64,000 nucleotides of DNA from Actinomycetota bacterium. GTDB lineage: Bacteria > Actinomycetota > Actinomycetes > S36-B12. The position numbers were made by a program, and so were the translations under genes. The stretch is from contig VGCC01000001.1 in the NCBI GenBank assembly GCA_016870195.1, positions 1 to 64,000 on the forward strand, given 5' to 3'. A model generated the notes under the pieces. That model did no database searches. It saw nothing but the letters and a program-made list of their open reading frames with translations, and was not told where the DNA came from. Of this stretch, positions 1 to 64,000 are shown piece by piece (position 1 is the stretch's first letter; each line of letters begins with the position of its first letter).

Positions 1-713
1 AGCCACTCCTGCAAGAGCGCACGCTGCACGGCATTGACGTCCTGGAACTCGTCGACGGTGAACCAGCGGTACTGCGCTCGGACCTCGCGAGCCATTCCGG
101 TGTTCTCACGCAGGGCGCCGAGGAGCACGAGCAGGATGTCTTCGAAGTCGAGCAGACCGCGGTCCCCCTTGATCGACTCGTAGTCACGCAGCAGTGAGGC
201 CATCTGGCGGGGCTCGAGACTCCAGGAACGTGCCTGGTCGCCTTCGCCGATGCGCGAGGGCTGGACGAAGTTGACCTTGGCCCACTCGAGATCCGCGGCA
301 ACATCGCGCAGCAGGGCCGGATCGGCCGTCACGGCCTGCATCCCCAGGGCCTCGGCGACCAGCGCGATCTTGCTCGACACGATCCCCGGGAAAGCGCGCT
401 CCGACAGCCGCGGCCAGAAATAACGGAGTTGGCGCAATGCGGCGGAGTGGAAGGTGCGAGCCTGCACCCCGTCGATCCCGAGGCCACGCAATCGCGTGCG
501 CATCTCCCCTGCTGCCTTGGTGGTGAAGGTGACGGCGAGCGTGGCCGAGGCATCGTGGGCACCTGTAGCGACTGCGTAGGCGATGCGGTGCGTGATGGCC
601 CGGGTCTTCCCCGTTCCCGCGCCGGCGAGGATCATGACCGGGCCGTCGACCGCCTCGGCCGCGGCCCGCTGCTCGTCATCGAGCCCCTCGAGCAGGGTCG
701 CGGGATCGGTCAC
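1..713 (-). CDS. uvrD2: UvrD/PcrA-like superfamily I helicase, N-terminal part (runs off the left edge)
   Basis: Reverse frame from GTG at 713 reads VTDPATLLEGLDDEQRAAAEAVDGPVMILAGAGTGKTRAITHRIAYAVATGAH..TFTTK (Walker A GAGTGKT); followed by mrx1 and nudC as in mycobacterial uvrD2 loci. Not in the ORF track because it is truncated. Confidence 0.85.
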   Translation of the reverse strand, partial: MTDPATLLEGLDDEQRAAAEAVDGPVMILAGAGTGKTRAITHRIAYAVATGAHDASATLAVTFTTKAAGEMRTRLRGLGIDGVQARTFHSAALRQLRYFWPRLSERAFPGIVSSKIALVAEALGMQAVTADPALLRDVAADLEWAKVNFVQPSRIGEGDQARSWSLEPRQMASLLRDYESIKGDRGLLDFEDILLVLLGALRENTGMAREVRAQYRWFTVDEFQDVNAVQRALLQEW

Positions 714-759
714 GGGCCGATCGTGGCATGGGGGTGCGACCGGTGGGCACCCCAGTGTC

Positions 760-765
760 TACGGT
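760..765 (+). promoter_or_regulatory. -10 element TACGGT, 6 nt upstream of ATG 772
   Basis: TANNNT at leaderless spacing. Confidence 0.5.
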
Positions 766-771
766 GTGCAT

Positions 772-1029
772 ATGTCGAGTGAGCCCCAGGTCACGATGTA
801 CAGCACCGTGTGGTGCGGCTACTGCCAACGCCTCAAGGCGCAGATGACTCGCGAAGGGCTGACCTACCGCGAGGTGGACATCGAGGTGGACCCGGAGGCC
901 GCGGCCTTCGTGGAGACCGCCAATGGCGGCAACCAAACCGTGCCGACCCTGCTGTTCTCCGACGGGACCACTATGACGAATCCACCGATCCGCGACGTCG
1001 TGACGAAGGTGGCCGAACTGGCCGGCTAG
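772..1029 (+). CDS. mrx1: mycoredoxin / glutaredoxin-like protein
   Basis: MSSEPQVTMYSTVWCGYCQRLKAQM: CGYC redox motif, TVPTLLF cis-Pro motif, ~85 aa, next to uvrD2 and nudC. Confidence 0.9.
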   Translation: MSSEPQVTMYSTVWCGYCQRLKAQMTREGLTYREVDIEVDPEAAAFVETANGGNQTVPTLLFSDGTTMTNPPIRDVVTKVAELAG

Positions 1030-1922
1030 TTCCGGCCCCACTCGCTGGGGATCGGCTCACCGAACCATCGCTCGATCAACATGCGTGCAATGGAGATCCG
1101 TGGCGGGAGCCTGACCTCGCCCGACTGGCACGCGCTGCGGAGTTCATCGCGACTGAGCCAGCGCACTTCCGCGATCTCCTCCCCGTCCGGATCCGTCGAG
1201 GGATCATCCGTCCACGCGTGGTACCCCAGCATGAGCGACGACGGAAACGGCCACGGCTGGCTGCCCAGGTAGTGGACGGAATCGGGCGTGATGTGCACAC
1301 CGGACTCCTCACGGACCTCGCGCACGACGGCTGCCTCGGCCGTCTCGCCCGCTTCGACGAATCCCGCGAGAGTGGAGAACCACCCCTCGGCCCACTGCGC
1401 CTGACGACCGAGCAGGGCGCGGTCGTCACCGTCGCGCACGAGGACGATCACCGCGGGGTCCGTGCGCGGGAAGTGCAAGTGATCGCACTCGGGACATCTC
1501 CGTGCCCAGCCCGCGTCTGCATCCCAGGTCTGTGTGCCGCATCGCCCGCAGTGGGCGTGACTGCGCCGCCAGTTGTCCAGGGCCACCGCACTCACCATGA
1601 GCCCGACGTCGCGGGCCTCCAGTCGGGATCCGATCTGGCGCAGGTCGCGCCACCCGTCTGGTTCCTCACTCGCAACGTGGTGGCAGGCGAAGAAGGCCGT
1701 GTCACCCTCGACTCCGAGGAAGGTCACCGCGTTGTCGGGGCACGGGATGGTCTCCCAAACCAGTGCGGCCCCATCGATGCGCGCACCCTGTGGTCCCACG
1801 TGCACGAAGAGTCGGTCGGTGAGTCCTGCTAGCGCCTCGGGGTCTTCGCGCAGGTGGCCCGCACGCTGGGTCGTCGACTGGGCGAGCACGAGATCCTGCA
1901 GCAGACGGCGATCCTCCGACAT
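1026..1922 (-). CDS. nudC: NAD+ diphosphatase (Nudix, zinc ribbon)
   Basis: CGRCGTQT...RRCPECDHLHFPRTDPAVIVLV and Nudix box GFVEAGETAEAAVVREVREESG. Confidence 0.93.
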   Translation of the reverse strand: MSEDRRLLQDLVLAQSTTQRAGHLREDPEALAGLTDRLFVHVGPQGARIDGAALVWETIPCPDNAVTFLGVEGDTAFFACHHVASEEPDGWRDLRQIGSRLEARDVGLMVSAVALDNWRRSHAHCGRCGTQTWDADAGWARRCPECDHLHFPRTDPAVIVLVRDGDDRALLGRQAQWAEGWFSTLAGFVEAGETAEAAVVREVREESGVHITPDSVHYLGSQPWPFPSSLMLGYHAWTDDPSTDPDGEEIAEVRWLSRDELRSACQSGEVRLPPRISIARMLIERWFGEPIPSEWGRN

Positions 1923-1947
1923 GCCAACCCCTCCGGTGAGTGCCGCG

Positions 1948-1957
1948 AGCCTAGGGT
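1948..1957. promoter_or_regulatory. overlapping divergent -10 elements (AGCCTAGGGT)
   Basis: Plus strand TAGGGT (1952-1957) 6 nt before GTG 1964; minus strand TAGGCT (1953-1948) upstream of nudC. Confidence 0.45.
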
Positions 1958-1963
1958 GTCAGC

Positions 1964-3238
1964 GTGAACGTGTTCATCCGGCAGTTGACCGGGATCCGTC
2001 TCGTTGCCGCGGCATGGGTGTTGCTCTACCACCTTCAGGGGCCACTCGCCGTCATCGGAGTGCTCTCGCTCCCGGTTCTCCCCGAGGTGTTGCGTGTAGG
2101 TCGACTCGGCGTCGATCTCTTCTTCGCTCTCTCCGGATTCATTCTCGCCCACACCTACCTGACGCGGCTGGGCCCGGCGCTACGTGCCCGCGGCACACTG
2201 CATTTCTGGTGGCTGCGCCTCGCCCGCATCTACCCGGTCCACCTCGTCATGTTGCTCGTCGCGGGTGTCGCGGTGGTAGCGCAGGCACGCGTCTCCGGCG
2301 AAGCCCTCGACCGGGACTGGCTCACCCCCTGGGACTTCATCAAGAACCTGCTGTTGATCCAGGAATGGGGCTCGGATCCGCAACGCGGGTGGAACTTCGT
2401 CGCATGGTCCCTGTCGATGGAGTGGCTGGCCTACCTTCTCTTTCCCCTTCTCGTGCTGGTGCTGTTCTGGATGCACCGAAGGCTGCCGACCTGGCTTCTC
2501 GTCGTCGCTTGGATCGTGGTGATGGCACCACTGGTCGGCTACGGCCTGTCGACGTCGGATGCGTACTACACGGATAACTGGGGTTCGACCTACCGCGTAC
2601 TCACGGAGTTCACCGCAGGTGCGCTCACGTATCTGATCGTCCGACGCTTCTTCGACGGGGAGTCCCCGTCCGCATCGACCGTGCGCATTGCCAACATCGC
2701 GTCGTACGTCCTGCCACTCCTCGTCATCGCGGGTGCGGTGTTCCTCGGCACCTGGGGTCCTGCGCAACCGGGCGGACCTGTGATCGACGGAGACCGCGAG
2801 CCACTCCCCCCGTACTTCCACCTCACACTCGTGCCACTGCTGATCCTGTGGATCGGAGCGCTGGCGCTCGCCCAGGGCGGGATGGCCCGCGCACTGGCCA
2901 CCCGCATCGCCATCCTCGGCGGCTTCGTGTCCTACTCGCTCTACATGACCCACCTGGTGGTGTTCGGTCTCTGGCGTGCTGGTCTGCGCGCATTCGGTAT
3001 CGAGTCCGGGTTGCTCTACACGTTGTCGGTGATCGCTCTGGTCGCCGGGTGCTTCCTGCTCGCCTACGCCATGTGGCGATGGATCGAGGAGCCGGCACGC
3101 AAGTGGATGCGCGGACTCGTGGGTACGCGGCGCGAGCCGACCGAGGAGGCTGGCGAGGCCGAGATCGTGGAATCCGGTGCGCGCGGGCCGATCCTGCCCG
3201 TGGACGTCCCGGAATCGGATCAGAGGCGCGCGGACTGA
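1964..3238 (+). CDS. acyltransferase 3 family integral membrane protein
   Basis: Multi-TM, RLVAAAWVLLYHL..RLGVDLFFALSGFILAHTY motif typical of acyltransferase 3; C-terminal WRWIEEPARKW. Confidence 0.88.
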   Translation: MNVFIRQLTGIRLVAAAWVLLYHLQGPLAVIGVLSLPVLPEVLRVGRLGVDLFFALSGFILAHTYLTRLGPALRARGTLHFWWLRLARIYPVHLVMLLVAGVAVVAQARVSGEALDRDWLTPWDFIKNLLLIQEWGSDPQRGWNFVAWSLSMEWLAYLLFPLLVLVLFWMHRRLPTWLLVVAWIVVMAPLVGYGLSTSDAYYTDNWGSTYRVLTEFTAGALTYLIVRRFFDGESPSASTVRIANIASYVLPLLVIAGAVFLGTWGPAQPGGPVIDGDREPLPPYFHLTLVPLLILWIGALALAQGGMARALATRIAILGGFVSYSLYMTHLVVFGLWRAGLRAFGIESGLLYTLSVIALVAGCFLLAYAMWRWIEEPARKWMRGLVGTRREPTEEAGEAEIVESGARGPILPVDVPESDQRRAD

Positions 3239-6200
3239 CCCAGCAGGGCGATCACCTGCGGATCGGTGTCGGGGCGCAGCACTTCGCCACTCGCAACCAG
3301 AACGAAGGCCGAGTCGACCTGATGCCACGGCACTCCCATGGCGTCTGCCCAGGCGAGTCGATAGATCGCGAGTTGGCCCGGGTCGAGGTGCTCACGACCC
3401 CCCGTCTTCCAATCCACGACCTCGTATCCGGTTTCGGTGGCGAAGACCGCATCGATGCGCCCGTGGATCACGCGACCGTGCAGGACAAGGGAGAAGGGCA
3501 ACTCGACGGCGACGGGATCACGACCCGCGTAGGGGGTGCGCTCGAAGGCCTGACGCAATTCCTCGAGTTTCTCATCGCTGTCGATCTCGTCATCCGCCGC
3601 TCCCGGGAGTTCCCACGGATCGATGAGGGATTGCTGGCCGAAGCGCGATTCGACCCAGGCATGCCATGCGGTTCCCCGACGAGCGGCGCGCGATGGCGCG
3701 ATCGGCATGGGACGTGCGATGTCCAGGGCAACCGCCTCCGGGTCGCGCAGAGCGCGCAGGAAGGTCGTTGCACCCACGGAATCACCCAGACGCACCTCGC
3801 GCACGGGGGCGTGGATCCGATGCGACTCCTCCGTCAGTGCGGCGAAGACCGTGGACCAGCGCTCGCGCCGATCCGCCCCCAGCGGGAGTTCCGTTTGCCC
3901 CGCAGCGGCACGGACACTCGCGACGGCATCGGCGAGGCGCTGGGAGTACGTGGGATCGATGGGGATCGGCCACGGGTACTCGTCCACGAGTGCCGAGCGA
4001 ATCGGATTCACCGCACCCTTCGGTGGTTCCGGTGCCCAGTGCACCACGCGCACGTGGGCTGTTTCGGCGTGCAGCAGGTCCATTACTCGGTGCACACCAC
4101 GCGGACTCATGCGCTGGGCATCCCACCAGTGACCCGTGACGGCGAGGGTGTCCCTCGCGCGGGTCAACGCGACGTACGCGAGCCGATCGGCCTCCACCTC
4201 GTCCATCTCCGCCAGGAGCTCCTTGTACGCCGTGAGCTCCTTGGCCTTCGGGAAATGGGTGCGCGGCGGGTACGCGCGCAGCGCAGGGGGTGCGTCTTCG
4301 CGAAGCGGCATCGGAACTACGTCCGCTGACGTGGGCCACCGCCCGTTCTTCTCTCCCCCGGGAAAGTCTTTGTCGGAGACCTCCGGGATCACCACGTGGG
4401 TGAACTCCAAGCCCTTGGCCTTGTGAATCGTCATGAGTTGCACCGCGCCCGCGCGCATACGGGTGTCCATGCGTGTGGAGTAGTTGAAGCGATCTGCGTC
4501 GGCGAGACGCGCGAGGAAGGCGCCGAGCGAGGCTCCCCCTTCCAGGTCGGTGAACTCCGCAGCGAGGTCATAGAACGCCATGAGCGCTTCGTACTGCGTG
4601 GAGTCCGAACGAGCAACCAGCGACTCGACGGTGATGCCGGTGACCGAGGCCACCCGGTGCACGAAGTCCCCGAGCGGTTCACCGGTGTGGGAACGCAGGT
4701 CCCGCAGGACTGCCGCGAATTCGGCAAGGCGTGTGAACGCTTCGGGTGAGTACACATCGGGTGACCCCGGGTCGAGTACGGCGTCGGTGAGCGAAGTCAA
4801 TTCGACGACATCGCCTCCAACGACCGCGTCAGCCAAGGCTGCACGTATCTCTGCCGCGGTGCTTCGGCTTCCACCTCCGGATAGTGATCGAGCCCGCGCA
4901 CCGAGTGCAGCGAGGTCACGCGGCCCCAATCGCCACCGCGGGCCCGCGGCCAGGCGAATGAAGGCCGGGTTGGCCGTGGGCTCATGCACCACCTGCAACC
5001 AGGCACGCAGGTCCAGGACCGCGGGTTGGTCCATCAATAAGGACGCACCGTGGACCTGAGTCGGGATGCCTCGGGCACGCAACGCCGCGTCGAAGCGCAC
5101 CAACGTGCCCCCGGTGGCCGCGAGGACGGCGATGGTTTCGCCCTCGATACCGCGAAGCGCAGTGATCCGTTCGACGACCCAGGCAATCTCCTCGGGTGCG
5201 GTCTCGAACATCGCGATGTCGACGCTCCCGGCGTCACGCGTGGCGCGTAGCTCCGCGACCCCCGCATGGCGGGCTCGAAGGGAAGCCGAGGCACTGTTGG
5301 CCACGTGCACGATGCTCTCCCTCGAGCGCCGGTTGTCTCGCAGCGAATACGAATTGGTGCCATCACCGCCGAAATGCTCGAGGAATCGGTCGATGTTCTC
5401 CACGGATGCCCCGCGCCAGCCGTAGATCCCTTGACAGGGATCCCCGACAGCGGTCATCGGGAACTCCTGGCCGAACGCGGCTTGCAGCATGCGGCGCTGC
5501 GCGATGGAGGTGTCCTGGTACTCATCGAGCAGGACCACATCGAATCGGGAACGCAGCTGCTCACCGATGCTCGGAAACATGGTCACGAGAAGGCCCGCGA
5601 GTCGGATCTGGTCGGAGTAGTCCACCAGTCCGCGGGCTACCTTCTCCGCACGCCACTGCGGAATCAGGCGCGCGACAGCGCGTCGCCTGATGGACGTCTC
5701 CACGATGTCCCGCCCTGCCTTCTGCGGTGCTTCATCGGCTTCGAGGAATCGGATGAGGTCGGTGTCGAAGGCGATGAGTTCGTCGGGTTCGATGGCCAGT
5801 TCGGTGAGCTGGGAATCGAGTTCCACCATGGCGCGTGTCACCCACTCGGGTGAGCGGGCGATGTCAACATCCGGGGCGGAGCACACGACGCGATAGGCCA
5901 ACTGCCACCGCGCCGCGTCAGTGAGGACCGGTGAGTGCGGTTCCAGGCCGAGACGCACACCGTGCTCGCTCACGATCCGGGCACCGAATGCGTTATAGGT
6001 CATGACCTCCGGCTCGCCGGGCATATCGGCTGTCGCCGCGCGCACGGCGCGGAGAAGTTGGGCCGTGGCCTTCTTGGTGAAGGTAAGTCCCAGGATCCGC
6101 TCCGGGGGAACGGCCCCGGATGCGACGAGGTAGGCCACACGCGCGGCCATCGTTGTGGTCTTCCCCGTTCCCGCACCGGCAATGATGACGCCCGGTGTGA

Positions 6201-6285
6201 GCGGCGCGGAGGCGGCCTGCCACTGCTCCTCACTGAGCGGGAAGCCCATGATCGAATCCACTGTGGCCCGCACATCAGCTGTCAT
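3220..6285 (-). CDS. adnB: AdnB-like helicase-nuclease subunit
   Basis: Walker A AGAGTGKTTT, DEYQDTS, UvrD helicase C-terminal domain, C-terminal VDWKTGG nuclease motif; stop/start overlap with adnA. Confidence 0.88.
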   Translation of the reverse strand: MTADVRATVDSIMGFPLSEEQWQAASAPLTPGVIIAGAGTGKTTTMAARVAYLVASGAVPPERILGLTFTKKATAQLLRAVRAATADMPGEPEVMTYNAFGARIVSEHGVRLGLEPHSPVLTDAARWQLAYRVVCSAPDVDIARSPEWVTRAMVELDSQLTELAIEPDELIAFDTDLIRFLEADEAPQKAGRDIVETSIRRRAVARLIPQWRAEKVARGLVDYSDQIRLAGLLVTMFPSIGEQLRSRFDVVLLDEYQDTSIAQRRMLQAAFGQEFPMTAVGDPCQGIYGWRGASVENIDRFLEHFGGDGTNSYSLRDNRRSRESIVHVANSASASLRARHAGVAELRATRDAGSVDIAMFETAPEEIAWVVERITALRGIEGETIAVLAATGGTLVRFDAALRARGIPTQVHGASLLMDQPAVLDLRAWLQVVHEPTANPAFIRLAAGPRWRLGPRDLAALGARARSLSGGGSRSTAAEIRAALADAVVGGDVVELTSLTDAVLDPGSPDVYSPEAFTRLAEFAAVLRDLRSHTGEPLGDFVHRVASVTGITVESLVARSDSTQYEALMAFYDLAAEFTDLEGGASLGAFLARLADADRFNYSTRMDTRMRAGAVQLMTIHKAKGLEFTHVVIPEVSDKDFPGGEKNGRWPTSADVVPMPLREDAPPALRAYPPRTHFPKAKELTAYKELLAEMDEVEADRLAYVALTRARDTLAVTGHWWDAQRMSPRGVHRVMDLLHAETAHVRVVHWAPEPPKGAVNPIRSALVDEYPWPIPIDPTYSQRLADAVASVRAAAGQTELPLGADRRERWSTVFAALTEESHRIHAPVREVRLGDSVGATTFLRALRDPEAVALDIARPMPIAPSRAARRGTAWHAWVESRFGQQSLIDPWELPGAADDEIDSDEKLEELRQAFERTPYAGRDPVAVELPFSLVLHGRVIHGRIDAVFATETGYEVVDWKTGGREHLDPGQLAIYRLAWADAMGVPWHQVDSAFVLVASGEVLRPDTDPQVIALLGQSARL

Positions 6286-9200
6286 GGACGCTCCTGGGGT
6301 AGGAGGTCATCGGACACCGGCTTGGTGGGACAGCTGGCCGTGAAGGCGCAGTACGTGCACTGCGAGCCCTCGCGCGGGGTGAATGCCTCGCGGCGGAGAA
6401 TCGAGACGGCCTCACCGAGCCGATCGATGATCCACGTGGGATCGTCGGCGATGGGTCCCTGAAACTGCACCTTTGGAAATCCATCTACGGTGCCTCCGCG
6501 GAGTTGCACGAGGGCGGCGCCGCCACTGACGGCCGCGCCCTCTGATGCCGGCGGGTCGCGTTCGACGAGGAGTTGGTAGACCCCGAGTTGGCCGTGCTCG
6601 GGGACCTTGGAGTCGGGCGGAGGATTCTTCATGTTCTTCAAGTCGATGGGAACCAGTCGCCCCTGGTCATCACGTTCTATGCGATCGGCGAATCCGGACA
6701 GACGCACGGTGTCGGTTCCATCGACGGTGGTGACCTCGACATCAGCGCGCATATTGCATTCCGTCGCCACCAACTCGCGTTCGGCAGCGGAGTGATAGGT
6801 AAGGAAACGAGTGAGTGCCTCATGCGCAGCACGGCGCTCGGAATCCGACTGCCAGCCCGCCAGGAAGGGCACCCGGCCCCACACACGATCCACCAGGGTT
6901 TCGATTTCCTCGGGGTTCGCCTCGCCCTTGGCGACGTACTCGGCGACGGCGTGGATGATCGAGCCGAACTGGGTGGCCGATCCGCGCGGAGTCTCGGCAC
7001 GCGCATCCTGCTCGAGGAACCACTTGAGCGGGCACGCGATGAGATCGTCGAGTCTGCTCCCGGACATGGCGATCGGCTGATCCTCAGCGCGTACCGGGCG
7101 ACCTCCGACACTGATCGATGCATCGCCCCACCAGGTGGACGGACGTGCACGGGGAACCAAGGGCGCGCCCGCGGGATCGGTGAGGCTCGCCGCAGCAGCG
7201 ACGAGTTCCGCCGCGGACGCGCGATCATCATCGGTGGTATTCGGATCCATGAGAGCGATCCGCAACTCGGCAATGAGGCCATCCCAGGTCGTGATTGATT
7301 CCGGATGCCCGGTGACGCGTTCATCCGGGGCACCGCCCGCGAGGAGATCGTCGATGAAGCGGCTCGGTTCATCCGATCCCTCATCGCCCGCGTCCACTAC
7401 GCAGACGGTCACCTGCTCGCGCGCGCGAGTGCAGGCGACATAGAACAGGTTGCGCTCCTCGATGTCGATGCGTGTGGGCGAGATGGATCCGGGCTCGGCG
7501 AACTCGGCGAGGGCGGAGAGATTCAGGGCGCTTCCCCGCTCGCGGAGGTCCGGCCACACGCCCTCCTGCGCACCCACCACCCAGACGCGCTCGAACTCCA
7601 GGCCCTTGGCTCGATGCGCGGTGAGCAAGCGCACGGCGTCTCCCCGAGCCGCGCGTTCGGCCACCGGCTCCGCCGGGATCTCCTGACTATCCAGGGAGGA
7701 CAGAAAGGACGTGACTCCCACGACGCCGCGGTACCGCTCCGATGCTCGCTCGGCAGCGTCGAAGAGCGCGATGACGGAGTCGATGTCGTGGTGGGCACTC
7801 GACGAACCCGCGAGCGCCGCCGCCCTCAACCGTCTGGGCCACCCGTGGCCGGGGTCACCGCCTGTCCAGACCTGCCAGAGCACTTCGTCGATGGGTGCCT
7901 GACTACGGATCATCGCGCGCACGCGCGAGACCAGGGCACGAAGCGCCCGGGCCCGCGCGATGGCGGTCTCATCGGCACCCGAGAGCGCACCGTCGAAATC
8001 GTCGAGGACCGATTCCCGATCCAGGATCGCGGCACGGATCGCGTCGCGCGACGTTGTGACAGGAGCATCAATCTCCAGCTGAAGCCGACGCAGCAGGCGA
8101 CCCAGACTGCGCACACCCCCGGCATCGCAGCCGCCGATCGGTCCAGCGAGCACGTCCACGACTCCGGTGGAGGTGGCGCGCTGTGGGTGGGCAGCGAGAC
8201 GGAGGACCTCAAGGATTCGTGCTACCGCGGGTTCGGAACGCAATGGAATCTCATCAGCGGACACCGCCACCGGGACTCCGAGCCGTTGGAGGGAACGTTC
8301 GACTCCGACGAGTTGAGCTCCATTGCGAACGAGCACACCCAGGTCACTCCACGGGACTCCATCGAGAACGTGCGCGCGACGCACGGCCTCCGCGACGTGC
8401 TCGGCGCACGCGGAGTCGGAGTCGAAGCGCTGCACCCGAATCTCGTCACGTCCCGAGCCCAGGGTTGTCGGAGTCCGGTGCCGAACAGTCACATCGATTC
8501 CGAAGGAGGCGTAGAGAGGGGGTGGCAGGACCGCGCTCACCGCGGCGCGGATACGAGGACCGAATCGCCTCGTACTGCCCAGCACAACGATGGGGGCTGG
8601 CGCTCCCGTGACGGTGCGGAACCGGTCGGGGAAGTCCACGATCCCGCGAAGGTCGGCGCCCCGGAATGCATAGATCGCTTGATCCGGATCGCCGACCGCG
8701 ACGAGGGTCGACGCCGGCGTGACGAGGTGGGAGAGCAACCTCGTCTGCAGCGGATCGGTGTCCTGGTACTCATCTACGTAGACAGCGCGATAGCGCTCGA
8801 CCAACCGATCGCGGACGGACGCCTGCCCCGCGATCTCCACCGCACGGCGCATCAACTCGGTGTAGTCCTGCACATTCTCCAGAGCCATGATCTCAAGATC
8901 GGCTTCCGCGATGGCAGCGACTGCGGCCCACGCCGGCCGACCGGTGTCCGCGGCGATGCGGCGCAGACGCTGCGGACTGATCCCCCACTCGCGCATCCGC
9001 GCGATCATCGATCGAACCTCGTTGGCGAATCCGAGTGTTCCCAGTGCGCCGGCGAGGTCCTCGGGCCAGGGTGCGCTGCCATCCGCTGCAGCGCCGAGCA
9101 GCAACTCTCGGATGCGCACGTCCTCCTCGGCACCGGAGAGGAGGCGGGGTGGGTCCAGGTACTCACCGTCCAGAGCGAACTCGCGCACCAGGGAGTAGGC

Positions 9201-9494
9201 GAAGGAATGGAAGGTGGAGACGTGCGGCTGTGGACCGCCGCCCAGCCGCCCAGCGATCCGATCGCGCACTTCGCGCGCGGCCCGGCGCCCGAAGGTGAGT
9301 ACCAGGATCTGGGCCGCGGCGATATCGGGAATCCGGGCAGCGACGGATTCCACGATCGTGGTGGTCTTCCCCGTGCCGGGTCCGGCGAGCACGAGCAGGG
9401 GGCCACCGGTGTGATCCACCACCGCCCGCTGGTCGACGTCAAGGACCGGGGCGGGCGCGGGGGGCGGAACCGTGAGGTCGAGCCGCCATTCCAT
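6282..9494 (-). CDS. adnA: AdnA-like helicase-nuclease subunit
   Basis: Start MEWRLDLTVPPP at 9494 (ORF track over-extends to 10034); Walker A AGPGTGKTTT, DEYQDTDP, PIDLKN nuclease motif, terminal CTYCAFTASC Fe-S cysteines. Confidence 0.87.
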   Translation of the reverse strand: MEWRLDLTVPPPAPAPVLDVDQRAVVDHTGGPLLVLAGPGTGKTTTIVESVAARIPDIAAAQILVLTFGRRAAREVRDRIAGRLGGGPQPHVSTFHSFAYSLVREFALDGEYLDPPRLLSGAEEDVRIRELLLGAAADGSAPWPEDLAGALGTLGFANEVRSMIARMREWGISPQRLRRIAADTGRPAWAAVAAIAEADLEIMALENVQDYTELMRRAVEIAGQASVRDRLVERYRAVYVDEYQDTDPLQTRLLSHLVTPASTLVAVGDPDQAIYAFRGADLRGIVDFPDRFRTVTGAPAPIVVLGSTRRFGPRIRAAVSAVLPPPLYASFGIDVTVRHRTPTTLGSGRDEIRVQRFDSDSACAEHVAEAVRRAHVLDGVPWSDLGVLVRNGAQLVGVERSLQRLGVPVAVSADEIPLRSEPAVARILEVLRLAAHPQRATSTGVVDVLAGPIGGCDAGGVRSLGRLLRRLQLEIDAPVTTSRDAIRAAILDRESVLDDFDGALSGADETAIARARALRALVSRVRAMIRSQAPIDEVLWQVWTGGDPGHGWPRRLRAAALAGSSSAHHDIDSVIALFDAAERASERYRGVVGVTSFLSSLDSQEIPAEPVAERAARGDAVRLLTAHRAKGLEFERVWVVGAQEGVWPDLRERGSALNLSALAEFAEPGSISPTRIDIEERNLFYVACTRAREQVTVCVVDAGDEGSDEPSRFIDDLLAGGAPDERVTGHPESITTWDGLIAELRIALMDPNTTDDDRASAAELVAAAASLTDPAGAPLVPRARPSTWWGDASISVGGRPVRAEDQPIAMSGSRLDDLIACPLKWFLEQDARAETPRGSATQFGSIIHAVAEYVAKGEANPEEIETLVDRVWGRVPFLAGWQSDSERRAAHEALTRFLTYHSAAERELVATECNMRADVEVTTVDGTDTVRLSGFADRIERDDQGRLVPIDLKNMKNPPPDSKVPEHGQLGVYQLLVERDPPASEGAAVSGGAALVQLRGGTVDGFPKVQFQGPIADDPTWIIDRLGEAVSILRREAFTPREGSQCTYCAFTASCPTKPVSDDLLPQERP

Positions 9495-9533
9495 GGGCCC
9501 ATGGATAGCAGGTGGCTGTGACACGATCACCCG

Positions 9534-11984
9534 GTGAGCAGGGAACAGGACAACGTGGCCTTCACCCTCGCCGGTCCGGTCCCCCTGATCCCCGCCCTCG
9601 CCGATCCCCCGCCTCCGGCCCCGCCGGAAGCGTCGACCCTCATCATCGAGGCGGGCGTCATCCCGCGCCGGGTGCGCCGACCCCTCGACCTCGCGCGCTT
9701 CGCCCTCGCGGTCGCGATCACGGGGGGCACCGTGTTCCTCGCCTGGTTCGCGACGGGCACGACCACGGGACTTGAGCAGGACCTCGACTCCAGCGTCGCA
9801 CTCCTCCCACCCGCCGCCGTTCTCATCCTCAACATCGTGGGCGGCATCGGCACGCTCGGGCTCCCCGTCGCAGTGGCGATCTCCCTCCTGGTGCGCTCCC
9901 GGGTGCGGCAACTCTTCGACGCGCTCGTCGCCCTGCTGCTGGCGGTCTCGGCGCTGACCGCGATCGGGTACGCGGTGTCGCTGTTGAGCGATCCCCGCCT
10001 GTTGATCGCCCTCGCCGGCTCCACGAACCCGCAAAGCGGCGCCACGGCACCGGTGCTCGGTGGCCTGCTCGCTTTCCTCACCGTGTCGCGCGTCATGGGA
10101 CGGCGCCCGTGGAATGTGCTGAGCGTGATCGTCATCGGCTCACTGGTCATCGTGACGATCCTCAGCGGTGGCATCGCCATCGCTGGTGTCGGAGTGTCAC
10201 TGGCGCTGGGCTGGGCCGTCGGGCTCATCACCCGGTACGCAGTGGGAACGCCGACGACGCGACCGACAGGGATGCAGATTGCCCAGTCACTCGATGCCGG
10301 AGGCTTCCCCATCACCGAACTGCGCGCACAGGAATCCACAGCACGCGGACGTCGCTACATGGCACGGACGCGGTCCGGCGATCGACTCAACGTCACCGTC
10401 CTCGACCGTGACCTTGAAGGTGCGGGGCTCGCAAGTGCGCTCTGGACCTCTCTTCGCCTTCGTGATGACAGCAATGCAGGCGCTTTCAACATGCGGAAGT
10501 CCCTGGATCACGCCGCGCTCATGGCGTACGCATCGGAAGCCGCCGGCGCACCAGAGCCACGCCTCCTCCTCGCCAGCGAAATCGGACCTGACTCCTGTCT
10601 GCTCGCCTACCACCACATCGACGGCGAAACTTTCGATCGCGTTGCAGATCTCACCGACTCTGAACTCGAGTCGGCATGGCGTGCTGTGCGCACCCTGCAC
10701 GAGCACCAGATCGCCCACCGGTCACTGGATGCCGAGCACCTGCTCCGGGCAGACGATGGATCGGTATGGCTCCTCGGCGGACGGTCCGGCGCTGTTGCAG
10801 CGAGCGATGTCGCTCAACGTATCGACCTCGCGATGTTGCTGTGCACCCTCGCCATGCTCACTAACGTCGAACGCGCGGTGGCGAGCGGAATCAAGGTGAT
10901 GAGCCTGGACGGACTCGCGCGCGCACTCCCCACACTGCAACCGGTGGCATTGGGCGGACCCACCCGCCGCGCGCTTCGGAAGCACAAGGGGCTCATCGTT
11001 CAACTGCGTGACGCCCTCGTCGAAATGCGTCCCGGCGCCGACGTCGAGCAAATCCAGCTCGAGCGGGTCCGCCCTCGAACCGTGATCATGATCGTCCTCG
11101 GCAGCATCGCCGGCTACGTGCTGCTCTCGCAATTGGCACAGGTGGACCTCGCCGCGCTCGTGGCGAATGCCCAATGGTCGTGGCTCGGATTTGGACTCCT
11201 GCTCAGTCTCGTGACGTATGTGGGCGCTGCGTGGTCGCTCTCCGGGTTCGTGCCGGAACGGCTGAAGTTGAGCCGTACCATCCAGGCCCAGGTCGCCGGC
11301 GACTTCGCCACCCTGGTGTCACCGCCGACCCTCGGTGCGATCGCGATCAACGTGAGGTACCTGCAGAAGTCGGGCCTGCACCCGGCTCTCGCTGCTGCGA
11401 GTGTGGGCGTGTCGCAGGTGATGGCCTTCGTCGTGCACATCGTCCTTCTCCTGGGTTTCGGGGTCGCTGCGGGGACCCAGGCGGACTTCACCTTCGACCC
11501 ACCGCGCGCAGCGGTGATCGGGGTGGCAGCCGTCGCGGTCCTGGCACTTGCTCTCCTCGCCGTCCCCGCGGTGCGCCGCCTGATCACCTCCCGCGTGGGT
11601 CCGTTACTGCGCGAGGTCGGACCGCGTCTCGTCACCGTCGCCCAGCGCCCCTTCAAACTGATCGAGGGTGTCGGAGGAATGCTGCTCCTCAATGTCGCCT
11701 ACATCGGCGTGCTCTTCGCCTGCGTCGAAGCGTTCGGTGGCTCAATGAACGTCGCCGTCGTTGCCGTTGTCTATCTCGCCGGCGCGACCATCGGCCAGGC
11801 AGCCCCCACACCGGGCGGTCTCGGTGCGGTGGAGGCTGCTCTCGCCGCCGGCCTCACCGCCGCCGGCCTCGACGCCGGAATCGCCGTCTCCTCAGTCCTG
11901 CTCTACCGCTTGATCACCTTCTGGTTGCCTACACTCCCTGGGTACTGGGCCTTCACGAATTTCACCCGCAAGGGCCTGCTCTAA
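9534..11984 (+). CDS. large membrane protein: N-terminal TM region, kinase-like middle domain, C-terminal lysylphosphatidylglycerol-synthase-like flippase (UPF0104) domain
   Basis: C-terminal PTPGGLGAVEAALAAGLTAAGL..SSVLLYRLITFWLPTLPG is typical of UPF0104/LPG synthase TM; middle domain contains degenerate kinase loop AHRSLDAEHLL. Confidence 0.78.
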   Translation: MSREQDNVAFTLAGPVPLIPALADPPPPAPPEASTLIIEAGVIPRRVRRPLDLARFALAVAITGGTVFLAWFATGTTTGLEQDLDSSVALLPPAAVLILNIVGGIGTLGLPVAVAISLLVRSRVRQLFDALVALLLAVSALTAIGYAVSLLSDPRLLIALAGSTNPQSGATAPVLGGLLAFLTVSRVMGRRPWNVLSVIVIGSLVIVTILSGGIAIAGVGVSLALGWAVGLITRYAVGTPTTRPTGMQIAQSLDAGGFPITELRAQESTARGRRYMARTRSGDRLNVTVLDRDLEGAGLASALWTSLRLRDDSNAGAFNMRKSLDHAALMAYASEAAGAPEPRLLLASEIGPDSCLLAYHHIDGETFDRVADLTDSELESAWRAVRTLHEHQIAHRSLDAEHLLRADDGSVWLLGGRSGAVAASDVAQRIDLAMLLCTLAMLTNVERAVASGIKVMSLDGLARALPTLQPVALGGPTRRALRKHKGLIVQLRDALVEMRPGADVEQIQLERVRPRTVIMIVLGSIAGYVLLSQLAQVDLAALVANAQWSWLGFGLLLSLVTYVGAAWSLSGFVPERLKLSRTIQAQVAGDFATLVSPPTLGAIAINVRYLQKSGLHPALAAASVGVSQVMAFVVHIVLLLGFGVAAGTQADFTFDPPRAAVIGVAAVAVLALALLAVPAVRRLITSRVGPLLREVGPRLVTVAQRPFKLIEGVGGMLLLNVAYIGVLFACVEAFGGSMNVAVVAVVYLAGATIGQAAPTPGGLGAVEAALAAGLTAAGLDAGIAVSSVLLYRLITFWLPTLPGYWAFTNFTRKGLL

Positions 11985-12027
11985 CCCCACTGTGCGGTCA
12001 GGCGGGGCGCACGGCAGGCTTCCCCCC

Positions 12028-12219
12028 ATGAGCGACAACGTCACGATCACCCCACTGCCCGATGGTCCGCTGGAGGTCAGCGGACCCACCACGGTCCAAG
12101 ACCCTGACGGCACCGTCCTGAAGGAAGGCGACAAGACCTACCTCTGTCGCTGCGGCTTCAGCGCGAACAAGCCGTTCTGCGATGGCAGCCACAAGCGGAA
12201 CAACTGGACGAGTGGCTGA
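12028..12219 (+). CDS. CDGSH-type iron-sulfur protein
   Basis: CRCGFSANKPFCDGSH matches C-X-C-X2-S-X3-P-X-C-D-G-S-H. Confidence 0.92.
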   Translation: MSDNVTITPLPDGPLEVSGPTTVQDPDGTVLKEGDKTYLCRCGFSANKPFCDGSHKRNNWTSG

Positions 12220-12288
12220 CTTTTTCCGCGAATCGGTTGATGGGCCCTTGCCCGGCGGACTAGCGTCGCTCGTGAGCAGAGGAGTCTC

Positions 12289-13665
12289 ATGAGCGACACC
12301 GTCAACCAGCACAAGTACGTCCTGTCCGAGGACCAGATGCCGACGGCCTGGTACAACATCCTGGCCGACCTTCCGGTACCGCCCCCGCCGCCGCTCCACC
12401 CGGGACGCATGGACCCGGTGGGCCCCGACGACCTCATGCCACTCTTCCCGATCGACTTGATCATGCAAGAGGTGTCGACAGAGCGATACATCGACATTCC
12501 CGGTGGCGTGCTCGATGTCTACCGACAGTGGCGTCCCTCGCCGCTCTTCCGCGCCCACCGGTTGGAGCAGGCACTCGGCACACCCGCGCGCATCTACTAC
12601 AAGTACGAAGGGGTGTCGCCCGCTGGATCCCACAAGCCGAACACCTCCGTGCCCCAGGCCTACTACAACAAGAAGGCCGGCACGACAAAGCTCACGACGG
12701 AGACCGGTGCAGGACAGTGGGGTACCGCCCTCGCATTCGCGTGCGCGCTCTACGGACTCGACTGCGAGGTCTGGCAGGTCGGTGCGTCCTATGACACCAA
12801 GCCCTATCGCCGCCTGATGATCGAGACCTTCGGCGCCACCATCCACCGGTCACCGTCGAACGTCACCGACATCGGCACGATCCTCGGCGCCGACCCGAAG
12901 AATCACAGCGGGTCCCTTGGTATCGCCATCTCCGAGGCTGTCGAGGTCGCGGCGAAGGATCCGAACACGCGCTACGCCCTCGGCTCCGTGCTCAACCACG
13001 TTCTGCTCCACCAGACGATCATCGGTCAGGAGGCCCTCCTCCAACTCGAGATGGCGGGTGACACACCCACCCTCATCGTCGGCTGCACAGGCGGAGGATC
13101 GAACTTCGCAGGCCTGTCCTTCCCCTTCATCCGGGAGAAGATGGCCGGGAAGATCAACCCGCGCATCCTTGCGGCCGAGCCTGCTTCGTGCCCGTCACTG
13201 ACCAAGGGTGTGTACGCCTACGACTTCGGCGACACCGCGGGGATGACGCCGTTGATGAAGATGCACACCCTCGGGCACGACTTCATCCCGGATCCGATCC
13301 ACGCCGGTGGTCTGCGCTACCACGGCATGGCGCCGCTCATCTCGCACCTCTACGAGCTCGGCATCATGGACGCGGAATCGGTCCCACAGACCGAATGCTT
13401 CGCCGCGGCAATGCAATTCGCCCGAACGGAGGGGATCGTTCCGGCTCCGGAGCCCACCCATGCGATCGCGCTCGCGATCCGGGAGGCTCTCAAAGCGAAG
13501 GAGACTGGTGAGGAGACGGTGATCCTGACCGCGCTCTGCGGCCACGGACACTTCGACCTCGCCGCCTACGAGTCCTTCCTGAACGGCACCATGGTGGATG
13601 AGGACTTCACCGAGGAGCGCCTCCAGGCGGCACTGGCGACTCTTCCCGAGGTTCAACTCGCCTGA
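12289..13665 (+). CDS. TrpB2-type (TrpB-like) PLP-dependent tryptophan synthase beta chain
   Basis: 458 aa, N-terminal extension, KYEGVSPAGSHKPNTS PLP-lysine motif, ETGAGQWG, GCTGGGSNFAG. Confidence 0.9.
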   Translation: MSDTVNQHKYVLSEDQMPTAWYNILADLPVPPPPPLHPGRMDPVGPDDLMPLFPIDLIMQEVSTERYIDIPGGVLDVYRQWRPSPLFRAHRLEQALGTPARIYYKYEGVSPAGSHKPNTSVPQAYYNKKAGTTKLTTETGAGQWGTALAFACALYGLDCEVWQVGASYDTKPYRRLMIETFGATIHRSPSNVTDIGTILGADPKNHSGSLGIAISEAVEVAAKDPNTRYALGSVLNHVLLHQTIIGQEALLQLEMAGDTPTLIVGCTGGGSNFAGLSFPFIREKMAGKINPRILAAEPASCPSLTKGVYAYDFGDTAGMTPLMKMHTLGHDFIPDPIHAGGLRYHGMAPLISHLYELGIMDAESVPQTECFAAAMQFARTEGIVPAPEPTHAIALAIREALKAKETGEETVILTALCGHGHFDLAAYESFLNGTMVDEDFTEERLQAALATLPEVQLA

Positions 13666-13689
13666 CGGGCGCAGGACGAGGTCGTGGGC

Positions 13690-13695
13690 TAGCGT
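13690..13695 (+). promoter_or_regulatory. -10 element TAGCGT, 6 nt upstream of ATG 13702
   Basis: TANNNT at leaderless spacing. Confidence 0.5.
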
Positions 13696-13701
13696 TCCGT
13701 C

Positions 13702-13893
13702 ATGGCTCGCTACACATGTCCTGCATGCACTATGTCCGTGAACACCACCTGTGGTGCGTGTGAGGCGGCTCTCGTCGATGACGTACTCGTCAAGGACGAC
13801 GGCGCCCGCATCGGCATCTCGGTCTGCCCCAACGGCCACGGCAAGATCAAGTCGCCGATGTGCTGCGGGTCGGACATGGCCTGCGCCGTGTGA
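13702..13893 (+). CDS. small cysteine-rich (zinc-ribbon-like) protein
   Basis: 63 aa MARYTCPACTMSVNTTCGACEAALVDDVLVKDD..SVCPNGHGKIKSPMCCGSDMAC; CxxC pairs; TANNNT promoter correctly spaced upstream. Confidence 0.65.
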   Translation: MARYTCPACTMSVNTTCGACEAALVDDVLVKDDGARIGISVCPNGHGKIKSPMCCGSDMACAV

Positions 13894-13996
13894 GACATCC
13901 CCCTTTGGGATCGTCTCTCCACTCACTACACGAGAAGTCGCCGCCGATCACGTTGACGTAGGAGACGGCGCGAGTTGCTCTGCCGTTCGCAGAAGT

Positions 13997-14155
13997 TCAA
14001 TCGCGGACGATGCTGGCAATGACGTCGCCCTCTATATCCGGCATTGGAGCGTCGAAATCATCAGCTATCCAGATCCTGCCGTGGGCGGAGCCACGACCCG
14101 CTCGTGGCTGCGGGTTGCTGTCGGAATTCCCTGTGATCGAATGGTCTTTGCTCAT
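13997..14155 (-). CDS. orphan 52-aa ORF resembling the C-terminal tail of VapB/Phd-type antitoxins
   Basis: Manual reverse-frame translation MSKDHSITGNSDSNPQPRAGRGSAHGRIWIADDFDAPMPDIEGDVIASIVRD; the GS-G-I-IADDFDAPLPD-like tail is typical of PIN-toxin antitoxins. Too short for the ORF track. Confidence 0.4.
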   Translation of the reverse strand: MSKDHSITGNSDSNPQPRAGRGSAHGRIWIADDFDAPMPDIEGDVIASIVRD

Positions 14156-14200
14156 CCGCGAAGGATCCACCGTCGTCTCACGGCAGTCAAGTCGGACCCG

Positions 14201-15409
14201 CTAGTAGTTGGGCTTCTCCGGCTCGATCTGGCTGACCCAGGCGTTGATGCCGCCGCCCACATGGACCGCATCGGCGAAGCCCGCCCCCTTGAGGACGGCC
14301 AGCGCCTCGGCCGAGCGACCACCGACCTTGCAGTGCAGCACGATCTGCTTGTCTGTCGGCAGCTTCTCGAGTGCTGATCCATCCAGGAACGCGCCCTTGG
14401 GAATCAACTCGGCGCCGTCGATGGTGACGATCTCCCACTCGATCGGCTCGCGGACATCGATCAACACGAAGTCCCGCTCCCCCGCTGCCCGCTCATCCAG
14501 CATGCGCTTGAGGTCGTGCACGGAGATAGTCGAATCACGCGCTGCTTCGGCCGCCGCGTCGGAGATAACCCCACAGAATGCGTCGTAGTCGATCAGTTCA
14601 GTGACGGTCGGATTGACACCACAGACCGCGCAGTTGGGATCCTTGCGGATTTTGACCTGTCGGTAGTTCATCTCGAGAGCGTCATAGACCATGAGTCGCC
14701 CGAGCAGCGAATCGCCGATCCCGGTGATCAACTTGATCGCTTCGGTGACCTGGATCGAACCGATCGATGCGCAGAGCACGCCCAGAACACCACCCTCGGC
14801 GCATGACGGCACCATTCCCGGTGGCGGGGGTTCGGGATAGAGGCAGCGGTAGCACGGTCCGTACTCGGCCCAGAAGACTGACGCCTGACCGTCGAACCGG
14901 TAGATCGAGCCCCAGACATAGGGCTTACCGAGCAGGACGCACGCATCGTTGACGAGGTACCGCGTCGCGAAGTTGTCCGTGCCATCCACGATGAGGTCGT
15001 ACTGGGCAAACAGGTCCATCACGTTGGAGGAGTCCAGTCGCTCGGGATGGATCACCACCTCCACGAAGGGATTGATCTCCGTGATGGAATCCCGGGCGCT
15101 CTCGGCCTTCGACCGTCCGACGTCACTTTGGCCGTGGATGATCTGCCGCTGAAGATTCGACTCGTCAACCACGTCGAATTCGACGATGCCCAGGGTTCCT
15201 ACTCCTGCAGCAGCCAGATACATCAGCGCGGGCGATCCGAGCCCACCAGCACCCACGCACAGCACGCGTGCCCTCTTCAGTCGCTTCTGTCCGGTCATGC
15301 CGACGTCGGGGATGATCAGATGGCGGCTATATCGGCGCACCTCGTCGATACTCAACTCCCCGGCAGGCTCGACGAGCGCGGGCGCACCCATGACATCTCC
15401 CGATTGCAT
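14201..15409 (-). CDS. moeZ: adenylyltransferase/sulfurtransferase MoeZ (ThiF/MoeB + rhodanese)
   Basis: GAGGLGSPALMYLAAAGVG, R-Y-RH start, CxxC zinc motifs, C-terminal rhodanese HCKVGGRSAEA. Alternative start at 15391. Confidence 0.92.
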   Translation of the reverse strand: MQSGDVMGAPALVEPAGELSIDEVRRYSRHLIIPDVGMTGQKRLKRARVLCVGAGGLGSPALMYLAAAGVGTLGIVEFDVVDESNLQRQIIHGQSDVGRSKAESARDSITEINPFVEVVIHPERLDSSNVMDLFAQYDLIVDGTDNFATRYLVNDACVLLGKPYVWGSIYRFDGQASVFWAEYGPCYRCLYPEPPPPGMVPSCAEGGVLGVLCASIGSIQVTEAIKLITGIGDSLLGRLMVYDALEMNYRQVKIRKDPNCAVCGVNPTVTELIDYDAFCGVISDAAAEAARDSTISVHDLKRMLDERAAGERDFVLIDVREPIEWEIVTIDGAELIPKGAFLDGSALEKLPTDKQIVLHCKVGGRSAEALAVLKGAGFADAVHVGGGINAWVSQIEPEKPNY

Positions 15410-15413
15410 AGTG

Positions 15414-15432
15414 AACGGTAAGGCTAACCTCG
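15414..15432. promoter_or_regulatory. candidate DtxR/IdeR-type iron box
   Basis: aacGGTaAGGCTAACCTcg versus the DtxR/IdeR consensus TTAGGTTAGGCTAACCTAA: 13/19 identical including contiguous AGGCTAACCT; overlaps the predicted moeZ -10. Confidence 0.45.
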
Positions 15433-15514
15433 CTCACTCGAACACGGACACCCAGCCTGACCACCTGCAAACGCATTGCAACAGGCCTTCGTCGTGATGG
15501 GCCCATAATCAACT

Positions 15515-15838
15515 GTGCTGATTTTCGACGGAGAGTGCGGCTTCTGTCGTCGCTCCGCCGAATGGGGTCGGCGGCACGTGGACCCAAGCATGCCCATGCA
15601 GGCGTGGCAGGAGTCGGATCTCGAGGCACTGGGACTCACCCCTGAGCAGTGCAGCGAAGCCGTGCAATGGGTCGAGGCCCCGGGGCGGTACCACTCCGGC
15701 GGGGCAGCGATCTGTGCAGCACTGCGGACCGGTGGCTGGCATTGGCGCACGGTCGGCGTGATCGGCGATGCACCCGGGATTCGGGGCCTCACCGAGTCGA
15801 TCTACCGCTGGGTGGCGAGAAACCGCCACCGGTTCTGA
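15515..15838 (+). CDS. DCC-family (DUF393) thiol-disulfide oxidoreductase-like protein
   Basis: MLIFDGECGFCRRSAEW: DGxCxxC motif at N-terminus, ~107 aa. Confidence 0.85.
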   Translation: MLIFDGECGFCRRSAEWGRRHVDPSMPMQAWQESDLEALGLTPEQCSEAVQWVEAPGRYHSGGAAICAALRTGGWHWRTVGVIGDAPGIRGLTESIYRWVARNRHRF

Positions 15839-18800
15839 TCAGCCGGTGACGTCCCCCTGGGCGACGAGGTTGCGCAGGACACGCAGGCACACGGACAGCG
15901 TTGCGAGATCCGGATTCTCGACCGCCGCAATTTCCTGGAGGGTGGTGCGGGCGCGGGAGACACCCTCGGCGTGGACTGCTTCCCACGTCTCGACGCGCTC
16001 GAGGGCGGGAGTGGCAGGGTCTGTTGCCTTGATCACGCGCGCCGTGAGAGCCGCGATGACTTGGTAGAGGTCGGTTCGCAATGCCTGCCGCGCCAAGGCA
16101 GTCCAGCGATCTCCGCGCGGAAGGTCCGTGATGCGGATGAGCGTTTGGTCCACGTCGTAGCGATCAGACAGGGTGAAGTAGAGGGGGATGACCGTCGCAG
16201 CGCCCTCCCCGGTGCGGCTACATACATCGGTGATGTCGAGCAGGGAGAAGACATCGAGTGCACCCGCCGCTTCGCGCGCCAGGCCTTCGGGTGCCCCGGC
16301 TTCAGTAAATCGACGGAGGCGACGCTGGAAGCGTTCGGCTTCCTGACCCTCGAGGACATCGGGAACTTCCTGGGCGTAATCGGAGACATTCGCGCGAAAT
16401 GTCGCTACTTCTGAGGCGATATCGAGTTCCCCACCACGGAATTGCAGGAACCAGCGCGTGGCACGATCGAGCAGGCGCCGGGTCTCCAGTTGCAGCGTGG
16501 TTTGGGCCGTCGTGGGGACCGTGTTGTCGAGACTATTGATCCAGTCCCAGGTCTCACGAATTCCGAAGACACCCATGGCGGCGGTCGCCGCCCGCACCAC
16601 CTGGGGCACGGTGGCCCCGGTTTCCTCAATGACGCGGTAGACGAAGGTGATTCCCCCGACGTTGATCAGCGAGTTGGCAAGCGACGTATTGATGATCTGG
16701 GGCCGGAGTGGATGCGAGGCGATCTCATCGGGGAAGCGTTCCCGCAGGGCCGCAGGGAAGTACTCCATCAGCGTGGCATGGAACCAGGGATCGGCACTCA
16801 GCGTTGACTTGTTCAGATTAGAGGTCAGCCAGTTCTTGCTATAGGCGAGCAGAACCGCAAGTTCGGGTGAGGTGAGCTCGGATTCAGCGGCGATTAGTGT
16901 CGCGAACTCCTCATCGTCTGGCAGCGACTCCAGGCTTCGATCGAGGATGCCGCGTCGCTCCATTTCTTTGATCATCCGTTGGTGCACGGTGATCAGAGCG
17001 GACGCTCCACGACGGGCATTTCCCAGCACGACGTTCTGGTCATAGTTGTCCCGGAGGACCGCCGCCGCAACATCGTCCGTCATGTAGGCGAGGAGGGCAT
17101 TGCGGTCTTCCAGCGTCATCTTCCCCGCGCGAACCACCCCGTCCAGGAGGATCTTGATGTTGACCTCGTGGTCTGAGGTATCGACCCCGGCGGAGTTATC
17201 GATTGCATCGGTGTTCAGTTTCACGCCGTGCCGGGCCGCCTCGATGCGCCCCTTCTGGGTGAGACCCAGGTTTCCACCCTCGCCGACCACTCGGACGCGG
17301 AGATGGTGTCCATTGATCCGAATCGCGTCGTTGGATTTGTCACCGACATCGGCGGGTGATTCGTTCTGTGCTTTCACATAGGTACCGATACCGCCGTTCC
17401 ACAGCAGATCCACGGGTGCCTTGAGGATGGCGGAGATCAGTTCATCGGGTGTCAGGTGATCGATATCGGGTTCGAGGCCGAGGGCTTCCTGGATCTGGTT
17501 GGTCAGCGTGACCGACTTGGCAGATCGCGGGAACACTCCCCCGCCCGGTGAAATGAGCTCGGGGTTGTAGTCAGCCCAACGTGATCGCGGTAACCCGAGG
17601 AGTCGTGCGCGCTCCATGAGTGAGGTCCGGGCATCAGGGTGTGGATCGATGAATATGTCACGGTGATCGAATGCGGCGACGAGGCGGATGTGGTCACTGA
17701 GGAGCATTCCGTTTCCGAATACGTCGCCACTCATGTCGCCGATGCCGACCACGGTGAAGTCCTGGGTCTGGGTATCGATGCCCAACTCTCGGAAGTGCTT
17801 CTTCACCGACTCCCACGCACCGCGCGCCGTGATTCCCATCGCCTTGTGGTCGTACCCGGCCGACCCGCCCGATGCGAAGGCGTCCCCGAGCCAAAAATGG
17901 AAGTCTGCTGAGATCGAGTTAGCGAGGTCGGAGAACGTTGCCGTGCCCTTATCGGCCGCCACCACCAGGTACGGATCATCGGAGTCGTGACGCACCACGC
18001 GCGGGGGCGGCACGATGACGCCATCGACCAGGTTGTCGGTCACGGTGAGCAGCGCCGTCACGAACTCCGCGTATGCGGCCTTGCCCGCGATGAGCCACGC
18101 GTCGCGATCGATGCTGGGATCGGGCAGTTGCTTCGGATAGAACCCACCCTTGGCGCCGACCGGCACGATCACGGCATTCTTGACGTCCTGCGCCTTGACC
18201 AGCCCGAGGATCTCCGTGCGGAAGTCCTCGCGCCGGTCACTCCACCGCAGGCCGCCACGAGCCACATCTCCGAAGCGCAGGTGAACTCCCTCCACGCTCG
18301 GGGAGTACACCCAGATTTCATGGACCGGTCGCGGCAGAGGCATGTCGGGAATTCGCCGCGGTTCTAGCTTGAGTGCCACGGTGGTGGAGATAGGCATCTG
18401 GAAGTAGGAGGTGCGCACGGTTGCCTGGATCAGCATGTCGAAGGACCGGAGGATGCGATCCTGGTCGAGGCTGGCCACGTCGATGAGTTGCCGCTCGATG
18501 CGCTCTTCCAGCGTGGCGATCCGCCCCTCGCGGTCATCCTGCGTATCCGGGTCGAAACGTGCCTGGAAGAGGTCCATCAGGGAACGAGCGACGGTCGGGT
18601 TACTCAGGACGGATTGCTCGATATACCCCTGACTGAATGTCGACCCGATCTGGCGCAGGTATCGCGCGTAGGCGCGCATCACCGAACACTCACGCCACGT
18701 GAACCCTGCCGCCATCACCAAACTCAAGAATGTGTCGATCTCGCATGAACCACTCCACGAGGCGAGGAACGCGTCTTCCGCGCGCCGCATGTCCTCGTTC

Positions 18801-20596
18801 GAGGCGGGGCCGGCGCCCGGCGGGGCGGTCATCCCGAAGCTCAGGATCGAGGTCGCAGGCAGCCCGGCGCCCGTGATCTCGTAGGGGTGCTCATCCAGCA
18901 CGTCGAATCCGAGGTTCTGCAGGATAGGAAGCACCCGGGCTAGCGGAAGGGCACGACCGTGCCGCGTGATCGTGAAACGCAGTGCCCCTGCAACGCCGGC
19001 GTGGTCCATGCGGACCGCAAGCTCTCCGGGAGCCAGGCCTTGGATGACCTGCACCGCCTGGACGCCATCTTCTGGACTGAAGTCCTCCTTGTACGCCTCC
19101 GGAAATGCATCCTCAAAGATTCGTACGACATTGCGTCCTCGGTCCTCACCGAGTGCACCCACAGCGGCATCCCCGAAGTCATCCATCCAACTGCGGGTGG
19201 CCGCCGCGACGCGTGCCTCGAGATCGACGGGGTCCACGTCTCGAAGGTGGCCGCCTGCGGGAGCTCGAACGATGAAGAGCAATCGAGCGAGCACGGACTC
19301 GGACACCAATACCGTGAAGTCGACGCTTTCCCCTCCGAAACTGTCCTGCAGAAGCTCGCTGATGGCAGTGCGGACTGCAGTGGTGTATCGATCCCGTGGC
19401 AGGTAGACGAGTGCCGACACCGACCTGCCGTAGGCGTCCACACGCAGGAAGAGACGGGTTTGCCTTCGTTCCTGCATGTGCAGCACGGCCGAGGCTGTGT
19501 TGTTTAGTTCCGGCTGCTCGATTTGGAAGAGTTCATCGCGCGGATACGTCTCGAGGAACTGTTGAAGATCGTGGGCGCTGTGGGAGTTCGGAAGGAACTC
19601 CAGGGACGCCATCGCATGTTCGAACTTGCGCCGGAGAATGGGGATTTCAAGGACGCTCGCTGTATACGCGGGTGTAGCGAAGACTCCAAGGATGCGGAAC
19701 TCGCCGACCACATGTCCCTGTTCATCGAAACGCTTGATGCCGATGTAGTCAAGGTGACCCGGTCGGTGAACCGTGGAGCGAGCGTTGGCCTTGGTAAGCA
19801 CCAACAACTCCGGCTCCCGTGCCTTGGCCCGAACCAGAGCGGGAAGCACCGCCAGACTCTGCGAGTCCCTATCGTGGTCTTGGTCGTTGCGGAGAATTCC
19901 GAGTCCACTTCCGGAGACGGGTCGTAGCGCGTCACCTCCGCCGAGGTCGACGAGGTCGTACTCGCGATAACCGAGCAGGGTGAGATTTCCGTGGACGATC
20001 CAGCGCAGGAAAGCGATCGCCTCGAGGACGTCGCCCGGAGGGACACCGAGGGGCGGGTTCCGTTCCAGACCCTGGATGATCGCGGCGATGGCCCATTCCA
20101 TCGCGGGCCAATCCGTGACGGCGCGGCGCACGTCACCGAGCACCCTCCGCACGCCAGAACACAGCGCCTCGAGGTCGATGTCGCGATACCCGCGCTCGAG
20201 GTCGATGAGCATCCACGACTCGGGCACTGCATGGTCACCTTGGGCCCGATCCGACTCCCGGACATGAACGAGCTGGCCGGCACCATTCCGGTCCACAACG
20301 AATTGCGGATGAAGCAGCAACGAGATGTCGAGTCCTTGGCGGACGATTTCATTCGTGACTGAGTCCACGAGGAAGGGCATGTCATCGGTCACGATCTCGA
20401 TAACGACGCCACCTTCTACCTCCCGCGCGCGCACGAGTGATGCGCCGTGGTGCCGGACGGCAGCCCAGGATGCCATCGCTGGGACTTCAGCAAGGAGATG
20501 TCCGTGGGTGCGGCGTTCCTCGGGCGACATCTGACGCGAGAAACGCGCAGACAGCACGTCGAGGTCGGGAACCGAGTCCACCCCAGGAACAGTCAC
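15839..20596 (-). CDS. large NAD-specific glutamate dehydrogenase (~180 kDa class)
   Basis: 1585 aa; VPVGAKGGFYPKQLP, GIGDMSGDVFGNGML, GGNLGLTQKGRIE motifs of bacterial NAD-GDH. Confidence 0.93.
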   Translation of the reverse strand: MTVPGVDSVPDLDVLSARFSRQMSPEERRTHGHLLAEVPAMASWAAVRHHGASLVRAREVEGGVVIEIVTDDMPFLVDSVTNEIVRQGLDISLLLHPQFVVDRNGAGQLVHVRESDRAQGDHAVPESWMLIDLERGYRDIDLEALCSGVRRVLGDVRRAVTDWPAMEWAIAAIIQGLERNPPLGVPPGDVLEAIAFLRWIVHGNLTLLGYREYDLVDLGGGDALRPVSGSGLGILRNDQDHDRDSQSLAVLPALVRAKAREPELLVLTKANARSTVHRPGHLDYIGIKRFDEQGHVVGEFRILGVFATPAYTASVLEIPILRRKFEHAMASLEFLPNSHSAHDLQQFLETYPRDELFQIEQPELNNTASAVLHMQERRQTRLFLRVDAYGRSVSALVYLPRDRYTTAVRTAISELLQDSFGGESVDFTVLVSESVLARLLFIVRAPAGGHLRDVDPVDLEARVAAATRSWMDDFGDAAVGALGEDRGRNVVRIFEDAFPEAYKEDFSPEDGVQAVQVIQGLAPGELAVRMDHAGVAGALRFTITRHGRALPLARVLPILQNLGFDVLDEHPYEITGAGLPATSILSFGMTAPPGAGPASNEDMRRAEDAFLASWSGSCEIDTFLSLVMAAGFTWRECSVMRAYARYLRQIGSTFSQGYIEQSVLSNPTVARSLMDLFQARFDPDTQDDREGRIATLEERIERQLIDVASLDQDRILRSFDMLIQATVRTSYFQMPISTTVALKLEPRRIPDMPLPRPVHEIWVYSPSVEGVHLRFGDVARGGLRWSDRREDFRTEILGLVKAQDVKNAVIVPVGAKGGFYPKQLPDPSIDRDAWLIAGKAAYAEFVTALLTVTDNLVDGVIVPPPRVVRHDSDDPYLVVAADKGTATFSDLANSISADFHFWLGDAFASGGSAGYDHKAMGITARGAWESVKKHFRELGIDTQTQDFTVVGIGDMSGDVFGNGMLLSDHIRLVAAFDHRDIFIDPHPDARTSLMERARLLGLPRSRWADYNPELISPGGGVFPRSAKSVTLTNQIQEALGLEPDIDHLTPDELISAILKAPVDLLWNGGIGTYVKAQNESPADVGDKSNDAIRINGHHLRVRVVGEGGNLGLTQKGRIEAARHGVKLNTDAIDNSAGVDTSDHEVNIKILLDGVVRAGKMTLEDRNALLAYMTDDVAAAVLRDNYDQNVVLGNARRGASALITVHQRMIKEMERRGILDRSLESLPDDEEFATLIAAESELTSPELAVLLAYSKNWLTSNLNKSTLSADPWFHATLMEYFPAALRERFPDEIASHPLRPQIINTSLANSLINVGGITFVYRVIEETGATVPQVVRAATAAMGVFGIRETWDWINSLDNTVPTTAQTTLQLETRRLLDRATRWFLQFRGGELDIASEVATFRANVSDYAQEVPDVLEGQEAERFQRRLRRFTEAGAPEGLAREAAGALDVFSLLDITDVCSRTGEGAATVIPLYFTLSDRYDVDQTLIRITDLPRGDRWTALARQALRTDLYQVIAALTARVIKATDPATPALERVETWEAVHAEGVSRARTTLQEIAAVENPDLATLSVCLRVLRNLVAQGDVTG

Positions 20597-20714
20597 GCTT
20601 ATCGCCTCTTCGCACGCTGGGCCTACCGCTACCGTAGCCGCAACCTGGCCCCCATGAGGACGTGTCCGCGATGGCCATCGGATGTTCGCCTCGTGTCTAT
20701 GCGACGATCACCCG

Positions 20715-21212
20715 ATGAGTACTCCCCTTGATGTCGTCCAGGCCTTCGCCGCCGATGCGTTCAGAACATTCGGTGTGCTCACGAACCGGGAGTACATCGA
20801 GGCCAAATGCTCCGCGACGGGGTCGCTGCGCACAACGATCGACATATCCGGGGATGCGTCCTCAGCCATCACGGTGCGCACCGAACGCCTCCTACCCGCG
20901 AATGTGCCGGCCGTCGCACAATCGTTCGTCGGGGAGACCATCGACGTCACTGAGGTCCAGGAGTGGTCCGCGCCGGATCACGACGGCTCGCGATCGGCCA
21001 TTGTGACGGTGAAGTTCTCCGGTCCCCTGCGCTTCGAGGGCACCGCAGACTTGCGGCCTACATCCCAGGGGTGCTCCATTCACACCCTGGGGCGGTTGAC
21101 GGCGAAGGTGCCCTTCGTCGGAGGAACCATCGAACAGGAGGCGGCTCGCCAAACGGAGAAGTACCTCCGGGTCGAGGAATCCCTCGCAGCCGAGTGGTTA
21201 GGACGCGCGTAA
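20715..21212 (+). CDS. DUF2505 family protein
   Basis: START-like small protein (FRTFGVLTNREYIEAKC..VPFVGGTIEQEAARQTEKYLRVEE) resembling actinobacterial DUF2505. Confidence 0.7.
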   Translation: MSTPLDVVQAFAADAFRTFGVLTNREYIEAKCSATGSLRTTIDISGDASSAITVRTERLLPANVPAVAQSFVGETIDVTEVQEWSAPDHDGSRSAIVTVKFSGPLRFEGTADLRPTSQGCSIHTLGRLTAKVPFVGGTIEQEAARQTEKYLRVEESLAAEWLGRA

Positions 21213-22178
21213 CTCCAGGGAGCGCGCCCAGCCAGAGGGTGATGTGCGCATCGACGTCTCGAGAACGAGACGTCGACGGGACGCATCCATCAGGTTCGCG
21301 CCCATTGCGGTGAGGTCTTCTGGCCCGGGTCCGAGGATGAACACCCGCGTTCCCTGCGCCCGCACCGTCTCCGCCTCGTCGAGACACGACTTCGTGACCT
21401 CACCACGCCACCGGCGCTCGAGGCGCGCCGCCAGGCTGGTCGGATGGTCTGTGGCAAAGGAGACCATCGGTGCGATGACGTAGACCTCGTCTAGCCCCAT
21501 GTGCTCGAGCACGTCGACAGACGTGGCCGAGACCGCACCGCCATCGACATAGGTGCGGCCGTTGATCGCAACGGGGGCGAACCAGCCGGGGATTGAACAG
21601 GACGCCACCACCGCATCGGAAAGTGGTGCAACGGGTGCACCCGATCGACCGAACACCACGCGGTGTCCGTCGACGAAATCCATCGCGACCACCCACAGTC
21701 GGTGCGGCCATGTACCAGCGGGATTCGCGGCGTCAATGAGTTGCGAAACCTGATCGAGGGAACGAGAGCCGGGCGGAAGGAGGGCAGACAGCACGGCGGT
21801 GACCGGCAACTTCCCCGGGTGACGCATGCTTGAGGCGATCAGCGCCGGTGAACCCGGTGCGAGGAGACGTGGAACCCCGGGTCGATGACCGCCGGTCGCG
21901 CGGTCGGGATCGAAGGCGTAGTGGGCGAGCGGGCCGGTCCCGACGTCGTCGCCGGCGTAGTGGCCGCGCATCTCCTCGAGCGAGACGCCGAGAGCCACGA
22001 GTGCACCCAGAACGGATCCGGCCGAGGTTCCCACGATGATGTCGAAGTCCTCGACGTCGATTCCGAAGGACCGGAGTGCATCGAGTGCCCCGACGGACCA
22101 GGTTCCCCCCAGGACGCCACCGCCTCCGAGAACCAACCCCCGACGTGGAGTGAGCACATCCGCCTCCTTGCCACCCAT
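21198..22178 (-). CDS. patatin-like phospholipase
   Basis: GGGGVLGG oxyanion loop, GTSAGS nucleophile elbow, DGGA; start taken at MGGKEADVL. Confidence 0.85.
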   Translation of the reverse strand: MGGKEADVLTPRRGLVLGGGGVLGGTWSVGALDALRSFGIDVEDFDIIVGTSAGSVLGALVALGVSLEEMRGHYAGDDVGTGPLAHYAFDPDRATGGHRPGVPRLLAPGSPALIASSMRHPGKLPVTAVLSALLPPGSRSLDQVSQLIDAANPAGTWPHRLWVVAMDFVDGHRVVFGRSGAPVAPLSDAVVASCSIPGWFAPVAINGRTYVDGGAVSATSVDVLEHMGLDEVYVIAPMVSFATDHPTSLAARLERRWRGEVTKSCLDEAETVRAQGTRVFILGPGPEDLTAMGANLMDASRRRLVLETSMRTSPSGWARSLELRAS

Positions 22179-22229
22179 CCTGGCACGCGCCACACCACGA
22201 TGGTGCGCCCTGGGCGCCCGTAACCGCCC

Positions 22230-22235
22230 TACCCT
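22230..22235 (+). promoter_or_regulatory. -10 element TACCCT, 6 nt upstream of GTG 22242
   Basis: TANNNT at leaderless spacing. Confidence 0.5.
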
Positions 22236-22241
22236 GGTGAG

Positions 22242-23054
22242 GTGCACTTCCCCCGTCACGCACATTCTCCCCTGGCCACCATGCGAGATCGCCTGCGCAG
22301 ATACGGTGGCGGCATGCTGGGGTTCGCGCGCAGGTTTCCACGACGCACCCTGGCTGCCCTCCTCTCGGCGAGCCTCGCCGCAGGTGTCGGTGTCGGGATG
22401 CTGATTCCCACGGCCTCTGCCTCAGACTCCACCCCTTCGCCCACCCCCACTGCCGCCACGGTGCCCAGCGTGACGCCCACGCCCACTTCCGCGCCCACTT
22501 CAGCGCCCACCCCGACCCCCGCATCGACCACATCCCCCGCGATCGACGCCTCCGTCCTTGGCGCGGAGGGGCCTCGCCCCGCGAAATACAAGAAGCCCAA
22601 GCCTGCGACCCGATCCAAGAAGGCGCGCAATGTCCCCCTACGGCCGTTGGATGACGGGGATGGTCGACGAATCGTTTACGACAAGGCCCTCATGCACGTG
22701 TGGCTCATGGATGAGAACGACACTGTGGTCAAGCGCTTCCCGGTCGTCGGCAGGTGGGACCGACCCGTAAAGGGCACATACACGATCTACTCCCAGTCCG
22801 AACGAAGCGGGAATCCGAACTCAGGCGTGACGTTCGACCACATGACGCGTTTCGCCTACGGCCTTGATGGCAAGACTCCCATCGGCTTTCACAGCATCCC
22901 GATCTACTACGACGGCCGCATGATGCACGACACCGATCAACTCGGTCTCCCCGTTGCAACCGGAGGGTGCATCCGCATGGCCGCAGAGGATGCGGAGTTC
23001 CTCTACAACTGGGCGAAAAAGGGCGACACCGTTGTGGTGCTTCCCTCTCCCTAG
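22242..23054 (+). CDS. L,D-transpeptidase (YkuD) with signal peptide and Pro/Thr/Ala-rich linker
   Basis: Signal peptide, TPSPTPTAATVPSVTPTPTSAPTS linker, YkuD core with GFHSIP...ATGGCIRMA. Confidence 0.85.
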   Translation: MHFPRHAHSPLATMRDRLRRYGGGMLGFARRFPRRTLAALLSASLAAGVGVGMLIPTASASDSTPSPTPTAATVPSVTPTPTSAPTSAPTPTPASTTSPAIDASVLGAEGPRPAKYKKPKPATRSKKARNVPLRPLDDGDGRRIVYDKALMHVWLMDENDTVVKRFPVVGRWDRPVKGTYTIYSQSERSGNPNSGVTFDHMTRFAYGLDGKTPIGFHSIPIYYDGRMMHDTDQLGLPVATGGCIRMAAEDAEFLYNWAKKGDTVVVLPSP

Positions 23055-24220
23055 GCAGCAACAAGTCGCCGGGCCAGATCCCGCATGCTCGACTGCGCTT
23101 TGGATCGCGAACGAATCTCACTGAGCAGGCTCCCTCGGGCAGCGGCCTTCGTCACCGTCGAGTCCTCCGAAACACCGTCGACATTTGCGACGAACCCGGT
23201 TCGCGACAGCACGTGATGGACTTCCCTGACCTGCCAAGCCCGCTCAACACGATTCACGAGCACATGAGGACGCCGTTCTCCGGCAACCTCCCCCAGGATG
23301 GCTAGTGACCGAACAAGGCGGGCCACACCCACGGGATCGGGGCGCGAGACCAGGACGACGTGATCGGCGTTGCCAAGCGTGGCGCGTGAAATTCCGTTCC
23401 GCTCCCCGCGCATTCCCGTAATCGGATCAGACGTCGATTCGAGACAGGAGTGAATGTCCACGACCGTGACATCGGCAACGGCCCTACTCACGTGGAGGAC
23501 GCGCGCGAACGCTTGGCCTCGAAATTCAGCCCATCGGGTCGAATCATCGAGACCTGTCAGAACATCGAGCCCCGGCTTGATGCCTCGCATCGCACGCTCC
23601 AACGCATCTTCATCGAGTGAACCTTGCTCGGCATGCTTACACGCCAAGAGAACTCCGCTCGCCTGCTCGGTGATCCCCAGTGAGGGTGCGATCGACGGAC
23701 CATGAGTATCGCCGTCGACCATCAACGTCCGCAATCCGAGTCGCGCACAGGCCTCCGAGAGAGCGATCGCGATGGTCGTGCGCCCCGGAGCCCCGGACGT
23801 ACCCCACACTGCGATCACCGCACCACGAGCTTCGGGCTCCGCGCGAGCAGGCTCCTCCACGTGAGGGGAACGGACAAACCGAAGCGCATCGAGCAGCGCC
23901 TCGGGCTCCGGCTCGATGGGTGAGCCCACGTCATGCACGTGCGAGCGCGGGATACCCGACTCACCAAAACCCCGAACAATGATGACCTGCGCAGCACGCG
24001 CGCACAGCTCTTCCCACAGAGCAACATCAACCCGTTGGATCGCGGTGGAAACCACCGCGACGGACCCCGGCTCGATGCTCACCGCCGCGAGGACATCCGC
24101 AGCATCGATACATTCCCGAGAAATACTCCAACCAGCGGCTCGCACCGCCTCCAGGAGCAACTGCTCGTGGGTGACCCCCGGGGCACACCAGACGATTCGA
24201 TTCAGGTCAGGAGAGGGCAT
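23051..24220 (-). CDS. ParA/MinD/CpaE-like P-loop protein with atypical Walker A
   Basis: VIAVWGTSGAPGRTTIAIALSEACARLGLRTLMVDGDTHGPSIAPSLGI: ParA-like fold signature, Walker A GTSGAPGRTT (Lys replaced by Arg). Confidence 0.75.
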   Translation of the reverse strand: MPSPDLNRIVWCAPGVTHEQLLLEAVRAAGWSISRECIDAADVLAAVSIEPGSVAVVSTAIQRVDVALWEELCARAAQVIIVRGFGESGIPRSHVHDVGSPIEPEPEALLDALRFVRSPHVEEPARAEPEARGAVIAVWGTSGAPGRTTIAIALSEACARLGLRTLMVDGDTHGPSIAPSLGITEQASGVLLACKHAEQGSLDEDALERAMRGIKPGLDVLTGLDDSTRWAEFRGQAFARVLHVSRAVADVTVVDIHSCLESTSDPITGMRGERNGISRATLGNADHVVLVSRPDPVGVARLVRSLAILGEVAGERRPHVLVNRVERAWQVREVHHVLSRTGFVANVDGVSEDSTVTKAAARGSLLSEIRSRSKAQSSMRDLARRLVAA

Positions 24221-24866
24221 CTGCAGCCTCGACCAGAGACCCGTCGCGAGGGCGCTGGCTCGACAGGGGAACGGACACCAGATCGAGACCCCCACCGCGC
24301 GAGGCAGCCACAACCTCGGCGACATCGGCCTCGGCCACTGTCAGGACGACGGCGATCTGTCCTCCGATGCCCACAGTGTCCTCGGAGATGGATGCGACGG
24401 TCACCCCGGGGACGATGAGTTGGGGAACGAGAAGGGCCTCGGCACGCTCGCTCGGCGTAGCCCAGACATCGACCCGGTCACCGGGCATGAGGTCCGGGGG
24501 TAGCCGAAGCGGATCGACCGGCATGGTGACGAGACGTGCACCCGCAAGGTCGCCGGCGACAACCGCTCGACGCGGGATCAACTCCCCGGCAGAGACCGGC
24601 CAGAGCATCCGTCCGGTGACGACGTCATTCGCCGCGAGATAGTCATCACCGGCATCTCCCAGGCTGACGGTCACCGGACGCAGGTCTGCGATCACCGCCC
24701 CCTCGGGCAAGTCGCGAGTTGCCTGCCAGACGGTGACATCGTCGCCGTCGGACGACAGTAGGTGTGCTCCAGCGAACATCGCACCCACAACGAGTGCCAG
24801 ACCCAACCAGAGACGGAAATCCGTCCATCGGGGCGTTGAGACGCGCATTGCGCGACGCTGTGCCAT
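24207..24866 (-). CDS. SAF-domain (CpaB/RcpC-like) protein
   Basis: Single TM then ATRDLPEGAVIADLRPVTVSLGD..VTGRMLWPVSAGELIPRRAV..PGDRVDVWATP. Confidence 0.78.
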   Translation of the reverse strand: MAQRRAMRVSTPRWTDFRLWLGLALVVGAMFAGAHLLSSDGDDVTVWQATRDLPEGAVIADLRPVTVSLGDAGDDYLAANDVVTGRMLWPVSAGELIPRRAVVAGDLAGARLVTMPVDPLRLPPDLMPGDRVDVWATPSERAEALLVPQLIVPGVTVASISEDTVGIGGQIAVVLTVAEADVAEVVAASRGGGLDLVSVPLSSQRPRDGSLVEAADALS

Positions 24867-24974
24867 GTCGACCTCCTGATTCCTTGACGCAGCATGCGCT
24901 ATTCCGGGATCCGGTGATGTCGGTTATCCACAGCCGCATGTGCCGGATCGGGCGGAATTTGGCACGATGCCACC

Positions 24975-25199
24975 ATGGCCCGCTTCCTGACCCTCGCCGA
25001 CGTCGCAGAGACCTTGAGCATCTCTGCCTCGCAGGCCTACGCCCTCGTGCGCAGTGGGGATCTGCCGGCAATCAAGGTGGGCGGTCGCGGACAGTGGCGG
25101 ATCGAAACCAGCGCACTCGAGGACTACATCGCTCGGATGTACGCGCACACGCGTGCTCTGGTGGAATCGGAGTCTTTGAACCAGGAGGGAACGGACTAA
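24975..25199 (+). CDS. helix-turn-helix (excisionase/MerR-like) DNA-binding protein
   Basis: MARFLTLADVAETLSISASQAYALVRSGDLPAIKVGGRGQWRIETSALEDYI: excisionase-type HTH. Confidence 0.85.
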   Translation: MARFLTLADVAETLSISASQAYALVRSGDLPAIKVGGRGQWRIETSALEDYIARMYAHTRALVESESLNQEGTD

Positions 25200-25687
25200 C
25201 TCCGCCTGTGCACGGCGATCACGGCCGGCCACGGGATCACTGTGGTTCGCGCAATTTCGAGATGGTCCGAGGCGACCACGAGTTGACCGCGGAAGCGTCC
25301 ACTCCGAGTCCACACCTCCACGTCATCCCCGGTCCACATGTCGAGAATTGCCCGAATAGACATGGACTCCGCCCGCTCGATGCGGAGAGCCCGCGGTAAC
25401 CCGGTGACGGCGTCGACGGCACTCACTCGAACCGCCCAGGAGTCGGCCCCCTCCTCGAGGATCACTAGCTCGTCGCTCCAGATCCGGACTGTGCCACGGA
25501 TGACCTCACCGGCGACGCGCACCATCACACGCACACTGCGCGCACCCCGATCCACAAGCCGCATGAGGGCCAACTCTGCGGCCGCGATGCCTAGGACGTC
25601 CTCACGCGACTCCAGCTCCACCGACGAGGTGGCAAGCGCCGTGCGCACGGCATCCCACACTTCGTCATCGTCTGCGCCGCTGGTCAC
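25196..25687 (-). CDS. conserved hypothetical protein (163 aa)
   Basis: Clean ORF convergent with the HTH gene; no family recognised. Confidence 0.6.
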   Translation of the reverse strand: MTSGADDDEVWDAVRTALATSSVELESREDVLGIAAAELALMRLVDRGARSVRVMVRVAGEVIRGTVRIWSDELVILEEGADSWAVRVSAVDAVTGLPRALRIERAESMSIRAILDMWTGDDVEVWTRSGRFRGQLVVASDHLEIARTTVIPWPAVIAVHRRS

Positions 25688-25893
25688 GGTGGAGAGGTGT
25701 GTCGCACGCCTGCCCCGCGAAACATGTTTCGACCGCCGTCCCGAGAGCCACCTCCCTGTATGAGGCCGGGGTTATCCACGGGAATCCCCTCCCCCCTTGA
25801 CACGACCAGGGCCTCGACCGATGCTGGGGCAGCAAACAGCATCAAATGAAGGCAAACGGCTATAAAGACAAGCGTACGTGTCCAGGAGGGGCC

Positions 25894-26426
25894 ATGAGCA
25901 TCACCACAACCCAGAGTTCCCCGATCTCACCTATCGTCAAGGAGGAGGTAGCGCGCCCCCACCTCTCGCTCATCGAAGGTGGCCGTGGCTCGGAACCCCG
26001 CCAGCTTCCCCTCCCGCTGACCTGGCAGGTCGCCCCCGGCGTGCCAGCCCACCCGACAGCACCGGTCGCGTCGGTCCCCGTCACCGATGCCATGCCCGAT
26101 CCCGCCACGTGGGCTCCTCAGATTGCGCGCGCCATCGTCGAGGTCGCCCATGGCGAGCGGCCTTCAGCACAGTTGTCGAAATGGGTAATCAAGTCGCAAC
26201 TCTCCGCACTCGCGGCCCGCGGGCGGAGTTTCGCCCGACATCCCGCGACACGCGCCCAGGGTTCGACCTCGCGGCTGCGACGCATTCGCGGTGTGCGGTG
26301 TTGTCATGTCGGCCCCGGGATAGTCGAGGCGAGCGCGGTCATCGTCGGGGCGCAGCGCTCCTCGGCCATCGCATTCCGTTTGCAGGCCTACCGAGGTCGC
26401 TGGGTGGTGACCGCGGTCGAGATGCG

Positions 26427-26430
<4 letters not shown>
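25894..26430 (+). CDS. Rv3235-like protein (DUF6459)
   Basis: Start MSITTTQSS preceded by aggagggg; [20 protein letters not shown]...[28 protein letters not shown]; adjacent to secA as in actinobacteria. Confidence 0.7.
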
Positions 26431-29192
<2,762 letters not shown>

Positions 29193-29319
29193 AGCACACA
29201 GACCCTTCTGGCGGGAACGGAGGAACCCTCATCGTAGGCGGTTGTCCCCAGGGGGTGGCGTCCGCCGGTGGGCGGTCCGGGGCCATGCGCTCCCACCAGG
29301 ACCATGGCCTACTGACCCC

Positions 29320-30000
29320 ATGGGGTGGCTCACGTCACTGGGTACCGCAGCCGCGGATCTCACACTCGGCCGATGCTGCGCGGGCTGCGACCGACCCGGA
29401 GTGCACCTGTGTCCCGAATGCCGGGATGAACTGGAGCCTCACGTCCGCTTCCACACCCGGGTACACCTCGACGAGGTCGCCCCCGGTGTCGGCCTACCCG
29501 TCTTCGCTTCATTGCAATACACGGGAGTACGTCGCCATGTGCTCTATCGATTCAAGGACCATGGGGATTTCTCCATGACGCCCTTCCTCGTGAGCGCTCT
29601 CCGCGCCGTTCTCGACGAGGTCACGACGCATACCGACGTGAGTCCCCGCGTCGCGGTGCCAATCCCGAGTCGGCGCGCCGCGCATGCGCGGCGTGGGTTC
29701 TCACCCACCGTTCACCTCCTCCAACGCGCCTTACCGCGGACGAGACCACGACTGCGCATCGCGTCCCTCCTCGTCGACGAGCGCACCGGACGCGGGGACA
29801 AGGGCCTTGGGGGCGCAGATCGACGCGCATCGGTCGCGGGGGCCTTCCGATTGCGGGGTCATGGCAGTGGTGATCCCGTGATCCTCGTGGACGACATAGT
29901 GACGACAGGGGCGACGATGCGGGAAGCCGCGCTGACCCTGATGCATGCGGGCGTTCACGTCGTGGCAGGTGCGGCGGTGGCGGGAACTCAGTTGGGATAG
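29320..30000 (+). CDS. comFC: ComF family phosphoribosyltransferase
   Basis: CCAGCDRPGVHLCPECRDEL zinc motif and VILVDDIVTTGATMREA PRPP motif. Confidence 0.88.
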   Translation: MGWLTSLGTAAADLTLGRCCAGCDRPGVHLCPECRDELEPHVRFHTRVHLDEVAPGVGLPVFASLQYTGVRRHVLYRFKDHGDFSMTPFLVSALRAVLDEVTTHTDVSPRVAVPIPSRRAAHARRGFSPTVHLLQRALPRTRPRLRIASLLVDERTGRGDKGLGGADRRASVAGAFRLRGHGSGDPVILVDDIVTTGATMREAALTLMHAGVHVVAGAAVAGTQLG

Positions 30001-31718
30001 GCCGGGGAAGCGGCGTTCGCTCGTCCCCGCCATCCGGTACCCGAGTTGTCATAGACGACGCCATCGGCAGCGGCCACCAGGGTGGGTTGTCCAGGCGCAG
30101 CCGCCAGCGATACCGGCGCTTCCGGCGCTCCACGGGGAGCGATTGATCCACGTCCGATGGATACGTCGTACACCTGCAGGCCGCCAGCACTCTCGCTCCC
30201 GAGTACGGCCAGGGAATCGGCCGTCGACCAGGAAACGTCCACGGCCTCGGCGAGCCAACTCTCGACCCGGATGGGCGCGTCGATGGACACCGGTGCTCCG
30301 GCCGCAGCTCCGGTCCGCACGATCCGGGCCAGAAACAGACTGGTGCGTTGGGGCTCGCGCACGATGAGCGCTGCGCGGGTGCGATCGCGGGAGGGGACCG
30401 CCGCGAGGAGTCGGGCATTGCGGGGCAGTCCCTCAACTGCAACCGGGCGGTCCTCGCTCCCGATGATGACGAGCGAGTTGCCCGAGTCCACCAGCCACAG
30501 CACCGTTGTGCCGTCGAAGGCGAGGCTGGTCGCACCCGGGTACTCGCCACGCTGGACGAGTTGCGATTCAGGCACGAGACGTGTCGTGTACAGGACCCCG
30601 TCGATATCGAATCCGGCGACCTGGCTGCTGTCGGACGAAACGGCGATGTCGCCGATCACCGGGGTGTCGCGCCCTGCAGCTCCCGGGACGGGGACCGTTC
30701 CCTGCGACATCAGAGCGCGCACCCCCACGGATGTTGCGACATAGCCACGCGCACCTGTCGGCATGGCGTTGGGGTCGACCGCGCTCCACGCGTCACGCGA
30801 CTGTGGATTGGTGATCCCCGGCACGACGAACAACTGACCCGCCGCGGTGATGGACACCGCCTGAACTTCAGGCACCTGACGCAGCGTCCACACCAATTGC
30901 TGGGACAGGGCAACGCGCGTGGGACCGTCTGCCGAAAGTGCACTCGCGGTGAGGTCGATGCGAGCGACTCCACCCTCGATGGGGACGGCTTCGATGTTGA
31001 GGTCCACTCCGGCCGGGAAGCCGGTGCGCACAGCGGGCTGCAACCAGGGATTCGGGCCGTCGATGAGGCGTCGCACGAGAGTTGTCGCGAGTCCCGGACC
31101 GATCACGGGAACCATGCGCACATCGGGCACCAGCGTGGTGAAACCCGGATTGAAGAAGTACAGGGAGTGACTGCGGAAAGCGCGATCCACGTCCGCCTGG
31201 GAGAGGAGGAGACCATCGGGTACCGCGGCGATCCGCCACTCGCCGTTGACCCGAGACAACCCGAAGCGCACGCGCATTTCGCTACCCGCTGCAGCAACTT
31301 CGTAGCGTCCGTCGGCTGCAATGCGGCCCACTTCGCTCCCGATCATCCGCACGGTGGATCCCGACTCCGTGAGCGGCGGAGTCCCTTCGTAGACCCGCAC
31401 CCCGAGACCGGGATTCCAGTCCTGACTCGCCTGCGGTGTGAGGTACTGACGGGCCACGGCGTGGTTGCCGTCGAAGGACGCGGAGGATTCCAGGAAGCCC
31501 TGCACCACCTGCAGTTGCGTCATACCGGGAGTCGGTGAACTCGCGATGACCCGGATGAACTGGTTAGTATCCGTGCTCGCGATTTGATCTCCCTGTTCGA
31601 TCGGCCCGCTCGTGGGCACTTGGGCGGACAGGGCCTGAGTGATTCCGATGTCGCTCACACTCGAACAGCCCGCCATTCCGATGCTCGCGCTCACGAGGAG
31701 AGTCACGATTGCCTTCAT
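29988..31718 (-). CDS. lpqB: lipoprotein LpqB (GerMN domain, MtrAB accessory)
   Basis: Lipobox MAGC in MKAIVTLLVSASIGMAGCSS; located directly after mtrB. Confidence 0.9.
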   Translation of the reverse strand: MKAIVTLLVSASIGMAGCSSVSDIGITQALSAQVPTSGPIEQGDQIASTDTNQFIRVIASSPTPGMTQLQVVQGFLESSASFDGNHAVARQYLTPQASQDWNPGLGVRVYEGTPPLTESGSTVRMIGSEVGRIAADGRYEVAAAGSEMRVRFGLSRVNGEWRIAAVPDGLLLSQADVDRAFRSHSLYFFNPGFTTLVPDVRMVPVIGPGLATTLVRRLIDGPNPWLQPAVRTGFPAGVDLNIEAVPIEGGVARIDLTASALSADGPTRVALSQQLVWTLRQVPEVQAVSITAAGQLFVVPGITNPQSRDAWSAVDPNAMPTGARGYVATSVGVRALMSQGTVPVPGAAGRDTPVIGDIAVSSDSSQVAGFDIDGVLYTTRLVPESQLVQRGEYPGATSLAFDGTTVLWLVDSGNSLVIIGSEDRPVAVEGLPRNARLLAAVPSRDRTRAALIVREPQRTSLFLARIVRTGAAAGAPVSIDAPIRVESWLAEAVDVSWSTADSLAVLGSESAGGLQVYDVSIGRGSIAPRGAPEAPVSLAAAPGQPTLVAAADGVVYDNSGTGWRGRANAASPAYPN

Positions 31719-33334
31719 GCGTCCGACCCCTGACGCGCATCCACTGTCAGCGATTCCTCGTCGGGATCGCCCACGTTCTCCTCGCTCAAGGGGAGCGTGG
31801 CGTGATCCACCACCCCGCCTGCGACCCGCGGCAGCGTGAGTCGGAAACACGCACCCTGCCCGAGAACTCCGTCGGCTTCGAGCCACCCACCGTGGAGCCT
31901 GGCGTCCTCGAGCGCAATGGACAAACCCAGACCGGTACCGCCGGTTGTTCGGGCGCGAGCCGGATCGGCTCGCCAGAACCGATGGAACACCTGCTCAATC
32001 TCCTCAGCCCGAAGTCCCACCCCGAAGTCGCGCACCGTGATGGTTGCGACGTCTGAGTCGGCGGCGAGTTCGACCACCACACCTGAGTCATCCGCGTGCT
32101 CGATGGCATTGTCCAGAAGGTTGCGCAGGATTCGATCGATGCGACGTGAGTCGCACTGCACCCCACATGGTCGGGAGTAGGCGGCGAAGGAGACTCGAAC
32201 ACCCGATCTCTGCGCCAGGGGTTCACAAGCGGTGATCGCGCGCTGCGTGAGGAGGGCAAGGTCCACGTGCTCGACATCTAGGACAGCGGCACCCGCATCG
32301 AAGCGGGAGATCTCCAAGAGATCGGCGAGAAGGGCCTCGAATCGATCGAGCTGGTTCTGAAGCAACTCGACACTGCGCGCAGTGTCCGCGTCGAATGTGC
32401 GGCGCTCCTGGTACATGATGTCGGCCGCCATTCGGATCGTCGTCAGCGGAGTGCGCAACTCGTGGGAGACATCAGACACGAATCGCTGCTGCAAACGGGA
32501 GAGTTCCTCGAGCTGACCGATCTGGGTGTCGATGCTCTCAGCCATCTCATTGAAGGAGCGGGCAAGCTGGGCGAGATCGTCGTCCTTGCGAACAGGGAGC
32601 CGCTCTTCGAGGTGGCCGGACGAGAGCCGGCGGGCCGTGCGGGCGGCGGCACGAACCGGGAGCACCACCTGTCGGGTAACGATCGAGACGATCAACCCGA
32701 TGCTGAGAACCAGGATGACGCCGAAGCCGATCAAGGATCCACGGACGAGGTCCAGAGTCTGCTGCTCCCCCGTGAGCGGGAACAGGTAATACAACTCATA
32801 GGGCCCGACGTTCGGGATGGTCAATGGGGCACCCACCGCCAGCCCGGGGAGCGCGCGACCGTCGAGGAAGCGGATCTCGGTATACGTCCAGGACTGTCGA
32901 TTGCTCGATGTCACCGCATCGCGGAGCGCCTGCGGGATGCTCGAGACCGCGACGAGATTGGTGCCGCGCTCCGGGGCGTCTACCAACGGATCCGAGGAGA
33001 GAAGGAGCACGTCGAAGGTCGCCGGTGAGCCTGCACGTGTTGCCAGAGTGGTGACGACGCTGTCCACGAGACGCGCTGGTGGTGGCGCAACGGGGCCGGT
33101 GTCCGCGGCGGTGAGAAGGCGCTGGGCCTCACCCAACCCGGCCGATGCTTCGCTCACCGACACGCGCTCCTTCGCGTCCAACAACCCGGTCGTAATGCGC
33201 GAGAGCAGAAGCAGACCCAAGATTGCGGTTGCGAGGAGGGAAAGGATCAGAGCGGTGACAGTGACGCGAATGAGCAGGGATTTCCGCCATGTTCGTCGCA
33301 CCGATCGGGGAAGCCATAGAAGTGCGCGCAGCAT
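31715..33334 (-). CDS. mtrB: sensor histidine kinase MtrB
   Basis: HAMP, SDVSHELRTPLTTIRM H-box, LRNLLDNAIEHAD, GTGLGLSI; adjacent to mtrA and lpqB. Confidence 0.93.
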   Translation of the reverse strand: MLRALLWLPRSVRRTWRKSLLIRVTVTALILSLLATAILGLLLLSRITTGLLDAKERVSVSEASAGLGEAQRLLTAADTGPVAPPPARLVDSVVTTLATRAGSPATFDVLLLSSDPLVDAPERGTNLVAVSSIPQALRDAVTSSNRQSWTYTEIRFLDGRALPGLAVGAPLTIPNVGPYELYYLFPLTGEQQTLDLVRGSLIGFGVILVLSIGLIVSIVTRQVVLPVRAAARTARRLSSGHLEERLPVRKDDDLAQLARSFNEMAESIDTQIGQLEELSRLQQRFVSDVSHELRTPLTTIRMAADIMYQERRTFDADTARSVELLQNQLDRFEALLADLLEISRFDAGAAVLDVEHVDLALLTQRAITACEPLAQRSGVRVSFAAYSRPCGVQCDSRRIDRILRNLLDNAIEHADDSGVVVELAADSDVATITVRDFGVGLRAEEIEQVFHRFWRADPARARTTGGTGLGLSIALEDARLHGGWLEADGVLGQGACFRLTLPRVAGGVVDHATLPLSEENVGDPDEESLTVDARQGSDA

Positions 33335-33336
33335 CG

Positions 33337-34035
33337 CTAGGAGGGACCCGCCTTGTATCCCACACCGCGCACGGTCAACACGATGTCGGGGCGCTCGGGA
33401 TCCAGCTCGATCTTCGCGCGCAGCCGTTGCACGTGGACATTCACCAGTCGCGTATCCGCCGCGTGCCGGTACCCCCACACCTCCTGCAGGAGCGCTTCAC
33501 GGGAGAACACCTGACCCGGCTTGCGGGCTAGGCACACGAGGAGGTCGAATTCGAGTGGTGTCAGGGCCACCAACTCCGTACCGCGGCGCACTGCGTGGCC
33601 CGCCACGTCGATGTGGAGGTCTCCGATGGTCAGCGCCTGCGGAGTCACGTCATCTCGCCTGCGCACACGTGCCCGAATGCGGGCCACAAGTTCCTTGGGC
33701 TTGAACGGCTTGACCACATAGTCATCGGCGCCCGACTCGAGCCCGACCACGACGTCGACCGTGTCGGTCTTCGCGGTGAGCATCACGATCGGCGTTCCAG
33801 ACTCCGCGCGGATCGCACGGCAGACGTCGATGCCATCCCGTCCTGGGAGCATGACGTCGAGCAGCACCACATCGGGCTGGGTCTGCCTGAAGATGTCGAG
33901 GGCGCTCAACCCGTCACCACAGAAAACCGGTTCAAATCCCTCGCCGCGCAGAACGATCCCCAACATCTCGGCAAGGGCGGAGTCGTCATCGACGACCAGA
34001 ACCACACCGCGGGTCATTCCTGGCGGGCTCGACAT
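33337..34035 (-). CDS. mtrA: response regulator MtrA (OmpR family)
   Basis: Receiver domain with DVVLLDVMLPGRDGIDVCR and winged helix RHAADTRLVNVHVQRLRAKIE. Confidence 0.95.
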   Translation of the reverse strand: MSSPPGMTRGVVLVVDDDSALAEMLGIVLRGEGFEPVFCGDGLSALDIFRQTQPDVVLLDVMLPGRDGIDVCRAIRAESGTPIVMLTAKTDTVDVVVGLESGADDYVVKPFKPKELVARIRARVRRRDDVTPQALTIGDLHIDVAGHAVRRGTELVALTPLEFDLLVCLARKPGQVFSREALLQEVWGYRHAADTRLVNVHVQRLRAKIELDPERPDIVLTVRGVGYKAGPS

Positions 34036-34039
34036 GCCC

Positions 34040-34801
34040 CTATGGTGTCACTTCCGGCAGCCCCAGGAGAAGGACTACCGCAGCCGGCCCGTTATTGACC
34101 ATATGGGCGATGATCGGCGCCCCCAGGGCGCCGGTCTTCCAACGCAGCCACCCGTAGAGCACCCCGATCGGCAGCAGAATAAAGAACCGCACCGGCTCGA
34201 GGTGGAAGGCCGCGAACACCAGGGCGGTCACCGCGATGGTCCACACCGCGCTGAGGCCACGTTTTCGCAGCGAGTTGAAGACCATGCCGCGGAATGTGAT
34301 CTCCTCAACGATCGGGGCACCGACCATCGCGGCGACCGCGAAGGCGAACATCGCCAGGGTGCCCTCATCCTGCAGTTCGACGGCGATCTCCCCCGCGGCA
34401 GAGTTGAAGTCACCAACCACTCCCTGGGTGAGCAACGCGATTACCCCCGCAAGGACCAGCCCTAAGAGGCCGACGGCGGCGCCGAGACCCACATCGGACC
34501 AGGTCAGTCGCAGTCCCAGGTCGATCCGAGGCCCGTTCCCGCGCAGCCGCGTGGCGAGCAGAGGCCAGCCAAGGAGTCCAATCCATGGGGTGACGATGCC
34601 CGCGATCACTGCGATCCCGAGGGGTAGATCAAGTGTCAGCGCCACCACGCCAGCGAGGACGGCGAGGACGACCGAGAGACCGATCGTGATGAGTGCGTCT
34701 GGGATTCCCCACCGCGGCGAGATGAGCGGGATACCTGCAGCCTCGGCAGCGCACACCGTTTCAGGGCACCCGGGGTAATCCGCGGGAGCACGCGTGGCCA
34801 T
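34040..34801 (-). CDS. CPBP-family intramembrane metalloprotease
   Basis: VEEITFRGMVFNSLRKRG (EExxxR) plus later FAAFH and GAPIIAHMVNN motifs, multi-TM. Confidence 0.87.
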   Translation of the reverse strand: MATRAPADYPGCPETVCAAEAAGIPLISPRWGIPDALITIGLSVVLAVLAGVVALTLDLPLGIAVIAGIVTPWIGLLGWPLLATRLRGNGPRIDLGLRLTWSDVGLGAAVGLLGLVLAGVIALLTQGVVGDFNSAAGEIAVELQDEGTLAMFAFAVAAMVGAPIVEEITFRGMVFNSLRKRGLSAVWTIAVTALVFAAFHLEPVRFFILLPIGVLYGWLRWKTGALGAPIIAHMVNNGPAAVVLLLGLPEVTP

Positions 34802-34807
34802 GCAGCG

Positions 34808-34813
34808 AACCTA
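34808..34813 (-). promoter_or_regulatory. -10 element TAGGTT, 6 nt upstream of ATG 34801
   Basis: TANNNT at leaderless spacing; TAG is also the upstream gene's stop codon. Confidence 0.45.
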
Positions 34814-35070
34814 TTCGTCGGGTACGACGTCTGAAGCGGGGTGCTTGCGCATGACGCGCACAAGTGCGACGACGGCGATCAAGCCCCAGATGGCATTGAG
34901 CGCAACGGAGGCCCATGCGAAGAGCAGGAACCCGTAAACGGTGAGGAGTGCGGCTCCGACGAAGTTCATGCCTTGGAATCCGAGGGAGGCCGACTTAGGC
35001 GCCCATTCGACACGAGGAAGTACGCGACGAGAACGAGGGCGGTTCCGATTCCGCCGATGACATGGACCAT
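34811..35070 (-). pseudogene. small integral membrane protein (CBU_0592-like) interrupted by a one-base frameshift
   Basis: Frame A from ATG 35070: MVHVIGGIGTALVLVAYFLVSNGRL...; frame B ending at 34811: ..KSASLGFQGMNFVGAALLTVYGFLLFAWASVALNAIWGLIAVVALVRVMRKH. A -1 shift near 34994-35000 joins both TM segments into one ~86-aa protein. Confidence 0.7.
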
Positions 35071-35076
35071 GGGCGG

Positions 35077-35082
35077 AGAGTA
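35077..35082 (-). promoter_or_regulatory. -10 element TACTCT, 6 nt upstream of ATG 35070
   Basis: TANNNT at leaderless spacing. Confidence 0.5.
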
Positions 35083-35118
35083 CGTGGGGGCCACGCAGAT
35101 ACGTGGCCCCCACGCGCG

Positions 35119-36576
35119 TTAGTAGCGGTAGTGCTCCGGCTTGTACGGGCCAGCAACGTCGACACCCAGGTACTCCGCCTGGGGCTTGCTCAGCTCGGTG
35201 AGATGAACCCCGAGTGCATCGAGGTGCAGCCGTGCAACCTTCTCATCGAGGTGCTTGGGCAGCGTGTAGACGCCGAGCGGATACTGATCGAGCTTGGTGA
35301 ACAACTCGATCTGCGCGAGCACCTGGTTGGTGAAGGAGTTGCTCATCACGAATGACGGGTGGCCGGTGGCGTTACCGAGGTTCAGCAGTCGACCCTCACT
35401 CAGCATGATGATGGAGTGGCCGTCAGGGAAGATCCACTCGTCCACCTGCGGCTTGATGGTCTTGCGCTTGATTCCGGGCACCTGCGCAAGGCCGGCCATG
35501 TCGATCTCATTGTCGAAGTGGCCGATGTTGCCGACGATCGCCTGATGCTTCATCTTCGCCATGTCATCGACCGTGATGACGTCGTAGCAGCCGGTGGCGG
35601 TGATGAAGATGTCAGCGGAATCGATGACATCCTCGAGTCGGGCAACCTGGTAGCCGTCCATCGCCGCCTGCATGGCGCAAATCGGGTCGATCTCCGTGAT
35701 GATCACGCGTGCACCCTGGCCGCGCAGTGAATCCGCCGAGCCCTTGCCGACATCGCCGAAGCCACACACGACGGCGACCTTGCCACCGATCATGGTGTCG
35801 GTGGCACGGTTGATGCCGTCGACGAGCGAGTGACGGCAGCCGTACTTGTTGTCGAACTTGCTCTTGGTCACCGAGTCATTGACGTTGATCGCCGGGAAGA
35901 GGAGCGATCCCTCACGCAACATCTCGTAGAGACGGTGCACACCTGTGGTGGTTTCCTCCGTCACACCCTTGATTCCTGCACCGATGGTGGTCCACCGCAC
36001 GGGATCCTCGGTCAGACTGCGACGCAGGGTCTCCAGAACGACGGCGTACTCCTCGGACGTCGACTCATCCGGCTGCGGAACAACGCCGGCCGCCTCAAAC
36101 TCGGTGCCCTTGTGGACGAGAAGCGTCGCGTCGCCACCGTCGTCGAGGATCATGTTCGGGCCCTTGCCGTCCGGCCACATCAGAATCTGCTCGGTGCACC
36201 ACCAGTACTCCGGCAGTGTCTCGCCCTTCCAGGCGAAGACCGGGACACCCTGCGGGTTATCTGGGGTTCCGTTCGGTCCGACGACCACAGCAGCAGCAGC
36301 ATGGTCCTGCGTCGAGAAGATGTTGCAGGACGCCCAGCGGACATCGGCTCCGAGTTCCACCAGGGTCTCGATCAACACGGCGGTCTGGATCGTCATATGC
36401 AGGGAGCCGGTGATGCGCGCACCGGTGAGCGGCTTGCTCTTCCCGTACTCCGCACGCATGGCCATGAGGCCGGGCATCTCGTGCTCGGCGAGACGAATCT
36501 CGTCGCGGCCGAACTCGGCGAGACCGAGGTCGGCCACCTTGTAATCGGGGGTGCCATCAGGCTTGGTCAACGACAT
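35119..36576 (-). CDS. sahH: adenosylhomocysteinase
   Basis: 485 aa; [48 protein letters not shown]-terminus. Confidence 0.97.
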
Positions 36577-36721
36577 AACAACTCCTCATCGGCGCCAACG
36601 GCGCGGTTCATGGGAGCGAACGGCACGAGGCTTCGATGGTTCGCGGACCAGCGGGAACCAGGGCTCCGGACCGCTGAGGCCTCAAGTCTGCCAGATTGGG
36701 AGCCAGACGCACGCCGACGCG

Positions 36722-37777
36722 TCAGGCTGTGGCGCGCACCACAGCAGCGCGCCCGGAAGCGCGTACCCGCACCGCGGGGTCCGTGGCGGTGAGCGCCAGG
36801 GCCTCGCCCACTGCTACGTCGACTTCCCACTCCGGGAACTCGACGGTCAGTGGGCCGTCGATGCCGAGGAGCAGCCGGTAGTCGCCCGACGCGACCGTGG
36901 CCTCCCGCACGAGATCCACCGAGAAGGGGGCTCCCGCCGGGGCGATGTGGTCACTCCCCCGGATCACCACCGGGGCCGCACTCCAGTCCAGGCAGCGGAT
37001 CGCCTCCTCGCGGTGGACGGGCTTACCCGTCAATCCCATCCGAAGCACGTTGTCCGACGACGTCATCACTTCCAGTCCGATTCCCCGGATGTAACTGTGC
37101 GGGATCCCAGCCGGGACATAGACCGCATCGCCGACGTCGAGGGAGATCCGGTCCAGCATTACCGTGACCGGAATTCCCGGATCCTCAGGGAACTCGTCCA
37201 CAACCGTGCGATACGCCGCAACGTCAGCCTCGTTCCATCGGGCGCGTTCCACCGCCGACGGGAGTTCGGCGTTCCAGGCACGGATGTCGCAGGTGGACGC
37301 GAGTTCCAGAAGTGCGCGGAGCGCCGCCTCACGATCACCTGACTCGAGCGCACGTACAGCCTCGTCGGTATTCGACAACTCGGAAAGGACACGCGCTGCC
37401 GTCCCCATGTCGCGCCACCCGCAGAATGCCTCGAAGGGTTCCAGCGCCACGAGCAACTCGGTCTTCTCCTGGTCGTCGCTATACATCGCGGTATCACCCT
37501 GGTGCGCGTATCCGCGCGCAGCCTGCTCCGCATTCGGATGCACCTGGATGGAGAGCGGATGGGCCGCGGCGAGGAGTTTCACCAGGATCGGGACCTCCCC
37601 GACCGCACATGCATCGGCGAGGGTCGTCTCGGTGCCGACCACCGGGGACGGCCCGGTCGGGTGCACCCCGAACCACAGTTCGGCTTGCGGACGACCATCC
37701 GAGCGACCACTCCACGCTGCAAGACCGTCCGGGATACCCCAGTCGTATTCCTTGAGCGCTCCGGTGATCCGGTGCAC
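36722..37777 (-). CDS. manA: mannose-6-phosphate isomerase, class I
   Basis: Start GTG HRITGALKEYDWG; LSIQVHPNAEQAARGY; YVPAGIPHSYIRGIGLEVM. Confidence 0.92.
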   Translation of the reverse strand: MHRITGALKEYDWGIPDGLAAWSGRSDGRPQAELWFGVHPTGPSPVVGTETTLADACAVGEVPILVKLLAAAHPLSIQVHPNAEQAARGYAHQGDTAMYSDDQEKTELLVALEPFEAFCGWRDMGTAARVLSELSNTDEAVRALESGDREAALRALLELASTCDIRAWNAELPSAVERARWNEADVAAYRTVVDEFPEDPGIPVTVMLDRISLDVGDAVYVPAGIPHSYIRGIGLEVMTSSDNVLRMGLTGKPVHREEAIRCLDWSAAPVVIRGSDHIAPAGAPFSVDLVREATVASGDYRLLLGIDGPLTVEFPEWEVDVAVGEALALTATDPAVRVRASGRAAVVRATA

Positions 37778-37977
37778 TAGCCCTCGACCGCCGGGGGGAA
37801 CAGGGCTTCGTCGAGGAGCATCACCGGCACTCCATCGCGCACCGGGAACCGGCGCTGACACACCGTGCACACGATCATCTGATCCTGCTCGTCCGCGACG
37901 ACCGCATCATGCGCATCGCATGGACAGGCGAGCACCTCCCACAGATTCTCGGAGAGACCCAAGGGACCGGCCATCAC
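37777..37977 (-). CDS. Trm112-like (UPF0434) protein
   Basis: LWEVLACPCDAHDAVVADEQDQMIVCTVCQRRFPVRDGVPVML. Confidence 0.85.
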   Translation of the reverse strand: MMAGPLGLSENLWEVLACPCDAHDAVVADEQDQMIVCTVCQRRFPVRDGVPVMLLDEALFPPAVEG

Positions 37978-39362
37978 GCACCCTCCCGCATCAGAGATAA
38001 CACGTCGTCGCGTAGTCGCACCATCTCATCACAGTCCCGTGCCTCGGCATTGAGCCGGAGCAGCGGTTCGGTGTTGCTCGGGCGGACGTTGAACCACCAG
38101 TCGGCCCCGTCGATGGTGAGCCCATCGAGTTCGTCGACGCTGACGTCGGGACGAGTGGCGTAGCGGGCCTTGATCCTGGCCGTAGCAGCGGCCTGATCAC
38201 TCACCTCCGTGTTGATCTCCCCGCTGGCGGCGTAACGCTGGAAGGGAGCCATGAGCGACGACAGGGTGGTGCCTGGGCCGGCCGTGCCCAGTGCCGCAAG
38301 CGCGTGCATCGCAGCGAGCATCCCGGAGTCAGCGCGCCAGAAGTCCTGGAAGTAGAAGTGCCCCGAGTGCTCCCCGCCGAAGACGGCCCCGGTCTCCGCC
38401 ATGGTCGCCTTGATGAAGGAGTGTCCAACGCGCGTGCGTACGGCAACTCCGTTGTTCTCAGCGATCACCTCGGGGACTGTCTTCGACGTGATCAGGTTAT
38501 GGATGATGGTCGCCCCCGGATGCCGAGCGAGTTCCCGTTGCGCGATCAGAGCGGTCAACGCGGAGGGACTCACGATCTCCCCGCGCTCATCCACCACGAA
38601 GCAGCGGTCCGCGTCCCCGTCGAAGGCGAGACCGATGTCCGCCTTCTCCTGAAGGACTCGACGCTGGAGATCACGCATGTTCTCCGGCTCAATCGGGTTG
38701 GCTTCGTGATTCGGGAAGGTGCCGTCCAACTCGAAATACATGGGAATGATCGTGAGCGGAAGGCGCGGGAGTCCGGCGTCCTCGGAGAGGACCGCCGGAA
38801 CGGTGAAGCCGCCCATGCCATTGCCGGCGTCGACGACCACGCGCAGCGGCCGGATCGACCCCAGGTCGACGAGGGACCGCAGGAACCCTGCGTAGTCGGC
38901 GAGAAGGTCCCGCTGCGTCACGTCGCCGATGCGGCCCGCACCGGCCGGGATCCCGGATTCGATCAAGGCGCGTATCTCGCGCAACCCCGAGTCCTGACCC
39001 ACGGGAGCCGCCCCGGCACGACACAACTTGATGCCGTTGTATTTCGCCGGGTTGTGGCTCGCCGTGAACATCGCTCCGGGAAGGCCGAGCGCACCCGAGG
39101 CGTAGTAGAGGCCGTCGGTGCTTGCGAGTCCGATGAGTACGACATCGCATCCCTGCTCGCGCACACCCTCCGCGAAGGAGGCGACGAGGTCCGGTCCGGA
39201 CGGCCGCATGTCGTGTCCGATCACCACCGCGCCCTCGGCATCCGCGATTCCGCAGACGCGCACGAAGGCAGCTCCCACATCGTGGGCGAGCTGCTCGTCG
39301 AGTTGATCCGGATAGACGCCTCGGACGTCGTAGGCCTTGATGATCGCGCCCAGATCCCTCAC
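37974..39362 (-). CDS. manB: phosphomannomutase/phosphoglucomutase
   Basis: TASHNPAKYNGIKL active site, DGDADRCFVVDE metal loop, GGEHSGHFYF sugar loop, RPSNTEPLLRL phosphate loop. Confidence 0.95.
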   Translation of the reverse strand: MRDLGAIIKAYDVRGVYPDQLDEQLAHDVGAAFVRVCGIADAEGAVVIGHDMRPSGPDLVASFAEGVREQGCDVVLIGLASTDGLYYASGALGLPGAMFTASHNPAKYNGIKLCRAGAAPVGQDSGLREIRALIESGIPAGAGRIGDVTQRDLLADYAGFLRSLVDLGSIRPLRVVVDAGNGMGGFTVPAVLSEDAGLPRLPLTIIPMYFELDGTFPNHEANPIEPENMRDLQRRVLQEKADIGLAFDGDADRCFVVDERGEIVSPSALTALIAQRELARHPGATIIHNLITSKTVPEVIAENNGVAVRTRVGHSFIKATMAETGAVFGGEHSGHFYFQDFWRADSGMLAAMHALAALGTAGPGTTLSSLMAPFQRYAASGEINTEVSDQAAATARIKARYATRPDVSVDELDGLTIDGADWWFNVRPSNTEPLLRLNAEARDCDEMVRLRDDVLSLMREGA

Positions 39363-39368
39363 ATGATC

Positions 39369-39374
39369 AGGGTA
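39369..39374 (-). promoter_or_regulatory. -10 element TACCCT, 6 nt upstream of GTG 39362
   Basis: TANNNT at leaderless spacing. Confidence 0.5.
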
Positions 39375-39386
39375 GTGGCGCGGGAC

Positions 39387-39812
39387 TCACCACGAGTCGT
39401 CAGTGTCCAGCCGTTGCTGATACCCGACATCCCCCGCCTGCTCCGACTCATCAACGGAGCGCAGCACACGGAGATGACCGCGCCGCGCGACCTCCACCGA
39501 TCCCGGGGTGTACATGGGCTCCGGGTCGGCCGCGTCGAAGCGGGGGCGCGCAGCCTCGCGCACCGCATTGGCGAGGGCCTCAAGGTCGTCGACGGTGGGC
39601 TTGAGTGCATCGGGATCCGGCGAGATTCGGACGATCTCCCAGCCGATCGGGGCGGTCATCCGCTCACTGTGCATCTGACAGAGGTCGTAGCAGTGGGGCT
39701 CGGCATACGTGGCCAGAGGTCCGAGGACCGCGGTGGAATCGGCGTATACATAGGTGAGAGTGGACACGGCAGGTTGGGAACACGACGGTTTCGAGCAACG
39801 ACGTCGGTTCAC
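39387..39812 (-). CDS. DUF3499 family protein
   Basis: NRRRCSKPSCSQPAVSTLTYVYADSTAVLGPLATYAEPHCYDLC. Confidence 0.85.
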   Translation of the reverse strand: MNRRRCSKPSCSQPAVSTLTYVYADSTAVLGPLATYAEPHCYDLCQMHSERMTAPIGWEIVRISPDPDALKPTVDDLEALANAVREAARPRFDAADPEPMYTPGSVEVARRGHLRVLRSVDESEQAGDVGYQQRLDTDDSW

Positions 39813-39819
39813 CCGAGCG

Positions 39820-39825
39820 ACGGTA
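39820..39825 (-). promoter_or_regulatory. -10 element TACCGT, 7 nt upstream of GTG 39812
   Basis: TANNNT at leaderless spacing. Confidence 0.5.
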
Positions 39826-39860
39826 GTGGTCGGTGCGCGCTTTCGGCCTCCGGCACGCCG

Positions 39861-41372
39861 TCAGTTCGCCGCCACCGCGATGTCCTGGGTGGCCACCGGA
39901 ACCACCACGTCGGTGCGGAGCGGACGCCAGGAGTAGCCGGTGATCAGATCGCCGAATCGCGACTTCTCCCGCACGCGATGTGCCACGAGGACCGGGCCCG
40001 AGTCCGGGGCCGGCGTGACGATCGCGGTGTACCAGTCCACATCCGTGGGGGGTTCGAGCTTGACCCAGCGGAGCTGACCGGCCTCGACCTGCACCCGCGT
40101 GGGTGACGTCGGAACGGAAACCTCCCGCCCTCCCCGGAAGGGCAGGAGGGTGATGTCCACGGCGGCGGGCGACTCCGGTGCGGTGATGGATAGGCGTACG
40201 TCGGTCGCCGCACGCACCGGGAGCCCCGTGACCGCCGCCGGGCCAATGAACGGCTGCGACCCGCCTACGAAGCTGGTGTCATCCTGGACGCGACGCCCGC
40301 CGAAGAACTGACGCATGCCGGCGACGATCAGCGTGTCACTCGTCAGCTCCACGGTTGCCGGGAGCACACCGTCCGGCGTCTGCGGAAGTATGGGCGCCAG
40401 GTCGAGGGTGGCCACGGATTGAGCCGGCACCTGGATGGTCCCGCGATCCGCGGGCGCATAGGCACCCTCCTGCGCGAGAATCCGCACCTTCACGATCGCG
40501 TCGTCTTCGCCGACCGCCGCGACGGATAGGACGCGCGCTCCATCACCGTTGATGACCCCGGGGACGTAGACGCGCGTCGCCGGCGCAGCCGCCTGCGGGA
40601 TCCAGTCCGTTCCGATCGAGGCGAGACCCGTGCGTTGTTCGTCATCGACCGAAGCTCCGACCCGTCCTGCACGCACGATGACGTGGATGGCCGTGCCGTT
40701 GACGCCGGGCGCCACCACATCCAAGGGCAGCACGAGACGCTCACGACCCTTCACCACGAGTCCGCGGCTCGCCGGCGAGTCGATGACGCCATCGGGGCCG
40801 TGGATGATCACGTCAACGATGGCTGCGGTCTCATCCGGGTTGACCATGACGACCCGGGTGCGGCGCCCGGCGACGGCACCTCCCCCGACGAACCAGAAGT
40901 CCGACGCGGCGGGCGCGCACGCGGTGCTTGCCATCCCGCGACCCTTGCCCGAAGGATCGCGGCCCCACTGGTCCGCGACGAGTCCCGGTGCGAGCGAGCC
41001 TTCGCCGAAGGCCACGACCGGCGGAAGCGAGGTGCCGAACGCCTCGATCTGGCCCTGCTCCCCCGCCTGTCGAATCGGGGTGGACGCGGAACCCGTGCCC
41101 GGAAGTGTCACCAATCCCGCGCTCCCCGGACCCTCACCCGGCTGGCCGGGGACGACTGCACCGGTCACCCGGACTCCGAGATCACCACCCGCACCCGGCT
41201 CCGGGCACAACAGGACCTGGGATGCGATCGGCTCGCGGGTCACAGCCGGTTCGGCAACGGGTTCGCCGATCCATCGATGGGCAATCTCCCCGAGCAGGGA
41301 TACGACCAGGACCGCGACGATTGCGATTAGCGTCCATCGCAGGGTGAGGTCCGGTCTGCGCACGAGGCTCAT
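39861..41372 (-). CDS. secreted/membrane-anchored DUF5719-like protein
   Basis: N-terminal TM, extracellular beta-rich repeats; start overlaps the upstream GT2 stop. Confidence 0.6.
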   Translation of the reverse strand: MSLVRRPDLTLRWTLIAIVAVLVVSLLGEIAHRWIGEPVAEPAVTREPIASQVLLCPEPGAGGDLGVRVTGAVVPGQPGEGPGSAGLVTLPGTGSASTPIRQAGEQGQIEAFGTSLPPVVAFGEGSLAPGLVADQWGRDPSGKGRGMASTACAPAASDFWFVGGGAVAGRRTRVVMVNPDETAAIVDVIIHGPDGVIDSPASRGLVVKGRERLVLPLDVVAPGVNGTAIHVIVRAGRVGASVDDEQRTGLASIGTDWIPQAAAPATRVYVPGVINGDGARVLSVAAVGEDDAIVKVRILAQEGAYAPADRGTIQVPAQSVATLDLAPILPQTPDGVLPATVELTSDTLIVAGMRQFFGGRRVQDDTSFVGGSQPFIGPAAVTGLPVRAATDVRLSITAPESPAAVDITLLPFRGGREVSVPTSPTRVQVEAGQLRWVKLEPPTDVDWYTAIVTPAPDSGPVLVAHRVREKSRFGDLITGYSWRPLRTDVVVPVATQDIAVAAN

Positions 41373-44300
41373 TCCGCCACCTCGGCATCAGGGTCGGGAT
41401 CGAAGGTCCGACGCGATGGCAGGGAAAGGATCACCAGGGCGGCGACGATGACCACCTGCGCCCACAACCACCAGGGTCGCGCACCCGAGTCGAACCACAC
41501 CCGGATCGGCTGCGCGCCCTCGGGTGCGAGGAATGCGGACGACCACGCGAGCGGGTCCGGTGCGATGACCGGAGTCAACTCCGCAGAACCCGAGGTGGCG
41601 CGCCAGCCGGCATCCTGGCTGGCGCCCACGACGACGACGCGTTGCCCGGACCCCTCGGGAAGGGATTGATCGATGTAGGGATCGACCCCCACCGTCTCCG
41701 GGCTCGTCAAGCCCAGCGGTGACGCGTCGGCGTCCACCACCACGCGCGCGCGCGAGGTCACCCCGGCAACACGCCAGAGCACGGCCCCATCCGCACTCGA
41801 GAGTCTGCGCAGACCAGGCTCGGAGTCGAGGGTTTGCACGAGATCGGCCGTGGTGCCGCGATCGAGGACCACGTAGCGGACTCCGTATCCGGCGATCGCG
41901 GGGACCTCGGGACCCCCGCGCCCGGACGCCATCCACGCCACGTAGTGATCGAGTCCCACCCAGACGTCGGCGGGGGGAAGTGTCTCCGCGTCACCCAGCA
42001 TCTCGCCCGCGCCGTTCACCAGGGAATAGGTGACGGCACCGGCGCGCGAACTGGCGATCACGAGCGATCGTGGAGCTTGGGGGCTTGCAGCTTCAGCGAC
42101 GACGAAGGCCGGGAGCGGTGACATGGGTGCGCGCGACACTGCGAGATCTCGCGCAGGGATCCACCAGATCGCACTGATGATCGGAGCGGCCACCGCGCCG
42201 ATCACGGCGACCACGGCGATCGGCTGCCAGATGGTGAAGTTGGAGCGGACGAAGCGTTCACGGAGTCCGCGCACCGCGACACCCGAGGCGCTGATGAGGG
42301 CCAACCCCCACAGTAGGGTCGCCGGCCCCGGCCACGGGGACAGCGCCTCCGAATACCCGGGCGGTGTGACGCGGATCAGGGACTGGACGATCCCGACGAC
42401 CGCCGCGAGTCCACCGATGATCCACCAGGCACCCACGAGCCGCAGGGTGTCGCGCCGCAACAGCGCGAGGACTCCGCCGAGCAGGATGCCACCGGTCACC
42501 CACAGGGGCGTCATGCCTGGGCCGCCCGGGTGCAGGGCGAGTACGTCGAGGGGGGCGAGGTCGGGGTCGATCAACGACGCGCGTTGCAGGCCCGGCTCGA
42601 GCAGGAATAGGACTGGATGGGTGATCAGATACCCGGTCCAGGGAATCAGCACGGCTAAGGGAACGACAAGGGCGAGCGTCAGTCGCAGCGCGACCTGTCG
42701 AGTCACCCGGCGCACGGTGAGAATCACCGTGGCAAGCACGAGCACGATCCACATGGCCGGGACGGTCGCCAGCACGATGCTCATCAGGATCGCGGTCCCA
42801 GCGGCACGTCGCAACGATCCTCGCGGCGTCGTCAATCTCCACAGGGATCGGATGGCAAACGGGAGTGCGATCGACGCGATCGTCGTTCCGATCCGACCGG
42901 AGGCGATCGCACCCGTCATCGCCGGGAGGAGTGCGTAGGCACCTGCCATCCATGCCCGCGTGATTTTCGACGGGATCATGTCGCGCGATGCGATGTAGGC
43001 GGACCATCCAGCGATCGGGATCACCAACATCAGGACCACGGCGATCGCCCAGGCAGATTTTCCAAGAAGCACCGTGGCAAGTGCCGCGAGGACCATGAGG
43101 TACGGCGCTGACGGCGTCGTGGAGCCGGGGCCGACGTCGTGCCAGGCCTCGATGTAGGACTGCCAGAGGTCGGACGCTCCCGTCGATGCCGGTAGCAGGG
43201 CTCCGCCCTGAACCACGCCCTCCCCCCACCACAGGGATCGCGTTGCAACGACAGCGATGAGAAGAAGAACCACAGTGAGGAGAACGCTCGGTTTCGTCAG
43301 GATGCGCCGCACGCGGCTGTATGACTCATCCGGCAGATATGCCACCGAGTCATCGATGGTGTCCAGGGCACTCACACTCGGACTGAGTGCGGAGCTACTC
43401 GTCGTCACATAGCCGCCGATCGCCTCGGCGACATCACGTACCTGATCCCATGTGGTGGGTCGCAGATGACGCACGACGGAAGCGGACTCCGTGACGCCCT
43501 CCGAGGCCAGGACACGCGAGGCGTGCAGACGCCCGGGGTGGGAGGCGACGCGGGCGACAGCGATCACCTCATCACGTGCAGACCGGACGTCCTTGCCAAG
43601 CAAGTAGACGACCGACCGGATCGCACTTCCGAGAAGGAGGCGGAGGGCTACGAACGGGGCGAGGATGGGGTTGGCGTGCGCGAGGAGGAGGTGCGCGGCC
43701 GCTTCACGGTCATCGCGGTGGGGGCGGTCGGCTCCACGCCGACGCGCGTGGGCCGATGCCTCACGATGGTGGAGGACGGCATCCGTGGCGATCATCACCC
43801 GCTCCCCGCGTCGCCACGCCCGCCAGCACAGTTCGACGTCATCGCGATAGAGGGGCAGGTAGGGGTCGAATCCATGGAGTGCGTCGAACACATCGCGTCG
43901 GATGAGCATCCCGGCAGTGCTGACGGCTAGCACTTCCCGGGTTCCGTCATGCTGACCCTGGTCGTGTTCGCGGCGCTCCAACCCGGTGACGCGACGCCCA
44001 TCCGAGTCCACACTGATCCCGACTTCCAGGAGAAGCCGCCGGTCGTGCCAGCCGAGGATTTTCGGACCGAAGATCGACGTGGTCGGACACATGTCCGCGG
44101 CCACCAAGAGTTGGTCCAGGCAATCGGGATCCGGTGCGCTGTCATCGTGGAGGAGCCAGATCCATTCGACGACATCCTCCGGAAGATCCCAGTCGCCGAT
44201 GAGTCGAAGTCCCTCCTCGACGGCGCCTCCGAATCCGGCATTGATCCCCGTCTCGACAACCCGGGCAGATGTCAACGACTCGCGGAGGAGTCGGGCGCTG

Positions 44301-44512
44301 TCATCGGTGGACGCGTTGTCGACGCCGACGATCGCATCGGGGGGGCGGGTTTGGCCGGCAATCGTGGTCAGGGCTGCCGGCAACCAGGTCGCCCCGTCGT
44401 GGGCCACGATCACCGCGTTGACCCAGTGGCGTCTGCGAGGGATGACGGGCTCGTCGACGTCGTCGAATTCGAAGTCCTCGTCCGCGACGAACCACTCGAG
44501 CGACTCGGTCAC
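41369..44512 (-). CDS. large membrane-embedded family 2 glycosyltransferase (1047 aa)
   Basis: N-terminal GT2 domain (VIVAHDGATWLPAALTTIAGQTRPPDAIVGVDNASTDDS; LHDDSAPDPDCL), followed by a multi-TM C-terminal half. Confidence 0.85.
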   Translation of the reverse strand: MTESLEWFVADEDFEFDDVDEPVIPRRRHWVNAVIVAHDGATWLPAALTTIAGQTRPPDAIVGVDNASTDDSARLLRESLTSARVVETGINAGFGGAVEEGLRLIGDWDLPEDVVEWIWLLHDDSAPDPDCLDQLLVAADMCPTTSIFGPKILGWHDRRLLLEVGISVDSDGRRVTGLERREHDQGQHDGTREVLAVSTAGMLIRRDVFDALHGFDPYLPLYRDDVELCWRAWRRGERVMIATDAVLHHREASAHARRRGADRPHRDDREAAAHLLLAHANPILAPFVALRLLLGSAIRSVVYLLGKDVRSARDEVIAVARVASHPGRLHASRVLASEGVTESASVVRHLRPTTWDQVRDVAEAIGGYVTTSSSALSPSVSALDTIDDSVAYLPDESYSRVRRILTKPSVLLTVVLLLIAVVATRSLWWGEGVVQGGALLPASTGASDLWQSYIEAWHDVGPGSTTPSAPYLMVLAALATVLLGKSAWAIAVVLMLVIPIAGWSAYIASRDMIPSKITRAWMAGAYALLPAMTGAIASGRIGTTIASIALPFAIRSLWRLTTPRGSLRRAAGTAILMSIVLATVPAMWIVLVLATVILTVRRVTRQVALRLTLALVVPLAVLIPWTGYLITHPVLFLLEPGLQRASLIDPDLAPLDVLALHPGGPGMTPLWVTGGILLGGVLALLRRDTLRLVGAWWIIGGLAAVVGIVQSLIRVTPPGYSEALSPWPGPATLLWGLALISASGVAVRGLRERFVRSNFTIWQPIAVVAVIGAVAAPIISAIWWIPARDLAVSRAPMSPLPAFVVAEAASPQAPRSLVIASSRAGAVTYSLVNGAGEMLGDAETLPPADVWVGLDHYVAWMASGRGGPEVPAIAGYGVRYVVLDRGTTADLVQTLDSEPGLRRLSSADGAVLWRVAGVTSRARVVVDADASPLGLTSPETVGVDPYIDQSLPEGSGQRVVVVGASQDAGWRATSGSAELTPVIAPDPLAWSSAFLAPEGAQPIRVWFDSGARPWWLWAQVVIVAALVILSLPSRRTFDPDPDAEVAE

Positions 44513-44518
44513 CCGCCC

Positions 44519-44524
44519 ACTGTA
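44519..44524 (-). promoter_or_regulatory. -10 element TACAGT, 6 nt upstream of GTG 44512
   Basis: TANNNT at leaderless spacing. Confidence 0.5.
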
Positions 44525-44547
44525 CGGTCCGGAAAACTCTCCGCAGA

Positions 44548-44811
44548 CTAGGAGATGGAGCGCTTCTTGAGTCTGCGACGCTCACGCTCGGACAGCCCAC
44601 CCCAGATGCCGAAACGCTCGTCATTCTCGAGTGCGTATTCGAGGCATTCGACGCGGACCTCGCAGGAGAGACACACCCTCTTGGCCTCACGGGTACTGCC
44701 GCCCTTTTCCGGGAAGAAGGCTTCCGGGTCGGTCTGGGCGCAGAGGGCCCGCTCCTGCCAGGAGAGTTCCTCGACATCGGACAACGGCAGAAACGCCAAG
44801 TTGTCGCTCAC
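44548..44811 (-). CDS. whiB2: WhiB-family iron-sulfur transcription regulator (WhiB2-like)
   Basis: WQERALCAQTDPEAFFPEKG..CLSCEVRVECLEYAL..GIWGGLSERERRRLKK; four conserved Cys. Confidence 0.93.
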   Translation of the reverse strand: MSDNLAFLPLSDVEELSWQERALCAQTDPEAFFPEKGGSTREAKRVCLSCEVRVECLEYALENDERFGIWGGLSERERRRLKKRSIS

Positions 44812-44855
44812 GCGATGGACCTCCTCGACCCAGCAAACGTACGAGTCCAGGGAGT

Positions 44856-44884
44856 ATTACAACGATGTGATTCCCCTACGTCAA
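44856..44884 (-). promoter_or_regulatory. SigA-type promoter of whiB
   Basis: Reverse strand TTGACG (44884-44879) - 17 nt - TGTAAT (44861-44856), ~38 nt leader with GAGGAGGT before the whiB start. Confidence 0.65.
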
Positions 44885-44900
44885 GTGAAAATCCGCCAAA

Positions 44901-44929
44901 TCGGACAGATTTACGCCGAAAGTCGGACA
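44901..44929. repeat. direct repeat TCGGACA x2 upstream of the whiB -35
   Basis: TCGGACA at 44901-44907 and 44923-44929, 22 bp centre to centre. Confidence 0.5.
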
Positions 44930-44983
44930 TTCCGGGGAGATCTGGGACACATTCGAGCGTCCGACGCGTGACAGGATGACGCG

Positions 44984-45985
44984 ATGACGCAACGGATCAC
45001 CATCCTCGCGGGCGGGATGGGTGGTGCGCGATTCTGCCTCGGTGTCCGCCACCTGCTGATGGGATCCGACACCGAGATCACCGTCGTCGGCAACACCGGA
45101 GACGACATCTGGGTCCATGGATTGCGCGTCTGCCCGGACCTTGATTCGATCATGTACACCCTCGGTGGAGGGATCAGTTCGGAGCGCGGTTGGGGCCGGG
45201 AAGCTGAGACGTTCCATGCCAAGGAGGAACTCGCGGCCTATGGGGTCGAACCGACGTGGTTCGGGCTCGGCGACCGCGATATCGCCACTCATCTCGTCCG
45301 CACCACGTCCCTCAACGCCGGCTATTCCCTGAGCGACGTGACCGAGGCCCTTTGCCACCGTTGGCAGCCGGGAGTTCGACTCATTCCCATGTCCGACGAC
45401 CGCGCGGAGACGCACGTGATCGTCGACGATCCCGATGCGGGAGACGCGGAACAACCGCTGCGCGTCGCGATCCACTTCCAGGAGTGGTGGATCCGGCACC
45501 GCGCGTCTCTGCCCGCTCACGGGTTCAGCATCGTGGGCATCGAGGACGCCCGGCCGGCCCCCGGAGTGATCGACGCGATCGCGGGCGCAGACACCGTGAT
45601 CCTCTCTCCGAGCAATCCGGTGGTGTCGATCGGCACGATCCTGGCGGTGCCCGGGATCCGAGACGCACTTCACGCGACCACCGCGCCGATTGTTGGACTG
45701 TCCCCCATCATCGGGGGGGCGCCCGTGCGGGGAATGGCCGATGCGTGTCTCGCGGCCATCGGAGTGCCCACCACCGCGGCTGGAGTGGCGGAGCACTACG
45801 GAGCGCGTAGTGCCGGCGGCATACTCGACGCCTGGCTCGTCGACACCGTCGATGCATCGGCCACTGCGGAGATAGAGGGTCTCGGGATCGCGTGTGCCGC
45901 CGTGCCGCTCCTCATGACATCCCCCGACGCCACCGCCCGCATGGCAGCCGAGGCCCTACGACTGGCCGGCCCACGTGTTCGCTGA
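44984..45985 (+). CDS. fbiA: 2-phospho-L-lactate transferase-type enzyme (CofD/FbiA), F420 biosynthesis
   Basis: ITILAGGMGGARFCLGVRHLL, VVGNTGDDIWVHGLRVCPDLDSIMYTLGG. Confidence 0.95.
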   Translation: MTQRITILAGGMGGARFCLGVRHLLMGSDTEITVVGNTGDDIWVHGLRVCPDLDSIMYTLGGGISSERGWGREAETFHAKEELAAYGVEPTWFGLGDRDIATHLVRTTSLNAGYSLSDVTEALCHRWQPGVRLIPMSDDRAETHVIVDDPDAGDAEQPLRVAIHFQEWWIRHRASLPAHGFSIVGIEDARPAPGVIDAIAGADTVILSPSNPVVSIGTILAVPGIRDALHATTAPIVGLSPIIGGAPVRGMADACLAAIGVPTTAAGVAEHYGARSAGGILDAWLVDTVDASATAEIEGLGIACAAVPLLMTSPDATARMAAEALRLAGPRVR

Positions 45986-47309
45986 CCGTGTCGACGTCGT
46001 CGCTCTCCCCATCGATCACGCCTTCGCACACGGTGACGACCTCGTAGATCTGATCGCTCCAGCCGTCGAGTCGGCCACGTGGACCGACGGGTCGAGCGGT
46101 CTTCGGGACGGCGACATCGTGGTCGTCACCAGCAAGATCGTGGCCAAGTGCGAAGGACGCGTGGTGGCAGCTGCCAGCCGGGACGAGTGGATCGATCGGG
46201 AGTCGGTTCGCACCGTGGCGGAGTGGCATACCCCCCGCGGGAGAACGCGCGTGGTGCAGACTCACCATGGCCTCGTCCTGGCCGCCGCAGGTATCGATGC
46301 GAGCAACACCGAGGATGGCACCGTCGTACTCCTTCCGGAGGATCCGGACCATTCCGCGCGGGATATCGCCACGCGCCTGCGTGCCACGTTCGGAGCAGAG
46401 GTCGGCGTCATCGTCTCCGACACGATGGGCAGACCATGGCGACTCGGGGTCACCGATGTGGCGATCGGCGCAGCCGGACTCACACCACTCGACGATCACA
46501 CCGGACGAGTCGATCCCTTCGGTCGGACGTTGGAGATGACCGTTGTAGCCATCGCGGATGAGATCGCAGCCGCCGCGGATCTGGCCACGGGCAAGACTCG
46601 TTCGGCCCCGGTCGCGATCGTGCGCGGACTCGGCGCATATGTGACGCGCGACCTGCATACTCCCGCGTCGGTCATCGTGCGATCACCGAACGAGGACATG
46701 TTCTCCCTCGGCGTTCGTGAGGCACGTCGCACGGCGGTCCAACAACGTCGAACTGTCCGGCATTTCCGGCATGAGGAGGTACCTGACAAGTCGATTGACG
46801 AGGCCCTCGATGCCGCCGTGACCGCGCCAGCCCCCCACCACAGTCACCCATGGAGATTCCGCGTGCAACGTCTGGGAGAGGAGAGAACACGACTCCTTGA
46901 TGCCCTCGCCGACGCGTGGCGCGCCGACTTGCACGCGACACTAGGAATCGCCGACGTCGAGGCGCGCATTCGACGCGGGGACATCCTGCGCACCGCACCC
47001 GTCGTTATCTGGCCCTTCGTCGACCTCGCGGGCGCCGCCCATGACTATCCCGACGACCGACGTCGTGCAGCCGAGCGCGACATGTTCCTCGTCGCAGGCG
47101 GTGCGGCCGTGCAAAACCTGATGGTCTCCCTCGCCACGCAGGGGCTGGGATCGGCGTGGATCGGCTCATCGATCTTTGCGCCCGCCGTCGTTCGATCTGT
47201 GCTCGGACTTGCCGACTCCCTGGAACCGCTCGGAGCGATTGCCGTGGGCTATCCAGCGGAGCCACCGACACCACGCGATGTCGAACAGGGCAGTGATTTT
47301 CGGATCTAG
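45975..47309 (+). CDS. fbiB: F420:gamma-glutamyl ligase with C-terminal nitroreductase domain (FbiB)
   Basis: DGDIVVVTSKIVAKCEGR, VSDTMGRPWRLGVTDVAIG, C-terminal nitroreductase RRTVRHFRHEEV..GLGSAWIGSS. Confidence 0.95.
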   Translation: MFADRVDVVALPIDHAFAHGDDLVDLIAPAVESATWTDGSSGLRDGDIVVVTSKIVAKCEGRVVAAASRDEWIDRESVRTVAEWHTPRGRTRVVQTHHGLVLAAAGIDASNTEDGTVVLLPEDPDHSARDIATRLRATFGAEVGVIVSDTMGRPWRLGVTDVAIGAAGLTPLDDHTGRVDPFGRTLEMTVVAIADEIAAAADLATGKTRSAPVAIVRGLGAYVTRDLHTPASVIVRSPNEDMFSLGVREARRTAVQQRRTVRHFRHEEVPDKSIDEALDAAVTAPAPHHSHPWRFRVQRLGEERTRLLDALADAWRADLHATLGIADVEARIRRGDILRTAPVVIWPFVDLAGAAHDYPDDRRRAAERDMFLVAGGAAVQNLMVSLATQGLGSAWIGSSIFAPAVVRSVLGLADSLEPLGAIAVGYPAEPPTPRDVEQGSDFRI

Positions 47310-48382
47310 CTATCCGAGGAGAAACGCACGGTCCCATCGGCGAGATGAGCTCGCGGCCAGATCCGCACACCGTCGAGGAGCTCGTTCCCGGATCCGATGT
47401 GCGCCCCATCACCGATGACCGCTCCCGCGACCACACTTCCCTCGCCGATCACCGCTCCCGCTCCGATGATCGAGTCCCGGATTCGCGCCCCAGAGTGGAC
47501 GTGAGCATCGTCGAACACGACGCTTCCCTCGATCACGGCACCCGACTCGACGTGCGCCCGGCGACCGATCGTCGTTCCCCCCGACAGCACCGCATCGCGG
47601 GCCACGACGGCACCCTCCAACACGAGGGACTCGCCGATCTGCGGCACCGCCGGCGAGGGGGCGAGACCCAGGACGAGATCACGGCTGCCCTGCGCGAATG
47701 CGAGCGGAGTCCCGAGGTCGAGCCAATAGCCGTGATCTACGACGCCGGACACACGTGCATCGTCGGCCAAGAGTTGCGGGAAAGTCTCCCGCTCCACGGA
47801 CACGGGGCGACCGGTCGGAATGGCGGAGATGACCGAGGAACGGAAGACGTAGCACCCGGCGTTGATCTGGTTCGTGACGATCTCCTCAGGCGTCTGCGGC
47901 TTCTCGAGGAAGGCGGTCACGCGACCCGTCGCGTCCGTGGGAACGAGACCGTAGGCGCGAGGGTCGGGGACGGGTGTCAGGTAGAGAGTGACATCACTCG
48001 CGCTGTTCACGTGATGACGGATGAGACCCGCGATGTCGACCCCGGTCAACACATCGCCGTTGAAGACGACCACGGGGTCGTCTCCCGAACTATTCAAATA
48101 GGGAAGAGCGTGACGAATTGCCCCGCCGGTTCCCAGGGGCTCGTCCTCGGTGGCGATCACGATCTCGACACCGTGGTCGGCATCGTCGAGGAACTCTCGG
48201 AATACATCGGATCGATAACTGGTGGCGAGGACGATGCGCGTGATACCCGCATCGCGCGCCCGGGTGATCTGGTGGACTGTGAAGGGGACGCCCGCGACGG
48301 GGAGCATCGGCTTGGGTGTGCTCACGGTCAAGGGTCGAAGGCGAGTCCCCTGACCTCCGACGAGCAACACCGCCTCCGTCAC
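47306..48382 (-). CDS. NDP-sugar pyrophosphorylase, probably mannose-1-phosphate guanylyltransferase
   Basis: TEAVLLVGGQGTRLRPLTVSTPKPMLPVAG; C-terminal left-handed beta-helix hexapeptides. Confidence 0.88.
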   Translation of the reverse strand: MTEAVLLVGGQGTRLRPLTVSTPKPMLPVAGVPFTVHQITRARDAGITRIVLATSYRSDVFREFLDDADHGVEIVIATEDEPLGTGGAIRHALPYLNSSGDDPVVVFNGDVLTGVDIAGLIRHHVNSASDVTLYLTPVPDPRAYGLVPTDATGRVTAFLEKPQTPEEIVTNQINAGCYVFRSSVISAIPTGRPVSVERETFPQLLADDARVSGVVDHGYWLDLGTPLAFAQGSRDLVLGLAPSPAVPQIGESLVLEGAVVARDAVLSGGTTIGRRAHVESGAVIEGSVVFDDAHVHSGARIRDSIIGAGAVIGEGSVVAGAVIGDGAHIGSGNELLDGVRIWPRAHLADGTVRFSSDS

Positions 48383-48401
48383 GTCAGCAGCCTGCCATAC
48401 C

Positions 48402-48407
48402 TAGCAT
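48402..48407 (+). promoter_or_regulatory. -10 element TAGCAT, 7 nt upstream of ATG 48415
   Basis: TANNNT at leaderless spacing. Confidence 0.55.
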
Positions 48408-48414
48408 GATCGCC

Positions 48415-49041
48415 ATGTCGGATGTCTGGTCACTCCTGACCCGCCGACGTGATCCGTCAGCGCCGCTCATCACGTGGATCGACGGGCCGAATCGGGTCGA
48501 GTTGTCGGCGACCACAGTCCTCAATGGCATCGCCAAGGTGGCGAATGCCCTCGCCCTCGATCTCGATGCAGGCCCACGGGTCCGCCTCGACCTTCCGTGG
48601 AATTGGCAACTGCCGATCTGGCAAGGGGGGATCTGGGCGTCCGACCGCCGTATCGCCGAGCCTGCAGACGTCATCGTGGTGAGCGAGACGAGTGACACGG
48701 CCCCACCCGGCAGTTGGGCGGTTTCACTCGATCCGTGGGGACGCGCGATCACTACTCAGCTTCCGGCAGGCGTCGAGGACGTGACAGACATCGTCCGCAT
48801 GCAACCCGACACGTTGCTCTTCCCACCCACGCGCAACACCGCGCCGCTGGAGGACGCCCGCGCACTGGCTGACGCCCTCGGCATCACTCCCGGGGATCGC
48901 ATCCTGGCCCTGCCAGGAGACCCCCTGCTTCCACTCCTCGTGCCCCTTGTCGCCGACACCAGCGTGATACTCGCGCAGCGACTCGATGAGGTCGCCGTCG
49001 CGCGTGAGCGAGTCACGCACGTGTGCGAGCACACGCTCTAG
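48415..49041 (+). CDS. TIGR03089 family protein
   Basis: MSDVWSLLTRRRDPSAPLITWIDGPNRVELSATTVLNGIAKVANAL; follows the M. tuberculosis Rv3268-like gene order. Confidence 0.75.
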   Translation: MSDVWSLLTRRRDPSAPLITWIDGPNRVELSATTVLNGIAKVANALALDLDAGPRVRLDLPWNWQLPIWQGGIWASDRRIAEPADVIVVSETSDTAPPGSWAVSLDPWGRAITTQLPAGVEDVTDIVRMQPDTLLFPPTRNTAPLEDARALADALGITPGDRILALPGDPLLPLLVPLVADTSVILAQRLDEVAVARERVTHVCEHTL

Positions 49042-49044
49042 CCT

Positions 49045-50997
49045 TCAGCGGACGGTGACGACGATCTCGGGACTGGCGCCAGCGGCCTGCCGGCGCTCAA
49101 TCGCCACGAGGCGATACGTATAGGTCGCCCCCGCTGGCTTTGCCTTCTTGATCACGAATCTAACCCGGCCCTTCGCATTCGTGCGCGCACGATCCACCGT
49201 CACCCATTGGTCGCCGCTCAGGGCCTGTCGGACCACAACGATCCCCTTGCTGCGCGGTCGGATCCGCGCCGCGATGGTGACGGGCTTGCCCGCGCGCACC
49301 TCGATCGCAGTCGGCGTCTTCAGGACGACGGTGCGCGGTGCGACGCTCGGGACAACTGTCACGGCCATCTGATCGCTGACCCCGATCGGCTGGCCCTTGC
49401 GCACAACGAGTAGCCGTTCCGCGGTGACCTGACCGGGAGGCCATGGCTTCTTGGTGGCAAACGTGACCCGTCCCTTGCGGTCCGTGCGGGCTTTGTCGAT
49501 CGTGATCCACTCCTCCCCCACCTGCTGCTGCCGCCACACCATCCGGCCCTTCTCACCGGGCAGAACGCGCGCGGTGATTTCGAAGTTCTCCAGTGCCGGC
49601 GCATTGACGGTGACGCCCGCGGCCAACTCGACAGTCGTCTCGTACACGGGGGCCGGTGGTGCTTCCGGCGCGGGTGCGGGAACAGCACCCGGTGGCGCGG
49701 GCGCACCGGGACTGGCGAACGGTGTACCGATCTGGCCATCAATCGATTGGATGTATGGCGAGCGCAGTCGCAGGGCGCGTTGCAAGGCGCCACCACTGCG
49801 CGCGGCCTGGGATCCGTCGGGCATCGTCGCGATGACGGCCTTCGGCACACCAGAGGGATAGCGCTCCCCGATCGTCAACGCCCGCACCTCACCGACACCG
49901 AAGGCGGCGGCGATGCGCTGTTGGGGCACCGTGACCGTCCACGTTCGGTTGGGGTTGTCCTCGGTGAGCGACCATGGATCCGCGACCACCTGTGCATACG
50001 GGCGTTCACCACCCCAGGCGTCCCGGCTCGCATGGGTGAAACCCCCGCTCGACGAGGAATAGAACGCGGTGATTGGTTGGCCGTTGAAGAGGATCGCGTT
50101 CCCCGCGTTGGGCGGTACGTGCGTCGCGTTGACCGCTGCAACCCAGCGGTCCCCCGCCGTGCTCGACTCCTTGGCGAATCCGGCGAACACCTGATCGGTG
50201 TAGGGCCCGGATCCGTCATCGACGTGGCAGTTGCAGGCCTTGCGCACCCCCGCGATGAGTTTCGCCAGCGCGTAGGTGCGCGCCGCGAGTACCTGCACCT
50301 GAAGTGCGGCATCGGGCCAGGAATTCGACACTTCCGCTATTCCGTACAGGTATTCATCGCGCATGCGCACCACATTCACGGCGTTGAGGCCCCCGTTCGT
50401 GGGTGTGATCTCCACGAATCCGTAGCGGTACCGATGGCCGGGTGAGGCGAAGTTCCGGGCAGGACCGACCACGTTGAGCACCGTCGGTCCGCCCACCGCT
50501 TGGCCCTGGTCACGGGTCCCGGCCCACCTGATGACGACGTTGGGGGCCACCCCGAGATCCGCGATCGCCTCCCCCGTCACGCGCAGGACGCGCACGTTTC
50601 CGCCTTCGTTCGCGAATCGGAACACGTCCGCGGGATTTCCCACCGTGATGGCGCCGCCGACGTTCACTTCGATCGGCCCACCCGCAGGGTCGAGTGGCTC
50701 GCTGCGGACGCTGATCTCGGGCTTGCGGTAGTCGATGTTGACCCGGATGTCCATGTCGTCCTGGACGGGAGAAATCGTGGTGCCCGGGTAGTAATAGGTG
50801 GCGATGGAGGCCGCGTCGAACCCGGCCTTCGCCATCGCCAGGGCCCCGTACTGGGACAGCCCGACTCCGTGTCCGAACCCCGAGCCCTGGAGGGTGAACG
50901 AGCCGGGCGCAATGGGCGCCACCTCGGAGGCCACCGCGACAGGCGGCGCGCCCAGGAGGGCGACCATCACGACCACCAACAACCGACGCACGTTCAC
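49045..50997 (-). CDS. secreted SpoIID/LytB-domain protein with two C-terminal Ig-like repeats
   Basis: Signal peptide, FTLQGSGFGHGVGLSQYGALAMAKAG, AARTYALAK, YSSSSGGFT; start GTG at 50997. Confidence 0.87.
   Translation of the reverse strand: MNVRRLLVVVMVALLGAPPVAVASEVAPIAPGSFTLQGSGFGHGVGLSQYGALAMAKAGFDAASIATYYYPGTTISPVQDDMDIRVNIDYRKPEISVRSEPLDPAGGPIEVNVGGAITVGNPADVFRFANEGGNVRVLRVTGEAIADLGVAPNVVIRWAGTRDQGQAVGGPTVLNVVGPARNFASPGHRYRYGFVEITPTNGGLNAVNVVRMRDEYLYGIAEVSNSWPDAALQVQVLAARTYALAKLIAGVRKACNCHVDDGSGPYTDQVFAGFAKESSTAGDRWVAAVNATHVPPNAGNAILFNGQPITAFYSSSSGGFTHASRDAWGGERPYAQVVADPWSLTEDNPNRTWTVTVPQQRIAAAFGVGEVRALTIGERYPSGVPKAVIATMPDGSQAARSGGALQRALRLRSPYIQSIDGQIGTPFASPGAPAPPGAVPAPAPEAPPAPVYETTVELAAGVTVNAPALENFEITARVLPGEKGRMVWRQQQVGEEWITIDKARTDRKGRVTFATKKPWPPGQVTAERLLVVRKGQPIGVSDQMAVTVVPSVAPRTVVLKTPTAIEVRAGKPVTIAARIRPRSKGIVVVRQALSGDQWVTVDRARTNAKGRVRFVIKKAKPAGATYTYRLVAIERRQAAGASPEIVVTVR
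49048..49644 (-). repeat. two tandem ~90-110 aa protein repeats at the SpoIID-protein C-terminus
   Basis: RVLPGEKGRMVWRQQQVGEEWITIDKARTDRKGRVTFATKK versus RIRPRSKGIVVVRQALSGDQWVTVDRARTNAKGRVRFVIKK. Confidence 0.75.
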
Positions 50998-51197
50998 CGC
51001 CCTCGTGGAAGCCCGTCGACCACGGTGCCACGGCCGAGGGCCAAAACCAAGCCACACACGGCCCTTGCGCCACACCTGAAACTGTGGTGTTCCTCGCAGG
51101 AACCTCCCCGGACGGGGGTGCGTCCTACCGGGGCGTCCCTCACGGGGCACTTACCATGGCATCTCCCCGATGTGGGGGAACGGCCCTAGGGAGCGGT

Positions 51198-52604
51198 GTG
51201 AGCGCACGGCGTCTGCCGCGAGTGATCGCGGGGGTGCTCGCGGGCCTCGTCCTCGTGGTCACCGTCGTCGGCGCCGGTGTGACGACCCTGATGGGCCAAC
51301 TCAGCGACAACATCACGCCCCTCGACGTCTCCGAACAGACGGGCACCGTGGTCGATGAGACCGAATCCCTCGTCGTGGACGAAGAGACCGGCGTGCAAGA
51401 ACCGTTTACCGTGCTGGTCCTGGGCAGCGACTCACGCGTCGGCAAAGACAACCGGGGGTACGGAAGCGCGAAGACGTACGGAGACGTCGAACGCTCGGAC
51501 ACCACGATCCTGCTGCACGTCAATGCCGATCGAACGCGCGCGATCGGGGTGAGCATCCCCCGAGACACGTGGATCACGTTGCCCCGATGCACCAAGGACG
51601 GCAAGACCGTGGGCGGATACCAAGGACGCTTCAACGAGGCGATGGTGATCGGTGGTCCAGGGTGCGTCATCAAGGCTGTCGAGGAGCTCAGCGGCCTGAC
51701 CGTCGAGAACTTCATCGTGGTGGACTTCGGCGCGTTCAAGCGGATCACCGAAGCCATCGGCGGGGTCGAGATCTGCCTGACCGAGGCCGTCAACGACAGA
51801 CAGAGCAAGCTCAATCTCCCTGCCGGCAAGCACGTGGTCTCCGGTGAGGAGGCGCTTGCCTTCGTCCGTGCCCGGCATGGGCTCGGCGACGGGTCGGACA
51901 CGTCACGTATTCGCCGGCAGCAGGCCTTCTTGTCCTCGATGGCCCGCAAGATCCTCAGCAGCGAAGTGCTCCTCAACCCCGCATCGCTGATCAGCGTCTT
52001 GAATGCGGCCACCAAGTCACTGACGACCGACCCCCAACTCGCGAACGTCGACAACGTCGCCGAACTCGCAGTGAGCATGCAGAGCCTGCGTCCCGGCGAC
52101 ATCGTCTTCGCGACACTTCCCTGGCGCTCGTCAGGTGATGGTGCGACCGTCCTGGCCAACAAGAAGAAGGCGAAGGCGCTCTGGGACGCCATCCAGAACG
52201 ACACGCAGTGGCCTCCCAAGGCCTCCGCCGATCAACCACTCCTGAAAGCCGCCCCAGAAACGCTCCGCGTGGAAATCATCAACGCCACGGGAACCAAGGG
52301 TGCCGGTAAAGCGGCAAAGCGATTGCTCACGACAGCCGGCTACAACGTGGTGAACGTCAAGAACGACAAGAGCGGCGAGTACAGCTCGACCACCGTGTTG
52401 TACGACCCTCGGTGGGATGTCTCGGCGAAGACCCTCATCTACGCCGCAAACGCGAAGGGCGTGGAGACAGCGGGCAATGGACAGACCATGCGCCTGGTGA
52501 TCGGACCCGACTTCACCACCGTCAAGGACGTGCAGGTGAGTGAGGCGGCCAGCGACTACACCACCAACGTCAACTCCGCCGACGAATCGTTCTGCGCGGA
52601 GTAG
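51198..52604 (+). CDS. LytR-CpsA-Psr (LCP) family phosphotransferase with LytR_C domain
   Basis: VLVLGSDSR, RSDTTILLHVNADRTRAIGVSIPRDTWI, FVRARHGLGDGSDTSRIRRQQAF; start could be 51156 or 51198. Confidence 0.92.
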   Translation: MSARRLPRVIAGVLAGLVLVVTVVGAGVTTLMGQLSDNITPLDVSEQTGTVVDETESLVVDEETGVQEPFTVLVLGSDSRVGKDNRGYGSAKTYGDVERSDTTILLHVNADRTRAIGVSIPRDTWITLPRCTKDGKTVGGYQGRFNEAMVIGGPGCVIKAVEELSGLTVENFIVVDFGAFKRITEAIGGVEICLTEAVNDRQSKLNLPAGKHVVSGEEALAFVRARHGLGDGSDTSRIRRQQAFLSSMARKILSSEVLLNPASLISVLNAATKSLTTDPQLANVDNVAELAVSMQSLRPGDIVFATLPWRSSGDGATVLANKKKAKALWDAIQNDTQWPPKASADQPLLKAAPETLRVEIINATGTKGAGKAAKRLLTTAGYNVVNVKNDKSGEYSSTTVLYDPRWDVSAKTLIYAANAKGVETAGNGQTMRLVIGPDFTTVKDVQVSEAASDYTTNVNSADESFCAE

Positions 52605-52606
52605 TC

Positions 52607-53464
52607 CTAGATCACCGGAGGACGCCCTGCGCGGGTGAGGGCCCACACCGTGGACCAGCGCATCGGACGCCGCCCTGCGGGCGCGACCCGCATCCCTTCG
52701 CCCAGACCCGCGAACCACGCGCGGAGAGCATCCCGCTCGCGCACACGTGCAACCGTCAGCCCCACCCACGTACCGACGTAGAGCGGCTCGAGCACCACGG
52801 GCAGATTGCGTCGGGCCAGCCACACTCGATTGCGTGCGTTCATTCGATAGAACTCCGCGTGCCGGAGCGGATCGATGACCGGGTGGTGCACGACGAGATC
52901 CCCCGCGTACCAGGCGACGTAGCCCGCATCCCAGACCCGCCACACCAGGTCGATGCCCTCGTGCGCGTAGAAGAACTCATCCGGCCACCCGCCAGCTCTG
53001 TCGAACACGGAGCGACGGATGACGGTCGCTCCCTCCCACAACGCGGTAGCAGGACCGGGTTGACCGGGATCCCCCACCCGCAACCGAGGGACCCACCGAC
53101 CCGGGGAGGTGGCGCCGGTGGGGTCGACCACGCGCGGCTGGATCAACCCGAGTCGGGGATCCCGCGCGAACCTGTCGCGCACCGTCGAGAGAAAGTGCGG
53201 ATCTGGCAGCCAGGCATCATCGTCTAGGAAGAAGAGCAGGTCACCCGAAACGACGGCCGCCCCGGCATTACGGCCCGCCGGAATCCCGCGGTTCTCGGCG
53301 AGACCGAGGGCGCGCACCCCCGGGGGGAGTCCTTGGGGGTCCCAGCCGTTCCCGACGACGACAACGTCGAGGTCGACATCAACCTGGGCGAGAACCGACT
53401 CGAGTGCCCGGGACAACTCCTGCGAACGGGTCCCCATGGTGAGGACGACGACCCCGATGGTCAT
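52607..53464 (-). CDS. family 2 glycosyltransferase
   Basis: MTIGVVVLTMGTRSQELSRALESVLAQ, LFFLDDDAWLPDP. Confidence 0.9.
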   Translation of the reverse strand: MTIGVVVLTMGTRSQELSRALESVLAQVDVDLDVVVVGNGWDPQGLPPGVRALGLAENRGIPAGRNAGAAVVSGDLLFFLDDDAWLPDPHFLSTVRDRFARDPRLGLIQPRVVDPTGATSPGRWVPRLRVGDPGQPGPATALWEGATVIRRSVFDRAGGWPDEFFYAHEGIDLVWRVWDAGYVAWYAGDLVVHHPVIDPLRHAEFYRMNARNRVWLARRNLPVVLEPLYVGTWVGLTVARVRERDALRAWFAGLGEGMRVAPAGRRPMRWSTVWALTRAGRPPVI

Positions 53465-54423
53465 GGTCGCAGCTTGCGCGAGGACAGGATCGCCAGCAGG
53501 TGACCCACCACGGTGACGAGTGCCAGCACCACGAGTGCCGCAAGGAGGGCGCGCGTGGCAGCAAGGTCACCGAGGAATACGTCCACGACCGCCGCGATGA
53601 AAATCAGGATCGTCAGTTCCACCGAGTGGTACGCACGATAGAAGGGAACTGCCCTCACCACGAATCTGAGTCGACGTAGCAGCGCACCCTGGGGCACACC
53701 AACACCCGCGCTGTCTTCCAACCTGTCGAGGCTTGCGTATGCCCGGGCCACATGGACCATGTCGTTCAAAGCCTTGTTGTAGAGGATCAGGACGGCGAGG
53801 AGGGCACCCAGGAGTGGCCAGGGAGGATCGAGCCACCCCTCATCGGGAAATCCCGCGGCACGGAGGCCGAGAGTGATCGGGATGAGCCCCTCCGTCGTGT
53901 AATGCCCGACACGGTCAATAAAGACGCCCAGCGGACTCGTGGTGCCACGCCAGCGAGCGACCTCCCCATCCGAGCAGTCCCAGAGCATCTGGAGCTGGCC
54001 GAGGATCAACGCCGCACCTGCGCCGGGCAATCCAGGGATCAGGATCACGAGTGCCGCGGAGACTCCGGTGCCCACCATCAACCAGGTGACCTGGTTCGCC
54101 GTGATGGATGTGCGCAGGAGGACCGACGTCAGGTAGGGCGAGAGCCTGCGGAGGTACACGTCTGCGACCCAGTGCTCGGAGTTCCGCCGACCACGCACAG
54201 ATGGGGGCTGACACACGGTGCGAATTTGCGCGATCGTCGGATGATCCGCCATCAGGACATCCTCCTCACGGATCGCAGCCACTGGACAGAGGCCAGGATG
54301 ACGCACACTGGCAGGAGCCAGATCGACGCCGCGCGGAGTTCTAGGTCCAGAACACCGATCCCGACAGCGACGAGCACGAGGATCGTGCGTCCCTCCCAGC
54401 CGAAAGCGAGCCAGTCCAACCAC
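53461..54423 (-). CDS. CDP-alcohol phosphotransferase family membrane protein with altered catalytic motif
   Basis: DGEVARWRGTTSPLGVFIDRVGH: DG-x2-AR-x8-G-x3-D-x3-H (final Asp is His). Start uncertain; MADHPTIAQIRTVCQ is a likely internal start. Confidence 0.85.
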   Translation of the reverse strand: MVGLARFRLGGTHDPRARRCRDRCSGPRTPRGVDLAPASVRHPGLCPVAAIREEDVLMADHPTIAQIRTVCQPPSVRGRRNSEHWVADVYLRRLSPYLTSVLLRTSITANQVTWLMVGTGVSAALVILIPGLPGAGAALILGQLQMLWDCSDGEVARWRGTTSPLGVFIDRVGHYTTEGLIPITLGLRAAGFPDEGWLDPPWPLLGALLAVLILYNKALNDMVHVARAYASLDRLEDSAGVGVPQGALLRRLRFVVRAVPFYRAYHSVELTILIFIAAVVDVFLGDLAATRALLAALVVLALVTVVGHLLAILSSRKLRP

Positions 54424-55937
54424 CGGGGGGGTCGCGATCCCTGAAGCGCGCGGTAGAGGGTGTCGTAGTGGTGATAGGCGACGATGAACAGATATCCGAA
54501 CGCCAGCGGGAGGAGTTCGTACGCGGAGCCGAGGACAATCGCGGCGACCAGACCCAACTCAATGAGGCAGATCAGGGACGGCCAAATCCAGACCCAGCGC
54601 CCGGCGGGCAGCCGCAGTCGTAGGAGCGCCGCAACTGCGGCTCCCACCGGACCATCATCGAGTTGCGATCTCACCAGCGTGACGCCCGCGGTGGGGGTTA
54701 ACCCACTCCAGGTGAACGTGCGCGCGATGCGTCCGAGTGCCGTGTACAAGAACGCGATCGCGACGAGCACGAGCAGCGCAAGCAACGCAACGTAGCCGTT
54801 GAAGAACATCGCACCGATGCTGAGCACCAGCCAGCGTTCACCGATCGGCATGTGCACGACCTTCTTGACCCAGCGCACGGCCGCACGCCGATTCATCCGA
54901 GTCGATACCTCCACGAACCCGCCGGTATGCGAGGTGCCGTCGTCAAGATCCGTCAGTGGCCGGGGTGCCACATGCGCCTCGCGGAGGCGCTGAATGCGCG
55001 AGAAGGTGTAGTCGCCCATATGGCGCACCGTCTGCAGGACGACGAGGACGACGGCAACCCACCAGGCGGGGAGCCCCCCGATCACCGCCCCTGTCGCCAG
55101 TCCCGCGTAGGCGGCATATTCCTTCACTCGATCCGTTGACGCATCGAGCCACGCGCCGAGAGCACTGAACCGGCGAGTCGCGCGAGCTACCTCACCATCG
55201 ACGCAGTCCACGACGAGAGAGAGCTGGAGAGCGATCGCTCCCGCCACCAGCCAGGCGCGAGTCCCTTGCGCGAAGGCGAGCGCAGCGAGAACACCGAAGA
55301 TGAAGGAGATCACCGTGATGGTGTTCGGCGCGAGTCCGATACGGAGTGCTAGACGGGTGGCCGGCTTCGACACGCGGCGAACAAGGAATGTCGAATAGAA
55401 GCCATCGTCCACACGGTTGGCCTGGAGTTGAGCGATGCGTTGGTTACCCACCGTTGCCACTTCGCGCTGAGCCGCTTCACGATCCGTCGGACCACGGAAC
55501 CACGGAACGTCTACGAGTTCGATCGCCTGGACGCCGATGCCGGCGCGAACGAGGGCGACGACACACAGTTCAAGCAACTCGTCTTCCTCGACTGCAAGCG
55601 CACCGTGAGACAGAAGTGCATCGAGATCCATCAGGGCAGATACCGCTGCGCTCGCATCGGTCGTGCTAATCACCAGGGCACCGACACCCACGTGCGTGGG
55701 GGCGCTCACCCGGTGAACGCTGCTGCCCGCAGAGACCACGCGATGGTGGCGCACCCGCAGATTGCCTCGAGGATCGTGGCGGACCAGGATTGAGGTGGAT
55801 ACGAAGGGGTCAGACGCCAGAGGCGCGAGGGCCGCCTCTGCGATCACGAGGTCCGCTGCCACGAGGACCACCGGATCGGCAGGATCGCGGAGTCGGTCCA
55901 GGATCGCAGTGAGCCCCCGACCGCGGACGCGGATCAC
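54252..55937 (-). CDS. fusion: truncated nucleotidyltransferase-like N-terminus + CDP-alcohol phosphotransferase + DUF5941-like C-terminus
   Basis: DGEVARATRRFSALGAWLDASTD exactly fits DG-x2-AR-x8-G-x3-D-x3-D; ~190 aa N-terminal soluble region with VVLVAADLVI. Confidence 0.75.
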   Translation of the reverse strand: MIRVRGRGLTAILDRLRDPADPVVLVAADLVIAEAALAPLASDPFVSTSILVRHDPRGNLRVRHHRVVSAGSSVHRVSAPTHVGVGALVISTTDASAAVSALMDLDALLSHGALAVEEDELLELCVVALVRAGIGVQAIELVDVPWFRGPTDREAAQREVATVGNQRIAQLQANRVDDGFYSTFLVRRVSKPATRLALRIGLAPNTITVISFIFGVLAALAFAQGTRAWLVAGAIALQLSLVVDCVDGEVARATRRFSALGAWLDASTDRVKEYAAYAGLATGAVIGGLPAWWVAVVLVVLQTVRHMGDYTFSRIQRLREAHVAPRPLTDLDDGTSHTGGFVEVSTRMNRRAAVRWVKKVVHMPIGERWLVLSIGAMFFNGYVALLALLVLVAIAFLYTALGRIARTFTWSGLTPTAGVTLVRSQLDDGPVGAAVAALLRLRLPAGRWVWIWPSLICLIELGLVAAIVLGSAYELLPLAFGYLFIVAYHHYDTLYRALQGSRPPRWLDWLAFGWEGRTILVLVAVGIGVLDLELRAASIWLLPVCVILASVQWLRSVRRMS

Positions 55938-57076
55938 TCCGAATTCTCCCGCAGCAGACTGCGCCAGCCTTGGCGTCGGATTTCACGCAGAAGACGTCCC
56001 GCGAGTTGGCGGCTGGTCGGTTGTTCGTGCATTGCCTCCACCGTCGCGGCTAAGGCGGCGACGGCTGCATCTATCGGAATGTCATTGATCGGCGACAAGG
56101 ATTCATCCGGAAGTCGCACGGTCAAAGCCGCTAGGTCTCCAATCACCCGCACCCGGCTCGAGGCGATCATGGCGGCGGCTGCAGTGCCTTCGGTTGCCGC
56201 CGCATCGAGTGCCCACGGCGGGGTCGCCAATCGCGCCTCGTTCACTCCCGGTTCTCGGCTCTCAACCATGCCCCTGGCTACACCACGTCGGACGACGGTC
56301 ACGTACTCGGTCCAGTCCATCGATTTCTTGACACGAGCATTCAGTCGAACGAGCAGTTCCGCCTCGGCAGCCGTCATGGAGCGATTGCTCGTGAGATCCA
56401 TCCGGGACACGAGGATCTGCGGATCGATGCCCAAAAGTTGCGCGAACGTCGTGAACATTGCCGACCGATCAACATCCTCGAGCACGAGCACTGTGAGTCG
56501 GTCCGGTCCGGCCGCTGCCGTCCACCGTTCGACCACGGCGCCATGCGCCTGGCGCTTCCAGAAGGTGGGTGACACGCGGGAGGTGCCGGGGGTTGCGAAC
56601 ACGTCCTGCAGCCAGGGTTCGTAGTCGGTGGTCAGTCCATACTTCAAGTACTGCTGCCATGAGGAAGGCAGGAGCCTGCCCAGATTCCGCAGGGTTACGA
56701 CCACGTGCACACGACGTCCGCCTAAACGTTCGACGACTTCACGGGCTACATCTTCGGGGGCTTCGCAGAAAAACTCGCTGCTAATGACGACGCGACCCGG
56801 ATACTCGGACACGCGCCTACTCAGTCGATCGAAATGTGCTCGATCGAGTACCGCACCGCCCTTGTTCTTCCAACCCCAGGGGCGCCCGAGGACGGCCAGT
56901 GCCGCGCGGTGCTGGGCCTGGAGCTTGCCGGGGTAGCGCACACCCGACTCAGCGAGTTCTCCGCGCGCGTCGGCCAGGGCCGCTTGGATCGCAGTTGTGC
57001 CCGTCTTGTGAACGCCGATGTGCACGAGGACTGCATCCTCGGGAAGGGAGTCCACGGGGGGAAGGGAGCCACCCAT
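55934..57076 (-). CDS. sulfotransferase-family protein
   Basis: MGGSLPPVDSLPEDAVLVHIGVHKTGTTAIQAAL (5'-PSB-like HKTGTT) and VVVTLRNLGRLLPSSWQQYLK (3'-PB-like). ORF track over-extends upstream. Confidence 0.78.
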   Translation of the reverse strand: MGGSLPPVDSLPEDAVLVHIGVHKTGTTAIQAALADARGELAESGVRYPGKLQAQHRAALAVLGRPWGWKNKGGAVLDRAHFDRLSRRVSEYPGRVVISSEFFCEAPEDVAREVVERLGGRRVHVVVTLRNLGRLLPSSWQQYLKYGLTTDYEPWLQDVFATPGTSRVSPTFWKRQAHGAVVERWTAAAGPDRLTVLVLEDVDRSAMFTTFAQLLGIDPQILVSRMDLTSNRSMTAAEAELLVRLNARVKKSMDWTEYVTVVRRGVARGMVESREPGVNEARLATPPWALDAAATEGTAAAAMIASSRVRVIGDLAALTVRLPDESLSPINDIPIDAAVAALAATVEAMHEQPTSRQLAGRLLREIRRQGWRSLLRENSE

Positions 57077-57086
57077 GACCACGAGC

Positions 57087-57893
57087 CTAGTTGTCGTCCT
57101 CGGAATCCTGCGGATCCTCGTCCGACCTGAGCGCTCGCCGTGCGGCGCGCATGCGCTCGATTCCCCCATCGACGTCGAGCGCATGAATCCGAGACTCATC
57201 ATCGATGTACAGGGATCGATCGAAGTGCGCGTCGAGTTGGCGTGGGGCCTCGCTGGCAACGAGGAATGTGACGCCGCGGGAGCGGAGTTCGGCGATATGG
57301 GCGAAGCATTGCGCGCGAAACGCGGGCTCACCCACCGCGAGCACCTCGTCGATGGCGAACGCCTGCGCATTCGTTGCCATGGCAGTAGTCCAGGCCAATT
57401 TCTGTCGAACGGACGCTGGAGCTTGACCCAGGTGCCGATCGAGCTTCGAAGCAAGTCCGGCGCTGTCTGCGATGTCCGCGACAAACTCAGCAACCTGGTC
57501 AGGCGTCATGCCCAACAGTCCACCAAGGAGGTAGATGTTGTGGCGCACGGTGAACCCACGACCCAGGGTGCGAGCGAGGTCGATCATCGGGACCCACAGG
57601 AAGCGACGTTCGACAGTTCCGGAGTCGGGCAAGACCGTTCCCGCTGCGAGTCGCAGAAGCGCCCGTCGGTGCGCAGAGCGCGCACCCAGGACGAGTACCG
57701 ACTCCCCCGGGTGAACGGTGAACGACGCATCGGTGACCGCGGCGAACTCCTCCCGTCGAGTTTCTCCCGCAAGGCGACGGAGACGTTGCCTACGGCCCCC
57801 ACCCTGACGCCGCTTTCTCTTGGGCAGCGCAAGGGACACATGCCGAAAATCGACGGCCGACTCGAGGTTCGGTTCGATACGGATGCGCGCCAT
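57087..57893 (-). CDS. Wzt/TagH-like ABC transporter ATPase homologue with degenerate catalytic motifs
   Basis: Walker B AFAIDEVLAVGEPAFRAQCFAHI as in Wzt/TagH, but Walker A position reads VLVLGARSAHRRALLRLAAG. Confidence 0.82.
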   Translation of the reverse strand: MARIRIEPNLESAVDFRHVSLALPKRKRRQGGGRRQRLRRLAGETRREEFAAVTDASFTVHPGESVLVLGARSAHRRALLRLAAGTVLPDSGTVERRFLWVPMIDLARTLGRGFTVRHNIYLLGGLLGMTPDQVAEFVADIADSAGLASKLDRHLGQAPASVRQKLAWTTAMATNAQAFAIDEVLAVGEPAFRAQCFAHIAELRSRGVTFLVASEAPRQLDAHFDRSLYIDDESRIHALDVDGGIERMRAARRALRSDEDPQDSEDDN

Positions 57894-57894
57894 C

Positions 57895-58761
57895 TCATGC
57901 CTCCTTGAGCACGCGCGGCTCGAGGCGATGGAAGACGATGACGCCGATCACCACGATCACGAGCGTGCTGGCAACGGAGACAACGAGGGCCGAAGGTGGG
58001 ATGGCTTCGTCAGGCCACCAGCCAATTCGGTAGAGGCCGAACACGCCCACGAGCGGATTGATGGCCGCGACGTTCTGAAGCACCTCGGGAATTCGACCGA
58101 GGGTGTAAAGGATCGGAGTGAAGTAGAACAGAGATCGCAGGACGATGCGCACCGTGCGTCCGAGGTCAGGAGTGAGCGCAACCGCCGGCGCGATGATGAG
58201 AGCGAGCCCATACATGGCGATGAACTGCATGACCATCGCGACCGGAAACAACACGATCAGCGGACCGGGGATCGACTGGGTGATAGCCATGGCGATGATC
58301 AGGATCGGAAGCGAGAGGACGAACTCGATTCCAGACGAGATGATCACGCGAAGGATCCAAATCTGCGTCGGCAGAAGGCTGAAAATTAATTCACCCCGAG
58401 CCCGGCGAAACACCTTGGTGCTGGCACGCATCCCCTTCAGGAACCACCACCATGGCAGGACACCGAGCACGATGAACAGGAGATAGGGACTCAAGCCGAA
58501 GCTACGGGCGCCGAGAAGCACCGAGAACACGAACCAGAGCACCGCAGCCATGCCCAGTGGTTCGAGTAGCGTCCACAGGTACCCGAGTCGGAAGGTTGTG
58601 TACTGACGCTGCAGGTCGCGGCGCACCAGCATGCGGAGCACTTGCCGGTGCTCCCAGATGGTTCGCACGGCGATTACGATAGGGCAGTCCGATGCGAGCC
58701 CCCGCCTGACACAGGCATCCACGAGGAGCACCTCCACACGTGAGTCGCACCACGTCGTCAT
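57895..58761 (-). CDS. ABC-2 type polysaccharide/teichoic acid export permease (Wzm/TagG-like)
   Basis: LVRRDLQRQYTTFRLGYLWTLLEPLGMAAVLWFVFSVLL, WWWFLKGM, six TM; stop adjacent to the ATPase start. Confidence 0.9.
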   Translation of the reverse strand: MTTWCDSRVEVLLVDACVRRGLASDCPIVIAVRTIWEHRQVLRMLVRRDLQRQYTTFRLGYLWTLLEPLGMAAVLWFVFSVLLGARSFGLSPYLLFIVLGVLPWWWFLKGMRASTKVFRRARGELIFSLLPTQIWILRVIISSGIEFVLSLPILIIAMAITQSIPGPLIVLFPVAMVMQFIAMYGLALIIAPAVALTPDLGRTVRIVLRSLFYFTPILYTLGRIPEVLQNVAAINPLVGVFGLYRIGWWPDEAIPPSALVVSVASTLVIVVIGVIVFHRLEPRVLKEA

Positions 58762-59978
58762 GGACGTCCCTGAGTCGCAAGGCTGCGCGTGCGCTCAGTA
58801 ATCGACTGCGGGAGTACGGTCGAGGTGGATCAGACGGATTCACCCTCGCCAATATTCCGCGCGCCGATATCGCGCTGCATTTCTCGGATCCGCCGAGCAA
58901 GCTCTATCAGCTCCAGCAGTGGTTGCCGATCTTCGAAGCGGGTCCACGCCCCACGATCGTCGTGACGCGCACCATCGAGACATACGACGCACTGGCCGGT
59001 GCAACGTCCCTGCCAGTGCTCCTCGTACCCACCTTCGAGGATCTGATGGCGCTGTACGACACAGCCAACTTCCGCTGCGTGGTGTACGTCAACAACGGAT
59101 GGAGCAACTTCCAGTCATTGGCCTACCAGGAAGCCGTGCACATTCACGTCAACCATGGTGAGAGCGACAAGATCTGCATGGTGAGCAACCAGGCCAAGGC
59201 CTACGACCGAGTCTTCGTCGCAGGTCGCGCCGCCGTTGAGCGCCACCGTGCCGCGCTCGCCTGGTTCGACGAGTCACGCCTGGTGCCGGTGGGGCGCCCT
59301 CAACTCGATCTGGAGATCACGCCCCCGGTTTTCCCGCATTCCGGTCCGACGATCACCTACGCGCCCACGTGGGAGGGGGAAGACGAGGCGAACAACTACA
59401 CGTCGATAGATCGATATGGAATGGCACTTATCGCGGCAGCGCTCGCCCAGCCGGGTGCACGCGTCCTCTACAAGCCCCATCCACGCATCGTCACAAGCAC
59501 CACACCGGCTATCCGCCAAGCCCATGAGCGCATCACGGAGGCGATCCACCAGGCGGGTGCGCCCCATGCGTCGCTCCCCCGGGCGGACATGCTCGGCGTG
59601 ATCCAGGTGACGGACCTACTCATCTCCGATGTGTCCAGCGTCTCCCTGGACCACCTCTACCTTCGACCGGAATCGCCTATCCTCCTCTGCGATCGACGCT
59701 CCGATCACACGCGCCTCGTCGACGACACACCCGTGGCGCGGTCGGCGACGACGATCGATGCGACGACGATCGACAATGCTCGAGCCATCATCGGCTCCAC
59801 TCTCGCCGAGGACAGACTGAGGGATGCGAGGACCGAGATGCGCCAGTACTACTTCGGCGATCCCAGCCCAGGTGACAGCACACACCGCTTTTGGAGCGCG
59901 ATCGATCGTGCGATCGACGATCACGACGCGGCCGTACGTAACCTTCAGCGCACTCGCGTGACCGGGGAGGTCTCATGA
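58740..59978 (+). CDS. CDP-glycerol glycerophosphotransferase (TagB/TagF)-like polymerase
   Basis: VHIHVNHGESDKICMVSNQAKAYDRVFVAG, ITYAPTWEGE, VLYKPHPR, LLISDVSSVSLDHL. Confidence 0.87.
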   Translation: MSRTTSSWTSLSRKAARALSNRLREYGRGGSDGFTLANIPRADIALHFSDPPSKLYQLQQWLPIFEAGPRPTIVVTRTIETYDALAGATSLPVLLVPTFEDLMALYDTANFRCVVYVNNGWSNFQSLAYQEAVHIHVNHGESDKICMVSNQAKAYDRVFVAGRAAVERHRAALAWFDESRLVPVGRPQLDLEITPPVFPHSGPTITYAPTWEGEDEANNYTSIDRYGMALIAAALAQPGARVLYKPHPRIVTSTTPAIRQAHERITEAIHQAGAPHASLPRADMLGVIQVTDLLISDVSSVSLDHLYLRPESPILLCDRRSDHTRLVDDTPVARSATTIDATTIDNARAIIGSTLAEDRLRDARTEMRQYYFGDPSPGDSTHRFWSAIDRAIDDHDAAVRNLQRTRVTGEVS

Positions 59979-60667
59979 CCCTGCAAGCGGTGATCCTGGC
60001 GGCCGGAATGGGAACACGCCTGGGACGGCCGTGGCCCAAGCCCCTCACCCCGCTCTCCGACGGCCGCACGATCATGCAGCAGCAGATGGACAACCTGCAT
60101 ACGGTCTTCGCGGAGGACATTCGGATTACAACGGTGGTCGGATTCAAGTTGGAGCTGATCCTCGAGGCCTTCCCCGATGTCTCCTATATCTACAACGAGG
60201 CGTACGACCAGACGAACACCAATCGCAGCCTCCTGAAGGCACTTAAGCTGTCCGGCCCTGGCGGAGTGCTGTGGATGAACGGCGACGTGGTCTTCGATCC
60301 CTCTCTGCTCACCCGATGCCGCGAGGCGATCGACTCTGACACCTCGTTCATCTGTGTCAACACGTCCGCGGTGGGTGAAGAGGAGGTGAAGTACACAATC
60401 GATGAGCATGGTCGAGTAGCGCTTCTCTCCAAGCAGGTCTCGAATGCACTTGGCGAGGCGGTGGGCATCAACTACGTGAGCGGGGTCGACAAGGGTGTGC
60501 TCATCACCCGCCTGGCCGAATGCGTGGACGGCGACTACTTCGAGCGCGGGATCGAACTCGCCATCGACAAGGACGGAATGGCGGTCACCCCCATCGACAT
60601 TTCCGATCTATTCGCCGTAGAGGTGGACTTCGAAGAGGACCTTTCTCGAGCCAACGCGCACCTCTAG
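59975..60667 (+). CDS. LicC-like sugar-phosphate/choline-phosphate nucleotidyltransferase
   Basis: QAVILAAGMGTRLGRPWPKPLTPL, WMNGDVVFD, EVDFEEDL; start overlaps the TagF-like stop by ATGA. Confidence 0.87.
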   Translation: MTLQAVILAAGMGTRLGRPWPKPLTPLSDGRTIMQQQMDNLHTVFAEDIRITTVVGFKLELILEAFPDVSYIYNEAYDQTNTNRSLLKALKLSGPGGVLWMNGDVVFDPSLLTRCREAIDSDTSFICVNTSAVGEEEVKYTIDEHGRVALLSKQVSNALGEAVGINYVSGVDKGVLITRLAECVDGDYFERGIELAIDKDGMAVTPIDISDLFAVEVDFEEDLSRANAHL

Positions 60668-61725
60668 CGCGTCAGGTTGGCGAACAACACCTCCCAGCGC
60701 GCCAGAATCGCGTCGGCGCGGTACTGCTCCATCGCAGCACGGCCGCGAATACCCAGCTCGCGACGGAGAGCCGAATGCCACATCAACGATGCCAGTCCAG
60801 TAGCCAATTCCCCAGGTTGCACCAGAACGCCCTGACAGAGAAAGCGAACTCCCGACGAGCAGTCGGTGGCGACGCAGGGAATCCCGTTGGCCTGCGCCTC
60901 CGCGAGTGCCACGGGTAAGCCTTCTGTCCGTGAAGGGAGCACACCCACACCGACCCCCTTCCAGAACGAATGGGGATCGGTGACGGTGGGAACCACGTCG
61001 ACGCGCGGGAGGGTCGCCGCGCGTCTCGTGATCTCGTCACGCAGGGGCCCCTCACCGGCGATACGCAGGGACCATGCGGGGAAGTCGTGGGCGAGAGGTG
61101 CCCACGCATCAAGCAGGAGATCAGGCCCCTTCTCGGGCGAGAGGCGCCCCAAGTAGCCGACGACGTGATGCACGGGGTCGACGGCCTCGGGCCACGTACC
61201 GATTGGATTGGGCATCACCCGCACGTTGTTCAGCCCACACCTCTCGAACGCGTGGGCGTCCTCCTCGGTCAGCGCGAGGAACGCGTCGGCATCACGGTAG
61301 GACGTGAGTACGCGCGTGAGGTCTCGTCCCGACGCCGCCGCGGCAAAGGATCCGTGGTACTGGCCGACAATGATCCACCCGTCGTGTCCCGCATCGGCGA
61401 GCAACTCCATCGCCCACACCTGCGCGACGATGATCACCCCGGGCTGACCCTGCGCGAGTATCGAACGCAACTGCGCAACGGCCGATGCGCGCAGGTCTCG
61501 CCGCGTCAACCTATTCGCGTCGGTGGCCGGGGTCGGCCACACGTGGCCCATGAGTCGATGTTCGGTGTATCCGTCGGCATGACCGTATGCGTGGGGCGAG
61601 ACATGGGGAGTCACCCCCACGAGGTCGACCTCGTGGGTCCCGGCGAACCCCTCTGCCAAAGTTCGCACCACTCTCTGCGCTCCGCCGACTTCGTCGATGT
61701 TGTTGGCGAGGATCACGACGCGCAT
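60664..61725 (-). CDS. family 4 glycosyltransferase
   Basis: MRVVILANNIDEVGGAQRVVRTLAEGF, GYLGRLSPEKGPDLLLDAWA, SRTEGLPVALAEAQANGIPCVATDCSSG. Confidence 0.92.
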   Translation of the reverse strand: MRVVILANNIDEVGGAQRVVRTLAEGFAGTHEVDLVGVTPHVSPHAYGHADGYTEHRLMGHVWPTPATDANRLTRRDLRASAVAQLRSILAQGQPGVIIVAQVWAMELLADAGHDGWIIVGQYHGSFAAAASGRDLTRVLTSYRDADAFLALTEEDAHAFERCGLNNVRVMPNPIGTWPEAVDPVHHVVGYLGRLSPEKGPDLLLDAWAPLAHDFPAWSLRIAGEGPLRDEITRRAATLPRVDVVPTVTDPHSFWKGVGVGVLPSRTEGLPVALAEAQANGIPCVATDCSSGVRFLCQGVLVQPGELATGLASLMWHSALRRELGIRGRAAMEQYRADAILARWEVLFANLTR

Positions 61726-63731
61726 TAGCAACCACCCAAGTGAGCGTCGATGACGTCGAAGAGCGTCTCCTGGTCGCTCACGGCAGACTGCACTGCCGGC
61801 AGCAGATACCGGGTGGCCCCACGATCGGGCCGATACGCGATCGCATCGGGGTGGACTGCGATGAGGAGGGGATCGTCCGTGACCACGATGCTGCTCGCGG
61901 TGATCACGCGGTCCACCGGCATCCGACGCACATCCCACGCCCAGCCACGCATGCGGAACGGGACGGCAGGCATGTGCTCGCCACCGAGGAGCAGCACGGC
62001 TCGTGCCCCGAACCGGTCGTTCCACGCGTCGAGGTCGAATGGGAACTGACGCCAGGGGTCGGGGAGATCCGACAGAGGCAGGTAGGCGATAAGAACGCGA
62101 TTCGCAATGCCGGGTACGCCGGGATTCGGAGGCGGGATGGTCCTCGTGAGTAGGCGGCGCACCAACGGAGCGAACCCACGTGCCTCCCCCGTGGCCATCC
62201 AGGCCAACTCGGCGCGTTCCCGACGTTCTTCGCGCACCCCGGCTGCGCCGGGCGCACGGGCCAAAGAGCCGAGATCGAAACTCGACGGTGCGCACTGGGT
62301 CCGCACCGGGGATGCGTTACTTCGCTGACCGTCAGCGAGCACCACGCGCAGGGTCCCCCGATCGCCTCGACTGACAATCCGACACGGCGCCAACTCGAGC
62401 CGGCCTTTCCCGCTCCACACGAGCGTGTCTCCGTCGTGACGACGTAGTTCGAGCGGCAGAAACAGGACCGCGAAACCTCGTCCGTCACACCAGGCGAGCG
62501 AGGCACTGACTCCAGCAAGGTCCCCCCACTGGTCCCGGGTTCGCACGGTGACCGTCACGTCCTTACCGTCGCGCTCGTAGACATCGAGCGTGTGCAGGTA
62601 CCGGCGCATCTCGAAGGGCAGATCGATCAGCCTCAGCTCGGTGATGTCGAGCCAGTCACGGGAGGAACGTCCCAAAATTTCGATCCCGGGGTCATGGTCG
62701 AAGAGCACCCGATCCTCGTCGACGACGAGACGACCATCGATCACTGCACCCCACCGCTCGAAGAGCATCGCGCGACGCACTCCCTCGAGGTCTCCGCTGA
62801 GGAGATGGAAGAACGCTACGCGAAGCATCGGCCGCACGAGCCAGTAGGCATCCACAGGAATGCTGCGCAGATAGGAGTTGAACTCCGCCGCGATCGCCAG
62901 CGCTGACTCGTCGGCAGCCTCGAGCAGGGTCGACAAATAGAGGTAACCCTCATGCCGGAGGAACTTGACGGCCTTGGCCCACTGCCAGTCTGGGCGATCG
63001 ATCAGCATGGCATCAATCAGCCGGTTGACGGCAATCCGATCCCGCGCGTTTCTGGTTTGCGCCCGCCCCTGGGTGATCGAGCCCTCCTCCGCACCCTTGT
63101 CGACGTACCACCGGTAGACAACCGGGGCGATGGCCGCAACCCGGTCCGCGGCGAGCAGGCAGGCGACCGTGAAGGGCTGGTCCTCGAAGAGCACACCCTC
63201 CGGGAATCGGATCGAATTCCCAATCAGGAAGTCACGCCGGAAGATCTTGTTGGGCACGATCGTGTCGTAGAGGAGTCGAGGATCGAACGCGGTGAACACC
63301 GTGGTCTCTTCGTGCAGGTCGGGCCGCCACCGGGTGGCCTCACCTGAGTGCACGTCGATCCGTTCTGCTGTGCCGCACACGACGTCCGCCGAGAGTTCTT
63401 CGGCGGTGTCAAGCAAGTTCGCGCATGCGTGCATCTCGAGCTCATCATCGGAGTCGCAGAACATGACCCACGGCGCACGGGCCAACGCGAGTCCCACATT
63501 GCGCGGAACGCCGCAGCCACCCGAATTGATCGGAAGCCGCTCGTAGCGGATACGCGGGTCGGCGGCCATGGCGGCTCGAATCACGCTCTCGGTGCCGTCC
63601 GTCGATGCATCGTTCACGACGATGATCTCGAGTGACCTCAAAGTCTGACCCTGGATCGATGCCAACGCTCGGCCGATCCGTGCTTCGTCCTGGTACCCGA
63701 TGAGGATGACGGAGACGAGTGGCTCAGTCAT
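61725..63731 (-). CDS. family 2 glycosyltransferase, TarS/TarQ-like, with long C-terminal region
   Basis: MTEPLVSVILIGYQDEARIGRALASIQGQTLRSLEIIVVNDASTDGT, GGCGVPRNVGLALARAPWVMFCDSDDEL. Confidence 0.88.
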   Translation of the reverse strand: MTEPLVSVILIGYQDEARIGRALASIQGQTLRSLEIIVVNDASTDGTESVIRAAMAADPRIRYERLPINSGGCGVPRNVGLALARAPWVMFCDSDDELEMHACANLLDTAEELSADVVCGTAERIDVHSGEATRWRPDLHEETTVFTAFDPRLLYDTIVPNKIFRRDFLIGNSIRFPEGVLFEDQPFTVACLLAADRVAAIAPVVYRWYVDKGAEEGSITQGRAQTRNARDRIAVNRLIDAMLIDRPDWQWAKAVKFLRHEGYLYLSTLLEAADESALAIAAEFNSYLRSIPVDAYWLVRPMLRVAFFHLLSGDLEGVRRAMLFERWGAVIDGRLVVDEDRVLFDHDPGIEILGRSSRDWLDITELRLIDLPFEMRRYLHTLDVYERDGKDVTVTVRTRDQWGDLAGVSASLAWCDGRGFAVLFLPLELRRHDGDTLVWSGKGRLELAPCRIVSRGDRGTLRVVLADGQRSNASPVRTQCAPSSFDLGSLARAPGAAGVREERRERAELAWMATGEARGFAPLVRRLLTRTIPPPNPGVPGIANRVLIAYLPLSDLPDPWRQFPFDLDAWNDRFGARAVLLLGGEHMPAVPFRMRGWAWDVRRMPVDRVITASSIVVTDDPLLIAVHPDAIAYRPDRGATRYLLPAVQSAVSDQETLFDVIDAHLGGC

Positions 63732-64000
63732 CGACACCCCGAATCTCATTCACCCGTGAGAGCAGCACTTCGGCCCGATCTCGGAAACTGTGGTCACGTG
63801 CGATGCGCGCGGCCGCATCTCGCCGTTCGGTAGTTGTGGGAAGAACTCCGTCGGGCCCGAGGATTCGTCCGAGGTCGTCGGCATCCCGGTAGATCCGCAC
63901 CGAACTGCCGAAGACATCCGCAAGGCCCGTGGCACCGTCGGAGACCACGGCCGCCCCCGCAGCCACCGCGTCGAATAATCGATTGGACAGGAACCCCTGC
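63724..64000 (-). CDS. glycosyltransferase (CgeB/family 1-like), C-terminal fragment running off the window
   Basis: QGFLSNRLFDAVAAGAAVVSDGATGLADVFGSSVRIYRDADDLGRIL. Confidence 0.75.
   Translation of the reverse strand, partial: QGFLSNRLFDAVAAGAAVVSDGATGLADVFGSSVRIYRDADDLGRILGPDGVLPTTTERRDAAARIARDHSFRDRAEVLLSRVNEIRGVDD

Follow-up and report, generated by a model that had tools for sequence, protein, structure and literature searches.

A conserved Wzt/TagH-type nucleotide-binding domain without catalytic motifs beside an intact type V permease in uncultured actinobacteria

The window, the whole stretch of 64,000 nucleotides that was analysed, encodes a Wzt/TagH-type nucleotide-binding domain (NBD) that has lost the recognisable motifs of an ATP site and adjoins an intact Wzm/TagG-type permease. 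The gene was found to be kept intact in at least 61 genomes from two families of uncultured aquatic actinobacteria. Judged from its sequence, the protein would almost certainly be catalytically dead, and we lean slightly towards the reading that this pseudo-ATPase is retained to dock on and gate the permease of a type V exporter that works without ATP. The simplest account has a single loss of the ATP site. The data show the motif loss, conservation, synteny and selection, the lack of any other Wzt in many genomes, and a parallel change at the interface; that no nucleotide is used, that the subunit gates and that passage needs no ATP are inferences.

Identity of the NBD and its ATP-site motifs

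The NBD, its permease partner and their relevant segments are located as follows.

57087..57893, minus strand: Wzt/TagH-type NBD without catalytic motifs (pseudo-ATPase), 268 aa
57753..57821, minus strand: Arg/Lys-rich gate loop and gate helix (residues 25-47), lying between beta1 and beta2, placed by conservation and the AF2 model
57660..57689, minus strand: former Walker A, LGARSAHRRA, residues 69-78
57390..57425, minus strand: former ABC signature, QAPASVRQKLAW, residues 157-168
57306..57362, minus strand: Walker B/D-loop segment, AFAIDEVLAVGEPAFRAQC, residues 178-196
57246..57266, minus strand: former H-loop, FLVASEA, residues 210-216
57895..58761, minus strand: intact permease of the Wzm/TagG type (ABC2_membrane), lying 1 nt upstream of the NBD gene
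58366..58413, minus strand: permease coupling helix, residues 117-132, with Arg132 replaced by Thr

The NBD ORF was full-length, and the motif replacements quoted for it matched the translation letter for letter. The protein had no match to Pfam ABC_tran. NCBIfam models for TagH and the galactan-exporter Wzt matched it with an E value of 3e-16, and the Wzt, TarH and TagH chains of the PDB matched at 4e-17 by sequence and 7e-44 by profile. The AlphaFold model (pLDDT 86) showed a Wzt/TagH fold, including, at residues 33-41, a conserved and Arg-rich gate helix that lies between beta1 and beta2. When this model was searched with Foldseek, WzmWzt (8dne) was matched at 1.6e-18 and nearly all top matches were Wzt, TagH or TarH. 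The HMM and AlphaFold comparison with Wzt/TagH proposed in the first-pass annotation thus placed the protein clearly in the Wzt/TagH line of descent, by sequence as well as by fold.

At the Walker A position, where GxxGxGKS/T is expected, the protein reads GARSAHRRA, with neither the P-loop Lys nor Gly-Lys-Ser; the (Y/F)SSGM signature is replaced by QAPASVRQKLAW, which is not an LSxGM- or LSGGQ-like motif; and the H-loop position holds Glu instead of His. All three losses had been described in the first-pass annotation and were confirmed, as was its account of a full-length ORF beside an intact Wzm/TagG-like permease. The Walker B, which it had called intact, does keep both Asp and Glu in the window, but the Glu survives in only 8 of 53 relatives.

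Motif loss across related genomes

A search of 146 related genomes recovered orthologues of the NBD in most members of the window's family (hereinafter f1), in many genera and at 38-56% identity. Orthologues also exist in another family (f4) of the order to which f1 belongs; both families consist of uncultured Nanopelagicales-type actinobacteria. When genome contigs were searched, the single sequence gave no match and the family profile did. For the motif tally, one gene per genome was used, from 53 f1 and eight f4 genomes. The Walker A Lys was absent from all 61 (0/61), and none of the 61 had the signature Ser and Gly together. Among the f1 NBDs, the P-loop Lys position was occupied by Arg (Arg76) in 42/53, the H-loop His was present in 3/53 and replaced by Asp or Glu in 40/53, the catalytic Glu was present in 8/53 and the Walker B Asp in 33/53, and the A-loop aromatic residue was gone from many sequences. 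The three NBDs that have an H-loop His despite a lost P-loop and signature belong to L223, L225 and L226. The first-pass annotation had proposed asking whether GARSAHRRA-like loops are conserved: the absence of Lys is conserved (61/61), but the letters themselves give way to varied P-loop regions, such as GPKGPGRQ, GLKNSGRTE, GGGLPARQ and SGKPLLRTS in f1. The ATP site of f4 has decayed further, with DSSTHRRQ or DLVTHRPA at the Walker A position.

Orthologues of the permease occur widely in the class. At the 30 loci of these lineages with enough sequence, drawn from f6 and f7 (both sister families) and from many families of the class, the NBD adjoining the permease was canonical in every case (GxNGxGKST, SSGM or SNGM, a VDEVLAVGD-like Walker B, and SH), and the tallied catalytic positions were invariant (30/30). 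Since the Walker A Lys is present in 30/30 canonical orthologues and in 0/61 NBDs of the degenerate lineages, the motif loss is not a matter of chance. In one f7 genome (L125), the canonical NBD lies amid two CDP-alcohol phosphotransferases, a GT2 glycosyltransferase, a LytR-CpsA-Psr (LCP) ligase, a SpoIID-like gene and an NTP transferase. Because these are the same neighbour genes, the loss of ATPase motifs is not explained by a different operon.

Retention of the gate helix, the groove and the permease

Conservation within the f1 NBDs was compared with that among the canonical homologues, as information content in bits per column. It was lower in f1 for Walker A (2.89 vs 3.87), the Walker B/D-loop (3.09 vs 3.83) and the signature region (3.31 vs 3.76), whereas it was higher for the coupling groove (residues 112-131; 3.67 vs 3.49), the gate loop and helix (residues 25-48; 3.39 vs 2.49) and the helix that follows the former P-loop (3.64 vs 3.54). 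The Arg-rich gate helix (RRxGxGRRxRLRR) was retained even where the P-loop was unrecognisable. The gate region is basic in the canonical homologues too (9.7 Arg plus Lys, vs 10.6 in the degenerate NBDs). In WzmWzt, the gate helix stands where the substrate enters, and the lipid-linked head group has been proposed to bind to it (PMC6379404; also PMC7078476).

The permease has the predicted topology of the type V class, with an interface helix, six transmembrane helices, the coupling helix and outer re-entrant helices, the element names being assigned by reading the predicted helix list. An orthologue of this type V (Wzm/TagG) permease was found in about 52 of 85 f1 genomes and adjoined the degenerate NBD wherever checked; apart from a few fragmented assemblies, f1 genomes without the NBD were also without the permease, and vice versa. 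Arg132 of the coupling helix, present in 31/31 permeases with canonical partners, was found in 0/24 f1 and 0/8 f4 permeases; its place is taken by Thr, Pro or Leu in f1 and by Val or Met in f4. Residues fixed in the permeases of canonical systems and replaced in f1 were enriched in the coupling helix (P = 0.017), with Arg132 foremost among them, a modest enrichment over columns that are not independent. On the NBD side, position 118 was Asp or Glu in 30/30 canonical orthologues and Gln in 60/61 degenerate NBDs; in the window it is His. That the acidic residue by the coupling groove and Arg132 of the permease are absent from the same lineages suggests that a coupling contact may have been lost.

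Selection and evolutionary history

Pairwise dN/dS between near relatives was mostly 0.05-0.15 for the degenerate NBD, which is therefore under purifying selection, and mostly about 0.01-0.1 for the permease. This selection, the family-wide conservation and the retained interfaces bear out two statements of the first-pass annotation: that the gene looks maintained rather than decaying, and that it may be a structural or regulatory NBD serving export without canonical hydrolysis.

In a tree of the permease, f1 and f4 formed one clade (support 99/98), with long branches flagged. In an RpoB tree, f4 grouped with f5 plus f1 (88/92), the canonical f7 and f6 fell outside, and a strict grouping of f1 with f4 was not rejected (AU p = 0.10). 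The f5 genome had no such transporter. Since the orthologous exporters of sister families and of the class pair with canonical NBDs (30/30), the simplest reading would be one loss of the ATPase in the common ancestor of f1 and f4, which the change at position 118 common to the degenerate NBDs also supports. In the simplest history, the whole pair would later have been dropped in f5 and in several f1 genera.

Genomic context

The neighbouring genes are listed below.

51084..52601, plus strand: LCP glycopolymer-peptidoglycan ligase
52610..53464, minus strand: GT2 glycosyltransferase
53461..54423, minus strand: CDP-alcohol phosphotransferase
54252..55937, minus strand: CDP-alcohol phosphotransferase with a DUF5941 region
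55934..57493, minus strand: sulfotransferase-like protein, conserved in the locus; the called 5' end lies too far upstream, and the true start is probably near 57090
58740..59978, plus strand: CDP-glycerol glycerophosphotransferase-like protein
59975..60667, plus strand: NTP transferase (sugar/polyol-phosphate nucleotidyltransferase-like)

The locus also encodes a mannose-1-phosphate guanylyltransferase, SpoIID-like and TIGR03089 proteins, and glycosyltransferases. This gene content points to a peptidoglycan-linked, teichoic-acid-like phosphodiester glycopolymer as the probable exported substrate. Among the genes of the locus, none was recognised as a flippase; the same genome does contain one Wzx-like (MOP) flippase gene outside the locus, at a contig end. 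The sulfotransferase-like protein had no Pfam or NCBIfam match and resembles sulfotransferases in a P-loop-like GVHKTGTT motif; two copies of this protein's gene lie beside the degenerate NBD in the f4 genome L128. The DUF5941 CDP-alcohol phosphotransferase adjoins the degenerate NBD in f1 and f4, and the canonical NBD in one f7 genome.

Search for a partner ATPase

The first-pass annotation had considered pairing with a functional ATPase encoded elsewhere and had proposed a search for a second Wzt-like NBD beyond the 64 kb. None was found in the window's own genome, which is 99% complete: beyond the pair described here, neither a Wzt-type NBD (second-best match, 2.7e-9) nor a Wzm orthologue was present. 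At least 18 others lacked a canonical Wzt too: in all, 19 genomes with the degenerate NBD, the window's included and eight of them at least 90% complete, had none, which means here either no match or a best match weaker than 1e-35. The scanned regions of the locus likewise showed no canonical NBD. Canonical Wzts do occur in other f1 genomes, beside other, distant permeases. A trans-acting partner ATPase is thus unlikely.

An ORF of about 840 aa (G000:C6:18704-19300 and its counterparts) has an NBD segment of canonical type that shares 36-40% identity with Wzt, and is kept in nearly all f1 genomes. It may be a fusion of FHA and ABC parts, as in mycobacterial Rv1747. As a partner it was set aside, being present in genomes without the degenerate NBD as well.

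Relation to known systems

ATP hydrolysis is the defining trait of ABC exporters, and those degenerate members that have been studied well retain one working site. In TAP, CFTR, TM287/288 and Pdr5, a non-canonical NBD is kept by selection, as it is here; those heterodimeric exporters keep one working composite site (for TAP, CFTR and TM287/288, see PMC7756269), whereas no catalytic NBD was found for the present system and both of its sites would be dead. The system resembles the Wzm-Wzt/TarGH (TagGH) type V exporters of O antigens, teichoic acids and mycobacterial galactan in fold, in the gate helix between beta1 and beta2, in permease topology, in the adjoining arrangement of the two genes and in its setting in a cell-wall polymer locus with an LCP ligase. 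It differs from them in that the Walker A Lys and SSGM are absent, the H-loop His is almost always gone and the permease lacks the coupling-helix Arg. The MOP-family (Wzx/MurJ) flippases also move lipid-linked saccharides without ATP hydrolysis, but this is a functional analogy only, as their fold is unrelated and the present system has its origin in an ABC exporter. Our literature search, the scope of which lay mostly outside subscription papers, found no earlier description of a Wzm-Wzt or TagGH system that is conserved and yet ATPase-dead.

When an exporter is kept by selection across a clade although its sole cognate NBD shows no recognisable ATP site, one has to ask how it works without its usual fuel. 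With the orthologues of the sister families as natural controls, the roles of an NBD other than ATP burning would become testable, as would the question whether export of a polymer chain needs an ATP stroke at all.

Proposed mechanism and alternatives

The reading that we favour supposes a homodimeric complex, Wzm2-pseudoWzt2, with probably no productive ATP binding or hydrolysis. The pseudo-Wzt would dock on the permease and present its Arg-rich gate helix at the substrate entrance, where it may act in gating. A lipid-linked phosphodiester glycopolymer might then cross Wzm without an ATP stroke, drawn by chain synthesis on the inside and irreversible LCP ligation on the outside. WzmWzt has been reported to form a continuous channel in its nucleotide-free as well as its ATP-bound form (PMC9445017; PMC6379404), which is a precedent by analogy for the plausibility of ATP-independent passage, not a proof of it. 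The fuller proposal, that an ABC exporter lineage wholly gave up hydrolysis and turned into a gated channel or flippase through which a cell-wall polymer moves independently of ATP, either passively or driven by synthesis, is put forward tentatively, at a probability somewhat below even.

The complex might also perform no transport, and the MOP flippase of the same genome could be the polymer carrier. These thoughts meet in the main rival, which we regard as rather doubtful: Wzm and pseudo-Wzt would no longer move polymer but would serve as a sensor of it or as a scaffold for the membrane-bound enzymes of its synthesis, while export fell to another carrier such as a MOP flippase. The MOP-family gene in the genome, the coupling helix without a residue invariant in canonical transporters and the dropping of the whole pair by several f1 lineages fit such a scaffold. 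Against it stand a highly conserved permease with low dN/dS and full type V topology, a gate helix that faces the substrate entrance and is among the best-kept parts of the NBD, and a locus without a recognised flippase gene. An improbable alternative is cryptic nucleotide use, with the altered site binding a nucleotide or another phosphate ligand and so switching the complex. The frequencies of Arg76 (42/53), of the H-loop Asp/Glu (40/53) and of the Walker B Asp (33/53) speak for this, and the genus-g6 lineages that lose the Arg lose the acidic residue too, which hints at a coupled pair; those lineages and f4 have, however, lost the pattern while keeping the gene, and the A-loop aromatic is gone in many f1 sequences. 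Across L210-L218 and L001-L030, the Arg at the P-loop position and the Asp at the H-loop position were mostly kept or lost jointly, hinting at a possible salt bridge in place of the nucleotide. The Arg/acidic coupling counts as weak evidence because the losses fall in related sequences.

We consider it very improbable that the complex is an asymmetric exporter, with a catalytic NBD from another locus as the partner of the pseudo-NBD. Degenerate NBDs are well known in heterodimeric ABC exporters (PMC7756269), and a canonical Wzt with a different permease exists in some f1 genomes; even so, the 19 genomes and the scanned locus regions yielded no competent partner, and the degenerate NBD has no intact signature to donate. 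With its Walker A and signature both missing, it would leave a mixed dimer without a single intact composite site. A pseudogene or a sequencing or assembly artefact has a negligible probability; the first-pass annotation had named a simple pseudogene, or canonical homologues together with a local sequencing error, as what would refute its proposal. The catalytic motifs are gone and the metagenome assembly is a draft, but the frames are open across many genera at 38-56% identity, in independent assemblies and with dN/dS far below 1, and these comparative data rule out both.

Public records carrying the locus

Named records with the degenerate NBD gene were mostly labelled Candidatus Nanopelagicales or uncultured Actinomycetota metagenome assemblies. 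The locus was also carried by public MAG records (L070, L075, L077, L081, L084, L086, L088, L094 and L106) labelled Bifidobacterium breve or Rubrivirga, which are apparently mislabelled Nanopelagicales-type genomes.
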